DNA of 64,000 nucleotides from positions 1 through 64,000 of the forward strand of contig NZ_LGCM01000027.1 in assembly GCF_001306035.1 (NCBI RefSeq). Direction: 5' to 3'. Below the pieces are notes generated by a model. The model saw nothing but the letters and a program-made list of their open reading frames with translations, made no database searches and had not been told where the DNA came from. Positions 1 through 64,000 of the stretch are shown here, one piece after another. This DNA comes from Levilinea saccharolytica. GTDB lineage: Bacteria > Chloroflexota > Anaerolineae > Anaerolineales > Anaerolineaceae. Numbering within the stretch: position 1 is the stretch's first letter; each line of letters starts with the position of its first letter. Made by a program: the position numbers and the translations under genes.

Positions 1-46
1 ACCAGTTATGATAAAGGAGGTCGGTCGGCATTGGTTTACTCCGTTT

Positions 47-75
47 CTAAAATGCTTCCGGAAAACCTATTTTAG
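47..75. promoter_or_regulatory. Imperfect operator-like inverted repeat upstream of phnD
   Basis: Seven-base arms CTAAAAT (47-53) and ATTTTAG (69-75) flank a 15-base centre, about 130 bp before the phnD start. This could be a regulator site or a small hairpin. The stretch 1-201 holds no gene that I can support. The symmetry is seen directly; any function is a guess. Confidence 0.25.
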
Positions 76-201
76 TGGAGATCTGGTGCCGATCAACTAT
101 TCTTTTGTTAAAGTGTCAGGTGGCTAGTCTATTTGCAACAGGGGAGTATGATCGGGTAGACGTGGGTGGCATTCACCCAAAACCTAGACAAGGAGAAGAA
201 A

Positions 202-1335
202 ATGCATCAGAAAAGCCGTTTCCCTTACCTGCTGCTTGCTGTTACGCTCATTTTTGCTTTTGTTTTGAGCGCCTGCCAGCCGGCTGCAACCCCGACTCCG
301 GAACCTGCGGCGCCTGTTGAGGCCCCGACTGAAGCTCCGAAGCCGACCGAACCGCCCGCCGAACCGACCGCTGTGCCGGAACCGGAAGTGGGCTCGCCGG
401 AACACCCGATCAAAGTTTTGTTCGTCCCCTCCGTGGACGCTCAGGTGATCGTGAGCGGCGGTCAGGTGATGGCCGATGCGCTGAACAAAGCGACCGGCAT
501 GACCTTTGAAGTGACCGTGCCGACCTCGTATGCCGCGACCATCGAAGAAATGTGCGCTTCACCGAAGGACACGATCGGCTTCATCCCTGCGTTGGGTTAT
601 GTTTTCGCGAGCGAACTTTGCGGCGTGGATGTCTCCTTCAAAGCCGTACGCCGCGGTTTTGATGTTTACTGGGCGCAAATTCTGGTCGCCCGTGACAGCG
701 ACATCAAAGAGCTCAAAGACCTGAACGGCAAGAAGTGGGGTTATACAGACCCCGGTTCCACCTCCGGTTATATGGTTCCCTTGGCGATGTTCCAGGATAT
801 GGGCATCACCCCGGGCGAATCGGTTGAGACTGGCGGACACCCTCAGGCGGTCAAAGCCGTGTACAACGGCGAAGTTGACTTCGCGACCACCTTCTTCAGC
901 CCGGCCACCAAGCCCGAAGGCGAAGAGCCCTGGAAAGTTGGCGATGATCCTGAAATCCCGGCTGACAAGATCGAGAGCTGCGCGCTGACCGAAGATAAGA
1001 AAAGCATTGTCTGCGACGGCTGGGTGGTGAATGATGCCCGCGGTAACATCCGCGAGGAAGCTCCGGATGTTGTGCAGAAGGTGCGCATTCTGGCCATTTC
1101 CCCCGCGATCCCCAATGACACGCTTTCCTTCAGCCCCGAATTCCCTGCGGAAATTCGCGCGAAGATCGAAGCCGCTCTGGTGGAATTTGCGAAGACCGAA
1201 GAGTGGAATAACTCAATCGGAAACAAAGATTTCTACGGCTGGTCTGGTTTGAACCCCGCCGAAGATGCGGAATATGACTTCGTCCGCAAGATGGTGGAAG
1301 CTGCTGGCGTGAAGTTGGAAGATTTGGGTAAGTAA
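202..1335 (+). CDS. phnD: Phosphonate/phosphite ABC transporter substrate-binding lipoprotein (PhnD family)
   Basis: Extracytoplasmic binding protein of a phosphonate/phosphite/phosphate-type importer, 377 residues. The N-terminus is a lipoprotein signal: basic start, hydrophobic stretch, lipobox LSAC with the acylated Cys near residue 24. A Pro/Thr/Glu-rich linker of about 35 residues follows, of the kind common in Chloroflexi surface lipoproteins. The rest is a PhnD-like periplasmic-binding fold, with the segment about Y-TDPGSTSGY-P typical of the family. The ATG at 202 was chosen over an upstream GTG at 166 because AAGGAG lies 6 bp before it and the signal peptide then starts correctly. 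phnC and phnE follow on the same strand. The ligand (phosphonate, phosphite or another oxyanion) cannot be told from sequence alone. Confidence 0.9.
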   Translation: MHQKSRFPYLLLAVTLIFAFVLSACQPAATPTPEPAAPVEAPTEAPKPTEPPAEPTAVPEPEVGSPEHPIKVLFVPSVDAQVIVSGGQVMADALNKATGMTFEVTVPTSYAATIEEMCASPKDTIGFIPALGYVFASELCGVDVSFKAVRRGFDVYWAQILVARDSDIKELKDLNGKKWGYTDPGSTSGYMVPLAMFQDMGITPGESVETGGHPQAVKAVYNGEVDFATTFFSPATKPEGEEPWKVGDDPEIPADKIESCALTEDKKSIVCDGWVVNDARGNIREEAPDVVQKVRILAISPAIPNDTLSFSPEFPAEIRAKIEAALVEFAKTEEWNNSIGNKDFYGWSGLNPAEDAEYDFVRKMVEAAGVKLEDLGK

Positions 1336-1354
1336 GTTGTTTTGATGTACATTC

Positions 1355-1380
1355 CCCGGGCAGATGAAAATCTGCCCGGG
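1355..1380 (+). terminator. Strong hairpin between phnD and phnC (attenuator or RNA processing/stability element)
   Basis: A perfect 11-bp stem, CCCGGGCAGAT (1355-1365) and ATCTGCCCGGG (1370-1380), is closed by a GAAA tetraloop. No clear U-run follows, so it is less likely a full terminator than a partial terminator or 3' stability hairpin. Such an element would keep binding-protein mRNA in excess over phnC-phnE, a common arrangement in ABC importer operons. Confidence 0.7.
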
Positions 1381-1477
1381 ATTCCTGTTATTTATCTGAA
1401 ATCATTTTTTCCAGGCGAGAATCCCCAGCCGAGCAATTGGCTTTCATAACATTACCCAGGCGACACCCCAGAAGATC

Positions 1478-2230
1478 ATGTTAAAAGTCTCGAAACTAAA
1501 AAAAGTATATGATGGCGGCGTCCAGGCGCTTGAAAACGTTAGTTTTGAAGTGCCAAAGGGACAGTTCCTGGCCGTAATTGGATTGAGCGGATCCGGTAAG
1601 TCCACCCTGCTGCGGTGCATTAACCGGTTAATTGAGCCTACCGAAGGGAAGATCATTTTTGACGGCGAAGATGTGACCGCAGCGTCTGAAGACGAACTTC
1701 GGCATATTCGCCGGAAAATCGGAATGGTTTTCCAACATTTTAATTTGGTCCAGCGCTCCTCTGTGTTGACGAATGTTTTGGCAGGGCGGTTGGGTTATGT
1801 GAACCCGGTTTGGAGTCTGTTCAACCGCTTCCCTGCGTCGGATTTGGAAAAGGCGATGCGCGAGCTGGATCGGGTGGGAATTGCTGATAAGGCAAAATAT
1901 CGGGCAGACGAACTTTCAGGAGGCCAACAACAGCGGGTTGGCATTGCACGGGCGATGATGCAGGAGCCGCATTTGGTGCTGGCAGATGAGCCGGTGGCCA
2001 GCCTGGATCCGGTGTTAGCGCACAGCATTATGCAGTATCTGGAAAAAATCAACAAGGAAGATGGGGTAACGGTGCTGTGCAGCCTGCATTTCTTGGATTT
2101 GGTGCACCGGTATGCTGACCGTGTGATTGCTTTGAACCAGGGGCAGCTGGTTTTTGATGGTCTCCCTCAGGAGATTAACGACGAAAAATTCAAAGAAATT
2201 TACGGACGCGACGCGGAACGCGTAGGCTAA
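1478..2230 (+). CDS. phnC: Phosphonate ABC transporter ATP-binding protein
   Basis: Cytoplasmic ATPase of the importer, 250 residues, a normal PhnC length. Walker A is GLSGSGKST (about residues 32-40), the signature is LSGGQQQR (about 147-154) and Walker B is LVLADEP. A D-loop region and switch His (SLHFLDL) follow. The C-terminal [16 protein letters not shown] is typical of PhnC. No strong ribosome-binding site is visible before the ATG, and the 140-bp spacer from phnD contains a hairpin. phnE follows 12 bp later. The family assignment is firm; substrate specificity is not decided by this subunit. Confidence 0.92.
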
Positions 2231-2242
2231 GAGGGTGCGAAC

Positions 2243-4054
2243 GTGAAGAACCTTAGACAAATTGGGAAAAGTGCCCTTCTTGGGGTTGCAGTGCTGATTG
2301 CATTGGTGATTTACGCGTATGGGTTCAAAGTCACAAAAGTGAACCTCGACGAAACCCGTTCACCGCGCCGTCAGGAACAGTTGGTACGCATCTTGCGCGC
2401 ATTGGCACGTCCAGACCTTGTGACCTATGATCAAGAAGAATATGTGGTGAACGCCCCCGTTCATGTTCCCTGCCCGGCGGGTGGGTATGAGGCTCCTGCG
2501 CCGAACACTGATGAACCCTATATGATCGTCACACCGGCTTGTGTTGAACCTGGCGGAACCGTGGTGGTGAAGGGCTTCAATTTTAACCCGGGAACGACTG
2601 GCCCATTGAGTTTTATCCCTCCCAGCGAGGTGAGCCTGCGGATGGGGAATATTCAAGTGGGCGCGGACGGCACGTTTGAAATTGAGGCTAAAGTCCCCAA
2701 ACGCGAATCAGATGAAAATCAATATGTTCGCGCGATCACCCGCAAGCAGGTTGGGGGGCCGAAAATTTCACAAACAGCGGTTGATACGTGGGATAAAATT
2801 GTTGAGACGGTTTTCCTGGCCTTGTTAGCGACCACGATTGGTTTGCTTTTCGCGGTTCCTTTGAGCTTTTTTGCGGCGCGGAACTTGATGAAGGATGTCA
2901 ACAGCCCATTGACGGTTGTGGCGTTGAATTTGCTGGCGATCCCGATTGGGCTGTATCTGGGCGGCAGACTCGCTGGTTGGATTGGCGGACTGAGCCAGGG
3001 GATTGACAGCATCGTGATTATGCTGTTAACCGTGATCCTGGGGCCTGTCATCGCTTACTTTGGCCTGCGGTGGGCCTTGCCGCAGGAAGAGTTGACCACG
3101 CCAACTTTGCAGACGCGGGTGATTCGCATCCTGGGGCTGGCCGCGGTGGTGTTTGTGGCCATCTTTAGCCTGTACATGCTCTCGGCGCTGGCGATGCGCA
3201 TTGGGGATGCCTTGGAAATCGCGTTGGGGGCCGCGGGTTTCTTGGGAACCTTCCTGGCAGATCTGGGCGATATTCTGGGCATGGCGCTGGCTGTGATCAC
3301 AGCTTTTGTGGGAGCCGGGGTGTTGAGCGGCCTGGCGGGGCGGCTGGGCAAATTCCTTGTGCGCGGGGTTCAGGCTAGAACAGCAAAAATTGTAATGATC
3401 GCGCTCGCTATAATTTCTGGAGCGGCGATTTTCATTCTGATCATGATGGGGATCAACTGGCTGTACCAGTTTAACAAGCCGGAATTGATTTACTATTGGC
3501 CGGGGGTGCTGGGCGCACTGGGCGGACTGTTCCTGGGTGTGCGGATGAAGCCGCGTGATCCATTCCCGATTGGGATGGTGATTTACAACCTGGCGCGGAC
3601 GATCTTCAACGCTTTGCGTTCGATCGAAGCGCTGATCATGGTGATCGTTTTCGTGGTTTGGGTTGGGATTGGTCCTTTCGCGGGCGTTTTGGCGCTTTCT
3701 CTCCATACGGTTGCGGCTTTGGCCAAACTGTACTCGGAGCAGGTGGAGAGCATTTTGGTCGGCCCATTAGAGGCCGTCACAGCTACGGGCGCAAACCGGC
3801 TGCAGACGATCATCTATGCGGTGATCCCGCAGATCATTCCGCCGTACATTTCGTTCACGATGTACCGCTGGGATATCAACGTACGTATGTCTACGATCAT
3901 CGGCTTTGCGGGCGGCGGTGGTATTGGCTTCCTGCTAATCCAGAACATTAACCTGTTGAACTACCGTGCGGCGAGCGCGCAGATGTTGGCGATTGCCCTG
4001 GTGGTGGCTTCTATGGATTACTTGAGCTCGGCATTGCGTGAGCGAACGGTTTAG
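2243..4054 (+). CDS. phnE: PhnE-type ABC permease with an extracytoplasmic Ig-like domain and a large membrane insertion
   Basis: Permease of the importer, 603 residues where PhnE is usually about 260-290. Residues 1-30 form a membrane anchor. About residues 60-170 look extracytoplasmic and contain a beta-rich, TIG/Ig-like stretch (PGGTVVVKGFNF). Canonical PhnE sequence begins near residue 183 (VFLALLATTIGLLFAVPLS, then FFAARN), is interrupted after about residue 222 by some 220 residues with several extra hydrophobic segments, and resumes near residue 444 through VGIGPFAGVLAL, the EA-A-GA coupling region, and GFAGGGGIGFLL to the end. The start is GTG, preceded by GAGGG. No stop codon or frameshift lies in the insertion, so it looks like a real architecture. 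The importer function is inferred from the neighbouring phnC and phnD. Confidence 0.87.
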   Translation: MKNLRQIGKSALLGVAVLIALVIYAYGFKVTKVNLDETRSPRRQEQLVRILRALARPDLVTYDQEEYVVNAPVHVPCPAGGYEAPAPNTDEPYMIVTPACVEPGGTVVVKGFNFNPGTTGPLSFIPPSEVSLRMGNIQVGADGTFEIEAKVPKRESDENQYVRAITRKQVGGPKISQTAVDTWDKIVETVFLALLATTIGLLFAVPLSFFAARNLMKDVNSPLTVVALNLLAIPIGLYLGGRLAGWIGGLSQGIDSIVIMLLTVILGPVIAYFGLRWALPQEELTTPTLQTRVIRILGLAAVVFVAIFSLYMLSALAMRIGDALEIALGAAGFLGTFLADLGDILGMALAVITAFVGAGVLSGLAGRLGKFLVRGVQARTAKIVMIALAIISGAAIFILIMMGINWLYQFNKPELIYYWPGVLGALGGLFLGVRMKPRDPFPIGMVIYNLARTIFNALRSIEALIMVIVFVVWVGIGPFAGVLALSLHTVAALAKLYSEQVESILVGPLEAVTATGANRLQTIIYAVIPQIIPPYISFTMYRWDINVRMSTIIGFAGGGGIGFLLIQNINLLNYRAASAQMLAIALVVASMDYLSSALRERTV

Positions 4055-4074
4055 TCAGACGTAATTGGCGAATG

Positions 4075-4114
4075 AAAAAGGCAGGCCGGGAAATAACCGC
4101 GGCCTGCCTTTTTT
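4075..4114. terminator. Bidirectional terminator between phnE and aguA
   Basis: The stem arms are AAAAAGGCAGGCC (4075-4087) and GGCCTGCCTTTTT (4101-4113), with a 13-base loop. There is a T-run at the right end and an A-run at the left end, so it can terminate both phnE (plus strand) and the agmatine operon (minus strand), which converge here. Confidence 0.9.
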
Positions 4115-4129
4115 GATCAAAACATCGGA

Positions 4130-5224
4130 TTACGGTTGGGGCTGCTGCTGGGTGATGCAGTGAATATTGCCGCCGCCTAACAGAATTTCCCGAGCAGGAA
4201 TGGGGACAATGGTGCGATCCGGGTAGAGTACTTGCAATTCTTGTAGAGCTAAAGCATCATGAGGATCGTTAAATGTTGGCACGATGACGGCGCCGTTGCA
4301 GCAGTAATAATTGACGTACGAGCCCGCCAGACGGTCACCTGGGTTGCGGGGGAGGGTGCCCTCGGCTGAATCCACGCCCTGGCTTTCCTCTTCTGTGATG
4401 AAGATTGGGTTGGGAACGTGAATTTTATGCACTTCCAGGGCGCGACCGCGCGCGTCAGTGGTTCGGCGCAGCCGTTCGTAAGCGTCAGCGGATATCTCGT
4501 ACTGAGGATCCTGCTTGTCATCGGTCCAGGCCAGAGCGATGACCCCTGGGCGCACGAAGCAGGCGATATTGTCTACATGCCCGTTGGTTTCATCGTTGAA
4601 GATGCCTTGACCCAGCCAGATGATCTTTTGAATATTGAGGTAGTCTTGCAGGTAGGACTCGATCTCGCCTTTTGAAAGTTCCGGATTGCGGTTGGGGTTC
4701 AGCAGACATTCTTCGGTGGTGAGCAGGGTGCCTTGTCCGTCGACATGGATGGAGCCGCCTTCCAACACCAGAGGGGCTTTGTAGCGGTCTACGCGTTCTA
4801 ATTCGGCCACTTTGCGAGCAACCTTGTTGTCGTTGTCCCAGGGGAAGTATAAACCGCCTGTAAGGCCGCCCCAGGCATTGAATTCCCAGTCCACAACGCG
4901 GACGAGACCCTGGTCGTTTTTGACAAAAGTGGGGCCGCAGTCGCGCATCCAGGAATCGTCGTAAGAAAGTTCCACCACCCGAACGGTGGGGGGTAACAGG
5001 CTGCGCGCGTTGAGGTACTGGGCGTTGGATACCCCTATGGTGAGCGGCTCGAACTGCGCAATGGCTGCGGCGACCTGGGCAAACGTCTTTTGGGCGGGCT
5101 TTGCTCCCAGGCGCCAGTTGTCGGGGCGTTCTGGCCACAGCATCCAAGTGCCGGCGTGAGGCTCGAATTCACCGGGCATACGAAAGCCGTCCTGGCGGGG
5201 CGTGCTTGAAAGCGTTGCAGACAT
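4130..5224 (-). CDS. aguA: Agmatine deiminase
   Basis: Hydrolyses agmatine to N-carbamoylputrescine and ammonia; 364 residues, normal for bacterial AguA. The N-terminal [20 protein letters not shown] and the central [10 protein letters not shown] and [10 protein letters not shown] are family hallmarks. The catalytic Cys is in [13 protein letters not shown], about Cys356. The gene is last in a minus-strand operon, starting 2 bp after the APC exchanger stop, with putrescine carbamoyltransferase before that. This order supports use of agmatine as a nitrogen or energy source. Carbamate kinase, the last step of the classic pathway, is not in the window. Confidence 0.95.
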
Positions 5225-5226
5225 GG

Positions 5227-6633
5227 CTATGCCTGGACTTTCCTGCGTGCGGCGAGAAAGAGAAGGAGTTCGCCGAGCAGAAGGGTGACAGCTACGCCGA
5301 TCAGGATGGGGGCAGCATAAGCCCAGTCAATCGGCTCGCCCGGAACCCAGATAAAGAAGACGATCGCCTGGATGATGAAAAGCTCGCAGATCACGGCGAC
5401 GATCCGCGCGACACCATTGTTCACTGGAACGCGGTAAGGCCGTTCGCGGTTGGCGTCCGTCTTACGCAGTTTCAAGAAGGCGGGGAACAGCCCCAGGTAG
5501 GGCATGAGGAAGACCATCGAGGAGAATGCGAACAGGGTCCAGAACAGGTCTTCGGCGCTGCCGGCCATAAAACCGTAAAGGACGATCACCAGGGTGGAAA
5601 CGGCGCCGGTGAGGATGAAGGCACTGACAGGGGTTTTATTGACAGGATGGAGCCGCCCAAAAATGGCAGGCAATTCGCCTTCGCGGGCGGCTTCGGCGGC
5701 GGTGCGGTTGGCGCCAATGGTCCAGGTGACCATATTGGCCAGCAGCGTGAAGAGCGCGCCGATGCCCAGGACGGTGACAATGGCGGTGCCTGCGGCAGAT
5801 TGGCCAAAGATGATGGTGAGGGTATCGATGATGCCCTCAACCAGCCCAAGCTGATCCAGCGGAAGGGCCATGAGCATGCCCAGGGTCCCCAGGATGTAGA
5901 ATAGGGCAATCAGCGCACCGGAGATGATGATGGCCCGGGGTATGTCTTTGCCAGGGTTGTGCATTTCTTCAGCGGCCCCGGACATCAATTCGAACCCCAT
6001 GAAGTTATACACGATGACGGGGAGGAAAGCTAACCCCGCGTCCCATTTGGGGAGGATGCTTTGAAAGGAAAGATCATTAGCAATGCCGTTGCGCGAGGCA
6101 AACACGAAAGCGCCAACCCCAATGACGACCATGATCAGACCTTTCAGGAAGGCGCCGATATTGGGAATCCATTTGCCAGCATCCAAGGAGATAATGCCAA
6201 AGCCGACGGTTACCCATGTGGCGATGACACCAATGAGGATCTGTCCCCATAGGCTGAGGTCGGGGGCAAACAGCTGAGAAAAGATGCCCGCGAAGGCGAT
6301 ATATACTGACGGCATCCACAGGGCGACATTAATCCAATAGAGCCAGGTGGTGCGGGCAGCCCACTTTTCGCCGAAGGCCTGCTTGATCCACACGTACAGA
6401 CCGCCTTCTTCGGGATAGGTGGTGCCTAACTCGGCAGTGATGAGCCCGTAGGGGATGAAGAACAGGAGCAGGGTGATGATCCACCAGGAAATGGCCGACG
6501 GGCCGATGGCGGCTGAGGGGGCGACTGTTTCGATGACGAGGATGGCGCTGACAGTGAAAAGGGTCATGTCCAACCCGCGGAGGACTTTTTTGAACCCTTT
6601 CGGGCTCGATTGTGGTTTTACAGCTGTGGTCAT
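5227..6633 (-). CDS. APC-superfamily amino acid/polyamine permease, probable agmatine-putrescine exchanger
   Basis: Inner-membrane transporter of 468 residues with about twelve hydrophobic segments and an APC-type first helix region ([20 protein letters not shown]). It lies between putrescine carbamoyltransferase (3-bp gap) and agmatine deiminase (2-bp gap), the position of the agmatine/putrescine antiporter AguD in lactic acid bacteria. Substrate and exchange mode are inferred only from this position. Other cationic amino acid or GABA/glutamate exchangers share the fold. Confidence 0.82.
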
Positions 6634-6636
6634 TGT

Positions 6637-7665
6637 TTAGGCTCCGTTCATGAATTTCTGATCGATGAACCCTTCGATTTTTCCGGCGTGGTAGCTGCGC
6701 AAGGCTTCGGAAGGCTTCTTTAGGCGGGGGTATACCAACCAAACCATCAACCCTTTTTCGGTATGCAGGCGGTTTTCGGATTGATCGTAGATGATGGACT
6801 GGGGGCAATCCATGACTTCATCGGTGACTTCGACACCGCGAGAAGCGGGCAGGCAGTGCATAAATTTACAATGGGCGGGGGCTTTCTTGAGCAGGTCCAT
6901 GGTGACCTGGTAAGTAGGCATGAAAGCGGCGCGGCGCTCGGGGATCTGATCTTCTTGATCCACCCACCACCAGAGATCGGTGTAGATGAAATCGGCGTTG
7001 CGAACAGCTTCGACGACATCTTCGGTCACGCGCACACTTCCACCGGAGGCAGCGCAGTTGGCGTTGGCGATGTCCATCCAGGCCTGGGGGGGCTGATATT
7101 TCTTGGGGGCGGCGTGGGTGAAGTTCATGCCCAACTGTGTGCAGATGTGCATGAGGGAGCTGAGTACGTTTGTGGCATCCCCGATAAAAGTGACATTGAG
7201 GTCTTCGAGCTTTTTGCCTGCGGGCATGTGCTCCATCATGGTCACTACATCACAAACGACCTGGGTGGGGTGGTTGTAGTTGGTCAGCCCATTGATGACA
7301 GGAACTGTGGCTCCGGCAGCAAAACTGGTGACGGTTTCATGCTTGAGGGCGCGGATCATGATGACATCCACCATACGCGAGATTACCTGGGCGGTGTCGT
7401 AAATGGATTCGCGCGCGCCCAAGTGAATTTCGCCGGGCTTGAGATAGAGGGCATGGCCGCCAAGTTCAGAAATGCCCACTTCAAAGGAAATGCGGGTGCG
7501 GGTGGAAGGCTCTTCAAAGATCATCGCCAGCGAGCAATCTTGAAGCAATTTGGGTGTGGCTCCTTGTTTGTCAGCCTCTTTGATCTGAAGGATCAGGCTC
7601 ATTAAATCCAAAAGTTCGGCTTTGGTGAAATCTTGAGTGTCAATAAAGTGGCGAAGCGGTTTCAT
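6637..7665 (-). CDS. ptcA: Putrescine carbamoyltransferase
   Basis: Phosphorolyses N-carbamoylputrescine to putrescine and carbamoyl phosphate; 342 residues. The carbamoyl-phosphate loop is STRTR (residues 54-58) and the family motif HCLPASRG lies in the C-terminal half. The segments VPVINGLTNYNHPTQ and LEDLNVTFIGDATNV, with HCLPA-RG-EVTDEV, resemble enterococcal putrescine carbamoyltransferase more than anabolic ornithine carbamoyltransferase. The ATG at 7665 (preceded by AAAGGA) was chosen over an in-frame upstream start at 7743, which would overlap the preceding regulator gene. Adjacency to aguA supports the substrate call. Ornithine carbamoyltransferase or YgeW-type enzymes are the main alternatives. 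Confidence 0.88.
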   Translation of the reverse strand: MKPLRHFIDTQDFTKAELLDLMSLILQIKEADKQGATPKLLQDCSLAMIFEEPSTRTRISFEVGISELGGHALYLKPGEIHLGARESIYDTAQVISRMVDVIMIRALKHETVTSFAAGATVPVINGLTNYNHPTQVVCDVVTMMEHMPAGKKLEDLNVTFIGDATNVLSSLMHICTQLGMNFTHAAPKKYQPPQAWMDIANANCAASGGSVRVTEDVVEAVRNADFIYTDLWWWVDQEDQIPERRAAFMPTYQVTMDLLKKAPAHCKFMHCLPASRGVEVTDEVMDCPQSIIYDQSENRLHTEKGLMVWLVYPRLKKPSEALRSYHAGKIEGFIDQKFMNGA

Positions 7666-7690
7666 ACACAAATTCCTTTCAGGAGGGGGA

Positions 7691-8179
7691 TTATGGATTT
7701 GAGAAGGAGCCAAAGTCTTCTTGTTTGGGCATCCATTCATCAATATTTCTCAAAATTCGAGGGACAAGGGCATATCCGGTAACTTTGATCCCAGGGATAG
7801 ATGGGAGAACTGCGCGGATGAAATCTCGAAGCGCACCGTTATCTTTGAAGCGGGCTTCAATGGAGATTTCTTTGGTGCCTTGGCCTAAAGCCAGATAACT
7901 GATTTCCTGCATGGCAAGCAATCGGGCGATGATATCTTCTTCAAGTTGGGGATCGGCTTCGATGAATATGTCCGCGGCGGTGGCATAATTGAAATAAGCC
8001 GGGTTGACCACTGCGGTCAGGCGGACAGCGCCGAGATCTACCAGGCGGTCAATGCGCTTGCGGATGGTGCGTTCATTGGCCCCCAAAAGGCGAGCGATTT
8101 CTGAAGAAGCTATACGAGCGTTTTTCTGTAATTCGGTGATGATTTGGTAATCGAGCGTATCCAGGAAGTTTGTGTGCAT
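7691..8179 (-). CDS. Lrp/AsnC-family transcriptional regulator
   Basis: A 162-residue DNA-binding protein. The N-terminal winged HTH (LDTLDYQIITELQKNARIAS, then SEIARLLGANERTIRKRIDRL) is followed by an RAM-type effector-binding domain. The ATG at 8179 has GAGG 4 bp upstream and gives a standard Lrp length; a longer reading from 8242 has no support. It is first in the agmatine operon, 25 bp before ptcA, so it probably controls the operon in response to agmatine, putrescine or an amino acid. That role is inferred from position. Confidence 0.85.
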   Translation of the reverse strand: MHTNFLDTLDYQIITELQKNARIASSEIARLLGANERTIRKRIDRLVDLGAVRLTAVVNPAYFNYATAADIFIEADPQLEEDIIARLLAMQEISYLALGQGTKEISIEARFKDNGALRDFIRAVLPSIPGIKVTGYALVPRILRNIDEWMPKQEDFGSFSNP

Positions 8180-8314
8180 CTTACCTCGCTTTGAAGTTCC
8201 GAAACGGAACAAATAAATACCGATTACGACATAATTATACAAAATCTGAGAGCCGCTTCCAAGTTATAAATGTCATGAAAAAGAGGAGATTCCGCACGGT
8301 TATTCAAATTCGTT

Positions 8315-8320
8315 TATAAT
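8315..8320 (+). promoter_or_regulatory. Probable -10 element upstream of the YhhQ-type gene
   Basis: A TATAAT hexamer lies 40 bp before the chosen TTG start in the divergent spacer between the Lrp-like gene and the transporter. I see no convincing -35 hexamer, so this is a partial promoter call. Confidence 0.4.
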
Positions 8321-8359
8321 CGCTGGGCTTTTATTTTGATCTTGCTTGCGGAGGACAGG

Positions 8360-8965
8360 TTGATTTCTCAGTTGTTGGTGAGCATTTTATATATTGCGGC
8401 GCAGATGCTTTCGGATATTGGCAGCCTGCAGATTGTCCGATTTGCTGGATTGTCTTTTGATGCTGGCACATTTATATACCCCATCACATTCACCCTACGC
8501 GATCTGGCCCATAAGACTCTGGGCGTTAAGGGGGTGAGGGTGTTAATCCTGGCGGGGGCAGGGATTAACGTTTTGATGGCGGGATACTTCTGGTTTGTTT
8601 CCACTTTGACCCCGGATGAAGCAGCAGGCAGCAGTGCGCTATGGGGGAGCGTGTTGGCGCCCGTTTGGAGAATCACTGCAGCCAGCATTGTGGCTGAGGT
8701 GATTTCCGAACTCCTGGATACAGAAATCTACCGGTTGATCGTGGAAAAAGTCACCCGCAAATATCAGTGGGCGCGTGTGTTGGTTTCCAACAGCCTGAGC
8801 GTGCCCGTGGATTCATTCGTGTTTAGTTTTCTGGCTTTCTATGGAACCATGCCCACGGAAATCGTTTTTGCGATTGTAGGAGCGAATATTCTGATAAAGA
8901 TGCTGGTGACCGTGTTTAGTTTGCCGTTGATCTATACCGTTCGGGAACAGCAGGAAGTTCAATAG
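8360..8965 (+). CDS. yhhQ: YhhQ/VUT-family transporter, probable queuosine-precursor importer
   Basis: Integral membrane protein of 201 residues with about six hydrophobic segments. The family features are DAGTFIYPITFTLRDLAHKTLG near the N-terminus and AEVISELLDTEIYRLIVEK in the middle. YhhQ-family proteins import queuosine precursors (preQ0/preQ1 or queuine) for tRNA modification. The TTG start at 8360 has GGAGG at 8350-8354, 5 bp upstream; the longer reading from 8336 would place this site inside the gene. No queuosine genes are adjacent, so the exact substrate is open. The 3' end overlaps the convergent radical SAM gene by 7 bp. Confidence 0.82.
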   Translation: MISQLLVSILYIAAQMLSDIGSLQIVRFAGLSFDAGTFIYPITFTLRDLAHKTLGVKGVRVLILAGAGINVLMAGYFWFVSTLTPDEAAGSSALWGSVLAPVWRITAASIVAEVISELLDTEIYRLIVEKVTRKYQWARVLVSNSLSVPVDSFVFSFLAFYGTMPTEIVFAIVGANILIKMLVTVFSLPLIYTVREQQEVQ

Positions 8966-10176
8966 ACAAATTCGCGGATGTCATAACGGCTGATGTGGGG
9001 AACGCCGCTGGATTCTGAGAAGCGCAGGGACGCGTTGATTTCTTCCGCCTGAGCGGCTCGCTCGGCAGCATTGAGCGGGCCGTATTCGTGTGCATAAGCC
9101 GATCGAGTGTATTCCATGCTCTCATGTTCGACCAGCTCCGAAAAATAGATGATGTCTTCGAGGTCGAGCTGCATTGCGTTGAGGATGCGAATGGTCTCGC
9201 GTACATGCTGAGCGGCATATTTCTTGCCTCCGACGCCCAGAAGAAAGATGACACCAACGGAAATCCCCGCCTTTTTAAGCAGAGCAACGGTTTGCACAGC
9301 GTCCGCGGCACTTCCGGACTTCTTGAGCGAACGTAGAAGCTCATCGCTACCAGTCTCCACGCCGATGTAAACCCGTTTTAACTGCATTTGGGCCAGGGTG
9401 TGGTAATCGGCGGCGGTTTTCTTTTCACCGCTGAAGCCGTCAAGGAATGCGAAAATTCCGCCGAGTTTTTCGACGGAAAACGTATTGTGGGTGATTTCCA
9501 GAAGGGGAACCAAGCGCTTCATAGGAATGACCAGGGCATTTGCATCGCCTAGAAAAATCGTACGGCGCAGGGATAGACCCTTTCCCAAATAATCGCGGAC
9601 GGCCAGGGAGTGGACAGAAAATTCCTGCGGAGTTTTGATGTGAAAGGGACGGGATTTATAAAAATCACAAAAGGTGCAGGTATTAAAGGAGCAACCTTCG
9701 GCGGCTTGCAGGACAACAGCCATGTACTGATCGGGGGGCAAAATTCCCACGGGTTTATAGACCTGGGCGTATTGAGCGGCATCGGAAAGAGACTGCACCC
9801 AGGTAAAGTTCGCTGCGGATTCGAGGGCGGTGATGAGATCTGCATTTGCGGGAGGCTGAACCTCCGCTGTGCCATTTTGCAAGGCGATTAAGAGATCGGA
9901 GACAAAAGACTGCGCATAGCCAATTAATTGCTGCGATTCTTCGGCCGAACACCAGCGACGACCGCGCTCTTGAGTGGGGGAGATCCATTTCGCGATGACC
10001 TTCCCGTCGAGACCGCGACGGTAGGAGACGTTATTCATCATCGCTGTCCACAGTCGACCTGCCAGATCCCAGGAGAAAACAGCAGCATCTGTTTTGGTTT
10101 CACAGCTCAGGGTGAGGCTATTGCTCTTCCGGCTGAGGGTGATTTTTTGATTCTGCCACTGCCCAAGGTGGATCAT
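8959..10176 (-). CDS. Radical SAM protein of unknown role
   Basis: A 405-residue protein whose middle carries the 4Fe-4S motif GCSFNTCTFCDFY (CX4CX2C), a spacing found in a subset of radical SAM proteins, followed by an Elp3/HemN-like barrel (GVETGSDELLRSLKKSG, then GVIFLLGVGG). The N-terminal 150 residues are not a domain I recognise. The ATG at 10176 was chosen because GGAGG lies 10 bp upstream, and a longer reading from 10248 lacks a site. It is monocistronic, converging on the YhhQ-type gene and divergent from pucR by 91 bp. I cannot name the reaction. Confidence 0.82.
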   Translation of the reverse strand: MIHLGQWQNQKITLSRKSNSLTLSCETKTDAAVFSWDLAGRLWTAMMNNVSYRRGLDGKVIAKWISPTQERGRRWCSAEESQQLIGYAQSFVSDLLIALQNGTAEVQPPANADLITALESAANFTWVQSLSDAAQYAQVYKPVGILPPDQYMAVVLQAAEGCSFNTCTFCDFYKSRPFHIKTPQEFSVHSLAVRDYLGKGLSLRRTIFLGDANALVIPMKRLVPLLEITHNTFSVEKLGGIFAFLDGFSGEKKTAADYHTLAQMQLKRVYIGVETGSDELLRSLKKSGSAADAVQTVALLKKAGISVGVIFLLGVGGKKYAAQHVRETIRILNAMQLDLEDIIYFSELVEHESMEYTRSAYAHEYGPLNAAERAAQAEEINASLRFSESSGVPHISRYDIREFVY

Positions 10177-10267
10177 ACGAATTGCGCCTCCAGAATTTAA
10201 TTGCGTAAGAAAATTATATGCTAGAATTTTGCAATATCCATTCCCCATGTTCTACTAAAGAAACCAT

Positions 10268-11908
10268 ATGCCTTTAACCCTTCAAACTGCTTTAGATACG
10301 CTGCCGATATTTTCCACCGCGAGCGTTATCGCTGGCCAAGGCGGATTGGGTCGAGAAATTCGTTGGACGCATATTGTTGACAATCCAGATATCTTGCCCT
10401 GGGTGAGAGAGGGCGATTTACTGTTAACGACAGCGTTTGCGATTAAGGATCACCCTGAGTCCTCGCAGGAGTTGGTGGCTAATTTACAGTCGAAGGGTCT
10501 GGCGGGGATGGTGGTGGCGGTGGGGCGGTATGTGCTGCAAATTCCGGCAGCAATGGTGGCGGCAGCGAACCAGCTGGACTTCCCCATTTTGACACTTCCG
10601 TGGGATGTGCCTTTTGTGGAGGTGACTCACGCTATCCACGAATTTTTACTGAAGGAACAGCATGCGCTGACGGAACGGTCCCTGACCATTCACACGGTGC
10701 TGACGCAGCTAGTAGTGGATGGGGGCGGTCTGGATGATCTGGCTGCAAAATTGGCGGCGCTTCTTCAACGATCGGTCACGATTGAGGACGATGCTTTAAA
10801 TTTGTTGGCCTCTGCCTATTGTGAAGTCACGGATGAACTGCGAGATCGTAGTGTGGCCGAGAAGCGAACTCCCAGTGAGGGCATTCAATACTTTCGCTCA
10901 ATCCGATTGTTTCAAGATCTGCAAAATGATCCGCGCCCAAAATATGTGGCGCCTGCCCCGCGAATTGGTATGACGCTGGAGCGATTGGTTTCACCAATCC
11001 TGGTTGGGTCACAATTGTACGGCTATATTTGGATCATTGCTGAGGCTGATTCGCTCTCTCCCATTGATTTCCTCGCTATTGAGCGGGGGGCGGCTGTGGC
11101 GGCGCTGGTGATGTCTCGGGAACACGCAGTATATGAGGCTGAGCAGCGTGGGAAAATGCAAATATTGGGGAGTTTGATTGACCCAAGTTTATCCAAGAAT
11201 GTTTACGATCTGACAGACACTTTGGGAAAATTGGGGTTGAAGGGCGATTACCAGGTGGCTGCATTTGAGGAAATCAGCTCACCCCCCAAACGGCTGGATT
11301 TGCTGGTGCCAGTGATTGAGCAGACCCTGCGAATGGAAAACATTCAAGGGACCGTTGTTGAGTGGGGACGGAAAATTGTGGTTTTGATGGGAGACCTGCA
11401 TAACGGCATTGGGCGTGAGGTTGTTGAGAAAATCGTTGCAAGCGGATCTCTGCACGGCGCTGAACTGCTAGCTGGGTTAAGCGGAACAGTACGCCAACCA
11501 GCCGCTGTACGAGCCTGTTATCAGGAAGCCTCCGAAGCCTTACATATTGGCAGGGTATTATGTGCCTCTGGCCGCCGTATTTGGGAGTTTGATCGGCTAG
11601 GATATTTGCAATGGCAGACCGTGATCCCCGAAGACCTCCGCAAAGCCAGTTTCTTTGAAAAGGTTGTGGAGCAAATTGCCAAGTATGACGAGGAGCGCGG
11701 TACAGATTTCTTGTTGACCCTGGAAGTATATACGGATGAACTAGCGAATGCGCAAATCGCGGCGAAAAAGTTATTTGTGCACCGCAACACCTTACGACAA
11801 CGTTTATTAAAAATAGAAGACTTATGGGAGGTTGACCTCAGCGACAGCAACGCATTGATCAACTTGCATGTGGCGATCAAGGGTCTACGCTTGCGAAAAG
11901 CACATTAA
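10268..11908 (+). CDS. PucR-family transcriptional regulator
   Basis: A 546-residue regulator. Residues 1-130 are the purine-catabolism regulator-like N-terminal domain (RWTHIVDNPDILPWVREGDLL with LDFPILTLPW). A middle region of about 300 residues matches the CdaR/GGDEF-like part. The C-terminus is the PucR HTH (VHRNTLRQRLLKIEDLW, about residues 500-520). PucR proteins control purine, allantoin or amino acid catabolism. It lies directly before an APC permease (12130), the most obvious target, and about 33 kb from the molybdenum hydroxylase operon, a possible distant target. No strong ribosome-binding site precedes the ATG. Confidence 0.88.
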   Translation: MPLTLQTALDTLPIFSTASVIAGQGGLGREIRWTHIVDNPDILPWVREGDLLLTTAFAIKDHPESSQELVANLQSKGLAGMVVAVGRYVLQIPAAMVAAANQLDFPILTLPWDVPFVEVTHAIHEFLLKEQHALTERSLTIHTVLTQLVVDGGGLDDLAAKLAALLQRSVTIEDDALNLLASAYCEVTDELRDRSVAEKRTPSEGIQYFRSIRLFQDLQNDPRPKYVAPAPRIGMTLERLVSPILVGSQLYGYIWIIAEADSLSPIDFLAIERGAAVAALVMSREHAVYEAEQRGKMQILGSLIDPSLSKNVYDLTDTLGKLGLKGDYQVAAFEEISSPPKRLDLLVPVIEQTLRMENIQGTVVEWGRKIVVLMGDLHNGIGREVVEKIVASGSLHGAELLAGLSGTVRQPAAVRACYQEASEALHIGRVLCASGRRIWEFDRLGYLQWQTVIPEDLRKASFFEKVVEQIAKYDEERGTDFLLTLEVYTDELANAQIAAKKLFVHRNTLRQRLLKIEDLWEVDLSDSNALINLHVAIKGLRLRKAH

Positions 11909-11984
11909 TTGTGCATGTTGAACAGCGGCTGCACTTAACAGGGGTTTTTTCTTGTGCAATATGGACTTTGGTTCACAGCCTCTT

Positions 11985-12009
11985 TTGATATGATTAATTC
12001 TGATATAAT
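11985..12009 (+). promoter_or_regulatory. Probable promoter and repeated TGATAT motif before the APC permease
   Basis: A TATAAT hexamer at 12004-12009 lies 120 bp before the permease start. TGATAT occurs twice, at 11986-11991 and 12001-12006, the second overlapping the -10, which would suit a regulator such as the adjacent PucR protein. The spacing to any -35 is poor, so this is tentative. Confidence 0.35.
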
Positions 12010-12129
12010 CCCCACTCTTATTGAAAATTAATGATATTTGGTTGATTCGGTTTCTGTTCGGCGTTCTTTTACCCGTTTTGCAGAAAATTCTCCACCCATT
12101 TTTCAGCGCAGGCTTCAAGGAGGAAGAAC

Positions 12130-13710
12130 ATGAGTGAGATTAACCATCAAGCGGTCCATGAGATTTCTGTGGAGCGAAAGAAGCTCAAACGGGAGTTGAC
12201 CGTGCTGCCTTTATTCGGCTTGATTTATTTCACAGTGTGCGGCGGTTCGTTTGGCTCTGAAGCGATGGTGGGATGGTCGGGGCCGGGGATGGGGCTGCTG
12301 CTGCTGATCATCACTCCACTCATCTTCAGCATTCCGAACATGCTGATGGTGCGGGAAATGAGTTCGATGATGCCGGCAGAGGGCGGCTACTACCACTGGG
12401 TGAAGCAAGCTTTTGGACCGTTCTTCGGGTTCATCACCGGCTGGATGAATATCGTCGTGTCATGGGTGGATGTTGCTATCTATCCGGTACTTGCGGCGTA
12501 TTACCTGGGGTATTTCATCCCCGTTGTACGAAACGGCATGATGGTTGGCGACACGTTCATTTCCAGCAATATCATTTCATGGGTGGTCGCCCTGGTATTA
12601 ATCTGGCTCATTGCGGGCCTGCAAATTCGCGGCGCGCGTCTGGCGGGTCTGACCACCAACTGGCTAGGCGTTTTGATGCTTTTACCGCTGCTGATCATGT
12701 CCATTTTTGGGTTTATCAATTGGGCACAAAGCGGAGAAACGATCGCCATTCCGCTGCTGCCTGACGGTGAGACCTTCGTTGGGGCGTTTTCGGTCGGGCT
12801 GTTTGTGGCGATGTGGAATTTCATGGGCTGGGAACTGCCGACTTCGGCGGGAGATGAGATTGTAAATCCAAAACGAACGTATCCAATTGCGATGGCATTG
12901 ACGCTGGTGGCTGCGATTGCGACCTACTCAATTCCCATGGTTTCCGGCCTTTTTGGTGGGGCAGGTGCGGATGGGATGTACCAGTTATGGGGCATCGAGG
13001 AATACGCCACGGATGAAGGCATTGGGCCGGTGCTGGCGGATTATGGGGTGAGTGAAGAGCAAATCGCCAGTTGGGGTGTAGATCCTACGGCGGCGATTGG
13101 GTGGGAATATCCAGAAATTGCACACATGATTGGGACGAAGTTTTCTGGGGAAGACGGCGCCCTGGCAGCCTTCTTGGGTACGATTGTAACAATTTCGGCG
13201 ATGTTCTCGATGATTGGGTTGTTTATCGGGAACAGCCTGGGTGCCAGCCGGGTTCCTTTTGCTATGGCGGCAGATGGGATGATGCCGCGCTGGTTTGTGC
13301 GGGTGCATCCGAAGTTTGGCACTCCGTGGGTGTCTATTTTGGTGGCAAGCCTGGTATTTAGCGTGCTGTCGCTGAGTACTTTTGCCTTTCTGGTGGTGGT
13401 AGATGTCTTTCTGAATGTCGTGGCGTTGATGCTGCAGTTCCTGTCATTATGGAAACTACGCTTTTCACACCCGCACGTGCCGCGGCAGAGAGTGCCGGGC
13501 GGTTGGTTTGGGTTGGTTTTGGTGACGCTGCTGCCTTTCTCGATCATCATTCTGGCGATCGTCAGCCAGGTGCTCGAAGAAGGATTTAGTTCGATTTGGC
13601 TGGCTTTGCTGGCGATTGTGGTGGGTGTGGTGGTTTATTTGCTGAACCGGAAGTATGTGAAACCTGGGGTGCCTGATGTAAACCCGTGGGAGCCTGGATC
13701 AGCAGACTAG
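12130..13710 (+). CDS. APC-superfamily amino acid permease
   Basis: A 526-residue membrane transporter with an ideal ribosome-binding site AAGGAGG at 12117-12123, 6 bp before the ATG. The first helices read FGLIYFTVCGGSFGSEAMVG, the APC gating region, and SMMPAEGGYYHWVKQAFG follows. Between helices 7 and 8 (about residues 270-335) is an unusually long hydrophilic loop of some 60 residues. It sits 221 bp after the pucR gene on the same strand and ends at a strong terminator. The substrate is unknown; an amino acid or nitrogenous compound controlled by PucR is plausible. Confidence 0.87.
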   Translation: MSEINHQAVHEISVERKKLKRELTVLPLFGLIYFTVCGGSFGSEAMVGWSGPGMGLLLLIITPLIFSIPNMLMVREMSSMMPAEGGYYHWVKQAFGPFFGFITGWMNIVVSWVDVAIYPVLAAYYLGYFIPVVRNGMMVGDTFISSNIISWVVALVLIWLIAGLQIRGARLAGLTTNWLGVLMLLPLLIMSIFGFINWAQSGETIAIPLLPDGETFVGAFSVGLFVAMWNFMGWELPTSAGDEIVNPKRTYPIAMALTLVAAIATYSIPMVSGLFGGAGADGMYQLWGIEEYATDEGIGPVLADYGVSEEQIASWGVDPTAAIGWEYPEIAHMIGTKFSGEDGALAAFLGTIVTISAMFSMIGLFIGNSLGASRVPFAMAADGMMPRWFVRVHPKFGTPWVSILVASLVFSVLSLSTFAFLVVVDVFLNVVALMLQFLSLWKLRFSHPHVPRQRVPGGWFGLVLVTLLPFSIIILAIVSQVLEEGFSSIWLALLAIVVGVVVYLLNRKYVKPGVPDVNPWEPGSAD

Positions 13711-13728
13711 GCAAATATCCGAACAAGC

Positions 13729-13766
13729 AGAAGCACCGGCAACCTGATTTGTTTGCCGGTGCTTCT
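13729..13766 (+). terminator. Intrinsic terminator after the APC permease
   Basis: A 14-bp perfect stem, AGAAGCACCGGCAA (13729-13742) and TTGCCGGTGCTTCT (13753-13766), has a 10-base loop and is followed by CTTTCGATT. It lies in the convergent spacer between the permease and the patatin gene. Confidence 0.85.
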
Positions 13767-13806
13767 CTTTCGATTAAATGCGTGTAGCCATATATTCATA
13801 CTTTTT

Positions 13807-14643
13807 TCATCGCATCTTTTCCATCAATAACGGCAAAACCTCCAAAGCCGAGGTCTCGCCGCAAGCGATGATTTCATCCGTGCGTGCAAAGCCCATGAAG
13901 ATAGTGATATCTTGAGGGATGGAAGGGTGGAGATAAAATTCTGGCTTGACTTGTTCCAAATGCGCCTGTGTAAGTTTGGCTACCATCATCAACTCAGCCC
14001 TGTAGAAATCCAGAAAGAAATCCGGGAATGGGAACGGCCAGCTAGGGCGCATATTAATCTCTTGCCAGGGCAGTTCCAGCAGCGGGTTAAATTGCACATC
14101 CACCGCAAGGATGATATCTGCGCCCATTTCGCGGACCTGGCGCACCGGCAAGTTATTCAAGACGCCGCCATCCACCAGACGGCATCCATCCATTTCTAGA
14201 GGGGGGAATAAGCCCGGAAATGCCGTTGTAGCCAATACAGCGGGCAACAGCGGGCCGGAGGATAAGGTCACTTCCCTGGCTGAGATCAAATCCGTCGCTA
14301 CCAGCGCCAGAGGAGTCGTCAGCTCTTCAATACAGATTTCTTGAGGAAACAGGGTCGTGAGGTATTCCTGAAACTGCTTTCCTTTTACAATTCCTCGTGT
14401 AGGGCTGGATACATCCACCAATTTGATCATTTCCCGCATCCGTGTAATGCGGCGGGCCTCTTCTTCCAACACATCAACTGAAATACCTGAAGCATAAGCT
14501 GCGGCAATCAAGCCGCCCATGCTTGTCCCGGAGATGCAATCAATCGGGATACCCGCGCTGGTAAGAATTTTCAGCACCCCAATATGCGCCAACCCACGCG
14601 CGCCGCCTCCGCTCAGGGCCAGGCCAATTTTTGGTCTTGTCAT
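13807..14643 (-). CDS. Patatin-like phospholipase (RssA/YchK type)
   Basis: A 278-residue serine acyl hydrolase. It has the oxyanion hole GGGARG (about residues 11-16), the nucleophile elbow GTSMGG (about 39-44) and the dyad Asp in DGGVLNNLPV. The ATG at 14643 has AAAGGAG 8 bp upstream; the longer reading from 14718 has no such site. It is probably a cytoplasmic lipid hydrolase. The gene is monocistronic and divergent from typA. Its physiological lipid substrate is not known for most bacterial members. Confidence 0.9.
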   Translation of the reverse strand: MTRPKIGLALSGGGARGLAHIGVLKILTSAGIPIDCISGTSMGGLIAAAYASGISVDVLEEEARRITRMREMIKLVDVSSPTRGIVKGKQFQEYLTTLFPQEICIEELTTPLALVATDLISAREVTLSSGPLLPAVLATTAFPGLFPPLEMDGCRLVDGGVLNNLPVRQVREMGADIILAVDVQFNPLLELPWQEINMRPSWPFPFPDFFLDFYRAELMMVAKLTQAHLEQVKPEFYLHPSIPQDITIFMGFARTDEIIACGETSALEVLPLLMEKMR

Positions 14644-14783
14644 TATGAAATCTCCTTTGGCAAAAATCAGGCCAACATCCGGCCCTTCCCAAACATGGTG
14701 TAGTTTGGTATCATTCAATGTTGCACGCCGTCCAACGATGGGCGGCTTTGATTGTGTTTATGCACATTATAAAAGGTTGATCT

Positions 14784-16643
14784 ATGCAAAGTCAGCGAAA
14801 AGATTTACGCAATATCGCAATTGTTGCCCATGTTGACCATGGCAAAACTACGCTAGTGGATGGAATGCTGCGCCAGGCTAAAGTGTTCCGAGAAAATCAA
14901 CATGTGATTGAACGTGTGATGGACTCTAATGACCTGGAACGTGAACGCGGCATCACCATTTTAGCAAAGAATACCGCAATCACCATCCCAGATCCAGAAA
15001 CTGGGGAAATTGTCAAAATCAACATTGTGGATACGCCTGGACACGCGGATTTTGGCGGAGAAGTGGAACGTGTTTTGAATATGGTCGATGGGGTGCTGCT
15101 GTTAGTAGACGCCGCTGAAGGGCCTATGCCGCAAACACGTTTTGTGCTGAAAAAGGCGCTTGAAATGGGGCTGCGCGCCGTGGTTGTGATCAACAAGATG
15201 GACCGAAAAGATGCAGAGCCGGACCGGACTCTTGACGCCACCTTCGATTTATTTGTTGAACTGGGTGCAAATGAAGAGCAGGCTGATTTTCCGATCATTT
15301 ATGCCAACGGAATCACCGCAGAAGCCGGCACCAGTCACGAACTATCCCCAAACTTACAGCCCTTGTTCTCAGCGATTTTAAAACATATCCCTGCTCCGCG
15401 GATTGAAATGGATGAACCCTTCCGGATGTTGGTGACCAGCCTTAGTTATGATGACTACCGGGGTGGTACGGCAATTGGGCGGATTCATTCGGGAAAAATT
15501 ACGGTGGGGCAGCGCCTGGCCCGCATTCTGCACGACGGCCAAACCCTCTATGAAAAAGCTCAGTATCTGTACCAATTTCAGGGTCTGGGAAAAGTTGAGG
15601 TTGAAAGCGCTGAGGCAGGCGACATTATTGCCATTTCCGGATTGGAGCGGGTAGAAATTGGGGAGACTCTGGCGGATGCCGATCAACCCATGGCGCTGCC
15701 GCCAATCACAGTTGAGGCGCCCACCGTGCGAATGACTTTTGGGGTGAACACCTCACCATTCACGGGGAGAGAGGGAAAATGGGGCACGTCGCGGAAGCTG
15801 CGCGAGCGTTTGTTTGGTGAGCTGCGCAACAACGTGGCTTTACGCGTGGAAGAAACCGACAGCGCCGACACTTTTATCGTTTCAGGGCGGGGTGAACTGC
15901 ACCTGGCGATATTAATTGAGACCATGCGCCGTGAGGGATATGAGTTTCAGGTATCCAGGCCTGAGGCTATTTTTGAGCGCGGGCCGAACGGGGATATGCT
16001 GGAGCCTTTCGAAGAAGTTCACATTGAAACCAGCGCAGATACGGTGGGCACCGTAGTGGAAATGCTGGGGTCGCGACGCGGGAAGATGGTGGATATGGTC
16101 AATAATCCGGATAATTCCGTCCACCTGACGTATATTGTCCCAACCCGCGGTTTGCTGGGCTTCCGCTACCAATTCCTGACCGCTACACGCGGCATGGGGA
16201 TCATGAACTCAATTTTCCGAGGCTACGAACCCCTGGCGGGGCCGATCCTCTCACGAACTTCAAGCTCAGTGGTTGCGTGGGAAAGCGGAACTACCAGCAC
16301 TTATGGACTGAAAAACGCTGAAGAACGGGCAACTTTGTTCATTGGCGCAGGTGTGGATGTGTACGAAGGCATGGTTGTTGGCGAAACGCCGCGGCCCGAA
16401 GATTTGGTTGTCAATGTGTGCAAGAAGAAACATTTGACCAATATGCGATCATCCAACAAGGATATAGAAATCCGCCTGACCCCGCCGCGGGAAATGAGCA
16501 TTGACGAGGCAATTGAGTATCTGGCCGAAGATGAGCTGCTGGAAGTCACCCCGGTCGCTTTCCGCATCCGTAAGCGCATCTTGAATACTGAGGAACGCGG
16601 AAAGCAGACCAAGAAAGCCAAAGAGATGTTGGGTGAGTCATGA
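14784..16643 (+). CDS. typA: Ribosome-associated translational GTPase TypA/BipA
   Basis: A 619-residue translational GTPase, normal for TypA. G1 is AHVDHGKT (residues 15-22), the switch I region is [15 protein letters not shown]3 is [14 protein letters not shown] and G4 is NKMDRKDA. The C-terminal half has elongation-factor-like domains and the TypA-specific tail with SRRGKMVDM and [15 protein letters not shown]. It helps ribosome assembly and stress or cold adaptation in studied bacteria. AAAGG lies 8 bp before the ATG. It converges on the next gene with only 2 bp between stops. Confidence 0.97.
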
Positions 16644-16645
16644 AA

Positions 16646-17371
16646 TCACCTGGGTTGTCGGTAAAGCTTCCACAACCGGTTGAGGCAATCTTCCAATCGG
16701 GAAGCTAACTCAGGGCCGCGATCGGTGGTGACATCGTCGGCATTTTCAAAAACCACATAGGGAACTGGACGGTTTTGGATGGTGATCCATTCTGGGTCTG
16801 AACTGCTCAACTCCGTCCAGTCCTCTTCTTTATACAGGCGTTCCAGTTTTTCATCTGGCAGGCCGTGTTCCAAAATACTGTCGGGACGGTCTGGATTGAA
16901 TCGTCTCCGATTTTTCCGGAGAGACTCCTCCCACGGGACATTAACATAGAGAATGGCCATTCTTTCAGCAATAGCTGGATCAATATGCTGAAACGCAGAA
17001 CGATAGCCGCCGTGCTCTTTTCCGCGGGAGAACTCCAGGAGGGCGGTCACATCCACGCCAGTGTTGACGTCACGGCAGGATTTTTGGTATTCGAGGCAAA
17101 TGCGCTCGATGAGCAGGTCCCAAAGATATGGGTATTTGAAATTTTCCTGATCGTCTGTATGGAGACGAGGTAAACCCATTTTCGAAAGGAGTCGGTCCTC
17201 TTCAAACCAGGCCCACAACATGGGAAAATCATCAATTTGATGAAAATCCCCAACATGAAAGCGGGTTATCCGCTCTGATTTGGGCAGGTTTGTGAGAAAA
17301 TGAATAATCTCACTTTTCCCAGCCGCCGGACGAGCAATCAACAGCAAGATGTCGAAAACAGAGGATTGCAT
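16646..17371 (-). CDS. Uncharacterised P-loop NTPase/kinase-like protein
   Basis: A 241-residue protein that I do not recognise beyond its fold. Near the N-terminus IARPAAGKSEI is a Walker A-type loop (GKS) after a beta strand, as in nucleoside-kinase or AAA-like P-loop proteins. Downstream are MAILYVNVPWEESLRKNRRR, resembling a kinase lid/arginine segment, and charged residues up to a basic C-terminus. The ATG at 17371 has GGGAG 5 bp upstream; a TTG four codons earlier is possible. It is monocistronic. A role in phosphotransfer or nucleotide-dependent regulation is possible but not shown. Confidence 0.65.
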   Translation of the reverse strand: MQSSVFDILLLIARPAAGKSEIIHFLTNLPKSERITRFHVGDFHQIDDFPMLWAWFEEDRLLSKMGLPRLHTDDQENFKYPYLWDLLIERICLEYQKSCRDVNTGVDVTALLEFSRGKEHGGYRSAFQHIDPAIAERMAILYVNVPWEESLRKNRRRFNPDRPDSILEHGLPDEKLERLYKEEDWTELSSSDPEWITIQNRPVPYVVFENADDVTTDRGPELASRLEDCLNRLWKLYRQPR

Positions 17372-17411
17372 TTTTTCTCCCAATTCAATTCGAAATTAAG
17401 GCAATTTTAGC

Positions 17412-18740
17412 ATGGAACTCGATACGTGCCAGGAAACAGCAGAAGCTGCAAACTCATCGACACCCAAAGCGCCCGCCATCGTTGATGCGAAGGTAGTGAA
17501 ACGAAACTTCTTTTACGGGGTCACCAATGGGGTGCTTTACATCACCGCAGAAACTGTTTTAGATCCGACTTTAGTGTTGGTCAGCTTTTTGAGTCAACTG
17601 ACACAATCGCCAATATTGCTGGGGTTGGTCTTACCGATTCGCGATGGGGCCTGGTCGCTGCCGCAGCTGTGGGTATCGGGCTTTTTGCAGAACCAGCGTC
17701 ACAAGCTGACGTTTTACCGCCAGAGTTCGTATGTCCGCATCGCCAGCTGGGTCTTATTGGCGCTTACCATGAACCTGGTCCATGAGCCGCAAAAACTGCT
17801 GATTGCATTTTTCACTGTGTATATCCTCAGCTCGCTGGCGAACGGTCTGGGAGGGCTGCCGTTCTTAGAAATCGTCAGTAAAACCATCCCTTCTGTGCGA
17901 CGGGGTGAGTTTTTCGCCTGGCGTTTGGGGCTGGGTGGGCTTTTAGGGGTGGCCGGCAGTTTCTTTGTTCGGTGGGTGCTGGATCCCAGGAGCGGCATCG
18001 TCTTTCCATACAATTACGGCCTTCTTGCCAGCCTGTTTTGTGTTTTGGCTACGATCTCAATGATTGTTTTCTATAAAGTGGAAGAGCCGCTGGATCCGGT
18101 TGTGGTGCAGCGCAGCTCATTCGGTGAACAATTTAGGCGCGCACTTGTGGCGCTTAGAGAGGATGTGGATTACCGCCGGTATCTGGCGATGCAAAGCTCA
18201 TTCTTGATGGCTGGCTCGGCTGCGCCGTTTTTTGCCGTGTTTTTGCAGCATGAATTGGGCGGCAGCCCGGCGATGATCGGCGTGTATCTGGCGGTAGTGA
18301 CGGCAACCAACTTGCTGGCAAACATTGGCTTTGGGCGGATTTCTGGAAAAGTTGGCTACCGCAAGGTGCTCATCCTGGCCGCAATCGCCGGCACATTGAT
18401 GTCTATCCTGGTGTTATTGCTGAGTGTACTGGCCAAACCAATGGGAATCTCGACACTGGCGGCTTCTTTGTGGCTTCTGCCGGTATTTTTCCTTTCCTCC
18501 ATTCGCGGAACTGGCAATGGCGTCTCTTCCAGCAGTCTCCTGCTGGGGATCACGCCCGAAAAAGACCGATCATTGTATATCGGCTTTACCAACACCATTC
18601 TTGGCGGGGTGCTGCTGCTTACCGGCGCAAGCGGTCTGCTGGTGAATGCATTGGGCTACCCGGCGCTCTTCGGGTTCACAATCTTGATGCATTTATCCGC
18701 TTTGTTCTTCGTGCTGAAGATCCGCCAAAAAGGTTTGTAA
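17412..18740 (+). CDS. MFS transporter
   Basis: A 442-residue major facilitator protein with about twelve hydrophobic segments and an N-terminal cytoplasmic tail of about 30 residues before the first (FFYGVTNGVLYITAETVLDP). The substrate is unknown. Its 3' end overlaps the convergent ProRS-like gene by 48 bp, so at least one transcript reads antisense into the other. No useful operon context is visible. Confidence 0.82.
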   Translation: MELDTCQETAEAANSSTPKAPAIVDAKVVKRNFFYGVTNGVLYITAETVLDPTLVLVSFLSQLTQSPILLGLVLPIRDGAWSLPQLWVSGFLQNQRHKLTFYRQSSYVRIASWVLLALTMNLVHEPQKLLIAFFTVYILSSLANGLGGLPFLEIVSKTIPSVRRGEFFAWRLGLGGLLGVAGSFFVRWVLDPRSGIVFPYNYGLLASLFCVLATISMIVFYKVEEPLDPVVVQRSSFGEQFRRALVALREDVDYRRYLAMQSSFLMAGSAAPFFAVFLQHELGGSPAMIGVYLAVVTATNLLANIGFGRISGKVGYRKVLILAAIAGTLMSILVLLLSVLAKPMGISTLAASLWLLPVFFLSSIRGTGNGVSSSSLLLGITPEKDRSLYIGFTNTILGGVLLLTGASGLLVNALGYPALFGFTILMHLSALFFVLKIRQKGL

Positions 18741-20303
18741 GGCTTCGGGGATCTCCGAAAGCGGAAGCACCTGCCGTTCTTCTTGGGCGCGCGCTTTCCA
18801 TTCTACGCCACCAGCCTTGAGGGAGCGGTCGCTGAGGGTAAGCCGAATGGGCAGACCTATGAGGTCGGCATCGGCAAATTTTACCCCGGGTGATTCGTCG
18901 CGGTCGTCCCATAAGATTTGAAAGCCGGCCTGGGTGAGTTCCTGGGCCAAGGCCTCGCCCGCAGCTTCGCCGCCCCGCAGGGTGACCAGATGAACATCCA
19001 AGGGACTCAACGCAGCCGGCCAGCACAGACCTGCTGGATCACAATTTGCTTCAGCAGCGGCGCCTAACCAGCCGTTGACAGAAATCTCACAAATCGCGTG
19101 AGAGGCTGGTTTTTGCTGACCCGAAGGATTCAGATACGTCACAGGTAGAGCAGGGGAGTGCCTGGATGATTCGGCCAGAGGTACTGCTGAGACTACCTGC
19201 AGCGGCTGTCCGCAGTTTGGACAGGGGTGACCGGGCTGCACCATCGCAAAATCAGCGGTGAGAGAAGGTTTGTAATCTCGACCCAAATTGACGTTGCGCA
19301 AATGGGTATCCTCTTGATTGGCCCCAGCCACGAGGTTGGGCGCAGATGCAGAAGGATCTGCCACAACATACACGCCGCGCAAACCCACCGGAGAGGCAAA
19401 GCCAGGCACAGCGCCCACTGCGCGGATTTCGTCCTCCGATGCAGGGCGTAAGGAGGAAGCGCCTAAGGCTCTCATCAATTTGTGCTCGTTGACCTCCAGA
19501 TCACCGCGGATAACAGCAAAAACGAAGGTTTCTTTGTGCCCTTCGGGTCGGTCAAATCGTGCTACCAGAAAAACGGCTTTAGCCGTTTGCGACGCAGAGA
19601 TATTCAAAAAGGAAGCTAGTTCGTCAATCGTCTTGACTTTTGGGGTATGCACCGGCTCCACCGGCAGCAGTTCTGCCTGCGGAACGGCAGGGCGCTGAAA
19701 CTGCGCAGAGGCGAGCGGCGCACCGTAACAACAGTGGGGACAAAAGGCAAAATCATGAGAACCGCCAGGGTGAATGAAGACCTCATAGATCGAATGGTTG
19801 AACTTATCCTCCAGGGTCTGGTAAGGAATTCTGCTCTGCGTTAACAACTGCGTAATCTCACGCTGCATCTGCGCTGCCCAAGCCTGTAATGCTGTATCAT
19901 CTGCTGCGGTGCAGCAAAACACAGTTTTTTGCAGCTGCGGAGGGTTGAGCAAGCCTGCATTGGATTTGAACTTTCGGTTTTCCTGCTTCACTTCGGCGAA
20001 TAGAGTGCGCGGGAGATCTTTGTAAGAGCGGATAAAGGGGCGCAGGATGTTGGCAAAAGATTCCACCTGGTTCTCATTCATACTCCCACCAGGCGGAAGG
20101 ATCACTTCTTGGGTGGGGGTGAAGGAGCGAACCCGTTGAACCAGCTTTTGCAGCAGCAGTGCGCCTAAGGGGGGAAAAGCAAGCTGATACCCAGGGGTGA
20201 ATGTGATGCAGCCTGCTCGAAAGAGAAAACGAGCCCCCGGCGCATCAATTTCGGATGGAGCTTCGCGAAGTGTGCGCAGCAACAACTGGCTCATGCGGAT
20301 CAT
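18693..20303 (-). CDS. ProRS-like protein with degenerate aminoacylation motifs (editing and anticodon domains kept)
   Basis: A 536-residue homologue of bacterial prolyl-tRNA synthetase. The start resembles ProS (MSQLLLRTLREAP), and RSYKDLP matches the core. However, the motif 2 block (canonical FRDE, then RFG-MR-REF) reads about ENRKFKSNAGLLNPPQLQ, and motif 3 (GIGVSR) reads about ISVNGWLG, so the ATP-binding Arg residues appear to be missing. The central editing domain is clear (TAKAVFLV, GFASPVGL, GANQEDTHLRNVNLGRD), and the C-terminal anticodon-binding region is present. This suggests a trans-editing or regulatory paralogue rather than a working ProRS; a true proS should exist elsewhere. 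The start at 20303 follows AAGGA; ATG 20294 is an alternative. The gene is 13 bp after pip. Confidence 0.8.
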   Translation of the reverse strand: MIRMSQLLLRTLREAPSEIDAPGARFLFRAGCITFTPGYQLAFPPLGALLLQKLVQRVRSFTPTQEVILPPGGSMNENQVESFANILRPFIRSYKDLPRTLFAEVKQENRKFKSNAGLLNPPQLQKTVFCCTAADDTALQAWAAQMQREITQLLTQSRIPYQTLEDKFNHSIYEVFIHPGGSHDFAFCPHCCYGAPLASAQFQRPAVPQAELLPVEPVHTPKVKTIDELASFLNISASQTAKAVFLVARFDRPEGHKETFVFAVIRGDLEVNEHKLMRALGASSLRPASEDEIRAVGAVPGFASPVGLRGVYVVADPSASAPNLVAGANQEDTHLRNVNLGRDYKPSLTADFAMVQPGHPCPNCGQPLQVVSAVPLAESSRHSPALPVTYLNPSGQQKPASHAICEISVNGWLGAAAEANCDPAGLCWPAALSPLDVHLVTLRGGEAAGEALAQELTQAGFQILWDDRDESPGVKFADADLIGLPIRLTLSDRSLKAGGVEWKARAQEERQVLPLSEIPEALQTFLADLQHEEQSG

Positions 20304-20316
20304 ATAAGCACCGTCC

Positions 20317-21279
20317 TTAGACCTTAAGACTGCGAAAATCATTCGCCGCCTGAACCAATTCCTGGCTGATGCCTGGTTCGTGAGCGGAATGGCCCGCCGC
20401 CGGCACAATTCGCAACTCCGACCCCGGCAGGCTTTTATGCACTTCCCAGGCTGTGCGCATGGGGCAAATCAAATCATAGCGTCCCTGCACAATGCGGCAG
20501 GGCATGCCCAACAGTGAAGATTTGATTTGATTCAAGAGGGCATCATCGCTAGGGAAAAAGGCGCGGTTGATCATGTAATGGCATTCAATGCGGGCGATAG
20601 CCAGAGCATTACGCGGGTCTTCTAAGTAGCTGGCGGCTGCATCGGGGTCAAGGTTCAAGTGAGCAAGTCTGGCCTCCCAGGTGGACCAGGCGACGGCCGC
20701 CTGAAGCCGTGTGGCTTCATCCTCAGAGGTCATCCGTTTATAATACGCACTGACCATATCCTGGCGTTCAGAAAGCGGGATGGGTTCCAAGAAATCTTCC
20801 CAGGCGTCCGGGTAAATCTGCGAAGCCCCTTGCTGATAAAACCAGCTAACTTCAGAAGAACGGCAAAGGAAAATACCACGCAGGATCAGGCCTATGGCGC
20901 GCTGGGGGTGCTGAGAGGCATACGCCAGGGCCAGGGTGCTGCCCCAACTGCCGCCAAACACCAACCATTTTTCAATCGCCAGGGTCGTGCGAAGAGTTTC
21001 GATATCCTGAATCAAGAGCGGGGTGGTATTCTCCCGAATTTCAGCATAGGGAGTAGATTTTCCGGATCCGCGCTGATCGAAGAGGATGATACGGTAATGG
21101 TTGGGGTCAAAAAATTGACGATGAGCAGGGCGGCAGCCGGCACCCGGACCGCCGTGTAAGAAAACCACCGGGGTACCGTTCGGGTTGCCGGATTCCTCAT
21201 AGTACAGAGTATGCAGATCGGATACCTTGAGTTCGCCAATGCGATAGGGTTCAATCTCAGGATAAAGTTCAGTAGTCAT
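20317..21279 (-). CDS. pip: Proline iminopeptidase
   Basis: Removes N-terminal proline from peptides; 320 residues, alpha/beta hydrolase fold. The oxyanion region is HGGPGAG and the substrate-pocket motif is DQRGSGKSTP. The nucleophile Ser is in GGSWGSTLAL, Asp is in the QGRYDLICP segment, and His is in AAGHSAHEP. The ATG at 21279 has AAAGGA about 8 bp upstream; the longer reading from 21450 runs into the preceding gene and lacks support. It lies between the phospholipase D-like gene and the ProRS-like gene; proline is a link with the latter. Confidence 0.95.
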   Translation of the reverse strand: MTTELYPEIEPYRIGELKVSDLHTLYYEESGNPNGTPVVFLHGGPGAGCRPAHRQFFDPNHYRIILFDQRGSGKSTPYAEIRENTTPLLIQDIETLRTTLAIEKWLVFGGSWGSTLALAYASQHPQRAIGLILRGIFLCRSSEVSWFYQQGASQIYPDAWEDFLEPIPLSERQDMVSAYYKRMTSEDEATRLQAAVAWSTWEARLAHLNLDPDAAASYLEDPRNALAIARIECHYMINRAFFPSDDALLNQIKSSLLGMPCRIVQGRYDLICPMRTAWEVHKSLPGSELRIVPAAGHSAHEPGISQELVQAANDFRSLKV

Positions 21280-21325
21280 AGTTGGGTCCTTTGAAGTGTA
21301 TTTGAAGAGGGTTGCCAGATACAGT

Positions 21326-23005
21326 TTATTCGTGCCCAGAGAACACCTGGCGGTCGCGAAATTTGTAGCTGCGCGAGGAAGGATTGAAATAGATATTACT
21401 CCAGGCCTCCGCTTCTTCCAAATAGCGATCTGGTGATTCGACCGCGGCATAAATGGTATTCAGAAATGCGCGCGACTTATAATGATCAAACATACGCATG
21501 AATTCCGTGGCCATAATGGCCGCCAGACGTGAATCACCTTTGATTAAGAAGGCGTTTTCGTCATTTTCGCGGCAGGATGCACGGCTAAAATTGGCAGAAC
21601 CTACCAAGACCGCAGGGGTATCACCCCAGGGATCGATGACCATCAATTTGGTGTGAATCTTGTGTTTTCCAAAAGCACGGGCATCCCAGCTTTTTCCCAT
21701 GTAGGTTTCCAAGCGGGTGGGGGTGAAAAAGCGAGTGTTCTTGCGGCTTAGGCCTTCGATGCTCTTTGTTGCAGTGCTGTTAGCCAGGCCGTATTCCACA
21801 ACGGCTTCTGGGTTTTGGCCCAGGGCTTGCTTGAGGCGCGCATCCATCCCAAAGGGCGTGCTCAACAAGATGACGCTTTTGGCTTCGCGAGTCAGTTCAA
21901 TGGCCGCGTCCACGATGTGGTCACGGCGAACGGGAGAGAAATACACCCCCGATAGGCTGCGAGTCGGATGGTAGGTGATATTGGAGAGCGAAAGCGCCTG
22001 GATTTGTTCTGGCGTGCGCGGTGGGTTTTCACGGCGGCTGGTGGGAAGGTTGGACGCTAAAATTTGGAAATACTGCTCATACGCATCGGCCACGGAAGGC
22101 TGCTCAAAGGTCAATGCCAAATTGGTCTGCAAGTAAAAGCCGGCCTCGGTGAAATTGGTTGTGCCAACCCATAAATGAGTGGGGCTGCCGCCCGTCAACC
22201 GGACGACAAACTTGTTGTGGCTGATTTTCGGCCAGGTGCGCGGAATGGAAATGGCAGGTTGCGCCAGCCCAGCCTGGGATAGGATGTGCTCGCTTTCTTC
22301 GGCAGTATCATTGGGAGATTGCCCTTTGTGATAGACGATTTTGACATCTACCCCCCGGTTGAGGGCTTCTTTCAAGGCACTGGCGATTTCCGGATCATGA
22401 AATTCATAAATTGCCACGTGCAGGCCGTCCCCCTGGCCGGCGGCAGCGATAAATTCCAATAACGATTCGCGCAGGCTGCGCGAAAGCCAGCGGTAGGCGG
22501 CGCCATTGGGAACTTTGGATGGCTCCACATTGTGGAATTCCGTCAGATAGGCGTGGGCCGAGGTGACCCCACGGTTGACGTAGACGCCCACGTGATCCTG
22601 GTCATACAGGCTGGGGCGCGCCCACAAACGCACGGGGTCTAACAAGCGGGTGGATTGCCCGTGCTCCAGAACGGGAAAAATCTCGTACTGATAGGCATAA
22701 TTGGCGCGAACGGTGTAATCGGACCAGCGAAAGCGCTGAAAAGGGGCTTTAGCCGAGGATACTTCAGGACCTTCTGTGTCTTGATCTTTAAACCGTTTCT
22801 GCCCCGAAAGCCAGATCATGCGCTTCATTTCGCCGGTATCGGGATCATACGAGGCGCGGCGGACGGCAAATCCTAAGAGTCCTTTGCGGTCGTAGGTCGG
22901 GTCGATATCCCAGCCTAGAAGGATGGTGTTTGTGCCGACTAAGGCTGCGCCCGAAAACGGGCCTTGTTCGGCGCGGACTACTGGTTGATAAGTCGGCATC
23001 ACCAT
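21326..23005 (-). CDS. Phospholipase D-like (HKD) nuclease or lipase with a beta-rich N-terminal domain
   Basis: A 559-residue protein with two PLD catalytic motifs: SHNKFVVRL followed by GTTNFTEAG, and HTKLMVIDPWG followed by GSANFSRAS. About residues 15-120 precede the PLD core and look like a fibronectin- or Ig-type beta domain. AGGAGG lies 6 bp before the ATG. It begins 17 bp after the recombinase stop, so the two are probably co-transcribed. PLD-fold proteins may be phospholipases, nucleases or transferases; pairing with a recombinase favours nucleic acid, but this is inference. Confidence 0.85.
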   Translation of the reverse strand: MVMPTYQPVVRAEQGPFSGAALVGTNTILLGWDIDPTYDRKGLLGFAVRRASYDPDTGEMKRMIWLSGQKRFKDQDTEGPEVSSAKAPFQRFRWSDYTVRANYAYQYEIFPVLEHGQSTRLLDPVRLWARPSLYDQDHVGVYVNRGVTSAHAYLTEFHNVEPSKVPNGAAYRWLSRSLRESLLEFIAAAGQGDGLHVAIYEFHDPEIASALKEALNRGVDVKIVYHKGQSPNDTAEESEHILSQAGLAQPAISIPRTWPKISHNKFVVRLTGGSPTHLWVGTTNFTEAGFYLQTNLALTFEQPSVADAYEQYFQILASNLPTSRRENPPRTPEQIQALSLSNITYHPTRSLSGVYFSPVRRDHIVDAAIELTREAKSVILLSTPFGMDARLKQALGQNPEAVVEYGLANSTATKSIEGLSRKNTRFFTPTRLETYMGKSWDARAFGKHKIHTKLMVIDPWGDTPAVLVGSANFSRASCRENDENAFLIKGDSRLAAIMATEFMRMFDHYKSRAFLNTIYAAVESPDRYLEEAEAWSNIYFNPSSRSYKFRDRQVFSGHE

Positions 23006-23022
23006 ACTGTACCTCCTGTGGG

Positions 23023-24030
23023 TTATTCCTCAACAGTGGGGGCATCCTTGGTTTCAAATATTTGATAATAGCCGCGGTCTAACTCATTGTCTGACAAATG
23101 GGCGTAGCGCTGCGTCACGGCGATGTTGCGGTGGCGCGCCAGCTCCTGAGCCAGTTTCAAGTTACCCGAAGCCTGGAGGATGCGGGTGACAAAGTAGTGC
23201 CGAAACGAGTGGGGGGTGATGCTGCCTTTCGCTTGTGGGCCAATGGCCAGCATAACACGTTCATTGACGATATTGCGTCCAGTAGCAGTAGTGATGGCAC
23301 TGACCCGCTTCTGATTGCCGCGATCATGACGAGCAAAGAGGGGGAGGGCGGTCAGCGGGCGGCCCGAAGCACCGTCCATTTGCGCTCGCGCGCGCAAGTA
23401 GTCTTCCAAGGCGCTTTGCGAACGGCGGGTAAAGCGGATGACGGCTTCGCGATTACCTTTCCCGATGATCACCGCGCGGCCTTCCTGCCAGTTTAAATCT
23501 CCGCGGCGCAAGTTGCAGGCTTCATGTACGCGAAGGCCGGTGTCTGCCAGTGTGATTAAAAAGGCGCGGTCGCGTAAATTGCGCAGGCGCTCTGGCTCGT
23601 TCTCTACGGGGGCATGGAGCAGCCCTTCAGCGTAATCAAGGACTTTTTCGATATCATTCTGTGGAAATTGAGGCAAGCGTATCCCCGGGCGGCGGGCGCG
23701 CTGGCGGATCAACAGGTGTACGCGCGGTAAATTGATGGGAGCCAGGTTTTCAGCGGCGAGAAACTCAAAAAATCGGCTAAGCACGGTCAGGTGAAGACGT
23801 TCGGTGGTGGGGGCTTTATCGCGCATAGCGGAAACCAGCCAGGTTACCGCGTCTTCTTTGAAGGCTGTGATGGGGGAACTGGCTGATAGCCGGTGAGCTG
23901 GCAGCACCTCGGTTTCGAGGAATTTCATCACGTTGCGGTAGGTGCGGGTGGTATTCTGGCTGCGCGCCAGGGACACACCTTCCAAAAAACGATCGACAGC
24001 CTCAGAAATCGAGATGGTTTTGGCACTCAT
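23023..24030 (-). CDS. Tyrosine recombinase/integrase (XerC/D-like)
   Basis: A 335-residue site-specific recombinase with a complete catalytic set: Arg167 (TGLRVHEA), Lys191 (GKGN), His274 and Arg277 (HSFRH), His300 (ARHRN) and nucleophile Tyr309 (QRYAH). The N-terminal SAM-like core-binding domain covers about residues 1-110. It lies beside a PLD-like gene with no other phage, transposon or att-like repeats, so it may act on the chromosome or a small integrated element rather than a large island. No clear ribosome-binding site was seen before the ATG. A CRP-like palindrome lies about 50 bp upstream. Confidence 0.9.
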   Translation of the reverse strand: MSAKTISISEAVDRFLEGVSLARSQNTTRTYRNVMKFLETEVLPAHRLSASSPITAFKEDAVTWLVSAMRDKAPTTERLHLTVLSRFFEFLAAENLAPINLPRVHLLIRQRARRPGIRLPQFPQNDIEKVLDYAEGLLHAPVENEPERLRNLRDRAFLITLADTGLRVHEACNLRRGDLNWQEGRAVIIGKGNREAVIRFTRRSQSALEDYLRARAQMDGASGRPLTALPLFARHDRGNQKRVSAITTATGRNIVNERVMLAIGPQAKGSITPHSFRHYFVTRILQASGNLKLAQELARHRNIAVTQRYAHLSDNELDRGYYQIFETKDAPTVEE

Positions 24031-24074
24031 GGGATTATTATCTCACAATTGGATCAAAAGGAATACAGAGAGTA

Positions 24075-24090
24075 TGTGAATTAATTCACA
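24075..24090. promoter_or_regulatory. CRP/FNR-type operator palindrome
   Basis: TGTGAATTAATTCACA is a perfect 16-bp palindrome matching TGTGA-N6-TCACA, the classical CRP half-site arrangement. It is centred about 52 bp upstream of the recombinase ATG on the minus strand, a usual place for a CRP/FNR-family activator or repressor. The sequence symmetry is seen directly; binding is inference. Confidence 0.5.
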
Positions 24091-24352
24091 AATAGAATAT
24101 GAAAAGAGGACCCACATAATTACACAACAGTTTGATAAATCCCTGTAAATGAATGGCTATAACTGCACTCAGGAGGTTCGGAAAAGGAGGTCAAAAAGAG
24201 TTCTGAAATCCAGATGGAGAATTTGCCAAGGGGGTGTGAGAGATGAACTCCAGCGGGTTATGCGCTAACCCTATCTAAATGTGGGATGTTCGGTGGGTTA
24301 AACTCAAAAAGAGACAACAAGAAGTGGGTATTTTGGGATCTTGTCAATTCGA

Positions 24353-24388
24353 TATTGTTTTTGATAATGATACTTATCAAAAACAATA
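24353..24388. promoter_or_regulatory. 15-bp inverted repeat, Fur-box-like operator or hairpin
   Basis: The arms TATTGTTTTTGATAA (24353-24367) and TTATCAAAAACAATA (24374-24388) are perfectly complementary around TGATAC. The core GATAATGATACTTATC resembles Fur-type boxes. A T-rich stretch follows at 24392-24401, so it may instead be an intrinsic terminator for a transcript entering from the left. It is 220 bp before the GyrA-CTD-like gene. Confidence 0.45.
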
Positions 24389-24610
24389 ACCGTTGTTTTT
24401 TACATGCACCTCCTCAAAAGCTCCCCCTGCTGTCGCTTCATCGTGAATCTCGGGCTAATTTCTTTTTTTCATACCATGTTGGTGAACAGATGAGGAAATA
24501 GTCCGAGCTGGCGATCCAACCACTCGTACTGGGCTTTTATGGCTGCCCCCCTCCCCCACTGAAATGATGATAAAATCACGCTATCTTAATGACGGCTTTA
24601 TGAGGTAACC

Positions 24611-25666
24611 ATGCAGCGACCCGATCTACGGCCCTTACCCGACGATGTGCGCAAATACATCGAATTTCTGGAAGCGAAAATTCAAATTTTAGAAGCCCCA
24701 CGAGCAGCTCGCACAGCAGCCTCCCGCAGCGAAACGGTTGAGCGCGAAGCACCGATCAATGAGGAGCCGATTGCCCAAGAGGCCGCATCACAATATCAAT
24801 TACTCACCATTAGCCAACAGGGTGTCGTAAAACGTACAGAACGGCATCTGTTTTCCCGCCAACACCGCGGTGGTATGGGTGTTTTTGATCTTGAGGTTCA
24901 ACCTCCCGATCAGCCAGCCGCACTGGCTTGCCTGACAGCTGCGCAGCATTTTCTCGTGTTCACCAATCACGGCCGGGTTTTCCGATTCGCTTCCGGTAAA
25001 TTGGAACTCAGCCCGGTGCGCAGCCGCGGTGAAGATATTTTTGACCGGATCCCATTCGAGGCCGGCGAAGCCGTGGCGGCGATCTTGCCGGAACGGGCTC
25101 AGGGATATGTGGCGATGGTGTCCGCTTCCGGAAGGGTTCGCAGCCTACGGCATCATCTCTTTGGCGAGCATATGAAGCCGGGCGTTTCCGTGTTGAATTT
25201 CCAGGAATACGGTCCCCTGGCCAGCGCCTGTTGGACGAGCGGAGACGGCGATATTTTTCTGGCCACCAACAACGGCATGGGGATTCGGTTTAATGAAAAA
25301 TTGATCCCACCTCAGGGAGATTGGGGGATCCGTCTGGCAGAAGGCGCTCAGGTGGTGGGAATCGCGCCGGTGTACGATGACAGCCGTTTGTTCCTGCTCG
25401 GCGCGGATGGACGCGGGACGGTACGTGTGATGCCCAGTTTTGCGGCCAACAAGAGCCTGGGCGGCAGCGGGAAACAAACCATCAAAAATGCGCAGGTGGT
25501 AGGCATCGCCGCTCTGGAGCGCAATCAAGACCTGTTCGTTCTATCGCGTTTGGGCAAGCTCATCCGCTTTCCGGCGAATGAGGTGTCAGAAACAGAGGGC
25601 GTGGTACAAGGCGTTTTGTGCATGAGTCTGCGCGGTGATGAAGTTGTGGCACTGCTCAACTGCTAG
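24611..25666 (+). CDS. Free-standing GyrA/ParC C-terminal-domain-like beta-pinwheel protein
   Basis: A 351-residue protein without the topoisomerase catalytic domains. Residues 1-65 are a short helical, coiled-coil-prone segment. From about residue 70 there are six blade-like repeats (LLTISQQGVVKRT, VFTNHGRVFRF, MVSASGRVRSL, LATNNGMGIRF, LLGADGRGTVRV, VLSRLGKLIRF). The first is followed by QHRGGMG, close to the GyrA-box QRRGGKG. Such pinwheels wrap DNA in gyrase and topoisomerase IV; alone it may bind or bend DNA or act in trans on gyrase. GAGGT lies 4 bp before the ATG. An MBL hydrolase gene follows 9 bp later. Confidence 0.82.
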   Translation: MQRPDLRPLPDDVRKYIEFLEAKIQILEAPRAARTAASRSETVEREAPINEEPIAQEAASQYQLLTISQQGVVKRTERHLFSRQHRGGMGVFDLEVQPPDQPAALACLTAAQHFLVFTNHGRVFRFASGKLELSPVRSRGEDIFDRIPFEAGEAVAAILPERAQGYVAMVSASGRVRSLRHHLFGEHMKPGVSVLNFQEYGPLASACWTSGDGDIFLATNNGMGIRFNEKLIPPQGDWGIRLAEGAQVVGIAPVYDDSRLFLLGADGRGTVRVMPSFAANKSLGGSGKQTIKNAQVVGIAALERNQDLFVLSRLGKLIRFPANEVSETEGVVQGVLCMSLRGDEVVALLNC

Positions 25667-25675
25667 ACAAGGCCA

Positions 25676-26326
25676 ATGATGAAACCCATTTACCCCGGTG
25701 TTTTTCGAAGCAGGTCGCTGTTTGCCAATCAATTTATCCTGAGAAGTGGCGAGCAAAGCCTGGTGATTGATGTGGGCTTGCCCGGGTTTGGACAACATTT
25801 GTTGGGCACCATCCAAAAAACGGGCGCGGATCCCCACACACTGGCGGCGATTCTGATCACCCACGCGGACGGCGATCACTTTGGTGCATTGGCGGAAATT
25901 CGGGCTGTCAATCCTGCTCCCGTGTATGCGTCCCCGCAGGAAGCCGAAGCCATTCAAAAAGGCGTTTCCTCGCGCGCGCTGAAGCCGCGCGGTTTTGAAA
26001 AATTTCTCTACAGCGCCGTTTCTCCGCTATACCGCCCATCCGCGGGTGTTGTTGATCACTTGTTGGAACCCGGCCAGATCCTGCCGTTTTGGGACGGCTT
26101 GCAGGTGCTGGACACACGCGGCCACACACCGCAGCACGTATCTTTTTTTGCAATTGAGCATGGGGTTTTATTTTCCGGCGATTCCATCCAAATCGCCAGA
26201 AAAAAGCTGCTCCCCTCTTCAGGCGGGAATACCTGGGATGAGGAGCTAGCGAAGCAATCTTTTGAAATGCAATTAGCCCTGCATCCCGCTGTCATCTGCG
26301 GCGGGCACGGCATCTGGGTTCGCTAG
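25676..26326 (+). CDS. Metallo-beta-lactamase-fold hydrolase
   Basis: A 216-residue MBL-fold hydrolase. The metal motif is THADGDHFG, so the second His of HxHxDH is Asp, a variation seen in part of the superfamily. Further ligands are His in TRGHTPQH, Asp in FSGDSI and the terminal His in GGHG. Likely a small soluble hydrolase of unknown substrate (lactone, thioester or similar). It follows the GyrA-CTD-like gene by 9 bp and may share its transcript. Confidence 0.85.
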   Translation: MMKPIYPGVFRSRSLFANQFILRSGEQSLVIDVGLPGFGQHLLGTIQKTGADPHTLAAILITHADGDHFGALAEIRAVNPAPVYASPQEAEAIQKGVSSRALKPRGFEKFLYSAVSPLYRPSAGVVDHLLEPGQILPFWDGLQVLDTRGHTPQHVSFFAIEHGVLFSGDSIQIARKKLLPSSGGNTWDEELAKQSFEMQLALHPAVICGGHGIWVR

Positions 26327-26355
26327 CCCTGCCTGCCCCCCCCCTGCCCTGCCGT

Positions 26356-28320
26356 CTATTTTTGTAACATGCCGTGCTCCTGGTGCTGCGGCTCATCCAC
26401 TCCTTCAGCAAAGGCATCGCACATACCCTGGAACATTTGTTCCCAATAATCCCGCGCCGCGGCCCATTTGTCAGTGCGGAAGCGCTGTACCCACTGCTCC
26501 AGGTCGGCGTTCTTCAGTCCGCGTTCCAGCCACCATTCCAGATAGGCATGAATCAAATCCACCACCCGTTCACTTTCCCAAAAATGAGATTGGTGGGATT
26601 GGAAATCGTGGATGCTTTTTGCTAATTCAAAGTTCACCCGCCAAAAATCCAACTGCAAGTCAAAATGGCTGAGGGTGATATCATCCACAATATCTTCGAC
26701 CCAACGGCGGTGGAAGCGGCAGGAACCGCTGTTTTCAGAGTAGAACTCATACACATTGCGTTCTACATTTTTTCGCCCCAACGCATAAGGGGGCATAAAA
26801 TCTACCCCGTAGTAGGAGAAATACTTGCCCATCAGCGGCATGGGGGCAAACATCCCAGGAACCCAGTACTGGTTGGGAACCATACAGCCGTCTTCCCCGT
26901 GGGCCGTGTACACGGCACGGTCGATGGAGCGGATGCCGTATTTTTGATCCAACCATTTGGCTGCAGAGCGGATCCCCTTACGGAAGGGTTCGCCCTGGGG
27001 TGTAAACAAGATCATGCGTAAAACAGCCTCCGCGTAGCGGGCGTTATGCATGGATAATTCCGCCAGCGCTTCTGGCTGCATATCGCTGATAAAACCAAAG
27101 CGGGGGCCGTCTGCCGGCAGACCAAAATCCTGCGGGGGGATCAGTTTTTCCGCCACCAGCTCCATCACCCAGGCAATTGTGCCGCCCGTCTGGATCGAAT
27201 CGAGACCCATGGTATCCACCCACTTGTTGATGTATTCAGCCGCGCGCTGATCGAAAATGCCGCAGGTGGGGCCTAAGGCCTGGTAAGGTTCGTAGTCTTT
27301 TTTGTACTCGCCGATGTATTTCTTGCAGACAATTGCGCAAGGCTCACCGCAGTGATCGAAGTTGCGGGGCGCGATCGTCTCCTGGTTGAACTGCTTGAGG
27401 TAATGCTCCACAATCAGCTTTTCATGTTGTTCAAAACGGCGCTGGCTGGGTTGATACACGGAGGTATAGTTGTAGCTGAAGAGGCGGTCCTCAGCTTCGT
27501 GCATGTTGACCCCAAAGGTGCCGCCAGTGTCAAACTTCGGCACATAGCGGTATTTCTGACTGAGGATCATATCTGCGGCGATGGCACGCTGGCCGAAGTG
27601 AGCCAGGAAATATTCATCCAGCTCTTTGCCTTCTTTCATAGCCGGGTCCTGCCAGTCGCCGCCAAAAACGATTCCGGCCACATGGTGATGCTGCAATAAG
27701 CGCGACCCCAATCCACCGCGGCCAGCCCAATCATCCACGATACTGATATCGCCTTTTTTAATGGCATTTGAACCGATGGCGCCTTCACGCGTCAGGCGTG
27801 CGCCTGGGCCCACCGTGAGGATGCGCCAGGCGTCGCCGTCAAAATCCCCCTGGTATTTCTCAAATAAATACCGCTGGAGTGCATAAAAGCCTTCCCAACC
27901 GCGCCCGGTCTGGTCGGTGTACCCAGCCCATATGGTTTCGGGCTGCACAGGATCCAGACGAACGGTATATTCACCGTTGCGGTGGTTGATAAACAGAACG
28001 ACATCTTGGGTGCTTTGGCCGCGCAGCCATACGTAATTTACGCCCACGCGGTGGAACACATACATGGCGCCGCCCAGCGCAGAGACATAAAATCCCTGCC
28101 ACTGCGGCGAATAGCCGGTAAAGATCATGCGGCGCGTTCCGGGCAAAGGTGAACCTGCCAGGAGCCCGCCGCCAAAGGTCATTGATTCGGGGTCTTTTTG
28201 AAAACGATCCCACCCGTATTGCACAGGGCCGATCAAACTTTGATCTGTGGGGCAGGCGATCCCCCACTCCCCAGAGGACAAATCCACAGTTAATTCGTAC
28301 AGAACTGAGCGGTTTCGCAT
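26356..28320 (-). CDS. Aldehyde:ferredoxin oxidoreductase-family tungsten enzyme
   Basis: A 654-residue AOR-family oxidoreductase, near the usual length. The N-terminal region (FGGGLLAGSPLPGTRRMIFTG) binds the pyranopterin cofactor. 4Fe-4S ligands are Cys324, Cys328 and Cys332 (CGEPCAIVC, CX3CX3C) and a distal Cys near 534 (SGSCRFHRRW). In the founding AOR the first spacing is CX2C, so this is a divergent subfamily. Known members oxidise aldehydes or reduce acids with a bis-pterin tungsten cofactor, using ferredoxin. AGGGAG lies 6 bp before the ATG. It is monocistronic, divergent from a VOC gene. The substrate is unknown. Confidence 0.9.
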   Translation of the reverse strand: MRNRSVLYELTVDLSSGEWGIACPTDQSLIGPVQYGWDRFQKDPESMTFGGGLLAGSPLPGTRRMIFTGYSPQWQGFYVSALGGAMYVFHRVGVNYVWLRGQSTQDVVLFINHRNGEYTVRLDPVQPETIWAGYTDQTGRGWEGFYALQRYLFEKYQGDFDGDAWRILTVGPGARLTREGAIGSNAIKKGDISIVDDWAGRGGLGSRLLQHHHVAGIVFGGDWQDPAMKEGKELDEYFLAHFGQRAIAADMILSQKYRYVPKFDTGGTFGVNMHEAEDRLFSYNYTSVYQPSQRRFEQHEKLIVEHYLKQFNQETIAPRNFDHCGEPCAIVCKKYIGEYKKDYEPYQALGPTCGIFDQRAAEYINKWVDTMGLDSIQTGGTIAWVMELVAEKLIPPQDFGLPADGPRFGFISDMQPEALAELSMHNARYAEAVLRMILFTPQGEPFRKGIRSAAKWLDQKYGIRSIDRAVYTAHGEDGCMVPNQYWVPGMFAPMPLMGKYFSYYGVDFMPPYALGRKNVERNVYEFYSENSGSCRFHRRWVEDIVDDITLSHFDLQLDFWRVNFELAKSIHDFQSHQSHFWESERVVDLIHAYLEWWLERGLKNADLEQWVQRFRTDKWAAARDYWEQMFQGMCDAFAEGVDEPQHQEHGMLQK

Positions 28321-28356
28321 AATGAACTCCCTGAGCGTCAGCGTTTAATCCAGCGA

Positions 28357-28362
28357 ATTATA
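28357..28362 (-). promoter_or_regulatory. Probable -10 element for the AOR gene
   Basis: ATTATA on the plus strand reads TATAAT on the minus strand, 37 bp upstream of the AOR ATG. No clear -35 hexamer was found. Confidence 0.4.
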
Positions 28363-28458
28363 CTTGAATTATCCATTCGGCGCGGAATTCAGAACCTTTG
28401 CTGCGGGTTCTGTGTTAAACTGATAAAAGTTCCACACCCTATTCCGGCGAGTGTGCTC

Positions 28459-28845
28459 ATGCCTCTTCATGCGATTGAACGACTAATCACCTTTCTCTAT
28501 ACACAAAAACTTGCCGAAACCGCCCATTTTTATGAAAACTTGCTTCAATTGCGCCTGGTGCTGGATCAGGGGGATTGCCGTATTTATGAAACTGCTCCGC
28601 GAGCCTATGTAGGTTTCTGCAAACGAATGCAGCCCGAAGGTCAGACGCGGGAAGGCGTGATCTTGACCCTGATCACACCGGATGTGGATGATTGGTACCG
28701 ATCTTTATGCGCACTCGGGGCTGAATTTGAGCATCCGCCAGTACTGAATCCCAAATACCAGATCTATCATTGTTTCCTGCGAGATCCCAACGGTTACCGG
28801 ATCGAGATCCAGCAATTCATCCAGCCGTTTGACATTCAGGAGTAA
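28459..28845 (+). CDS. VOC-family (glyoxalase/bleomycin-resistance fold) protein
   Basis: A 128-residue protein with the beta-alpha-beta-beta-beta halves of the vicinal oxygen chelate fold: FLYTQKLAETAHFYENLLQL at the start and FLRDPNGYRIEIQQF at the end, the latter carrying the usual Glu metal ligand. It is probably a small isomerase, dioxygenase or binding protein. GTG 28453, two codons earlier, is an alternative start; neither has a strong site. larA follows 8 bp later, so the two may be co-transcribed. Confidence 0.8.
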   Translation: MPLHAIERLITFLYTQKLAETAHFYENLLQLRLVLDQGDCRIYETAPRAYVGFCKRMQPEGQTREGVILTLITPDVDDWYRSLCALGAEFEHPPVLNPKYQIYHCFLRDPNGYRIEIQQFIQPFDIQE

Positions 28846-28853
28846 AGCCGCCA

Positions 28854-30116
28854 ATGCCCACATTCTCACTGCCCTACGGAAAAACAAAACTGAGCTTTAC
28901 TCTTCCAGATTCCGTCCAGGTAGACACGCTTTTACCACCCAAAGCCATCCCGCCTGCCCCACCTGAAACACTGATCGCCAATGCTCTTCAGAACCCAGCA
29001 GCGGAGGCACAGGTTCGCGCCAAAGGCGGCCGCCTGACCGCCGCAATTGCCATCAACGATAAGACCCGGCCAGTCCCTCACCAGCTTTTACTGCCGCCGT
29101 TATTGAAATGGCTGGAAAGCCTGGGCATCCTGCCTGAGCAGATTCATTTCTACATTGCCACCGGAACGCATACCCCCACTCCGCCAGAAGAATTCCACCG
29201 CATAGCTCCAGAAGCCATCATTCAGCGATATTCAATTGAATCGCATGACTGCGACTGTGCCGAAAACCTAACCTTTTTGGGCGATACCCAGGCCGGCACA
29301 CCGATCTACGTTAATCGCAAGTACTACCAGGCGCAGCTAAAAATCGTTGTGGGAAATCTGGAGCCGCATCATTTTATGGGCTTTTCGGGCGGGGTCAAAA
29401 GTGCCTCTATTGGTCTGTGCGGGCGAGAAACCATTAACAGAAATCATGCCTTTCTGACCCATCCGAACGCTCGTGCGGGGATCTATGAAGAAAACCCCAT
29501 GCGTCAAGATATTGAAGAAATTGGGGAGCGGATTGGGATTGACCTGGCTTTAAACACGGTGATGAATGTTCAAAAGGAAATTATCGCGGTCTTGTTTGAC
29601 AACCCCAAAGCGGTGATGCGCGCCGGCATTCCGCTTTCCTTGCAGGCCACCCAGGTGCAGCTCACCGAACCGTACGACCTCGTCATCGCTTCGGTGGGCG
29701 GTGCACCTAAAGACCTCAATTTATATCAATCCCAAAAAGCGCTGACTCATGCTTCGATGGTCGTACGCGACGGCGGCATGGTGATTTTGGCGGCGGAGTG
29801 CGGGGAAGGCTCTGGCAGCGCCAGTTTTGAGAAGTTCATGGAAGACGTGGATACATATCAAGAAGCGATTGCGAAATTTACCCGTGAAGGCTTTCGCGTA
29901 GGGCCGCATAAAGCCTTTCAGATCGCCCAACAAGCCGCCAGGAGCCAAATTTACCTGGTTTCGGAGATGCCCAAGGAACTTACCACCCGATTCTTGCTTC
30001 ACCCCGCTGAAAGCCTGCAATCTGCAGTGAATCTGGGCATCCAGCAGCTGCCGGCCACGGCCCGGATAGCCGTGATGCCGTATGCAACCAATACCTTACC
30101 CATTCAAGCCCCTTAG
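28854..30116 (+). CDS. larA: LarA-family nickel-pincer racemase/epimerase
   Basis: A 420-residue member of the lactate racemase family, which racemises or epimerises 2-hydroxyacids with the nickel-pincer nucleotide. The residues known from Lactiplantibacillus LarA are present with a constant -2 offset: His106 (TGTH), His172 (EPHH), the cofactor-linked Lys182 (GGVKS) and His198 (NRNH). DKTRP near residue 70 is also conserved. LarB, LarC and LarE, which make the cofactor, are not in the window. The gene lies between a VOC gene (8 bp before) and an MFS transporter (12 bp after), suggesting uptake and conversion of a hydroxyacid. The actual substrate is open. Confidence 0.9.
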   Translation: MPTFSLPYGKTKLSFTLPDSVQVDTLLPPKAIPPAPPETLIANALQNPAAEAQVRAKGGRLTAAIAINDKTRPVPHQLLLPPLLKWLESLGILPEQIHFYIATGTHTPTPPEEFHRIAPEAIIQRYSIESHDCDCAENLTFLGDTQAGTPIYVNRKYYQAQLKIVVGNLEPHHFMGFSGGVKSASIGLCGRETINRNHAFLTHPNARAGIYEENPMRQDIEEIGERIGIDLALNTVMNVQKEIIAVLFDNPKAVMRAGIPLSLQATQVQLTEPYDLVIASVGGAPKDLNLYQSQKALTHASMVVRDGGMVILAAECGEGSGSASFEKFMEDVDTYQEAIAKFTREGFRVGPHKAFQIAQQAARSQIYLVSEMPKELTTRFLLHPAESLQSAVNLGIQQLPATARIAVMPYATNTLPIQAP

Positions 30117-30128
30117 GAACCAGAACGC

Positions 30129-31583
30129 ATGAAACGAGACATCCGGTGGTATGACTATTTGACCCTCAATGCCTTCTGGATGGGTCTGACAACCCTCTCC
30201 CAAACGATGACGCCGTTGATCATCCCACTGCTGGTGCAGCAGTTCGTAGGCGAAGCCCTCAAGGGCACCTATTACGGCCGGCTGCGGTTGTGGACCTTGA
30301 TGACTGCGCTGCTGGTGCAAGCCCTAATGGGCATGTTATCAGACCGTTCAAACCATCCTTGGGGACGGCGGCGGCCTTTTATTGTGGCGGGCACTCTGGG
30401 GTTGATCGTAGTGCTCACCCTGGTGGGCTTCACCGCGGGTCTGGAAGGGCTGGGCGGCTATTGGGTGCTGTTCACCCTGATCATTCTGCAAATGGTGGCG
30501 GCCAACACAGCCCACGGCGCACAGCAGGGCTTGATTCCTGATTTGGTGCCCAACGATCTGCGCGGCCGTTTCTCTGGGGTGAAGGCGGTGCTAGAAGTCC
30601 CCATTCCTGTGATTTTGGTTTCCTTCACCATCGCCCGTCTGGTTGCATCGGGTAATTTGTGGGGCGGGCTGTTGGTGCTCATGTTCATTCTGCTGCTTTG
30701 TATGGGATTGTCACTGCTCATTCCCGAAGAACGCAATCAGCGCGAATATGAGGCGTTGGATTGGCAGCCTTTCCTGCGCCTGGTGGTGATGACCGCTACC
30801 TTCACACTGGTAATTCTGCTGATGGAATGGGTGATCCAGGGGGTGAGCAGCCTGGCCGCGGGCCTGTCATCCACCGCCGTCGTAGCTGTTTTGTTTCTGG
30901 CCGGTGTGGTGTGCATGGGCGCAGCTGTGATCCTGGGGGTATGGTTCAGCGTGCGTGTAGGGCTGGGAAAAGACGCGGTAAGCAATTCCTCGTTCACATG
31001 GTGGGTCATCAGCCGGTTGGCGTTTTTGGTAGGCTCCACCAATTTGGCTAGCTTCACGGTTTATTTTCTGCAAGGCCGCTTTGGGTACGTGGGCGAACAG
31101 GCGGCCAAGCCTGCCGCACAACTGACCATGTTCGTCGGCATCTTCATTCTGCTTTCAGCTATCCCTTCAGGATGGCTCTCGGATCGTTTTGGCCGTAAAC
31201 CGATGCTGGTGCTCAGCGGGATTGTCGCCGCGGTCGGAACATTGTGTGTGATTTTTGCGCCAGGGATGAGCGTCGTGTACCTGGGCGGCGTACTCATTGG
31301 CATGGCCACCGGTTTATTTTACGCGGTCAACTGGGCGTTGGGAACTGAAATTGTGCCCAAAGCGGAGGCTGGAAGGTTTTTAGGGATTTCGAACCTGGCT
31401 GGGGCTGGCGCGGGAGCCGTGGGCGCTTACATCGGCGGTCCGATTGCAGACCACATCACCCGCCTGGCGCCGGATCTGCCCGGTGTGGGGTACGCGGCTT
31501 TGTTCGCCATCTACGCCATTTTGCTGCTCTTTTCCGTCCTGGCTTTGAAGGGCATTCACCAAAAGCCAGCTACCGTGAATTAG
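30129..31583 (+). CDS. MFS transporter downstream of larA
   Basis: A 484-residue transporter with about twelve hydrophobic segments. It has GMLSDRSNHPWGRRRPFIVAG after helix 2 (the MFS A-motif region, resembling sugar:cation or GPH-like symporters) and SGWLSDRFGRKPM for the second half. It starts 12 bp after larA, so it may import the racemase substrate. The actual solute is unknown. Confidence 0.83.
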   Translation: MKRDIRWYDYLTLNAFWMGLTTLSQTMTPLIIPLLVQQFVGEALKGTYYGRLRLWTLMTALLVQALMGMLSDRSNHPWGRRRPFIVAGTLGLIVVLTLVGFTAGLEGLGGYWVLFTLIILQMVAANTAHGAQQGLIPDLVPNDLRGRFSGVKAVLEVPIPVILVSFTIARLVASGNLWGGLLVLMFILLLCMGLSLLIPEERNQREYEALDWQPFLRLVVMTATFTLVILLMEWVIQGVSSLAAGLSSTAVVAVLFLAGVVCMGAAVILGVWFSVRVGLGKDAVSNSSFTWWVISRLAFLVGSTNLASFTVYFLQGRFGYVGEQAAKPAAQLTMFVGIFILLSAIPSGWLSDRFGRKPMLVLSGIVAAVGTLCVIFAPGMSVVYLGGVLIGMATGLFYAVNWALGTEIVPKAEAGRFLGISNLAGAGAGAVGAYIGGPIADHITRLAPDLPGVGYAALFAIYAILLLFSVLALKGIHQKPATVN

Positions 31584-31592
31584 AATATCAGT

Positions 31593-31598
31593 TATAAT
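31593..31598 (+). promoter_or_regulatory. Probable -10 element for the Asp23-nusB unit
   Basis: TATAAT lies 28 bp before the Asp23-family ATG in the 43-bp spacer after the MFS gene. No clear -35 hexamer was found. Confidence 0.4.
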
Positions 31599-31626
31599 TA
31601 CCCTGTACGTTAACCTGGAGAATATT

Positions 31627-31992
31627 ATGAGCGATCAGACGAGACCCCCTGGAAAAACTACCATTGCGCCCGATGTGCTAACCAGCATCGCGCGTTTGAC
31701 CACACTCAGCGTCCCCGGCGTCAGCCGTCTCACCACCATCCCTGGAACCGTAGATCGGTTTCTCAAGCGGGCGGACACCGACGGCGTACGCATCAGCGTT
31801 GAGAACAATACCGTTTACGCTGATTTATATGTGGTTCTCCTACAAGACGTCAATGTCCGCGACGTGAGTCGGAACATTCAACAGAAAGTTGCGCGCGCCA
31901 TTTCTGAGATGGTTGGCATGGAAATTGGCAAGATCAACGTACATGTTGAAGACATTGATTATCCATCAGACCAAGAATCTTCCAACCTATGA
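31627..31992 (+). CDS. Asp23/Gls24-family envelope-stress protein
   Basis: A 121-residue protein of the Asp23/Gls24 (DUF322) family. Family features are IAPDVLTSIARLTTLSVPGV at the start, VYADLYVVLLQDVNVRDVSRNIQQKV in the middle and INVHVEDI at the end. In Firmicutes these proteins bind near the membrane and respond to envelope stress. GGAGA precedes the ATG. The stop overlaps the nusB start (ATGA), an arrangement common in Gram-positives and Chloroflexi. Confidence 0.9.
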   Translation: MSDQTRPPGKTTIAPDVLTSIARLTTLSVPGVSRLTTIPGTVDRFLKRADTDGVRISVENNTVYADLYVVLLQDVNVRDVSRNIQQKVARAISEMVGMEIGKINVHVEDIDYPSDQESSNL

Positions 31993-32426
31993 AATCACGC
32001 ACCAAGGCACGAAGTGTCGCCTTGCAAGTTCTTTACGAAATTGATCTCACGGGTCACCCCATCGGGACGGTTTTTCAAACGCGCCTGGATACCGAACCGT
32101 TGGACAAGAGCACCGCTGATTTTTCCTGGCAAATTATTGCCGGGGTGGTTCCATTGATGGCAAAACTGGATGCTTTTATCGCCCAACACGCCCCGGAATG
32201 GCCCATGGATCAGGTCGCGATCATTGATCGTAATATCTTGCGCATTGCGGTGTGGGAATTCGCTGTATCAGAAACCACGCCGGTTAAAGTGGCCATTAAC
32301 GAAGCCATTGAATTAGCCAAACTTTTCGGCTCAGACAGCACCCCGCGTTTCGTCAACGGCGTCTTGGGGAGTCTGGCCAACCGACAGGCAGAAATAAAGA
32401 AAGCCTTGGGCTTAACAACGCTCTAA
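31989..32426 (+). CDS. nusB: Transcription antitermination factor NusB
   Basis: A 145-residue RNA-binding antitermination protein. The start TKARSVALQVLYEIDL and the end TPRFVNGVLGSLANR, with VKVAINEAIELAKLFGSDS, are NusB hallmarks. It binds boxA RNA with NusE (S10) in rRNA transcription. It overlaps the Asp23 gene by 4 bp, indicating translational coupling. Confidence 0.95.
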   Translation: MKSRTKARSVALQVLYEIDLTGHPIGTVFQTRLDTEPLDKSTADFSWQIIAGVVPLMAKLDAFIAQHAPEWPMDQVAIIDRNILRIAVWEFAVSETTPVKVAINEAIELAKLFGSDSTPRFVNGVLGSLANRQAEIKKALGLTTL

Positions 32427-32485
32427 GATCATCTATTGGATTGCCCGACGGACAGGCCAATTCGGGCAAGCTTAACAGGGGTTAT

Positions 32486-34990
32486 ATGACGCGAAGAAAT
32501 CGCTTGCTACAAAAAGCTGGTGGATTTCTGATTAGTTTGACCTTGCTGAGCGTGTTAAGCGGTTGTTTTTCTGTACCTGCTGTCCCCCTATCCCCTACCC
32601 CACCGCCTACCCCCACCCCAGCGACGCCGTCGTTTGACACTACCTTTGTGCTGCGCTGGGCTGGCACTGGCCCTGGGCTGCAAAATGTGGCCTTGGAAAT
32701 ACTGGATGAGGTGACCGGCCTGAGCCTGAATCCGCAGCGCTATGGGATGGAATCCCAGGGCAATAACACTTTCAAGGTCACCATCCCCATTCCCGCGGGG
32801 TCCCTGATCAAATACCGCTACATTCTTGCCGGTTCACCGCCGGTCATGGAGGCCTACGCTGCTGATCAAGCGGTGCGTTACCGTATGGCGTACATCACCT
32901 CGGCCCAAGAAATTCAAGATGTTGTGGTGGGTTGGACGGATCGGGCAGTGGGGGTTAAAAACGCCGGGCGGATCATCGGTAAGATTGTGGATGCAGCCAC
33001 ACGTGCGCCAATTCCGGACGTGCTGGTGTGTTCGGGCGGACAGCAGGCACTTTCCAGCGCAGACGGCTACTTTATCCTTGAAGGGTTGGCGCCCGGAACA
33101 CACAACCTGGTGGCTTACCCCATCAACGGCTCACATCAACCCTTCCAACAGGGCGCTCTCATCGCCGAAAACGCCACCACTCCGGCTGAATTTGCCCTCA
33201 GCCCATCAAAAATGATCCAGGTCTTGTTCCTGGTAAAAATTCCTGATAGCGACCCTAATGCCGTAGTGCGTTTGGTGGGCAGCCTGTATGGGTTGGGGAA
33301 TATGCACGGCGACCTGGCGGGCGGGATCAGCGCCCCGGCCTCACGCGCACCGGTGATGACCCGGATGCCAGACGGACGCTACAGTCTGCTTACATCGTTA
33401 CCCGCCGGTTGGGATTTGCGCTACAAGTACACCCTGGGAGATGGTTTTTGGAACGCGGAGCACCGCGGAGACGGTAAATTTCAAACCCGCCAGGTGATTC
33501 TGCCCCAGCAGGATGTGGTCATCGAAGATGTGGTGGAAACCTGGAAAAGCGGAGGCAGTTCTGCGCCTATCCAATTTTCCGCGACCGTCCCCGCAAATAC
33601 GCCGGAAACCGATATCATCTCGATTCAATTTAACCCGTACGGCAGCCCGGGCGGATGGACGGAACCTATCCCCATGTGGAAGCACCGCGGGCGGGAATGG
33701 CGTTTTACGCTCTACAGCCCGCTGGGCATGCTGCGTGAGGTGGGCTACCGTTATTGCCGCAACGACCAGTGCGGCGCGGCAGACGACGCCGCCACCAAAG
33801 GGGTGAAAGCTAACGGGTTCCCCTTCTCCACCAGCCCGATCCAACAATTATTCCAAGATGACATTGCCAACTGGGCCTGGATGAAGAAGCCCAGCCAGCC
33901 CACAGCCGTGGTTGCGATGAACATTACCCCCCGCGACCGTAGTTTTTGGGTGGGGGTGGAACTCTATCAGCGCGATGCTTACCGTCCTTCCTGGCTGACG
34001 TACTCCATCGAGGGCTTTAAAAATATTCAAAACATCGGCGGTAAACAGGTGGTGCTTTCACCTACCTGGACGTTCACCCGCGAAACGCCGCCGATTTTGC
34101 AGCCGTCTGCGGGTAAAGATCCTCTGGCTTATGATACGTTAGCTCTGCTCCAACAGGCGAAGGCAAATCAATTGGATGGAGTGTTATTTCCGCGCGTCCG
34201 CGCCAATAAAACCCTGAGCAAATGGTGGGCAGAAGCCAAACGGGATGACAGCTGGTGGCAGAGCTGGTTTGACAGATACACAGAGTTTTTACGGCATCAG
34301 GCAGCCCTTGCCCAACAAACCGGTGCTTCTGCAATCATTTTGGGTGACCCTGGAGTCGCCCCGGCCTTCCCGGCAGGCGCGCTCAGCGACGGCAGTCTAT
34401 CGGGTGTTCCCGATGATGCCCTGGATCGCTGGGTGAATCTAATTGACCAGGTGCGCGGCCTCTACAAGGGCGAAATTTTATGGGCGGTTAACGCCTCAGA
34501 AACACCCCCGCCGCAAGAGATTTTGGTCAAGGTAGATCGTATTTACTTGTTGTGGTCTGTACCGCTTTCGGCGTCTATGGAACTGGACCCATCTGCGATG
34601 GCCGCAGAAGCAGGTCATCAGCTAGACGAAAAAGCGCTCCCGCTGGTGCAGTCTACAGGCAAAGGAGTTGTGCTGGGGATGGAGTACCCATCGGCGCAAG
34701 GAGCGGCCAGCGGCTGCGTACTGGCGAAAGATGCCTGTGTGCGTTTTGAAAACTTGTATCCATTGCATCCTGACCAACCAGATGCAGTTATAAATCTGGA
34801 CGAACAAACCCAGGCATACAATGCCGTGTTAGCTGCGGTCAATCAACGCGAGTGGATCACAGGCATTTTGAGCCGCGGGTTCTACGTGCCCGCCTTGTTG
34901 GTGGATAAATCCGCTTCGGTGTATGGAAAACCGGCTGCGGATGTGCTCTGGTATTGGTTCCCCCGACTGTCTGGACAGCCGGAATCATGA
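32486..34990 (+). CDS. Large modular lipoprotein with beta-sandwich domains and a possible TIM-barrel C-terminus
   Basis: An 834-residue exported lipoprotein: signal with lipobox VLSGC (Cys near residue 27), then a Pro/Thr linker. Next are a starch-binding-like beta domain (about 50-145), a carboxypeptidase-regulatory-type Ig domain (about 160-225, IVDAATRAPIPDVLVC, then GYFILEGLAPGTHNLVAYP), and two further beta domains (about 230-350 and 360-465) with CBM20/pullulanase-like Y-rich strands. The last 330 residues have helix-strand alternation with Trp-rich stretches, resembling a glycoside-hydrolase barrel. I recognise no catalytic residues. ATG 32486 follows AGGGG by 4 bp; the reading from 32441 would put the signal peptide too far in. 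pckA follows 25 bp later. Confidence 0.75.
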   Translation: MTRRNRLLQKAGGFLISLTLLSVLSGCFSVPAVPLSPTPPPTPTPATPSFDTTFVLRWAGTGPGLQNVALEILDEVTGLSLNPQRYGMESQGNNTFKVTIPIPAGSLIKYRYILAGSPPVMEAYAADQAVRYRMAYITSAQEIQDVVVGWTDRAVGVKNAGRIIGKIVDAATRAPIPDVLVCSGGQQALSSADGYFILEGLAPGTHNLVAYPINGSHQPFQQGALIAENATTPAEFALSPSKMIQVLFLVKIPDSDPNAVVRLVGSLYGLGNMHGDLAGGISAPASRAPVMTRMPDGRYSLLTSLPAGWDLRYKYTLGDGFWNAEHRGDGKFQTRQVILPQQDVVIEDVVETWKSGGSSAPIQFSATVPANTPETDIISIQFNPYGSPGGWTEPIPMWKHRGREWRFTLYSPLGMLREVGYRYCRNDQCGAADDAATKGVKANGFPFSTSPIQQLFQDDIANWAWMKKPSQPTAVVAMNITPRDRSFWVGVELYQRDAYRPSWLTYSIEGFKNIQNIGGKQVVLSPTWTFTRETPPILQPSAGKDPLAYDTLALLQQAKANQLDGVLFPRVRANKTLSKWWAEAKRDDSWWQSWFDRYTEFLRHQAALAQQTGASAIILGDPGVAPAFPAGALSDGSLSGVPDDALDRWVNLIDQVRGLYKGEILWAVNASETPPPQEILVKVDRIYLLWSVPLSASMELDPSAMAAEAGHQLDEKALPLVQSTGKGVVLGMEYPSAQGAASGCVLAKDACVRFENLYPLHPDQPDAVINLDEQTQAYNAVLAAVNQREWITGILSRGFYVPALLVDKSASVYGKPAADVLWYWFPRLSGQPES

Positions 34991-35015
34991 ATTCCTATAA
35001 GGAGGATGTGCTCTA

Positions 35016-36623
35016 ATGAAATCTGAAAGCCTTGTCGGCGTTACAAGATTGGAAGATCAGGGGTTAAAGCACCTCAAAGCAGCTTTATTCAACCTGCCCC
35101 CAGCCGCCCTGGTGGAACAATCGATTGAACGGAGCGAGGCAATCTTATCCAATTCGGGCGCAGTGATAGTGAACACCGGGAAGTTTACCGGCCGATCCCC
35201 GAACGACAAGTTTGTTATTCAGCACAACACCGCCCAGGATGACGAAATCTGGTGGGGAAAAGTGAACGTGCCGATGTCAGAGGAGGCCTTTGATCGTCTG
35301 CATCAAAAAATGCTGGCCTACCTCCAAGGGCGTACAGTCTACATCAAAGACATGATGGTGGGCGCACACCCCGACTATAAGCTCCCCATCCGCGTAATCA
35401 CCGAAAAAGCCTGGCAGGCCTTATTTTCGCATGATTTGTTCATTCGCCCCACCGCAGAGGAACAGATCACGCATACACCCGAATACACTATCCTGGTTTG
35501 CCCAGATTTTAAGGCAGACCCCAAAGTGGACGGAACCCGCTCTTCCACCTTCATTCTGGTCAATTTTCAAAAGAAGCTGGTGTTGATCGGCGGCACCCAC
35601 TACGCGGGCGAGATCAAAAAATCTGTTTTCACAGTGATGAATTATGAAATGCCGCGCCGGGGCGTGCTTTCCATGCACTGCTCGGCTAACGTAGGTGCCA
35701 AAGGTGATGTGGCCTTATTCTTTGGCCTTTCGGGCACGGGAAAAACCACCCTTTCCTCCTCCCCCGACCGCCAACTCATTGGGGATGATGAACACGGCTG
35801 GTCCGATACAAGCATCTTTAATATTGAGGGCGGTTGCTACGCCAAAACGATCCGCCTTAAACCCGAACTGGAACCGCTGATTTGGGATGCATGCCAACGT
35901 TTTGGGTCGGTTCTGGAAAACGTGGATTACAACACGGACAGCAGGAAGATAGACTTTGATTCGGAACGGTTTACCGAAAACACCCGCGGTGCATATCCGT
36001 TGGATTACGTAGCCAACCACGTGGAGAGTGGCTATGCTGGTCATCCCGAAAATATCTTCTTCCTCAGTGCAGATGCATTTGGTGTGCTGCCCCCCATTTC
36101 GCGGTTAACGCCCGAACAGGCCATGTATTATTTCCTGTCGGGCTACACCTCAAAACTGGCAGGCACGGAGAAAGATTTGGGCAGCGAGCCGCAGGCCACC
36201 TTCTCCACCTGCTTTGGCGCGCCCTTTTTGCCCCTTCACCCAGGGCGCTATGCTGACCTTCTGGGCGAGAAGATCCAAAAGCATCAGGTGCGTGTGTGGT
36301 TGATCAACACCGGTTGGTCCGGCGGCGCGTACGGCACTGGCTCGCGCATTAAGCTGCCGTACACACGCGCCATGATCCGCGCAGCCCTCAACGGAGAACT
36401 GGACCGCATCGCCATGCAAAAGGACCCCTATTTTGGGCTTTCGGTGCCGGTTAGCTGCCCGGATGTGCCCGCCGAGATGCTTCTGCCCCACACGCTGTGG
36501 AAAGACACCACTGCTTATGAGAAACAGGCGCGCGGCTTAATCAGCCGCTTCGAAGAGAATTTCAAGCAGTTTGCCCAGCAAGTTCCGGCCGAGGTGGTTA
36601 AGGCTGGCCCGCACAACGGGTAA
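35016..36623 (+). CDS. pckA: ATP-dependent phosphoenolpyruvate carboxykinase
   Basis: Interconverts oxaloacetate plus ATP and PEP plus CO2 plus ADP; 535 residues, normal for the ATP-type enzyme. It has the substrate loop TGRSPNDKF, the P-loop GLSGTGKTTLS (about residues 237-247), the metal site DDEHGW, and RGAYPLDYV and NTGWSGGAYG motifs. The ribosome-binding site is AAGGAGG at 34999-35005. It is a single unit ended by a strong terminator, though it may also be read from the lipoprotein promoter. It supports a gluconeogenic or C4-flux branch in central metabolism. Confidence 0.97.
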   Translation: MKSESLVGVTRLEDQGLKHLKAALFNLPPAALVEQSIERSEAILSNSGAVIVNTGKFTGRSPNDKFVIQHNTAQDDEIWWGKVNVPMSEEAFDRLHQKMLAYLQGRTVYIKDMMVGAHPDYKLPIRVITEKAWQALFSHDLFIRPTAEEQITHTPEYTILVCPDFKADPKVDGTRSSTFILVNFQKKLVLIGGTHYAGEIKKSVFTVMNYEMPRRGVLSMHCSANVGAKGDVALFFGLSGTGKTTLSSSPDRQLIGDDEHGWSDTSIFNIEGGCYAKTIRLKPELEPLIWDACQRFGSVLENVDYNTDSRKIDFDSERFTENTRGAYPLDYVANHVESGYAGHPENIFFLSADAFGVLPPISRLTPEQAMYYFLSGYTSKLAGTEKDLGSEPQATFSTCFGAPFLPLHPGRYADLLGEKIQKHQVRVWLINTGWSGGAYGTGSRIKLPYTRAMIRAALNGELDRIAMQKDPYFGLSVPVSCPDVPAEMLLPHTLWKDTTAYEKQARGLISRFEENFKQFAQQVPAEVVKAGPHNG

Positions 36624-36644
36624 GCGAAATCAGGCTGTAACCAT

Positions 36645-36684
36645 AAAACGCCAACAGCCCCTGCTCGGACTGTTGGCGTTTTTT
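36645..36684. terminator. Bidirectional terminator between pckA and the prepilin peptidase
   Basis: The arms AAAACGCCAACAG (36645-36657) and CTGTTGGCGTTTT (36670-36682) form a perfect 13-bp stem with a T-run on the right and an A-run on the left. It serves convergent genes on both sides. Confidence 0.92.
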
Positions 36685-36697
36685 ATTGCATCTTTGA

Positions 36698-37444
36698 TTA
36701 AGGCCGGTAAAGAAGGAAAATGGCGGCCAGGATTAAAAAGGGCGCATAGGGAATGGCGGTGAACATTTGATATTTGCGCCGCAAGACAGCAACCAGAATG
36801 ATGCCGGCGCTGGTGACGCCCCCCAACAAGATACCAAACAGCAATCCCAGCGTGATCCCCGGCCAGCCCAGGATCAAACCTAACACCCCGCTCAAGTTCA
36901 CATCGCCAAAGCCCAGGGCGACTTCTTCAACTTCCTGTCCTCGGCGTTTAGAGATAAAGCGCGCAAACAGCTCACCAAAATAATACAGCACCAGCATGAC
37001 GCCAAAACCTGCTGCCCCGCCGATGAGGGTTGTGGTCAAGCCGTGCAGGTACCAGCCCAGGGCCAACCCGCCCAAGGCCCCGGCCAGACTCACCGGGTGC
37101 AATATGATGCGGTATTCCAGGTCGGTGATGGCTACCAGGGCAAAATAAGCCAGAAGTAGACTGCCCACCCAAAACCCCAGGCGCGGCGGTGTCCACAGCC
37201 ACAAGGCCAGCACCGCCAGGGGAAAGGCGACAAGAACGATCCAGGTGCGAACAGAGGCCCGCATCTGGCAGCTGGGACACGCGCCCCCCGGCCAAAAGAA
37301 CTGCATCGGCGGGAGGGGTTCGTGGCAAGAGGTGCAGACAGGTGCAGTGAACCGGCGGTGGATGGGCAGCACATCGGCCAAATAATTCACCGTACAGCCC
37401 AAGCCGTAACCGAACAGGAGTACACCGATCCAGACGAGGTTCAT
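36698..37444 (-). CDS. Type IV prepilin peptidase (A24 family)
   Basis: A 248-residue membrane protease with about eight hydrophobic segments. It keeps the two CxxC pairs of the cytoplasmic domain (CTSC at about residues 37-40, CPSC at about 56-59) and both catalytic Asp motifs (AITDLEYR and GFGDV). It would cleave and possibly methylate type IV pilin-like precursors. No pilin or secretion genes are in the window. ATG 37444 was chosen over the far upstream start at 37582, which lies within the preceding gene; the gap is then 2 bp, so it follows the MFS gene in one transcript. Confidence 0.88.
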   Translation of the reverse strand: MNLVWIGVLLFGYGLGCTVNYLADVLPIHRRFTAPVCTSCHEPLPPMQFFWPGGACPSCQMRASVRTWIVLVAFPLAVLALWLWTPPRLGFWVGSLLLAYFALVAITDLEYRIILHPVSLAGALGGLALGWYLHGLTTTLIGGAAGFGVMLVLYYFGELFARFISKRRGQEVEEVALGFGDVNLSGVLGLILGWPGITLGLLFGILLGGVTSAGIILVAVLRRKYQMFTAIPYAPFLILAAIFLLYRP

Positions 37445-37446
37445 GG

Positions 37447-38742
37447 TTACGCCGCCTGCGCCGCAGACTTTTCGTTCGCCGCCCGCTGGGCCATTTGGCG
37501 GCGCAGAACCTGCACGTCCCGCGGCACAAAATGCGCGGTCACCAAGAAAAAGATGAAACAGAGCGCCCAGGCGCTCAGGCAAATCCAGAGAATGGCCGAT
37601 TGCAGCGAAAAGGCGTCCGCGATGATCCCCGCAATCAACGGGGCCAGGGCTGAACCGATGGATTCAGAAAAACTCAGCAAAGCATTGGCCGTGCTTCGCA
37701 CTTCTGGCAAAGTCACATCATAAACCGTAGAAAGCACGTTGGGGGAGGCAAAGGGGATAAACAACGCTGTCGCGCAAAGCAGCACCATAAATAACCCCGT
37801 CTGCTGATTGGGAACATTCATGGTGAAATACAGAAGCACCGCGCCGATAATGACCCCAATGGAGGAAATATAAGCCCGACCGCGCGGCGTGCGCTTAAAC
37901 CACAGATCACCCAACGCCCCGCCCAATGGATACCCGGCAGCCAGAATGAGAATCGCCGGAACCATGGTGATCAGGATAGTATTTTCTGCATACCCGCGAT
38001 CTTTTTCCAAATAAGCAAAAAACCAGTAGGTAATCACATTCCAGGGAAACACCCCAAAAAAGCCCTGTACAAACAGCAGGATCAGGCTGGGCTTTTTCAC
38101 CAGGTCGCGGGCGATTTTCCATTCAAAGCGGTAGATGCCAATTTCCGCCAGGTTTTCGAATTCCGGTTCGCTTTGACCGCGCAGAGGATCCTTGACCCAG
38201 ATGAAGATGCACACCGCCAAAACGATGCCCAGACTGCCGGTGATATAGAATATGGCCCGCCATCCGATCACACCGCCCAGAAGCAGTGCTAAAACCATCC
38301 CCAGCAGATACCCAAACGGCATGGTCAGTTGGAGCAAGCCGTAGATTTTTCCCCGCACCTGCGGGCCAAAATAGTCCGAGATCAGGCTGTACAAACCCGG
38401 GTAGCTAGAGTCGTCTACGCCCGTTGAAGCCCGGCTGGCCACGAACCAGCCGTAAGTCGGCGCGACAGCGCTGAACCAGGTGGTAACACCCCAGATCAAC
38501 GAAGCCAGAGCCAACAGACGCGCCCGCGCATAGCGGTCATAAAGCCAACCCCAAAGCGGGTATAATACAGCACCGACAATTAGCGCGCCCGTGAACACAG
38601 CCCCCATTTGGGTTTGCGTGATTTGAAATTCTTCCATGATGTCCACAGTCAGCGGCCCGATTAAGAGACGATCGGATTGGTGTAGGAGCATGAAAGCGAA
38701 GAAAATCCAAACGGCAATCCAACGTGTTTTTTGAGAGGGCAT
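37447..38742 (-). CDS. MFS transporter upstream of the prepilin peptidase
   Basis: A 431-residue MFS protein with about twelve hydrophobic segments. Helix 1-2 region LHQSDRLLIGPLTVDIMEEF and GWLYDRYARARLLALASL are like the organic-anion/sugar-phosphate (spinster-like) side of the superfamily. AGGAGAG lies about 9 bp before the ATG. The prepilin peptidase gene follows after 2 bp, an odd pairing with no clear link. The substrate is unknown. Confidence 0.83.
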   Translation of the reverse strand: MPSQKTRWIAVWIFFAFMLLHQSDRLLIGPLTVDIMEEFQITQTQMGAVFTGALIVGAVLYPLWGWLYDRYARARLLALASLIWGVTTWFSAVAPTYGWFVASRASTGVDDSSYPGLYSLISDYFGPQVRGKIYGLLQLTMPFGYLLGMVLALLLGGVIGWRAIFYITGSLGIVLAVCIFIWVKDPLRGQSEPEFENLAEIGIYRFEWKIARDLVKKPSLILLFVQGFFGVFPWNVITYWFFAYLEKDRGYAENTILITMVPAILILAAGYPLGGALGDLWFKRTPRGRAYISSIGVIIGAVLLYFTMNVPNQQTGLFMVLLCATALFIPFASPNVLSTVYDVTLPEVRSTANALLSFSESIGSALAPLIAGIIADAFSLQSAILWICLSAWALCFIFFLVTAHFVPRDVQVLRRQMAQRAANEKSAAQAA

Positions 38743-38880
38743 CGTAGGTTTCTCTCCTGAGATTATGGATCGTTGGGAACAGCGAACACTCCAGCTGCAA
38801 GTAAGAGTATAATCTGGAATATGAGGAAAGGCAAACGCCCGCTCGTTCGTGTTCTTTCATCACTCTTATGAGGTAGCCTG

Positions 38881-40131
38881 TTGGCCAATTCTCGTTTTCC
38901 AGCCCTGCAATTTCGAAATTACCGGATCTTTTGGCTTGGCCAGTTCGTATCGCTGATCGGCACCTGGATGCAGAGTACCGTCCAGCCCTATTTGGCGTAC
39001 CAATTAACGGATCAGCCTATTTATCTGGGCCTGGTTGGGTTTGCCAATACCCTGCCGGCCTTTTTGTTTATCTTACCCGCCGGGGTCATTATTGAAAGGC
39101 TGAACAAACGCAAAACTGTGATCACCATGCAGATTGTGATGATGCTGCAAGCCTTTACCCTGGCTTATTTGGCCATCACCCACCAGGTGACCATCTGGCA
39201 CATTGTGGGTTTGACCTTTATTTTGGGGTTTGCCAATTCCCTCGAAATCACTGCGCGCCAATCCATGCTGATTGAGCTGGTAGATCGTGAGGCGCTGCCG
39301 AATGCCATCGCGCTCAACTCCACTATTTTTAACGCTGCCCGCGTGATTGGCCCATCTCTCTCGGCGCCGTTCTTGATGCTGCTTCAAAACACGGGAGAGG
39401 GCTGGGCCTTTTTTGCCAATGGGGTTTCTTATCTATTTGTCATCATCGGTCTGTTCATCATCCAAACCAAACCCAAGCAGTTGGCGCAGAACGATCACCG
39501 CCTCAGCACAGCGGACTTCTTAGAAGGTCAGAGATTTATCCGCAGAACGCCGATCATTCTGTTCATTCTCATGTTAGTTGCCATCCCCAGCTTTTGGGGC
39601 TTTCCGTTTGCCCAGCAGATCCCGGTTTTTGCCCGCGACGTTCTGAAAGCCGTGGGGGACACCAATGCCGTCGTCGCCGGGAGGAACAGTTTGATGGTTA
39701 CAACGCAGGGCGTAGGCGCCCTCGTGGCTGCGGTGACCCTGGCCGCTTTCAGTACCATGCGTCATAAAGGGCGATTGCTGATGATCGGTCAGATCGTCTT
39801 TGCAATCGGGCTGGTTGGTTTGGGTTTCAGCCGCTCCCTCTACCAGGCAGTTCCATTTATTCTGATGATGGGCTGGGGCACTGTGACTCAGCTGGCACTG
39901 GCCAACACCTTGATTCAATTGACTGTGCCGGATCACCTCCGCGGCCGGGTGATCAGCAGTTACCTGTGGGTCATGAACGGTATTGCCCCCTTCGGCAGTC
40001 TGTTCTTGGGTTGGTTGGTGCAGACCGTTGGAGCCTCAACCGCAGTGATGATCGGCGGTTCGGTTTGTCTGGTGGGGTATCTTGGTTTTCATTACCTTCG
40101 CCCGGATATTCGGCGTTGGGGCGGCACATAA
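38881..40131 (+). CDS. MFS transporter (EntS/DHA3-like)
   Basis: A 416-residue MFS protein. The N-terminus FRNYRIFWLGQFVSLIGTWMQ is typical of the DHA3/enterobactin-exporter group, so export is more likely than uptake. The TTG start at 38881 has GAGGT at about 6 bp. It is 9 bp before the MrfA-type helicase gene, so it could be the first gene of that operon. Confidence 0.83.
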   Translation: MANSRFPALQFRNYRIFWLGQFVSLIGTWMQSTVQPYLAYQLTDQPIYLGLVGFANTLPAFLFILPAGVIIERLNKRKTVITMQIVMMLQAFTLAYLAITHQVTIWHIVGLTFILGFANSLEITARQSMLIELVDREALPNAIALNSTIFNAARVIGPSLSAPFLMLLQNTGEGWAFFANGVSYLFVIIGLFIIQTKPKQLAQNDHRLSTADFLEGQRFIRRTPIILFILMLVAIPSFWGFPFAQQIPVFARDVLKAVGDTNAVVAGRNSLMVTTQGVGALVAAVTLAAFSTMRHKGRLLMIGQIVFAIGLVGLGFSRSLYQAVPFILMMGWGTVTQLALANTLIQLTVPDHLRGRVISSYLWVMNGIAPFGSLFLGWLVQTVGASTAVMIGGSVCLVGYLGFHYLRPDIRRWGGT

Positions 40132-40140
40132 GGCAGTCTC

Positions 40141-42684
40141 ATGATGACGACTCTTTCCCCCCTCGAACAAATTCTGTCCCGCTGGCAAAATGAGCCTGGG
40201 ATCGCTGCCAATATTGTCGAAACCCGAGAAATTCCAGCCAGAGAGGCCGTATTCGGGGAGCTGTTCGAGGACATCCACCCCGGCCTGAAGCGCGTTCTTG
40301 AATCCTCCGGGATCACCCGAATCTACAGTCACCAGGCCGCCGCGTTTGAGGCCGCATCTGCCGGTCAAAACGTGGTTATGTCTACAGGAACCGCCAGCGG
40401 GAAATCGTTGGGTTATCAGCTGCCGGTGCTAAACACCTTGCTGAATGATCCTGCTGCCAGAGCCTTATTCTTGTTTCCGACCAAAGCTCTGGGTAATGAT
40501 CAGGTGCGGAGCATCACAGCTCTTTTACAGATGCTTAACCCCATCAGCGGAACCGTCCCCATTCACGCGGCCGCTTACGATGGGGATACCCCGGCCTCGC
40601 AGCGCTCGTCTATTCGTGCTCAGGCGCGTATATTGCTTACAAACCCCGATATGCTGCATATCGGTATCCTTCCTCACCACACGAACTGGGCGGAATTCTT
40701 TCGAAGCCTGCGTTATGTGGTCATTGATGAAATCCATATCTATCGCGGCGTTTTTGGCGCACATTTAGCCAATTTGGTGCGCCGCCTGAAGCGCGTCTGC
40801 CAGTTTTACGGCGCATTCCCCACCTTCATCATGACCTCCGCCACCATCTCGAACCCGCGGGAACACGCCGAGCATCTTGTGGAATCCCCGGTGACGCTCA
40901 TTGACCAGGACGGTTCCCCCGCTGGACGGCGCTTCTTCCTGATCTACAATCCGCCGGTCATCCACCCCGATTTGGGGCTGCGGCGCTCCGCGGCCGCCGA
41001 GAGTGTGCGTTTGGCCCAGGATTTGTGGGCGGCCAAGATGCAAACCCTCATTTTTGTCCGTTCGCGCCGGGCGGTGGAAATTTTGCTGCGCGATCTGCGT
41101 GATAAAACCAATTCCAACGATGTTCAAGGGTACCGCAGCGGCTATCTCCCCCAAGAGAGGCGGGCGATTGAAGACGGCCTGAAGCAGGGTGAGGTTCGTC
41201 TGGCGGTATCCACCAACGCCCTCGAATTGGGTGTGGATATCGGTGGGATGAACGCGGTGATCCTGGTCGGTTATCCGGGCAGCATCGCCACGATCCGCCA
41301 ACAAGCTGGGCGGGCCGGGCGGCGGCTGGGCGACGCCCTGGCGGTGTTGGTGGCTTCCGCCGCCCCGCTGGATCAATACCTGGCTCGCCATCCCGAATAT
41401 GTGCTGGAACGATCGCCTGAACACGCTCTATTAAACGCCGATAATCTGGTGATCCTCCTTCAACACCTGCGCTGCGCGGCCTTTGAGCTGTCCTTTCAAG
41501 AAGGGGAAAAATTTGGAGCTGTTCCTATGGATGTGCTGCAAGGTCTGATGGAATTTCTTGCGGCAGATCGCCAGGTTCATCATTCAAATCAACGCTACTT
41601 CTGGATCAGCGATCAATATCCTGCTAACTCCGTTTCTTTGCGCACTGCTTCGGCTTCTCCCTTTCGCCTGCTTTCTACCCAAGACCCTCTCCGCATGGAA
41701 ACGATCGGTGAAGTGGATGAAGCCAGCGCGAACTGGATGGTGCATCCCGGCGCCGTCTACCTGCATGCCGGCCGCAGCTACCAGGTGGAAGCCCTGGATT
41801 TTGAACAGCATCAGGCTCGCCTCCGTCCTGTGGAACTGGACTACTTCACCGAACCCATCCGAAAAACCACTGTGCAGAAAATTTCTACCCTCAAAGAAGA
41901 AGAAGTCCCCGGCGGGATCAAGGGATACGGCGAATTGTTGGTGACTACCCAGGTGGTTGGTTATCGTGAGATCCAGTGGTTCACCCGTGAAACCCTGCGC
42001 ATGGTGGACCTGGAAATGCCGGCCACCCAGCTGCGCACCGTGGGGTATTGGGTTTACTTGAACGAGGCCAGCCTGGAACAGCTGAAGCGGAGCGGCTTTT
42101 GGCGCAGCGACCCGATCCAATATGGGCCAAATTGGGAGCGGCAGCGCCAACTCGCACGCCAGAGGGATCGTTACACCTGTCAAGCCTGCGGCGCGGCTGA
42201 AGGAAGAAGCCCCCATCATGTGCACCATAAAACCCCCTTCCGTATGTTTACATCGGCTGCAGAAGCCAACCGACTGGAGAATTTGATCACCCTCTGTCCA
42301 GCCTGTCACCGGCAAGCCGAGGCGCAGGTTCGCGTCCGCAGCGGGCTGGCAGGCCTGAGCTATCTCATGCGCCAAATCGCGCCCCTGATTCTGATGTGCG
42401 ATTTGAGCGACATTGAGACCCATGTGGATCATGAATCCGTCTTTTCTGAAACCTGTCCCGCTGTGGTTCTCTACGACCAGATTCCAGACGGTATCGGCCT
42501 GAGTGAAAGCGCGTATCAGGAGCATCTGCTGTTGATGGCGCAGTGCCGTGATCAGCTCGTCCATTGCGGCTGCCCAGACGGCTGCCCGGGTTGTGTGGGC
42601 CCATCTCCAGAAAATGGGTTCGGCGGCAAGCCCGAAACCCTGGCCATGCTCAACCAACTGGTTCCTTTCGAGGATCAAAATTGA
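40141..42684 (+). CDS. mrfA: MrfA/YprA-type SF2 helicase with an inserted HNH module
   Basis: An 847-residue DNA helicase of the MrfA/Hrq1 group. Walker A is STGTASGKS (about residues 81-89), the DEIH box starts at Asp196, SAT is in TSATISNP, and the C-terminal RecA domain ends QQAGRAGRR. An HNH-like zinc module lies at about residues 675-728: CQAC, HHVHH, ENLITLCPACH. The C-terminal DUF1998-type region ends in the Cys cluster CGCPDGCPGC (about residues 809-818). In Bacillus MrfA removes mitomycin lesions with exonuclease MrfB, encoded next here. ATG at 40141 or 40144. The HNH part is not usual in Bacillus MrfA. Confidence 0.88.
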   Translation: MMTTLSPLEQILSRWQNEPGIAANIVETREIPAREAVFGELFEDIHPGLKRVLESSGITRIYSHQAAAFEAASAGQNVVMSTGTASGKSLGYQLPVLNTLLNDPAARALFLFPTKALGNDQVRSITALLQMLNPISGTVPIHAAAYDGDTPASQRSSIRAQARILLTNPDMLHIGILPHHTNWAEFFRSLRYVVIDEIHIYRGVFGAHLANLVRRLKRVCQFYGAFPTFIMTSATISNPREHAEHLVESPVTLIDQDGSPAGRRFFLIYNPPVIHPDLGLRRSAAAESVRLAQDLWAAKMQTLIFVRSRRAVEILLRDLRDKTNSNDVQGYRSGYLPQERRAIEDGLKQGEVRLAVSTNALELGVDIGGMNAVILVGYPGSIATIRQQAGRAGRRLGDALAVLVASAAPLDQYLARHPEYVLERSPEHALLNADNLVILLQHLRCAAFELSFQEGEKFGAVPMDVLQGLMEFLAADRQVHHSNQRYFWISDQYPANSVSLRTASASPFRLLSTQDPLRMETIGEVDEASANWMVHPGAVYLHAGRSYQVEALDFEQHQARLRPVELDYFTEPIRKTTVQKISTLKEEEVPGGIKGYGELLVTTQVVGYREIQWFTRETLRMVDLEMPATQLRTVGYWVYLNEASLEQLKRSGFWRSDPIQYGPNWERQRQLARQRDRYTCQACGAAEGRSPHHVHHKTPFRMFTSAAEANRLENLITLCPACHRQAEAQVRVRSGLAGLSYLMRQIAPLILMCDLSDIETHVDHESVFSETCPAVVLYDQIPDGIGLSESAYQEHLLLMAQCRDQLVHCGCPDGCPGCVGPSPENGFGGKPETLAMLNQLVPFEDQN

Positions 42685-43919
42685 TGGAATCGCTCTTTGA
42701 TCGCCTGAAATCATTAGGGGTACAGGTAGGTGCAAAGGAGACACCTGCCCGGCTTCCAGAAGAAGAATCTAGAGAATTTCCCATTCAGGAAGTAGTTCCC
42801 GGCGAAGATGTGCTCACCCCGTTTGGGCCGGTGTTTGTCAGCCGTAAGCTCTACGGGCCGGAAACCCTTCAGGGTTCTGTGCCGTTGTGCGAATTTCGTG
42901 AAGTTGAGATCCTGGCGGAATGGAACCGCACACCAGAACTTAAAGATCTCCATCCCCATTCCTATCTCTTTCTGGACGCCGAAACCAGCGGGTTATCTGG
43001 CGGCGCAGGAACTTTTGCGTTCCTGGTAGGTATTGGCTTTCTATCCCCTCAGGGATTTGAACTTCACCAGATCTTCTTGCGCGACCCAGGGATGGAAGCC
43101 GCATTCCTGGCCTATATCGAACAGTTGGCTGCGCGATTTAAAGTGATTGTTTCCTTCAACGGAAAAGCTTTTGATATTCCGCTGCTCAACACACGCTTCA
43201 CTTTATACGGCTTTCAAAATGTTTTTTCGGAACACGTCCACGTCGATCTGCTTCAGTTGGCCCGCCGACTGTGGCGAGACCGACTTCCCAGCCGCCGATT
43301 GGGCAGCCTGGAGAATGAAATCCTGGGGCTGGAGCGCACTGCCGAAGAAGTCCCCGGTTGGATGGTCCCCGAGCTATACATTGATTATCTGGACCATCAG
43401 GACGCTCGCCCGCTGCAAGGCGTTTTTTATCACAACGACATGGACATTGTCTCGATGGCGGCACTTTTTCACCTCTGCGCGGATATTTTGGCTCAACCTA
43501 ACTCGTCTCGCTCCCTTCCCGGCCTCGATCGAGCTGCTCTGGCACGGCTGTATGAGGACCTGGGGCGCATTCCTCAGGCGTTGAATTTATATGAAAGCGC
43601 TTTGCAGCAAGGCGATCTGCCGCCAATCCATTTTGCGCAGACCCTTCATCGCTACGCCCGAATTTTCAAACGACGCGGGGATTGGCAAACCGCCGCCGAC
43701 CTATGGAGCCGCGCCGCCGACCTCGGGGATGCCGAAGCCTGCATCGAATTGGCAAAATACTGTGAACACCAGCTTAGGCACCCTGGCGAGGCCATTATTT
43801 GGACGCAACGGGCGCTGCAAGCCGGCATTCCAACTCATTGGACCCCTGCCCAATGCCGCGATTTTGACAGCGAGATTCATAAGCGGCTTGCCCGCCTGAA
43901 ACGCCTGCTCGCTCCGTGA
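42684..43919 (+). CDS. mrfB: MrfB/YprB-type RNase H-like 3'-5' exonuclease with TPR region
   Basis: A 411-residue nuclease. The DEDD exonuclease starts with FLDAETSGLSGG (D-x-E), continues with SFNGKAFDIPLLNTRF (second Asp), and ends with YHNDMDIVSM (H and D). Residues about 300-410 are helical repeats of TPR type (LARLYEDLGRIPQALNLYESAL). The ATG shares one base with the stop of the helicase gene (TGATG), so the two are translationally coupled. MrfB in Bacillus works with MrfA in repair of mitomycin damage, so a DNA-lesion repair role is well supported by the pairing. Confidence 0.88.
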   Translation: MESLFDRLKSLGVQVGAKETPARLPEEESREFPIQEVVPGEDVLTPFGPVFVSRKLYGPETLQGSVPLCEFREVEILAEWNRTPELKDLHPHSYLFLDAETSGLSGGAGTFAFLVGIGFLSPQGFELHQIFLRDPGMEAAFLAYIEQLAARFKVIVSFNGKAFDIPLLNTRFTLYGFQNVFSEHVHVDLLQLARRLWRDRLPSRRLGSLENEILGLERTAEEVPGWMVPELYIDYLDHQDARPLQGVFYHNDMDIVSMAALFHLCADILAQPNSSRSLPGLDRAALARLYEDLGRIPQALNLYESALQQGDLPPIHFAQTLHRYARIFKRRGDWQTAADLWSRAADLGDAEACIELAKYCEHQLRHPGEAIIWTQRALQAGIPTHWTPAQCRDFDSEIHKRLARLKRLLAP

Positions 43920-43931
43920 TAGAATAAATGT

Positions 43932-44501
43932 ATGGCTCAATCTGATTCAATTCGTTGGGATGAGCGCTACCGTGAAGCGCAGTATGATCATCCCCTTCCG
44001 CCGCGCCGGCTTCTGGTCGAAAATGCGTCGCTGCTGCCCAAAGGGGGGCGCGCGTTAGATATCGCCGCCGGCACAGGCAGAAACGCGTGCTTTCTGGCGC
44101 AGCGGGGCTTTCAGGTGATCGGCGTGGATGTTTCCTGGCAGGCCATTCACCGCGCTGCTCGGTTTTCTCCTGCTGCGCATTGGGTGCTGGCTGATCTGGA
44201 ACATTTCTCCGTTCCTGAATGTGCGTTTGATGTGATCCTGAATTTTTATTATTTGCAAAGGAACCTTTGGCCTGTCTTTTGCCGGGCGCTGCGTCCGGGT
44301 GGACTGCTATTTCTGGAAACCTTAACTCAAGACATGCGCTTGCACCGGCCTGACCTTCAGGACTGTAATTTGCTAGCCGCCGGTGAATTAGCAAATGCTT
44401 TTCAGCAAATGGAGACCCTATATCATTTTGAGGGCTGGGTTGAATCGGATCATGGAAAACAAAAAGCTGTGGCGAGTTTGATCGCACGGCAGCCTACATA
44501 A
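43932..44501 (+). CDS. SAM-dependent methyltransferase (TehB-like)
   Basis: A 189-residue class I methyltransferase. Motif I is LDIAAGTGRNACFLAQRG, motif II is VIGVDVSW and motif III is WVLADLEHF. The start WDERYREAQYDHPLPPRRLL resembles TehB/thiopurine methyltransferase-type proteins. The substrate is unknown. It follows the exonuclease gene by 12 bp and a small DUF2007 gene follows it. Confidence 0.83.
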   Translation: MAQSDSIRWDERYREAQYDHPLPPRRLLVENASLLPKGGRALDIAAGTGRNACFLAQRGFQVIGVDVSWQAIHRAARFSPAAHWVLADLEHFSVPECAFDVILNFYYLQRNLWPVFCRALRPGGLLFLETLTQDMRLHRPDLQDCNLLAAGELANAFQQMETLYHFEGWVESDHGKQKAVASLIARQPT

Positions 44502-44512
44502 GGATGACGGCT

Positions 44513-44863
44513 ATGGAAGATTTGTACGAAGTCGTTTATCACGCCGAAGGGCGTTTGGAAGCCTCAATGATCCGTCTCTATCTTGAATCATTCGGCATTC
44601 GCGCTTTGGCTTCTCAGGAAAGCGTCGGCTTGACCTACGGACTCACGGTTGGGCCGTTAGGGGTGTCCAAGATCTACGTGCCCCGTGAAAGCGCGCCGGA
44701 CGCTCGCAGAATCCTCATGGAACTGGACGAGAAGATGGGCGTTTCAGCTTTGCTGACCAACAGCCTGCGAGCCCTTCAACAAGAAAAGCGAAAGCCTCTG
44801 CGCGCCCCGCAAAACCACGCAAAAGGCCTTCGCCCTTATTATGCGAAACGGGTTCGCTACTAA
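44513..44863 (+). CDS. DUF2007-type small protein
   Basis: A 116-residue protein with the DUF2007 pattern: LYEVVYHAEGRLEASMIRLYLESFGI, then V-KIYVPRESAPDARRIL, a ferredoxin-like fold thought to bind or signal. The C-terminal 40 residues are basic and disordered. ATG 44513, with AAGGA at 44500-44504, is preferred over ATG 44504, which overlaps that site. It converges with the aminotransferase gene with a 4-bp overlap, leaving no room for a terminator. Confidence 0.75.
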   Translation: MEDLYEVVYHAEGRLEASMIRLYLESFGIRALASQESVGLTYGLTVGPLGVSKIYVPRESAPDARRILMELDEKMGVSALLTNSLRALQQEKRKPLRAPQNHAKGLRPYYAKRVRY

Positions 44864-45717
44864 ACGAACAGCTGTTCCAGGCTTTCTTTCAAAACGATCT
44901 GAAAGGCCTCCATCAAGGCCTTTGTTTGCTCGCCAGGGCGGCCGTCCCCAATGACATGCTGATCCACCTGCACCACCGGTAAAATCGCCCGACTGGCGCT
45001 GGTGATAAATGCCTCTTCTACCTGGGGGATTTGCCGGAGCGGGAGGGGTTCTAAATGAATGTTGATGCCCAGATTCCGGGCCGCCTCAAACACCATCAGG
45101 CGGGTAATCCCAGATAAGACTCCCTCTTCCGCGGTCCAAATTTCGCCGTTTTGGATGGCAAAGAAATTACTGCTCAATCCCTCCAGGATAAATCCCTGGG
45201 GATCCACCATGAGGATTTCTTCCACCTTTTGCTCAGATGCCTGTACAGTCTGCTGTGCGGTATGCAGAAAAGCTGTCAATTTAGCTTTGGGATTGCTGCG
45301 CTGCATTTTTCGGGTGAGGGTGTGAACCCCGCGTTCATAGGCTTCTGGCGGCGGGGTTTTCAACGGCTCCAGGCTGATATACACATCTCCGACATGCTTC
45401 GTTAAGTCCAATGTCAGACGAATTCTGGCCTCGCCGTGCGGATAGCGCTGCACAGCCAGGGACAATGCTTGCCGCAAAACCGCCTCGTCCATCGGCACCG
45501 GTCTTGAAAGGGTAAGCAGTGCGGTTTCTTGCAGGCGGCGAAAATGTTCGTCAAGTTTCGGAACCCAGGCTTTCTGGTACGTTCTGAAGGTCGTATAGGC
45601 TCCTTCGGGCAAAACACCCGAAGCTTGATTCAAACCAATCACGGAATCAGGAAGAGAGATTGCCAATAAAAGCGGGTCACCGCCAAAATTCACCCTCCAA
45701 ACCGCTGTGTCATTCAT
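44860..45717 (-). CDS. Class IV PLP-dependent aminotransferase/lyase
   Basis: A 285-residue fold-type IV PLP enzyme (branched-chain or D-amino acid aminotransferase, or 4-amino-4-deoxychorismate lyase). The start GLNQASGVLPEGAYTTFRTY, the probable PLP Lys in NPKAKLTAF, GFILEGLSSNFFA and GVLSGITR fit the family. It is the last gene of the 19-kb molybdenum hydroxylase operon, overlapping mocA by 4 bp (ATGA-type coupling), so it may act on a product of that pathway. This is inference. Confidence 0.82.
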   Translation of the reverse strand: MNDTAVWRVNFGGDPLLLAISLPDSVIGLNQASGVLPEGAYTTFRTYQKAWVPKLDEHFRRLQETALLTLSRPVPMDEAVLRQALSLAVQRYPHGEARIRLTLDLTKHVGDVYISLEPLKTPPPEAYERGVHTLTRKMQRSNPKAKLTAFLHTAQQTVQASEQKVEEILMVDPQGFILEGLSSNFFAIQNGEIWTAEEGVLSGITRLMVFEAARNLGINIHLEPLPLRQIPQVEEAFITSASRAILPVVQVDQHVIGDGRPGEQTKALMEAFQIVLKESLEQLFV

Positions 45718-46340
45718 TCAGGCACTTCTCCATGATCGAAAGATCGAGGTTTCTCGCGGGCGTAATCTTCACGCGTATCCACATCCCGCAAGATCGAATC
45801 GGAATCCGTTTCAAAATACAGGATTTGATGGGCGTGGGCAGACAGGAATTCTCGCATGGTTACGCTGGACGGCAGGCCAGCGATTACATCCCAAAACCCA
45901 CGAGCGATCACCCAGGGGTGTCCGCGGCGCATCTGGTAACTGGGAACCACCAAAAGGGGCTGCTTTTCTTGATACACATCCATCAGTCTTCTCACCGTGT
46001 CCAGTTCCATCTGCGGTTGGTCCCCCAGGGCCACCAGACAGGCGCTGACGTCGGCCGGCATGGCGGCCAGCCCCACCTGGAACGTGGTCAGCATGGATTC
46101 ATTTTCAAACTGCGGGTTTTTCACACAGACTGCCGGATGCCCGTAAAGGGTTTCTAAAATTTCGGTATGCGCTCCCCCGGTGACAACCACAATTGGACTG
46201 GCCCCGGCTTCATGCAGCACACCGACCACATGCGAAATTACCGTTTGCCCCTCACCCCACGGCAAAATCAGCTTGGGTTCGCCCATGCGTCGAGAGAGGC
46301 CCGCCGCCAGGATGACTGCTCCGATCCGATTCATGATCAT
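45714..46340 (-). CDS. mocA: Molybdenum-cofactor cytidylyltransferase-like nucleotidyltransferase
   Basis: A 208-residue MobA-like NTP transferase. The signature is LAAGLSRRMGEPKLILPW, with LVALGDQPQM and RRGHPWVIAR downstream. In molybdenum hydroxylase clusters this protein makes molybdopterin cytosine dinucleotide, the cofactor form used by the XDH/CODH family. It starts directly at the yqeB stop and overlaps the aminotransferase. ATG 46334, two codons later, is possible. The paired YqeB marks the selenium-dependent version of the system, where this gene is also called YgfJ. Confidence 0.88.
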   Translation of the reverse strand: MIMNRIGAVILAAGLSRRMGEPKLILPWGEGQTVISHVVGVLHEAGASPIVVVTGGAHTEILETLYGHPAVCVKNPQFENESMLTTFQVGLAAMPADVSACLVALGDQPQMELDTVRRLMDVYQEKQPLLVVPSYQMRRGHPWVIARGFWDVIAGLPSSVTMREFLSAHAHQILYFETDSDSILRDVDTREDYAREKPRSFDHGEVPE

Positions 46341-47147
46341 TCAGGCGATTTTGGCCCGCAGCGCTGGCCGGCTTAAGATGGCTTCTAACACACCCCCGCC
46401 CACCGCCAGGGATTTATCAGACACCATATAGCAATACCGTGGTTCGCCTCGCGGATCCAGGTCGCCAATCTTCATTCCCGCTTCTACTGGCAATCCGCTC
46501 ATCAGGATCCCGCGCAGCACGCCGAACCACGGTGCTGTCACCTCATGCCCCGCGACGCGCGCGATCAGCTCGCCCTTCTGGATCACGCTCCCAATGGCTG
46601 GAATGACTTCGATCTCGCCGTCTGCTGGTGAACGCAGCACGCGGTCCGCCTCGTGATTCAGCACCGCTTCGGGTATACGCGTATCATTTTGCGCCTGCCC
46701 TTGCCAGTAAACCCGCCCCATGCAGTGCCCGCGGTTAGTTTCTACGACCGCATGACAGTCTTGCCCAGCGGTGAATCCTGGGCCAATGCCGATCACAAGA
46801 GCGGCAGCATCCAGGCCAGTCTCCGGCGGCCGCTTCAGCATCCGGCAGTCCACCAATACATCCGGCTGATAGGCAGACAGACAGGTCAAATCGGGGTCCA
46901 CCAATACAGCCACATCTCCCTGTTGATGAACCACCTCGGCCTCGTCCACTGCGTGAATGAGCTGTCCGCTGACACCTTCAACATCAATATTCTTTTGATA
47001 AACTGCCTGACCAAAAGAAACCAATCGTCTCACCATCACCGGAGCTGACAGCTCCGTGACAAGAACCCTAGCTCCGGCACGATACAAACGTAAGGCAATT
47101 CCGCTGGCAAGGTCCCCGCCGCCGCGGATCAATACTTTAATGCTCAC
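46341..47147 (-). CDS. yqeB: Selenium-dependent molybdenum hydroxylase accessory protein YqeB
   Basis: A 268-residue protein of the EF2563/YqeB family, known as a marker of selenium-dependent molybdenum hydroxylases. Its features are VLIRGGGDLASGIALRLYRAG at the start, VVETNRGHCMGRVYWQG in the middle and VSDKSLAVGGGVLEAIL at the end. It acts in maturation of the cofactor with labile selenium, probably with SelD, which is not in this window. The GTG at 47147 has AGGAAGG 6 bp upstream. It starts 20 bp after the stop of the 741-residue Mo subunit gene. Confidence 0.92.
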   Translation of the reverse strand: MSIKVLIRGGGDLASGIALRLYRAGARVLVTELSAPVMVRRLVSFGQAVYQKNIDVEGVSGQLIHAVDEAEVVHQQGDVAVLVDPDLTCLSAYQPDVLVDCRMLKRPPETGLDAAALVIGIGPGFTAGQDCHAVVETNRGHCMGRVYWQGQAQNDTRIPEAVLNHEADRVLRSPADGEIEVIPAIGSVIQKGELIARVAGHEVTAPWFGVLRGILMSGLPVEAGMKIGDLDPRGEPRYCYMVSDKSLAVGGGVLEAILSRPALRAKIA

Positions 47148-47167
47148 ATTGCGCCTTCCTCTAAACG

Positions 47168-49393
47168 TTATTTGCCTTGCTGCAAGCCTTCCAAAACGCG
47201 TTCTGGGGTTAGCGGAAAACGGTCAAACCACACACCAGTCGCCGCATGCAGCGCCGCGGTAATGGCTGGAACCAGCGGTAAGAACGGCATTTCGCCCATC
47301 CCGCGCGCACCCCACGGGCCAATCGGGTCAGGGTGTTCCATAATGACAGACTGCACCTGATCGGGAATGTCCAACACAGTGGGGATCAGATACGTGGAAA
47401 GCGTTTTGGTGATAACCTCTCCATTTTGCTGGATGAAGTTTTCCAAAATTGCGTACCCTGCAGCCTGAACCACGGCCCCTTCAATCTGTCCCTGCACCAG
47501 GCGCGGGTTGATCGCCTTCCCCACGTCATCTGCACAAATTACATTCAGCAAACGGATCTGGCCGGTTTCAACGTCAACCTCAATATCCACCGCCTCAGCC
47601 ACATAGCCATAAGAGAAATTCGGTTCCGATTTGCCGGTCTCCGGATCGTAAGGTGTGGTTTTCGGCGGTCGGTATTGGAAAGTAGCCCGCGCGGGGCGCT
47701 CCTCATTTATCCACTTCTGCAGTGCCTCCTGCGCTGCGCCGCGAATGGCGTTTCCGGCCATGAAGGTCATCCGTGAGGCAGAGACACTCCCCGAATTTTC
47801 GGTCACAGCCGTATCAGAAGCCACCAGCCGTACCCGAGTCAAGGGCAGCCCCAGGGCTTCTGCCGCCATTTGCAGGAAGACGGTGTGAGCGCCCTGCCCA
47901 ACCTCAGCGCCGGCATGGTACAAGACCGCCTCTTCCACTTTGTCTTTCCCATGCAGCTCAATGGTCGCCCAACAATTTTCAGGCGCACCAAATGAGAAGC
48001 CCACATTCTTGAACGCGCAGGCAAACCCGCGACCTCGTTTTTTATGCGCAGAGGATATTTGTACGGGCTTTTTATTTTCAGGCAAAACATAATTCGCATC
48101 TTCCAGCTGCCAGCCTGCTTCTTGGGCGCAGGCTTCCACAACTGCCTGGATGCTGACACCTTTTGGCAGCGGTGTCCCCACAGACAGCAGCGAACCTTCC
48201 TGCAGCAGATTGCGGCGCCGAATTTCCACCGGATCCATCCCCAGCGCCTCAGCCAGTTTGTTCATCTGTGATTCCGCCGCAAAAGCCCCCTGCGGGCCGC
48301 CAAAGCCTCGGAAAGCACCATTGGGAATGGAATTGGTGTAAATTGCGTACGAATCCACGCGCACATTTGGAATTTCATAAGGACCGGTGCACATCAGCGT
48401 AGCGTTTCCAAGCACCTTGGTGGAAGTGTAAATATACGCCCCGCCGTCAGCGTACACATCCACATCCGCCGCAATGATTTTCCCCTCGCGGGTCGCTCCC
48501 CAACGTGTGCGGATGTGGTACGGGTGGCGTTTATGATGCCCAAACATTGATTCTTCGCGGGTCCACACAATTTTCACTGGACGGTGAATACCGCGTTCGC
48601 TCAGGCGCAGGACTGCTAAACCCAAAACAATCTGCACCGACATATCTTCACGCCCGCCAAATGCACCGCCAATCGCAGGGTAAATCACGCGCACCCGTTC
48701 GAGCGGCAGGTTCAGCGCATGGGCGATCTGTTCTTGATCCTCATGTGTCCACTGTCCGGCCACCACTACCGTGACGCGCCCTTCCTCGTCCATATACCCC
48801 AGCCCCGCTTCAGGTTGCAAGAAAACATGTTCTTGGGCGGGCGTATCATAAACACCTTCAACTACGACATAGGCTTCCTTGAGTGCCGCTTCAGCATCCC
48901 CTTTGCGGATGCGGTAATGGCCAAACACATTCGACCCGCGGTCTGGGTGCAGCAAAAAAGCGTCTGGTTTCATCGCCGCCAGAGGGTCTGTGACAATTGG
49001 GAGATCTTCATATTCGACATGGATCGCGTCGCGAGCCTGTGCTGCAATGGCTTCCGTTTCCGCCACAATCACCGCCACCTGGTCGCCCACAAACCGCACC
49101 CGGTCGGTAAAAGGTTTGCTGGCTCCGGGGCCGCATAGCACCGGCTGATCCGCAACGATCAAGCCGTATTCATTAACTGGCACATCTTTGGCAGTCAAGA
49201 CCGCCAGCACCCCGGGCATCTGCTCAGCCAGGCTGGTGTCAATTCGTTTCACAATCGCATGCGGCCGGTGGCTGAACAGGATCTTCATATGAACCTGCCC
49301 ATCCATCTGAATATCGCCAGGGTAAAGCGCTTCTCCGCGAACTTTGCTGACTGCATCCACCCGCTGTATAATCTTACCCACAACCTCTGTCAT
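47168..49393 (-). CDS. Molybdenum hydroxylase large (Mo-binding) subunit, xanthine dehydrogenase family
   Basis: A 741-residue XDH/CODH-family molybdopterin subunit without FeS domain. Residues about 15-130 are the a/b hammerhead domain; the rest is the Mo-binding domain with GGAFGGRED (cofactor), GAFRGFGGPQ and PWGARGMGE (catalytic Glu). The ATG at 49393 has AGGAGG 10 bp upstream; the reading from 49417 contains that site. With the fused FAD/2Fe-2S protein encoded upstream it would form a complete hydroxylase. The substrate is not known; purines or N-heterocycles are likely from yqeB, ssnA and xdhC. Confidence 0.92.
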   Translation of the reverse strand: MTEVVGKIIQRVDAVSKVRGEALYPGDIQMDGQVHMKILFSHRPHAIVKRIDTSLAEQMPGVLAVLTAKDVPVNEYGLIVADQPVLCGPGASKPFTDRVRFVGDQVAVIVAETEAIAAQARDAIHVEYEDLPIVTDPLAAMKPDAFLLHPDRGSNVFGHYRIRKGDAEAALKEAYVVVEGVYDTPAQEHVFLQPEAGLGYMDEEGRVTVVVAGQWTHEDQEQIAHALNLPLERVRVIYPAIGGAFGGREDMSVQIVLGLAVLRLSERGIHRPVKIVWTREESMFGHHKRHPYHIRTRWGATREGKIIAADVDVYADGGAYIYTSTKVLGNATLMCTGPYEIPNVRVDSYAIYTNSIPNGAFRGFGGPQGAFAAESQMNKLAEALGMDPVEIRRRNLLQEGSLLSVGTPLPKGVSIQAVVEACAQEAGWQLEDANYVLPENKKPVQISSAHKKRGRGFACAFKNVGFSFGAPENCWATIELHGKDKVEEAVLYHAGAEVGQGAHTVFLQMAAEALGLPLTRVRLVASDTAVTENSGSVSASRMTFMAGNAIRGAAQEALQKWINEERPARATFQYRPPKTTPYDPETGKSEPNFSYGYVAEAVDIEVDVETGQIRLLNVICADDVGKAINPRLVQGQIEGAVVQAAGYAILENFIQQNGEVITKTLSTYLIPTVLDIPDQVQSVIMEHPDPIGPWGARGMGEMPFLPLVPAITAALHAATGVWFDRFPLTPERVLEGLQQGK

Positions 49394-49444
49394 CGCTGCA
49401 AAGCCTCCTGAACTCACCCTTACAGATCATCATCCCGTCTCAGG

Positions 49445-49813
49445 TTACCGTTTATAGCGTTTCCCGCGGTACTGCACCGGGGGTACGTCGTACGGCCCAT
49501 ACCGTGGGGGAGCAAATATCTGGTAAAGCGCAAACGAAAACAGCGAAAAAACCGCGAAGAGCAGGAACATGAGCACTAGCGTCAGGCCGGCCTTGATGTA
49601 AAAATAGGGTTCGATGATCGGCGAAATCATATCCGGCGTGATTCGAAGCCAATGATATTGCTTGTTCAGATCAAACAACACCAATGCTCCAAAGTAAGAC
49701 AAAATGGGGATCAAGACAATCAGAGCGAACCCCACCCCACGCCAGATGGGATGAATTTCTCTGGTTTTGGGTTGTTGGTCTGGCCGACCGGTGTACGAGC
49801 TGTATTTTCCCAT
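49445..49813 (-). CDS. Small two-TM membrane protein within the hydroxylase operon
   Basis: A 122-residue protein that I do not recognise. It has two long hydrophobic helices (about residues 25-47 and 70-98), a short extracytoplasmic segment between them and a basic, Pro/Tyr-rich C-terminus (PPRYGPYDVPPVQYRGKRYKR-like, 21 residues at the end, read as a cytoplasmic tail). GAGGG lies 5 bp before the ATG. It sits between the FAD/2Fe-2S gene (2-bp gap) and the Mo-subunit gene (51-bp gap), a position suggesting a membrane anchor or partner of the hydroxylase. This is inference. Confidence 0.72.
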   Translation of the reverse strand: MGKYSSYTGRPDQQPKTREIHPIWRGVGFALIVLIPILSYFGALVLFDLNKQYHWLRITPDMISPIIEPYFYIKAGLTLVLMFLLFAVFSLFSFALYQIFAPPRYGPYDVPPVQYRGKRYKR

Positions 49814-49815
49814 TC

Positions 49816-51228
49816 TTACCCTCGCTGAGCCGCCTTATCAATCGCCTGAATGATCTTGTAATACCCCGTGCATCGGCACAAATTGCCGGTAATTCCCTGC
49901 TGAATTTCTTCCAATGTTGGATGCGGACGTTCTTCCAGCAGTTTGACCGCAGACATCACAAAACCGGGCGTGCAGTAACCGCATTGAACCGCATCCTCGG
50001 TGACAAAGGCCTCCTGAACGGGGTGCAGCGAATCCGCTTCGGAGATACCCTCAATCGTGCGGATATCCGCGCCGTGGGCACGTCCCGCCGGAACCAGGCA
50101 GCCCATCACCGCGATCCCATCCAGATACAAGGTGCACGCCCCGCACTCTCCTTCGCCGCAGCCTTCTTTGGAACCAATTAAACCTGCATCCTCGCGCAGT
50201 AAATGAAGCAGTGTTTTTTCGTAACCGCTTGCGAAAGAATACCGTTGGCCGTTAATGGTCGTTTCAATCGGCTGAGTGCCGTCAAATTGGACCATCTGTT
50301 CCAGGTGGCTGGGCACGTTGACCGGTTTTCCCCACAGTAAAACTGGTGATTCCGGCAGGTTTGCATGCTCTGTATGGTTGTGGATCGCTTCCAACGCCCG
50401 TTTGGTAATTAGTCGGGCCATATGGCTGCGGTACACCGCCGAACTGCGCAAATCGTTAATCGGCTTCGCAGCTTCTCTTGCCAGTTCTCCCGCCTGCTCA
50501 ATAACCTCTGAACTCAGCGCTTTTCCAACCAGGAATTGCTCGGCTTTCACAGCATGGATGATCACCGGCGCGACTGCGCCCAGAGTGATCACCGCTTTTT
50601 GAACGATCCCGCCCTCCAGGCTTAATACCACCGCCACATTGACCAAAGAAATGGCCTGCGCACGTCGCAGTGCAAATTTGATGAACATTCCGCGCTGGCC
50701 GGAGCGCATGGCGGGGAAGAAAATGTCCACTACCATCTCATCTGAGCGCATCACCGTCTTGCGCACACCCGTATAGAAATCCGCCAGATCTACCACACGT
50801 TCCCCAGTCGCAGAACGTAAACACAATTTTGCGCCCAACGCCATCAAGGGAGAAATTGTATCGTTGGCAGGTGAGGCCGTAATCAAGTTACCGGCCACCG
50901 TCCCCCGATTTCGAATTTGTGGAGATCCCACTTCCCAGGCCGCCAGCGCCAGCGGCAGCGCGTATTCCTGGATCAGCTTGGAACCCACGCAGTGGTTGTG
51001 TGTGACCAGCGGCCCCATGTGGATCAGCCCATCTTCATCCATCTGGATGACATCCAGACCCGGAATGCGGGAAACATCCACGAGCGTTTCAATTCCTTTG
51101 CGCTGTCCGCGTTCTAACTCTAAAACTAAATCGGTGCCCCCCGCAATAATGCGTGCCTTTTCACCCTCACGCGCAAGGATATCGAGGACTTCTTCAATAG
51201 TTGTTGCGTTGATGTAGTTTTTCCACAT
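49816..51228 (-). CDS. Fused FAD-binding and 2Fe-2S subunit of a molybdenum hydroxylase
   Basis: A 470-residue fusion. Residues about 1-285 are the CoxM-type FAD domain (IAGGTDLVLELERG, then NRGTVAGNLITASPANDT). About 310-470 are two 2Fe-2S clusters: GCGEGECGACTLYLDG, and CGYCTPG with CRCTGYYK. The order FAD then FeS is the reverse of eukaryotic XDH, where the FeS domain is first. It should work with the 741-residue Mo subunit downstream, with the small membrane protein between. The stop is 2 bp from the small membrane gene start. Confidence 0.92.
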   Translation of the reverse strand: MWKNYINATTIEEVLDILAREGEKARIIAGGTDLVLELERGQRKGIETLVDVSRIPGLDVIQMDEDGLIHMGPLVTHNHCVGSKLIQEYALPLALAAWEVGSPQIRNRGTVAGNLITASPANDTISPLMALGAKLCLRSATGERVVDLADFYTGVRKTVMRSDEMVVDIFFPAMRSGQRGMFIKFALRRAQAISLVNVAVVLSLEGGIVQKAVITLGAVAPVIIHAVKAEQFLVGKALSSEVIEQAGELAREAAKPINDLRSSAVYRSHMARLITKRALEAIHNHTEHANLPESPVLLWGKPVNVPSHLEQMVQFDGTQPIETTINGQRYSFASGYEKTLLHLLREDAGLIGSKEGCGEGECGACTLYLDGIAVMGCLVPAGRAHGADIRTIEGISEADSLHPVQEAFVTEDAVQCGYCTPGFVMSAVKLLEERPHPTLEEIQQGITGNLCRCTGYYKIIQAIDKAAQRG

Positions 51229-51244
51229 AGCTCCTCCACACCAC

Positions 51245-52039
51245 TTATTGTTTCATGCTTTTCCCAGTGCCGCCATTTTGCACCATGATTATCTCTGCGA
51301 GAATACTCACTGCAATTTCTTCGGGAGTCTCGGCTTTCAATTCCAACCCAATCGGTGAATGTACCCTGTCCAGCTCCGCCTCAGTAATATCGGTTGATTC
51401 TAATATTCCTTTGCGTGTGGTAATCCACCGCCGCCGGGACCCAATTACGCCGATATACCCAACCGGCTGCCGCAGCAGGGCAGGCAGCCCCTCAATGTCC
51501 ACATTTGAACCACGCGTGGTAAGCAGTAAGTACGTAAAGCGGTTCATTTCAATGTGCTGCGGAATCTCCTGCATGGGAACACTCAGATACAAATCCACAT
51601 CCGGGTTTTCTTCCGGTGTACAGAGCTCAGGGCGGTCGTCTGAAATTACCACACGGAAATCCAACCATTTGGCCAGATGAGCAACCGCCTTCCCCACATG
51701 TCCGGCGCCCACGATGACCACCACCGGCTTGGGAAGAATAGGTTCAACGAAGATATCCAACTGCCCTCCGCAAATTCCGGGGTCGCCTGCTTGTGGGTTT
51801 GACATATTGTAGTGTAACACACGGTTCTTGCCGTCTTCAAGAGCTGCTTGTGCCTCTTGTAAAACGCGGTTTTCCACTTCTCCGCCGCCCACCGTGCCAA
51901 TGAAACTCCCATCGGGGTACACCAACATCTTGCTTCCCGCGTGCCGCGGCGTGGAGCCGTGTGTGTTCATGATGGTACAAACCACACCGGCTCCACCTCG
52001 TTTTTCCAGTTCAGCTAAAGCTTGATAAATCGATTCCAT
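51245..52039 (-). CDS. xdhC: XdhC-family molybdenum hydroxylase maturation protein
   Basis: A 264-residue protein of the XdhC/CoxI family, which binds molybdenum cofactor, promotes its sulfuration (or selenation) and protects it before insertion. The start GSTPRHAGSKMLVYPDG and GTVGGGEVENRVL are family marks; the Rossmann-like part begins VVIVGAGHVGKAVA, and GVIGSRRRW follows. It is 7 bp after the stop of... the neighbouring 2Fe-2S/Mo gene lies downstream of the FAD gene, so xdhC sits between two hydroxylase sets, and may serve both. Confidence 0.93.
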   Translation of the reverse strand: MESIYQALAELEKRGGAGVVCTIMNTHGSTPRHAGSKMLVYPDGSFIGTVGGGEVENRVLQEAQAALEDGKNRVLHYNMSNPQAGDPGICGGQLDIFVEPILPKPVVVIVGAGHVGKAVAHLAKWLDFRVVISDDRPELCTPEENPDVDLYLSVPMQEIPQHIEMNRFTYLLLTTRGSNVDIEGLPALLRQPVGYIGVIGSRRRWITTRKGILESTDITEAELDRVHSPIGLELKAETPEEIAVSILAEIIMVQNGGTGKSMKQ

Positions 52040-52046
52040 CTCTACC

Positions 52047-55000
52047 TTATTCTTTATTCTGCATCGCCAGCCACACCCGCTCTGGCGTCACAGGGTTAAT
52101 ATCCACATTCGCGCCGCAGGCGTCCAACACTGCATTGCCCACAGCCGGCGCCACCCCGTCCAGGGGGATTTCTGCTACGGCTTTCACGCCAAAGGGATGC
52201 GACGGCTCAAAGGTTTGAATGAACAGCGTGGACAAATCCGGCATTTCATCGGCCCGGAAAATGTGGTAATCCACCAGATCACGTTCCAACGCCGCGCCTT
52301 TTTCGTCATAAAGCATTTCTTCGCATACTGCGTAGCCCAAAGCCTGGGTCATACCGCCTTCTACCTGCCCAGAAGCGGTGATGGGGTTCACGATCACGCC
52401 GGAATCAACCGCCATCAGCAGTTTGTCCACCGTAACCTGCCCCGTCTCAAGGTCTACCGTCACCTCGGCAAATTGCGCAGCAAACGGCGGCGGAGAAACC
52501 GGTGAGACGTAGGAGCCAATCCCCATGATTTGTTCTTGATCCTTGTGGTGCAGGGAATCGTGACCAACCTCTGACAATGTCACAAACCGCTTATCCGGAG
52601 CCATTGCCTTGCGGTCTTCCAACAAAATATCTTCCGGTCGAACCGTGGGCCCATCCCCGCGATCATTCAACATGCGCGCCGCACGAATCTTGATCCGTTC
52701 CGCCGCCTGTTCCGCAGCCCGTACCGCCGCTGCCCCAGATATATAGGTCGTGCTGGAGGCGTATGCACCCTTATCAAAGGGGGTAAAGTCGGTGTCGGAG
52801 GAATAGACGATCATATCCTCAACTGGAACGCCCAGCACTTCGGCCGCCATCTGTGCCAACACAGTATCAGAGCCGGTGCCCAGGTCAGTCGCCCCAATCA
52901 ACAGGTTAAACGAGCCGTCATCATTCATCTTGATGCTCGCCCCGCCCATGTCCAGATACGGGATGGCCGTTCCCTGCATTACCATCGCCACGCCAATCCC
53001 GCGGCGCAAGTGGGGTTTCCCCGGCACCATATGCCATTCCGGATTCCCAAATTTCGAATCCCAGCCCATTTCGGCACGCCCCTGGCGCACACAATCTTCA
53101 AGCCCCACTGTATGGATGATTTCAGGGTTAGGTTCGCGGCCTTCGCTCCATGCGGTACTGAAGGGATGCAGTTCTCCAGGGCGAATGGCGTTCTTCAGAC
53201 GGAATTCCAAAGGATCTAATCCCAACTCGCGGGCGATCTTTTCCATGTGCCGCTCGACCGCCCAATATCCTTGGGGAACGCCGTATCCGCGAAACGCTCC
53301 CGCTGGCGGATGATTGGTGTACACAATATCCGCGTGGAAACGGATGTTCGGGGATTCACGATACGGCCCATCGCCCACATATAAAGCCATGGATTTATGG
53401 CCGGTATTGCCCGTCACCGTTAAAGCGTGACAGCCGTAAGCGCCCGTATCGCTGAGGGCGATCATTTCGTTCGCGGTGAGGGTGCCGTCCTTCTTAACGC
53501 CGGTCTTCATATGAATCCGCATGGGGTGGCGCGAGCGGGAGGCGGTGAATTCCTCTTCACGCGTATACTCAAACAAGACCGGCCGGCCAGTTGCAATGGT
53601 TAAATGCGCCGCCACATCTTCGATGAGCACTTCTTGCTTTCCGCCAAAACCGCCGCCAATGCGCGGTTTGATCACCCGGATTCGTTTTACAGGCAAACCC
53701 AATACCGGTGCTAGCATCCGGCGCACATGGAAGGGCACCTGCGTGCTGGTTCGGATCACCAGGCGGTCATCCTCATCCCAATAGGTGACCACCACATGCG
53801 GTTCAATGTGAGCCTGCTGAACTTTGGGGACCTCATACTCTCCTTCGAAGATGAAATCCGCCTCTGCAAAACCCTTATCCACATTCCCGATATCAATATG
53901 AATTTCTGCCGCCAGGTTCCGTTTCGGATCAGAATCAGCAAAATTGACATATTCCGGCTCATCATGCAAAATCACCGCGCCGGGCTTCATGGCGTCCGCT
54001 GGGTCCAGCAGTAACGGCAGTTCTTCGTATTCAACTTCAATCAGCTTCAAGGCCTCATAAGCAATCTCAGCCGTTTCAGCAGCCACAAAGGCTACCCGAT
54101 CACCCACAAAGCGCACTTTCTTATCCAGAGAGAACATATCCAGCGGCCCAGGGATCGGGTCCGACTGGCCGGCAGTGGAATAAACCACCCGTGGCAGATC
54201 CTCCCATGTCAGCACAGCCGCCACCCCAGGCAACGCCCGTGCTTTGGACACATCAATTTTCTTGATGTTGGCATGCGCCACTGGGCTGTGTAAAACCTTA
54301 GCGACCAACATCCCCCGCATTTCCATATCCGCGGTGAACGCTGGCTTACCCTGGACAAGTTTGATTGCGTCAACCTTGATGTCTGGCTGGCCAATACGTT
54401 GGTATGGCTTCATGCCAGAGGAATCCGTCCAGATTTGCGGCATGATGCGCGTCTGGGTTTCAAGACCTCCGCCAGCCGGCTCTTCCGGTTCACGATTCTC
54501 AACAGGATGGAGAGGATCGCCGCTATCCGGCATCGGCGCATTGGAAGGGTACAGCGGTTCCACTGGTTCGCCGCGCAAAACCGCCGCCGCGCGTTGTACC
54601 GCCTGTACTGGCTTTAAATAACCCGTACAGCGGCACAAAACGCCCGAGAGGACATCCCGAATTTGTTCATCGGTGGGATTCTTCTCCTTTTCAAGCAGCG
54701 AGCGCGCCGCCAGCACCATCGCTGGGGTGCAGTAACCGCATTGCACAGCGCCGACCTCAATAAATGCCTGCTGGATCGCATCCAGACCGCTGGTCTGCTT
54801 CCATCCTTTTCCTTCGCGTTCACCCACATTCTGCACGGTCTGAATGGTGTGCCCTTCTGCTTGTGCCGCCAGCATACCGCATGAATTGACCGGCTTCCCG
54901 TCTAGTAGCACAGTACAGGCTCCACACTCACCGTTATCACATCCCCCAAACTTCACTTCAAAAAATCCAGCATTCCGCATGAACGTCAGAAGGGTCGTAT

Positions 55001-55055
55001 TGGCAGGGGCCTCTTGTTCGATGCTTTTCCCGTTAATGTTCAGTGTGAGCTTCAT
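52047..55055 (-). CDS. Fused 2Fe-2S and molybdopterin-binding subunit of a molybdenum hydroxylase
   Basis: A 1002-residue fusion. Residues 1-160 bind two 2Fe-2S clusters (GGCDNGECGACTVLLDG, CGYCTPAM, CRCTGYLK). A Pro/Glu-rich linker of about 50 residues follows. The rest is the Mo domain with hammerhead, GGGFGGKQE, GAFRGYGVPQG and FGVKAVAEIPLDG with the catalytic Glu. The AVAE form differs from the usual GxGE. ATG 55055 overlaps the upstream FAD gene stop by one base (TGATG), with GGAGGTGA just before. It should pair with the 254-residue FAD subunit. Confidence 0.92.
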   Translation of the reverse strand: MKLTLNINGKSIEQEAPANTTLLTFMRNAGFFEVKFGGCDNGECGACTVLLDGKPVNSCGMLAAQAEGHTIQTVQNVGEREGKGWKQTSGLDAIQQAFIEVGAVQCGYCTPAMVLAARSLLEKEKNPTDEQIRDVLSGVLCRCTGYLKPVQAVQRAAAVLRGEPVEPLYPSNAPMPDSGDPLHPVENREPEEPAGGGLETQTRIMPQIWTDSSGMKPYQRIGQPDIKVDAIKLVQGKPAFTADMEMRGMLVAKVLHSPVAHANIKKIDVSKARALPGVAAVLTWEDLPRVVYSTAGQSDPIPGPLDMFSLDKKVRFVGDRVAFVAAETAEIAYEALKLIEVEYEELPLLLDPADAMKPGAVILHDEPEYVNFADSDPKRNLAAEIHIDIGNVDKGFAEADFIFEGEYEVPKVQQAHIEPHVVVTYWDEDDRLVIRTSTQVPFHVRRMLAPVLGLPVKRIRVIKPRIGGGFGGKQEVLIEDVAAHLTIATGRPVLFEYTREEEFTASRSRHPMRIHMKTGVKKDGTLTANEMIALSDTGAYGCHALTVTGNTGHKSMALYVGDGPYRESPNIRFHADIVYTNHPPAGAFRGYGVPQGYWAVERHMEKIARELGLDPLEFRLKNAIRPGELHPFSTAWSEGREPNPEIIHTVGLEDCVRQGRAEMGWDSKFGNPEWHMVPGKPHLRRGIGVAMVMQGTAIPYLDMGGASIKMNDDGSFNLLIGATDLGTGSDTVLAQMAAEVLGVPVEDMIVYSSDTDFTPFDKGAYASSTTYISGAAAVRAAEQAAERIKIRAARMLNDRGDGPTVRPEDILLEDRKAMAPDKRFVTLSEVGHDSLHHKDQEQIMGIGSYVSPVSPPPFAAQFAEVTVDLETGQVTVDKLLMAVDSGVIVNPITASGQVEGGMTQALGYAVCEEMLYDEKGAALERDLVDYHIFRADEMPDLSTLFIQTFEPSHPFGVKAVAEIPLDGVAPAVGNAVLDACGANVDINPVTPERVWLAMQNKE

Positions 55056-55819
55056 CACTTCACCTCCACATCCCGCAAGCAGCGGGCTGTCAGCGTGGTT
55101 ATTTCGTGTTCAATGAATTCTACAGAATATCTCGATGTAAAATAATGGCTACACGCATTAACAGCAGTTTCAATCGCTCCGCTGCTGTCCGTACCGTCCA
55201 GGACCAACACCACCCGCTCCATCAATCGTCCGCCGATCACGATCCGCGTCCGCCCCGACGGCCATCTCGCCGCAGATGCCATGACCAGGGCCACATCTGC
55301 CGGGCTTCTCCCCACCGCATGATACGCAGCTCGTGCATTCAACGGCAGGGTAATTTGCGTCATCAACGCCCCGAACGGCAGATCTGCTTTTTTCGTCGCC
55401 AGCCAATCGCCCAGGCTGATTTCTTTCCCACCCGGTTCCCAGGTTAATTGCGCGTCTAGCGCCAAACACACCGCCGCAAATGGGCTGTGACCTCCCCCGC
55501 TGACCAATGTCCCTCCGGCAGTGGCCATCTGCCTCAAATTGTGGCTAGCCTCAGCCCGGATAACGTCCACCAAAACAGCCGGAGACTGTGGATCTTCAAG
55601 CAGCCCTTGCAGCTTCACACCGGCCCCAATTTTCAAGTTCTGCCCTTCAACCCGGGTCGCGTGCAGGGGCAGCGCCTGGATGTCAACCACCGCAATAGAC
55701 TGCTTACGGTATCGGCTCAGACTTGTGCCGCCGCCTAACGGGACCGTTGGTGGCGCACTTCGACCCAACAGTGATAGAGCTTCTTCCATTGTGTGAGGGC
55801 GGTGATATTCAATAATCAT
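55055..55819 (-). CDS. FAD-binding (CoxM-type) subunit of a molybdenum hydroxylase
   Basis: A 254-residue FAD subunit, shorter than the usual 280-300. The FAD motif is PLGGGTSLSRYR and the second motif is RQMATAGGTLVSGGGHSPFAAVCLALDA, degenerate relative to TVGGN. The C-terminal domain is abbreviated. It is translationally coupled to the 1002-residue FeS-Mo gene, its evident partner. A 129-bp spacer with a hairpin separates it from the LLM oxidoreductase gene upstream. Confidence 0.85.
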   Translation of the reverse strand: MIIEYHRPHTMEEALSLLGRSAPPTVPLGGGTSLSRYRKQSIAVVDIQALPLHATRVEGQNLKIGAGVKLQGLLEDPQSPAVLVDVIRAEASHNLRQMATAGGTLVSGGGHSPFAAVCLALDAQLTWEPGGKEISLGDWLATKKADLPFGALMTQITLPLNARAAYHAVGRSPADVALVMASAARWPSGRTRIVIGGRLMERVVLVLDGTDSSGAIETAVNACSHYFTSRYSVEFIEHEITTLTARCLRDVEVK

Positions 55820-55886
55820 TTTTCACTCTCCTTGTCGGGGCGTTTCCCTGCCCATCCAGACAAATTGGCTTCAGTAGATGTGTTGA

Positions 55887-55918
55887 CCACCCCTGGGAAG
55901 TTTCCCTCCCAAGGGTGG
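55887..55918 (-). other. Intercistronic hairpin between the LLM oxidoreductase and FAD subunit genes
   Basis: The arms CCACCCCTGGGA (55887-55898) and TCCCAAGGGTGG (55907-55918) pair with one mismatch around an 8-base loop. No U-run follows on the minus strand, so it looks like an RNA processing or stability element, or an attenuator, rather than a complete terminator. Confidence 0.5.
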
Positions 55919-55948
55919 AGATCAGGATCGGTAAACTTCCTTTTGCGT

Positions 55949-56947
55949 TTACTGGGTCGCAAAAGTGTCAATCAGCAAACGCACATCGCCGCCCACCGGA
56001 TATAAGATCGGGCAGGTGCAGCCGTTTTTCACATATTCAGCGACTTTCGCTTTGGCTTCCGACGGCGTTCCAGAGGCCGTAATGCGCAGGATCAATTCTT
56101 CCGGAACCAAATGCTTGGCTTTCTGAATCTGCTCATGCGTGGCAGGCCACCCTAAAATGGATTGGATCTCAGCCACGACGTCCATGGAAACGCCAGATGC
56201 CTTGGCGATGTGGGGCTGCTGGGCCAGATATTGGGTCAGCAGTTCACGCGAGGTGTCAATGGCTTTATCATGGTCTTCATCCACCGAGCAAACCACCAGC
56301 TGCGGCCGGTCAATGTCGTCGAGTGTACGGCCCGAAAGCTTCGCGCCCGCTTCTAACAATTCCAGGGCTTTGTGGTTGTATTCCGGAGGTACGCAGTAAT
56401 TCAACACAGCGCCGTCCGCAATCTCACCTGTCATTTCCATCATCTTATCGCCGGTGGCGCCGATAAAAATGGGCACATTTCGCGGCTCCCGGCGGCCGTG
56501 AACCACATCCAGTTCAATCCCGTCCACATTGATAAATTCGCTGTGGAATGTAACCCGCTCCATATTGAGCAGTTTGCGCAGAACGACCACCGTATCGCGC
56601 ATGGCCTGAAGCGGTTTTTTGCGGTCAATCCCCACATTTTTCGCCAGCGGATCCCACCACGCACCAATACCGCAAATCACACGGTTCGGCGCCAGATCGT
56701 CCAGGGTCAAAAAGGTCGCCGCCAACAGGCCGATGTTGCGCGTCCAGTTATTGATCACCCCAGAGCCTACGATTAACTTCTCGGTAACAGCCGCATACGC
56801 CGCCATAGGTACGATCGCGTCGCGCACCAGTCGGCTTTCAGCCTGCCATACTGCTTCAAACCCACGTTTTTCGGCATATTTCACATAATCCAGGCCGTCG
56901 CGTAAATCATGCGAATCCTGCAAATAAAGGGCTACACGGTCGCTCAT
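55949..56947 (-). CDS. LLM-class (F420-type) flavin-like oxidoreductase
   Basis: A 332-residue luciferase-like monooxygenase-family protein related to F420-dependent methylenetetrahydromethanopterin reductase and glucose-6-phosphate dehydrogenase types. The start is [29 protein letters not shown]-like (a shortened reading), with [17 protein letters not shown] and [24 protein letters not shown]-like segments. The ATG at 56947 has GGAGG 6 bp upstream, so 56959 is rejected. The nearby cofC, cofE and F420 reductase make F420 the likely cofactor; FMN is the alternative. The substrate is unknown. Confidence 0.85.
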
Positions 56948-56991
56948 GAGTTCCTCCAAAATTGGTTAAGGGCTGGGCGTTCTACCTCTGG

Positions 56992-57594
56992 TTAAACCTG
57001 CTCCACCTGGTTGAGGTATTCAAGGTCTTCCGGAGAATCAAGGTCGAACGCAAGGGTTGGAAGTGACAAGATTTCTAACCGGGTTCCGTGGGCTATCGCC
57101 TGTTTTTGATACCGTTCCACAGATCCCTTTCCAAAGGTTACTTTGAACATTTCAATCGGGTTAATCAGCACTACATTAACCCCATCGTTTTTTCGGTCGG
57201 GAGCAATGATCATCTCAGGCGGTTGAACCGCGTGAGCCAACATCGTTTGCACATCTTCCGGCGCCAACAATGGTAAATCTGCTGCTACGATCAGTAATGC
57301 GCGGGCAGCGTAAGCCCTTGCCACCGCCGCGGCTCGCTGCAAAACCACTTCGAGCGGCGAGTTCGGGTCTTCCTGTAAGGTTCTCGCCCCGTAATCGCGT
57401 GCCATAGACAGGACAGAAGAATCACGGCTGATCACCAGGACCTGATCGATTTCCTGCACGCTGGACAAAACTTGCAGCGTATTTCCCAACATGGTAAGGT
57501 TTAATGTTAAGCGTTCTTCTTCGTCCAATACATCCGATAACTGCGGCTTGCTCATTCGTAAAGGCTTTACTGGAACGATTGCCCAGAGGCTCAT
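56992..57594 (-). CDS. cofC: 2-phospho-L-lactate guanylyltransferase (F420 synthesis)
   Basis: A 200-residue CofC-family nucleotidyltransferase, which activates the phospholactate (or PEP) moiety of coenzyme F420 with GTP. The start WAIVPVKPLRMSKPQLSDVL is the CofC signature, followed by VAADLPLLAPEDV and DRKNDGVNVVLINP. GGAGGG lies about 13 bp before the ATG. A -10-like hexamer lies in the 93-bp spacer upstream. It is a relative of MocA, but the CofC motifs and nearby cofE favour F420 synthesis. Confidence 0.9.
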   Translation of the reverse strand: MSLWAIVPVKPLRMSKPQLSDVLDEEERLTLNLTMLGNTLQVLSSVQEIDQVLVISRDSSVLSMARDYGARTLQEDPNSPLEVVLQRAAAVARAYAARALLIVAADLPLLAPEDVQTMLAHAVQPPEMIIAPDRKNDGVNVVLINPIEMFKVTFGKGSVERYQKQAIAHGTRLEILSLPTLAFDLDSPEDLEYLNQVEQV

Positions 57595-57632
57595 CAGCTT
57601 TGCAGCCCTCCATACAGAAATTGATATATTAA

Positions 57633-57638
57633 ATTATA
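57633..57638 (-). promoter_or_regulatory. Possible internal promoter before cofC
   Basis: TATAAT is read on the minus strand, 38 bp upstream of the cofC ATG in the longest spacer of the upstream half of the operon (93 bp). No matching -35 hexamer at 16-18 bp, so only a weak internal promoter can be proposed. Confidence 0.3.
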
Positions 57639-57687
57639 CTCCCGCGCGCCAGTCATGAGCCGTCAGCTCAGGCAGCAAAATTCCGCT

Positions 57688-58224
57688 TCACAACGGGATT
57701 TTTCGGTAAATGCCCTCCTCGTGATCAGTTTGATAAATTACAGCCAGATTATTGATCTCAAAAGAATACCGCTCAGGTGGTGTTGGAATCAGCGCATCCA
57801 AAGCACAAGGCGCTTGCCGCAAGGTTCCATCGTGATACACCATCGTGATGTGCGGCATCCATACCGCCGGGGCATAATACGCATTGATGCCCTTTGCCCG
57901 CAGGCTCAATACGGCCCACAATTGCTGGTGCATTTTCTGAATCGCTTCAGTCTTCAATACCCCAAGGGTCACCGTGGGGAAATCCCCTGGAAACACACCG
58001 TACCCCCACACATTCGCCTGTGTTGGCGCAAAATTGCGTGATAGCCGCTCAAGCTCAGTCATACTACCCTCAAGCTCCAACTCCTCTACCGCCATCCAGG
58101 TCAGATGCGGCTGATGAACCGCCTGTAAGTCTTCTGATTCACATACAGTCTCTGCCGGGGCCTGAGCTGTTTTGCCAGACCATACCTGACTTTCGTTAAC
58201 CAGAGAGACAATCGCGATCATCAT
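57688..58224 (-). CDS. 2H phosphoesterase (2'-5' RNA ligase-like) protein
   Basis: A 178-residue protein of the 2H phosphoesterase fold, with the two HxT/S-type motifs HLTW (about residue 40) and HITM (about residue 124). Such proteins cleave 2'-3' or 2'-5' cyclic phosphates. It starts one base inside the cofE stop (TAATG), so it is coupled to cofE. Why it lies among F420 genes is not known; it may process a nucleotide by-product. Confidence 0.8.
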   Translation of the reverse strand: MMIAIVSLVNESQVWSGKTAQAPAETVCESEDLQAVHQPHLTWMAVEELELEGSMTELERLSRNFAPTQANVWGYGVFPGDFPTVTLGVLKTEAIQKMHQQLWAVLSLRAKGINAYYAPAVWMPHITMVYHDGTLRQAPCALDALIPTPPERYSFEINNLAVIYQTDHEEGIYRKIPL

Positions 58225-58991
58225 TATCGAAAAAGATCTTGTTCCTTAGGCCGGATTATTTCCGTCAAAGTCGAATTTCGCAAAGCATAGGGGAAGCCGC
58301 GAACATGCACTGCGGGTGATCCCTCCGCTGCCTGCCCCATCATTAAAGAGGCCGCCGCCGCCAATTCATCCGCCGCCCCAATTTGGGTGATCCGCAGTCG
58401 AAAACCAAACAAATCCGGCACACCGCGCATATCCACCACCCCTGGCACACCCGCCAGCCCAATGGTGACGCCTACCGTCCCATTCCGCCAGGCTCTTCCG
58501 TGCGAATCAATGATACTGACGCCAATATGAATATGGCTATGCGCATATATTTGCTCTTGCAGCCGCCGGGCGGACGCATCTGGATCTTCTGGCAGCAATA
58601 ATACCCAATCCTCTTCTTTTCCCCACGGGCCGCGCACATTCGAATGATCAATTCCCGCGTTTGCGCAGATAAACCCCAAACGGTGCTCGACGATGATGGT
58701 GTTCAATCCCGTCCGCAGCACCGCCCGGCTTTCTCGCAAGATCAATTCCAGCAGCCGCGCATCTTTCTTTGTGATCTCTCCCAATTCATTCGCGCGAGCT
58801 GAGGGCTCAACCGTGCTCAAATTCACCAGCCTTCCTTCAGCTTTCGACACAATTTTCTGGGCAAGTACCAGAATATCGCCGTCAGCAATTTGGATATCCG
58901 TCGCCTCCAGCGAGTGTATCAACAATTCCGCAAGATCATCCCCAGGTTCGATGAGTGGGAAATTGCTCAGGGGGGTTAACACCAATGACAT
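58224..58991 (-). CDS. cofE: Coenzyme F420-0:L-glutamate ligase
   Basis: A 255-residue single-domain CofE, which adds glutamates to F420-0 with GTP. Features are ILVLAQKIVSKAEGR (about residues 40-54), GFICANAGIDHSNV (about 107-120) and DSHGRAWRNGTVGVTIGLAG (about 163-182). It lacks the nitroreductase-like second domain of actinobacterial FbiB, so it is of the archaeal type. GGGAGAG lies 3 bp before the ATG. F420 synthesis also needs CofD and FO synthase, not present in the window. Confidence 0.93.
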   Translation of the reverse strand: MSLVLTPLSNFPLIEPGDDLAELLIHSLEATDIQIADGDILVLAQKIVSKAEGRLVNLSTVEPSARANELGEITKKDARLLELILRESRAVLRTGLNTIIVEHRLGFICANAGIDHSNVRGPWGKEEDWVLLLPEDPDASARRLQEQIYAHSHIHIGVSIIDSHGRAWRNGTVGVTIGLAGVPGVVDMRGVPDLFGFRLRITQIGAADELAAAASLMMGQAAEGSPAVHVRGFPYALRNSTLTEIIRPKEQDLFR

Positions 58992-59000
58992 GCGCTCTCC

Positions 59001-59687
59001 CTATACCCGCCGCGGAATTCCCGTGATCCGAATCCCAGAAGATTCAACTCCATATTTTTTATTCAGGCCGATCAAAATCGAGGTTAAGCCTTCGACAACC
59101 ACAGAATTTTCAATAGGCCCAGCATCCCAACCGATCAGCCCCGCATCTTCTACCAGCTTGATCACCGTTTCGCGGGCAGCCTTGCTGCTGCCGGTTACCA
59201 ACACATCGCACTCCACATCCTCGCCAGACAGCAGGTTCTCATAGGAAATATTTTGGAAGGCGGCCACCACTTCTGTTGCCTCTCCCACTATCTCTTTGGC
59301 TTCTTGCGCCGCGCTGCCGGCCGGGGGCATTTGCACCTTGGTCACCTTCGGCGGAACCAGCGGCACCGTCACATCCACTAAAATCTTCCCCGCTAAATTA
59401 GGCTTGACACTTTCCAGCATGGTTCGATGCGCCGCAAACGGAACCGTCATCACCACGATATCCGCCTGTTCAGCCGCTTCGGTGTTCGTAACCCCCTGAA
59501 TATCCGCTTTCCCGCCCGTCATCTGCAGTACATCATCCGCCGCGGCCTGAGCTTTTTCAACCTGCCGCGAACCGATCAAGATCTTGTATCCAGCCTTTGC
59601 CCATGCAAACGCCAGACCTTTACCTTCTTTGCCGGTCCCCCCCAGGATGGCAATTACACGAATGGTCACTTCCGGGTTGTCGCTCAT
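59001..59687 (-). CDS. npdG: NADPH-dependent F420 reductase
   Basis: A 228-residue F420:NADP oxidoreductase (Fno/NpdG). The N-terminal dinucleotide motif is ILGGTGKEGKGLAFAWAKAG (20 residues), with IGSR and V-MTVPFAAH after it, and a C-terminal GIRITGIPRR. It moves hydride between NADPH and F420. AGGAGG lies 3 bp before the ATG. It is 9 bp upstream of cofE and 29 bp after ssnA, so it links F420 to a Mo-hydroxylase operon. Confidence 0.92.
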   Translation of the reverse strand: MSDNPEVTIRVIAILGGTGKEGKGLAFAWAKAGYKILIGSRQVEKAQAAADDVLQMTGGKADIQGVTNTEAAEQADIVVMTVPFAAHRTMLESVKPNLAGKILVDVTVPLVPPKVTKVQMPPAGSAAQEAKEIVGEATEVVAAFQNISYENLLSGEDVECDVLVTGSSKAARETVIKLVEDAGLIGWDAGPIENSVVVEGLTSILIGLNKKYGVESSGIRITGIPRRV

Positions 59688-59716
59688 TCTCCTCCTGATG
59701 CAATAAAAGGATGCCT

Positions 59717-61057
59717 TTAAAACTTCTGGTTATAACGCTCCCATACCTGCGGGGCGATGCGCAGCGCTTCTTCCATCACCGCGGCCTCATCCAAAACCAG
59801 GATCTTCCGGTCGCGCATGAGCACTTTACCCGCCACCATCGTGGTAGTGATCATGCTTTCATTGAAGCCAAACAAAATGTGCCAGGGGGCGTTGCCGCCC
59901 GTGAAGGGCGTAAACGGCTTGTAATCCACAAAAATCAGATCTGCCCAGGCTCCTGGCGCAATCACACCCACAGGTACGCCGCCAAATTGAGTCTGCGCCA
60001 GCTGCTGGTTGTTATAAACGGCCATTTCCACCAGGTCATAGCCGCCCATCCGCCGCGGATCCAAGTTCCAAAGTTTGTGCGCCAGATAAGCGGTTTTCCA
60101 TTCCTCCCACATCGCGTTGGAAAAACCGTCATTTCCCATGCACACTTTAATGCCCGCCCGCATCATCGATTCCACCGCGGGCAATCCCACAGCATTATTC
60201 ATATTCGAACGCGGTTGATGGCTGACCCAGGTTTTGGTTTCTGCCAGATAGGCAATCTCTTTTGCGTCCACATGTACCGCGTGCACGATGATCGAACGGT
60301 CGCCCAAAATGCCAAATTGGTGCAGCCGGTCCACGACACGCTTGCCAGTTTTCGCCAAGGAGTCATACTCATCCACCGAATGTTCGGCCACATGAATATG
60401 AAAGCCGTAGCCCGATGGAATTTCCGCCCGGCAGCGCTCCAGGGTTGCATCCGAAACCGTCAGGCTGGCGTGAATTCCAAAAGTGGCCGCCAACAGCGGA
60501 TTCTTTTCCTGTTCCACCCGACGGATAAAGCGCACATTCTCACGGATCCCCGCCTTCGAACGATCTTCGCCGTCCCGGTCAGTCACCTCGTAACACAGCG
60601 AGCAGCGCAACCCCGTTTCTCTCGCAGCCTCCGCCACAAGGTCCAGCGATCCGTCGATCGCGTATGGTGAGGCATGGTGATCAATCAACGTCGTGGTGCC
60701 GTGTTTGATGGCGTCTATCATGCAGACCAGCGCCGAATACTTCACCGCCTCATCGTCCAGCGATTTATCCAGCGGCCACCACAATTTCTCCAATATTTCG
60801 GGAAAGTCCTTGGCGGGTGAACCAGGGATAGCCATCCCGCGCGAATAGGCTCCATAAAAATGGGTATGCGCGCAAATGTTCCCCGGCATCACGTACTGTC
60901 CGCCCGCATCCAGCTTTTCTTCCTGCGGGTAGCGCGCCGTCAGGTCGGCCTGCGGCGCAACTTCCACGATTATCCCATCGCGAATAAGGACGGCATAAGC
61001 GTCCAATATCCGGTTCGGTTTTTCCCAGGTCAAAATCTTACCGTTGACAATCAGCAT
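59717..61057 (-). CDS. ssnA: Putative aminohydrolase SsnA
   Basis: A 446-residue metal-dependent amidohydrolase of the SsnA group, a regular partner of selenium-dependent molybdenum hydroxylases. Metal ligands are HTH (in CAHTHFYGAYSRG), His of FHIHVAEH, His of VHAVHVD and Asp of GNDGFS. Guanine and other heterocycle deaminases share the fold, so deamination or ring hydrolysis of a hydroxylated heterocycle is likely. One base separates its start from the stop of the 933-residue hydroxylase gene. Confidence 0.9.
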   Translation of the reverse strand: MLIVNGKILTWEKPNRILDAYAVLIRDGIIVEVAPQADLTARYPQEEKLDAGGQYVMPGNICAHTHFYGAYSRGMAIPGSPAKDFPEILEKLWWPLDKSLDDEAVKYSALVCMIDAIKHGTTTLIDHHASPYAIDGSLDLVAEAARETGLRCSLCYEVTDRDGEDRSKAGIRENVRFIRRVEQEKNPLLAATFGIHASLTVSDATLERCRAEIPSGYGFHIHVAEHSVDEYDSLAKTGKRVVDRLHQFGILGDRSIIVHAVHVDAKEIAYLAETKTWVSHQPRSNMNNAVGLPAVESMMRAGIKVCMGNDGFSNAMWEEWKTAYLAHKLWNLDPRRMGGYDLVEMAVYNNQQLAQTQFGGVPVGVIAPGAWADLIFVDYKPFTPFTGGNAPWHILFGFNESMITTTMVAGKVLMRDRKILVLDEAAVMEEALRIAPQVWERYNQKF

Positions 61058-61058
61058 A

Positions 61059-63860
61059 CTAACCTGCCTTTTCCGCCGCTAAAGCCTCGGCGATTTTTTC
61101 TTGATCCACCGGCAGCGAGTCCACCCGCACACCGACTGCGTTGTAAATTGCGTTTGTAATGGCCGGCGTGGTGGGAATGCTGACGATTTCGCCGATTCCC
61201 TTGGCCCCATACGGTCCGCCGGATGTCGCGTGCTCCACGATGATCGAGGTGATTTCCGGCGTGTGCGTGATGGACGGAATACGGTAGCGTGCCAACCGGT
61301 CGGTGACCACCCGACCCTCATCCAAAATGAAATGCTCCGTCAGCGCATTCCCCAACCCCATCATCACACCCCCTTCCACCTGCCCTTGCAGACCCAGGGG
61401 GTTGATGGCGGTTCCCACATCCGTCGCCGCCACAATGCGCACCACGCGCACTTCACCCGTCAACCGGTTCACTTCCACTTCTGCGGCCTGCACCCCAAAC
61501 CCAAAAGCAAAGTGCATATCACCTTCTTCACCCAACGGGCGGGTGGCCGGGGCCCAATACTCAAACATCGACCGCGGCGCGCGTCCTTCGCTCTGCATCT
61601 CGGTTGCCAGAGCGCCCAGAGGGATTTCCTGGCCGTTCACCTGCGCCAGCCCCTCGACAAAGCGGATCTGTTCCGGCGGGACGTCGTACTTTTCGGCCAG
61701 CATCGAGGTCAGCGCCTGCCGCAGCGCCACAGCCGCCCCTCGGGCAGCATTCCCGGTCACATACGTCTGCCGTGATGCGGTTGTAGGGCCGCCGTCCGGG
61801 GTCAAATCCGTATCCGACAGCAGTACATGGACGCGTTCGCCGCGCACCCCAAACTCCTCTGCCACGATCATGCGCAAAACCGTCACCAACCCCTGCCCAA
61901 TCTCTGCAGCCGAGGTGCGCACTTCCAAAGTCCCATCGGGATACAGTTCAACTTCCGCTCCGGACTTATCCGGCGCGCCGCCGCCCAAACCGGTGTTCTT
62001 GTAGGCCGCCGCCAATCCCCAGGCCCGCACAAGATGGGGGCTGCCTTCCACTTCACGCGGCGCAAATGGGTCTGGGCCAGCCAGCCGGTGTAATTCAGCC
62101 TCCACTTTCTCAATGCACTCCACCAACCCCACACTGTCGCGCAGCACCTGACCGGTATTGGTGATACTCCCCACCCGCAGTGCATTTTTCTTGCGCAGTT
62201 CAATCCGATCCATGCCTAACCGTTCGGCCAGCATGTCCATCAGCGATTCCACCGCAAAAGCCGATTGAGTTACCCCAAACCCGCGGAATGCGCCCGCCGG
62301 GGGGTTATTCGTATACATCGCATAACAATCCGCTTTCACGTTGGCAATACTGTACGGGCCGGAGGAATGTGTGGTGGCGCGGGTCATCACCTTTTCCCCC
62401 AACGAAGCGTAAGCACCCGTATCCCCATAGAGCTCCGTTTCCGCTGAAACCAGCGTCCCATCCCGCATAGCGCCCATCTTCACCCGTATTTGGGTCGCAT
62501 GCCGCTTGGGATGCACCACCAGGCTTTCATGCCGGTCGAAAAGAATCTTCACCGGCCGCTGTGTGGCGTTTGCCAGCAAAGCCGAGTGAATCTGCCCCAT
62601 GATATCTTCTTTCCCGCCGAAGCCGCCGCCGATCAGGGTTCCAATGATCCGCACCCGTTCCTCCGGCCAGCCCAACGCGCGAGCCACCTGGTTGCGGTCG
62701 GCGTATGGGATTTGCGATCCGACATATACTTCCATGCGGCCTTCATCGTTCACCCGGGCGATGCTGCACTCCGGTTCTAAAAATGCGTGGTCGGTCGTTG
62801 GCGTGTGGAACACATGCTCCATCACCACATCTGCCTGTTCAAAGCCGGCTTCCGTGGAACCTTTTCGTACTTTAATGTGCTTGAGCAGGTTCCCACCCGG
62901 GTGCAGTGCCTCCGTTTCGGGTTTACGCGCCTGCACCGGATCTTGAATGACTGGCAGCAGTTCGTATTCGGCTTCTATCAAGTCCAAAGCCTCAGCGGCG
63001 ATCTCTTTGGTCTCCGCTGCCACAATCGCCACCGTATCCCCCACGTAACGCACGCGCTCGCCAATGCCAACCATCGTCGGCCAGTCGGGGATCACCAGGC
63101 CGTGGTAATGATCGCCGGGAATGTCTTCGGCGGTCAAAACAGCCCACACCCCCGGCAGATTCCTGGCTTCGGATACATCCAGTTTTTTCAAACGCCCGTG
63201 CGGGATTCCAGCTCGCTTCGCCCGCCCATACAGCATCCCTTCAAATTTCAAGTCATCTGTGTAAATGGCTGCACCAGTGGTTTTTTCCACTGCTTCCGGA
63301 CGCATCTCAACCCGTCCAATCACCTTCTGTGCGCGGGCCGATTCTTGAATTTGAGGCGGCTGTACCGGCTGTCCCGTACGCATCGCCTCCGCCGCGGCCA
63401 AAATGGCGCGTTCAATCGTCGGATAGCCAGCACACCGGCACAAGGTGTCCTTGAGCGCATGGTGAATATCCTCAGCCGTCGGCTCAGGCTTTTTCAGCAG
63501 CAAAGCATAAGAAGTCATAATCTGGCCAGGGATGCAAAAACCGCACTGCACGGCGCCGTGCAGGATAAAAGCCTCCTGCAAGGGGTGCAAGTGGTCTTCA
63601 TCTCCACTGATTTGCCGCAGCCCTTCGATCGTGAGAATATTGCGTCCCTGAGCCCGCACCGCGGGGAAAGTGCAGGATAAGATCGGTTTGTTATCAATCA
63701 GAACCGTGCAGGCTCCGCATTCCGCTTCATTACATCCAATCTTGGTTCCCGTCAGTCCCAACCGCTCGCGCAGCATCTCCGCTAACATTTCGCCTGGGCG
63801 GGCAGGCAAACGCACCTGCTTTCCATTAACGATACACTCAATCAAGGTTTGATCTGTCAT
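61059..63860 (-). CDS. Second fused 2Fe-2S and molybdopterin-binding hydroxylase subunit
   Basis: A 933-residue fusion. Residues 1-160 carry two 2Fe-2S clusters (GCNEAECGACTVLIDN, CGFCIPGQ, CRCAGYPT). After a short linker comes the Mo domain with GGGFGGKEDIMGQ, GAFRGFGVTQ and PYGAKGIGEIVS with the catalytic Glu. It is of the XdhD/selenium-dependent XDH type, like the 1002-residue protein but with a shorter linker and normal GxGE. AAGGAG lies 7 bp before the ATG. It pairs with the FAD subunit that runs off the right edge. Confidence 0.92.
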   Translation of the reverse strand: MTDQTLIECIVNGKQVRLPARPGEMLAEMLRERLGLTGTKIGCNEAECGACTVLIDNKPILSCTFPAVRAQGRNILTIEGLRQISGDEDHLHPLQEAFILHGAVQCGFCIPGQIMTSYALLLKKPEPTAEDIHHALKDTLCRCAGYPTIERAILAAAEAMRTGQPVQPPQIQESARAQKVIGRVEMRPEAVEKTTGAAIYTDDLKFEGMLYGRAKRAGIPHGRLKKLDVSEARNLPGVWAVLTAEDIPGDHYHGLVIPDWPTMVGIGERVRYVGDTVAIVAAETKEIAAEALDLIEAEYELLPVIQDPVQARKPETEALHPGGNLLKHIKVRKGSTEAGFEQADVVMEHVFHTPTTDHAFLEPECSIARVNDEGRMEVYVGSQIPYADRNQVARALGWPEERVRIIGTLIGGGFGGKEDIMGQIHSALLANATQRPVKILFDRHESLVVHPKRHATQIRVKMGAMRDGTLVSAETELYGDTGAYASLGEKVMTRATTHSSGPYSIANVKADCYAMYTNNPPAGAFRGFGVTQSAFAVESLMDMLAERLGMDRIELRKKNALRVGSITNTGQVLRDSVGLVECIEKVEAELHRLAGPDPFAPREVEGSPHLVRAWGLAAAYKNTGLGGGAPDKSGAEVELYPDGTLEVRTSAAEIGQGLVTVLRMIVAEEFGVRGERVHVLLSDTDLTPDGGPTTASRQTYVTGNAARGAAVALRQALTSMLAEKYDVPPEQIRFVEGLAQVNGQEIPLGALATEMQSEGRAPRSMFEYWAPATRPLGEEGDMHFAFGFGVQAAEVEVNRLTGEVRVVRIVAATDVGTAINPLGLQGQVEGGVMMGLGNALTEHFILDEGRVVTDRLARYRIPSITHTPEITSIIVEHATSGGPYGAKGIGEIVSIPTTPAITNAIYNAVGVRVDSLPVDQEKIAEALAAEKAG

Positions 63861-63878
63861 TCCACTGCTCCTTCACCA

Positions 63879-64000
63879 TTAAACCACGTGAGAGACGGGG
63901 CCACCTGCCCGCTGCCAGACCTTCTGAATCACCTCACGCAGCAGCACACCAGCCAGTTTTTGACGATATTCCGCTGTTGCTCGCTGCGGGCTGGTGCGGA
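63879..64000 (-). CDS. C-terminal end of a FAD-binding (CoxM-type) hydroxylase subunit, partial
   Basis: Only the last 39 codons are in the window; the gene continues beyond 64000. The readable C-terminus RTSPQRATAEYRQKLAGVLL is the typical end of CoxM/XdhB FAD subunits. It stops 18 bp before the 933-residue FeS-Mo gene, its likely partner, and is the furthest upstream gene of the operon visible here. Too short for the usual length cut-off, so it is easy to miss. Confidence 0.85.
   Translation of the reverse strand, partial: RTSPQRATAEYRQKLAGVLLREVIQKVWQRAGGPVSHVV

What the first reader, a model, noticed from the sequence alone, without database searches (positions are those of the whole stretch)
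18693..20303. ProRS-like protein that has lost class II catalytic motifs
Motif 2 and motif 3 are replaced, while the editing and anticodon domains are well kept. It would be a large full-length ProRS pseudoenzyme, perhaps clearing mischarged Ala-tRNA(Pro) in trans or acting as a regulator. It is next to proline iminopeptidase.
Basis: partly seen in the sequence, partly recalled or inferred. Interest (0 to 1): 0.65.

Follow-up and report, generated by a model that had tools for sequence, protein, structure and literature searches.

The report
Editing-only remnant of prolyl-tRNA synthetase
This bacterial gene makes a protein descended from the enzyme that loads proline onto its tRNA; it has lost the loading site but kept the error-correcting and tRNA-reading parts, and the same conversion has happened several times in related bacteria, so it probably works as a separate proofreader.

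Summary
Window 18693-20303 (minus strand) encodes a 536-aa bacterial-type (family II) ProRS homologue without the TxE loop, motif 2 and motif 3 residues. The INS editing residues, four zinc-type cysteines and anticodon-binding domain are kept. The genome has a separate, apparently intact archaeal-type (family I) ProRS without INS. The gene is not decaying: dN/dS to the sister species is 0.12. It is part of a recurrent phenomenon in Chloroflexota. I read 66 degenerate homologues in 11 family codes, and one tree's well-supported branches force at least six changes of state. E. coli K279 and H369 are kept in 66 of 66. The most reduced forms are about 400 aa: an N-terminal stub, then editing and anticodon parts, resembling archaeal ThrRS-ed. 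Of 64 degenerate genomes checked, 58 have a family I ProRS. Published work shows that INS takes its tRNA specificity from the anticodon-binding domain. Best reading: a trans-editing deacylase for Ala-tRNA(Pro). Activity is inferred, not shown. Against it: this genome also encodes a ProXp-ala relative. My paper searches listed no description.

The parts
18693..20303 (-). Pseudo-ProRS gene, 536 aa (ProRS family II homologue without aminoacylation residues)
19764..20303 (-). N-terminal, degenerate class II core (residues 1-180); motif 1 proline P45 kept
   Evidence: model pLDDT by ten-residue block is 85 or more here except block 71-80, which is 60
20064..20072 (-). Position of the lost TxE loop (residues 78-80; E. 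coli T109/E111 replaced by N/V)
19932..19979 (-). Position of lost motif 2 (residues 109-124; R140, R146, R151, R153, E154 and F155 all replaced)
19731..19742 (-). First cysteine pair CPHC (C188, C191) of a four-cysteine, zinc-type site
   Evidence: metal binding inferred
19284..19646 (-). INS/tRNA_edit editing domain (residues 220-340) with T220, L229, T240, K242, G301, P305, D316, N329, H334 kept
19212..19223 (-). Second cysteine pair CPNC (C361, C364)
19071..19097 (-). Position of lost motif 3 (residues 403-411; G445, G447, R450 replaced by E, S, G)
18735..18959 (-). Anticodon-binding domain (residues 449-523) with DDRDESPGVKFADADLIG kept
20317..21450 (-). Prolyl aminopeptidase gene just upstream on the same strand, 13 bases from the ProRS-like start; its stop overlaps a Shine-Dalgarno-like AAGGA (20314-20318)

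Best explanation
It is a bacterial-type ProRS that became redundant where an archaeal-type (family I) ProRS without an editing domain charges tRNA(Pro). Its aminoacylation site eroded, while the INS deacylase and the anticodon-binding domain were kept. It probably works as a stand-alone proofreader: the anticodon domain picks out tRNA(Pro) by G35/G36, and the INS site hydrolyses Ala from Ala-tRNA(Pro) released by the family I enzyme. Shown: loss of catalytic residues, retention of editing, zinc-type and anticodon residues, purifying selection, a second ProRS, recurrence. Inferred: the deacylation, the Ala preference, the in vivo role and the order of events.
For: (1) Residues: in 48 of 48 degenerate homologues T257, K279, G336, P340, D350, N364 and H369 are unchanged (L266 and T277 in 46 of 48), and the ten tested anticodon-domain positions are kept in 45-47 of the 47 that reach them, while TxE, motif 2 and motif 3 positions vary or are gapped. 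Eighteen more from other families look the same. (2) Inverted constraint: the catalytic N-terminus is more alike than editing plus anticodon domain in 98-100% of intact pairs per identity bin, and in none of 905 binned degenerate pairs. (3) dN/dS between the two species of the genus is 0.122 overall, 0.078 in the editing and 0.091 in the anticodon domain. (4) A family I ProRS without PF04073 is in the genome. It is present in 19 of 20 degenerate genomes of the own family, 21 of 26 that I had read elsewhere in the order, one by a partial hit, and 18 of 18 further genomes scored degenerate. (5) Parallel changes: starred branches force at least 6, bootstrap range 8-10, single origin in 0% of 200 bootstrap trees. 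(6) In one family (L104, L105, L225, L226) the gene is cut to about 395-408 aa: an N-terminal stub, no TxE/motif 2 segment, then editing and anticodon parts. (7) Biochemistry (PMC3973320): INS depends on the ABD and G35/G36, not on the acceptor stem; K279A ProRS is the editing-defective mutant; 34% of bacteria have a ProRS without a functional editing domain (passages; Introduction and Discussion read in full). (8) The one tRNA-Pro I read in the genome (UGG) has G35/G36.
Against: No activity was measured. The same genome encodes a single-domain protein close to ProXp-ala (E 7.3e-27 to 5vxb), a YbaK relative below its model's cut-off and two other INS-like proteins, so Ala-tRNA(Pro) could be cleared without it; 4 of 20 degenerate genomes of the family have such a ProXp-ala. 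By these searches 47 of 147 family genomes, incomplete ones included, have neither a family II homologue nor ProXp-ala, so this editing may not always be needed. G053 (96% complete) has a degenerate gene (L103) but no family I ProRS found; four other degenerate genomes of the order without one are 62-82% complete. Forty-nine intact family II enzymes coexist with family I in the own family, so redundancy alone does not force loss. L026, degenerate by residues, still passes the TIGR00409 cut-off (349.8 against 306.7).
Confidence: 0.72

Rival explanations
1. It is an editing subunit that acts in a complex with the family I ProRS, receiving Ala-tRNA(Pro) directly (a split ProRS), rather than a free trans-editor.
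For: In some relatives the two genes are neighbours on one strand: G219, family I match 53987-55399 and a partly changed family II match 55980-57728; G601, matched stretches 21 bases apart.
Against: In the window's genome the two genes lie on different contigs, and in G047 they are about 1.5 Mb apart. G219's copy is intermediate and G601's is over the ProRS cut-off, so neither neighbour pair involves a fully degenerate protein. No docking test was run.
Confidence: 0.15
2. It is a tRNA(Pro)-binding regulator or chaperone that no longer hydrolyses anything.
For: The anticodon domain is kept. Synthetase paralogues can take on other roles, e.g. HisZ (PMC7373986, passages).
Against: The lysine, histidine, glycine and proline positions compared in the editing site are invariant in all 66 degenerate homologues; a mere binder would not need them.
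Confidence: 0.08
3. It deacylates tRNA(Pro) carrying another amino acid, because ProXp-ala already covers Ala in this genome.
For: A ProXp-ala relative is present here; INS-superfamily members have diverged in specificity (PMC11295145, passages).
Against: The INS positions compared match intact ProRS in this protein, and 16 of 20 degenerate genomes of the family gave no ProXp-ala match.
Confidence: 0.1
4. It is a decaying pseudogene.
For: Catalytic motifs are gone, and real decay does occur: G608 holds a family II gene in three separate matched pieces with a stop, next to its family I gene.
Against: Open frame in both species, dN/dS 0.12 and selective conservation of two domains.
Confidence: 0.02
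5. It is still a working ProRS with unusual motifs.
For: The overall fold is predicted to be ProRS-like.
Against: TxE loop, motif 2 and motif 3 residues are lost together, and another ProRS is present.
Confidence: 0.02

Closest known systems
Bacterial (family II) ProRS with INS domain, e.g. E. coli ProS and E. faecalis ProRS 2j3l
   Same: Homologous nearly end to end; same domain order; INS and anticodon residues kept; predicted fold matches 2j3l (TM-score 0.82, VIA Z 39.8).
   Different: No TxE loop, motif 2 or motif 3 residues; well below the ProRS model cut-offs.
ProXp-ala (Ala-tRNA(Pro) deacylase)
   Same: Same superfamily of editing domain and same presumed substrate.
   Different: Bacterial ProXp-ala is one domain and reads the acceptor stem (PMC3973320); plant forms carry an extra C-terminal domain (PMC9425024, abstract start in listing) and some eukaryotes have it fused to ProRS (PMC11295145, passages). 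This protein keeps the ProRS anticodon reader; a separate ProXp-ala relative sits elsewhere in the genome.
Archaeal ThrRS-ed
   Same: Works like it: editing domain plus anticodon-binding domain while another enzyme charges the tRNA (PMC11295145 and PMC7373986, passages).
   Different: Different amino acid system and unrelated editing domain (INS, not DTD-like). Here the eroded catalytic core, or at least an N-terminal stub, remains, and the conversion recurs.
YbaK
   Same: INS superfamily.
   Different: Single domain, Cys-tRNA(Pro), needs ProRS for tRNA specificity (PMC3973320).

Membership tests
Active bacterial-type ProRS (family II) | Class II motif 2 and TxE loop residues | tested here: not met
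   R140, R146, R151, R153, E154, T109 and E111 all replaced
Active bacterial-type ProRS (family II) | Motif 3 GxGxxR | tested here: not met
   G445, G447, R450 replaced by E, S, G
Active bacterial-type ProRS (family II) | Curated ProRS model cut-off | tested here: not met
   250.7 of 558 and 167.8 of 306.7 bits; four intact relatives score 668-727 on NF006625
Active bacterial-type ProRS (family II) | INS editing domain with K279/H369 | tested here: met
   K242, H334; PF04073 E 1.9e-24
Active bacterial-type ProRS (family II) | Anticodon-binding domain | tested here: met
   PF03129; residues
ProXp-ala | Single-domain INS homologue reading the acceptor stem | tested here: not met
   536 aa with editing and anticodon domains
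ThrRS-ed-like editing paralogue | DTD-like ThrRS editing domain | tested here: not met
   The editing domain is INS/PF04073
ThrRS-ed-like editing paralogue | Editing in trans while another enzyme charges the tRNA | not testable with these tools
   Charging enzyme present; deacylation needs an assay
Pseudogene | Broken frame or dN/dS near 1 | tested here: not met
   Open frame; dN/dS 0.122

The most novel reading that the evidence does not exclude
A previously undescribed class of trans-editing factors that keep a synthetase's own anticodon reader ('ProRS-ed'), made repeatedly (at least six changes of state on the tree) across Chloroflexota by eroding the aminoacylation site of bacterial ProRS where an archaeal-type ProRS took over charging. 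This would leave tRNA(Pro) charging and tRNA(Pro) proofreading on two synthetases of different ancestry, with stages from the intact enzyme to a roughly 400-aa stub-plus-editing-plus-anticodon protein still living.
Probability: 0.65. Interest if true: 0.75.

Novelty: new variant of a known kind. Interest (0 to 1): 0.62.

Why it matters
It would be the proline counterpart of archaeal ThrRS-ed. The review passages I could read describe INS-superfamily trans-editors as single-domain proteins (with a plant extension and some eukaryotic fusions as exceptions), so one that keeps the ProRS anticodon reader would be a new layout. Because it seems to have arisen several times next to intact relatives, it is a natural experiment on what selection keeps in a synthetase once charging is taken over: editing and anticodon binding together. 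It makes testable how an editing site takes its tRNA specificity from a distant anticodon domain when the catalytic core is eroded or mostly missing. It also warns that a gene named proline--tRNA ligase by homology need not be one: degenerate L026 passes the TIGR00409 cut-off.

Tried and rejected
Rejected: pseudogene (dN/dS); a lone ProRS with odd motifs (second proS); a single-lineage curiosity (trees). The proline aminopeptidase link does not generalise: among loci held only this genus has that neighbour, and most loci carried short flanks, so this is a weak test. The idea that the protein is kept because no other Ala-tRNA(Pro) editor exists failed in this genome, though 16 of 20 degenerate genomes of the family gave no ProXp-ala match (one query at E 1e-8, so divergent copies may be missed).

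Mended on re-check: my script had given the shortest forms (L104, L105) late start codons and lengths of 347 and 333 aa. One search shows upstream ATG starts with N-terminal ProRS similarity, so L104, L105 and L225 are about 395, 399 and 408 aa, with a stub of the N-terminal core; L226 is 408. The rows used, where they held L104, L105 or L225, held them without that stub. Their TxE and motif 2 columns are scored as gaps; the editing and anticodon columns are not affected.

Limits of counts. Degenerate means 5 or fewer of nine scored catalytic residues; 9 of 9 is intact; 6-8 is intermediate and left out of both groups (6 rows). Rows cut by contig ends were dropped (L079, L088, L096, L097, L180, L224; L289, L294, and the broken L304); L102, cut at its C-terminal end, was kept among the 48. 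Two short family II matches of the own family (G072, G153) were not fetched, and weak matches that got no locus (G681, G605, a second one in G714) were not scored. The split uses catalytic residues, so their loss is true by definition; retention of editing and anticodon residues is not. Trees used chosen rows: 45 degenerate and 110 intact with 6 intermediate, thinned by identity, 31 of 48 degenerate and 49 intact, 40 of 66 degenerate and 42 intact; the long row L103 was left out of the last two. Sequences are related, so pair counts and the Fisher test (16 of 17 degenerate against 4 of 15 intact genomes at least 90% complete outside the own family, p 1.3e-4) are not independent tests. The phylum scan (239 of 400 genomes with a match, 203 over the cut-off) listed only part of its matches and, at E 1e-40, misses the shortest forms (G047, G060). 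I picked handles with weak best E-values, plus three strong ones, and hand-picked the comparison genomes, so no rate is claimed from those. Six genomes below the cut-off keep 8 of 9 residues and are not counted as degenerate. Only 30 of the 44 tRNA matches became loci for typing, so other tRNA-Pro genes may exist. The structure model was built on an alignment mostly of intact ProRSs, so its fold is not independent evidence.
Full report
WHAT IS THERE. The gene lies on the minus strand, 18693-20303, 536 aa from ATG. It follows a prolyl aminopeptidase gene on the same strand with 13 bases between; the aminopeptidase stop overlaps an AAGGA motif. Pfam sees an INS-type editing domain (220-340) and an anticodon-binding domain (449-523), but lists no class II core. 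All eight PDB sequence matches are ProRSs, best 2j3l at E 1.4e-52. A predicted model (mean pLDDT 93.6, pTM 0.89) matches 2j3l at TM-score 0.82 and Z 39.8 over 518 residues, rmsd 3.6; since its alignment was mostly intact ProRSs, this shows only that the fold is compatible.

WHAT IS LOST AND KEPT. Aligned with E. coli K-12 ProRS, every scored catalytic position is replaced: T109 and E111, R140, R146, R153, E154, then G445, G447, R450. R151, E410 and F415 are also replaced. The motif 1 proline stays. T257, L266, T277, K279, G336, P340, D350, N364 and H369 of the editing domain, four cysteines (188, 191, 361, 364) and the anticodon-domain signature are unchanged. K279A is the editing-defective mutant used in PMC3973320 (passages); the importance of the other editing residues is recalled, and a search for it found no further paper.

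THE SECOND ProRS. The genome (4.23 Mb, 65 contigs, 97.65% complete) holds one other ProRS, of family I, 477 aa, above its curated cut-off, with class II core, anticodon and ProRS-C domains and no editing domain. The tRNA-Pro(UGG) I read is of bacterial type: C1:G72, A73 and anticodon UGG. So charging of tRNA(Pro) need not depend on the protein studied here.

IT IS UNDER SELECTION. The only other genome held of the genus has the same gene, 79% identical, with the same losses. Pairwise dN/dS is 0.122 overall, 0.173 in the degenerate N-terminal core, 0.078 in the editing domain, 0.091 in the anticodon domain. Across pairs binned by identity, intact enzymes conserve the catalytic N-terminus more than editing plus anticodon domains (98-100% of pairs), whereas not one of 905 binned degenerate pairs does. 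Pairs are not independent, but the inversion is complete.

IT IS NOT ALONE. In the own family, 82 of 147 genomes have a family II homologue and 133 of 147 a family I ProRS. Of those 82 family II genes, 20 are degenerate, 53 intact, 3 intermediate and 4 cut by contig ends; 2 fragments were not fetched. Degenerate forms also occur in five other families of the order and, at residue level, in three more family codes of the class and two outside the class. Of the 80 named loci, six are degenerate, including a Thermoflexales and an Ardenticatenia contig; 71 keep 9 of 9 catalytic residues, among them Spirochaetes and Dehalococcoidia; two are intermediate (L119, L150) and one is cut (L180). In one family the protein is reduced to about 395-408 aa: an N-terminal stub, then the cysteine, editing and anticodon parts, with the TxE and motif 2 segment missing (L104, L105, L225, L226). 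In total 66 degenerate proteins were read residue by residue (48, 18), in 11 family codes: K279 and H369 are kept in 66 of 66. Exceptions at other positions are few: L266 is V in two and T277 is L in two of 48, the second cysteine is changed in two of 48; L291 has one changed cysteine, L290 and L297 have V for L266, and L300 has L for F520.

HOW OFTEN IT AROSE. Trees were built on editing plus anticodon columns only, leaving out motif 3, with chosen rows (see limits). With 161 rows the degenerate label needs 7 changes and starred branches force at least 3. With 80 rows it needs 6, starred branches force at least 3. With 82 rows including the other classes it needs 8, starred branches force at least 6, the bootstrap range is 8-10, and no bootstrap tree has a single origin. 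The clearest case is genus g8, where degenerate members sit inside intact ones of the same genus. Bootstraps had not fully settled, and such counts cannot tell loss from gain; regaining a whole active site is the less likely direction (inference).

LINK WITH FAMILY I. Family I ProRS is present in 19 of 20 degenerate genomes of the own family (the exception is 61% complete); in 21 of 26 degenerate genomes that I had read elsewhere in the order, one by a partial hit, against 7 of 26 intact ones (one intermediate genome, which has family I, left out); and in 18 of 18 further genomes whose gene scored degenerate: 58 of 64 together. Among genomes at least 90% complete outside the own family but in the order it is 16 of 17 against 4 of 15 (relatedness not corrected). 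Inside the own family the contrast is weak, because 49 of 53 intact genomes have family I too. One case speaks against the rule: G053, 96% complete, has a degenerate gene and no family I found. In some relatives the two genes are neighbours (G219; G601), and in G608 the family II copy beside family I is broken, which looks like the alternative fate.

HOW IT PROBABLY WORKS. PMC3973320 (Introduction and Discussion read in full, other passages) shows that the ProRS INS domain has no tRNA recognition of its own: it clears Ala-tRNA(Pro) because the anticodon-binding domain reads G35/G36, and it tolerates changes in the acceptor stem. The same paper says that 34% of bacteria have a ProRS without a functional editing domain and that many bacteria thus rely on ProXp-ala. 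A protein that keeps INS plus the anticodon domain, and loses residues that handle ATP and proline (roles recalled), is what one expects of a proofreader working for another synthetase. PMC4787780 (passages) notes that complete ProRS can already act in trans. What remains unshown is the hydrolysis itself, its amino acid preference and its weight beside the ProXp-ala relative in this genome.

WHAT IS KNOWN. [quoted passage not shown] ThrRS-ed of some archaea is the working parallel (PMC7373986 passages; PMC11295145 legend). Searches for ProRS pseudoenzymes, ProRS paralogues or such proteins in Chloroflexi listed no report (listings only apart from the papers named here and PMC5424206, of which I saw passages). 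The library holds only open-licence papers, so a report elsewhere is possible.

VERDICT. A real feature: a member of a recurrent, conserved set of ProRS-derived proteins that most likely edit Ala-tRNA(Pro) in trans. It is a new variant of a known kind, with a clear and cheap biochemical test.

Noticed in passing
G601 C1:1450939-1454085; G608 C1:1462518-1465659: In family code f39 the matched stretches of the family I and family II proS genes lie in tandem 21 bases apart (G601); in G608 the family II copy next to family I appears as three separate pieces with a stop.
   Followed up: partly
G219 C19:53987-57728 (L213): A family II ProRS that has lost the TxE residues but keeps the scored motif 2 and 3 residues sits directly beside a family I ProRS: a possible intermediate stage.
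   Followed up: partly
G053, L103: Most divergent degenerate copy (longest branch among degenerate rows), in a 96% complete genome where no family I ProRS was found; either the assembly misses proS or the link with family I has an exception.
   Followed up: no
L034 (G000 C3:28008-28508): The window's genome also encodes a ProXp-ala-like protein, a YbaK relative and two further single-domain INS-like proteins (L033, L035).
   Followed up: partly
L037 and L038 (G000 C4:14899-15240 and C4:106533-106874): Two copies of the YbaK-like gene lie on one contig in opposite orientation with the same 340-residue frame; a real duplication or an assembly effect.
   Followed up: no
own-family genus g16 (G016 and G110-G137): None of the genomes of this genus gave a family II homologue or a ProXp-ala match, so they may lack INS-type Ala-tRNA(Pro) editing.
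   Followed up: no
L147:1331-7425: In an Ardenticatenia contig the degenerate proS lies directly upstream of genes that read as nusA and infB (names from recall of the sequences), which would fit descent from the ancestral proS.
   Followed up: no
window 16646-17383 (-): 245-aa protein without a Pfam match at E 0.001; by eye its start holds a P-loop-like stretch.
   Followed up: no
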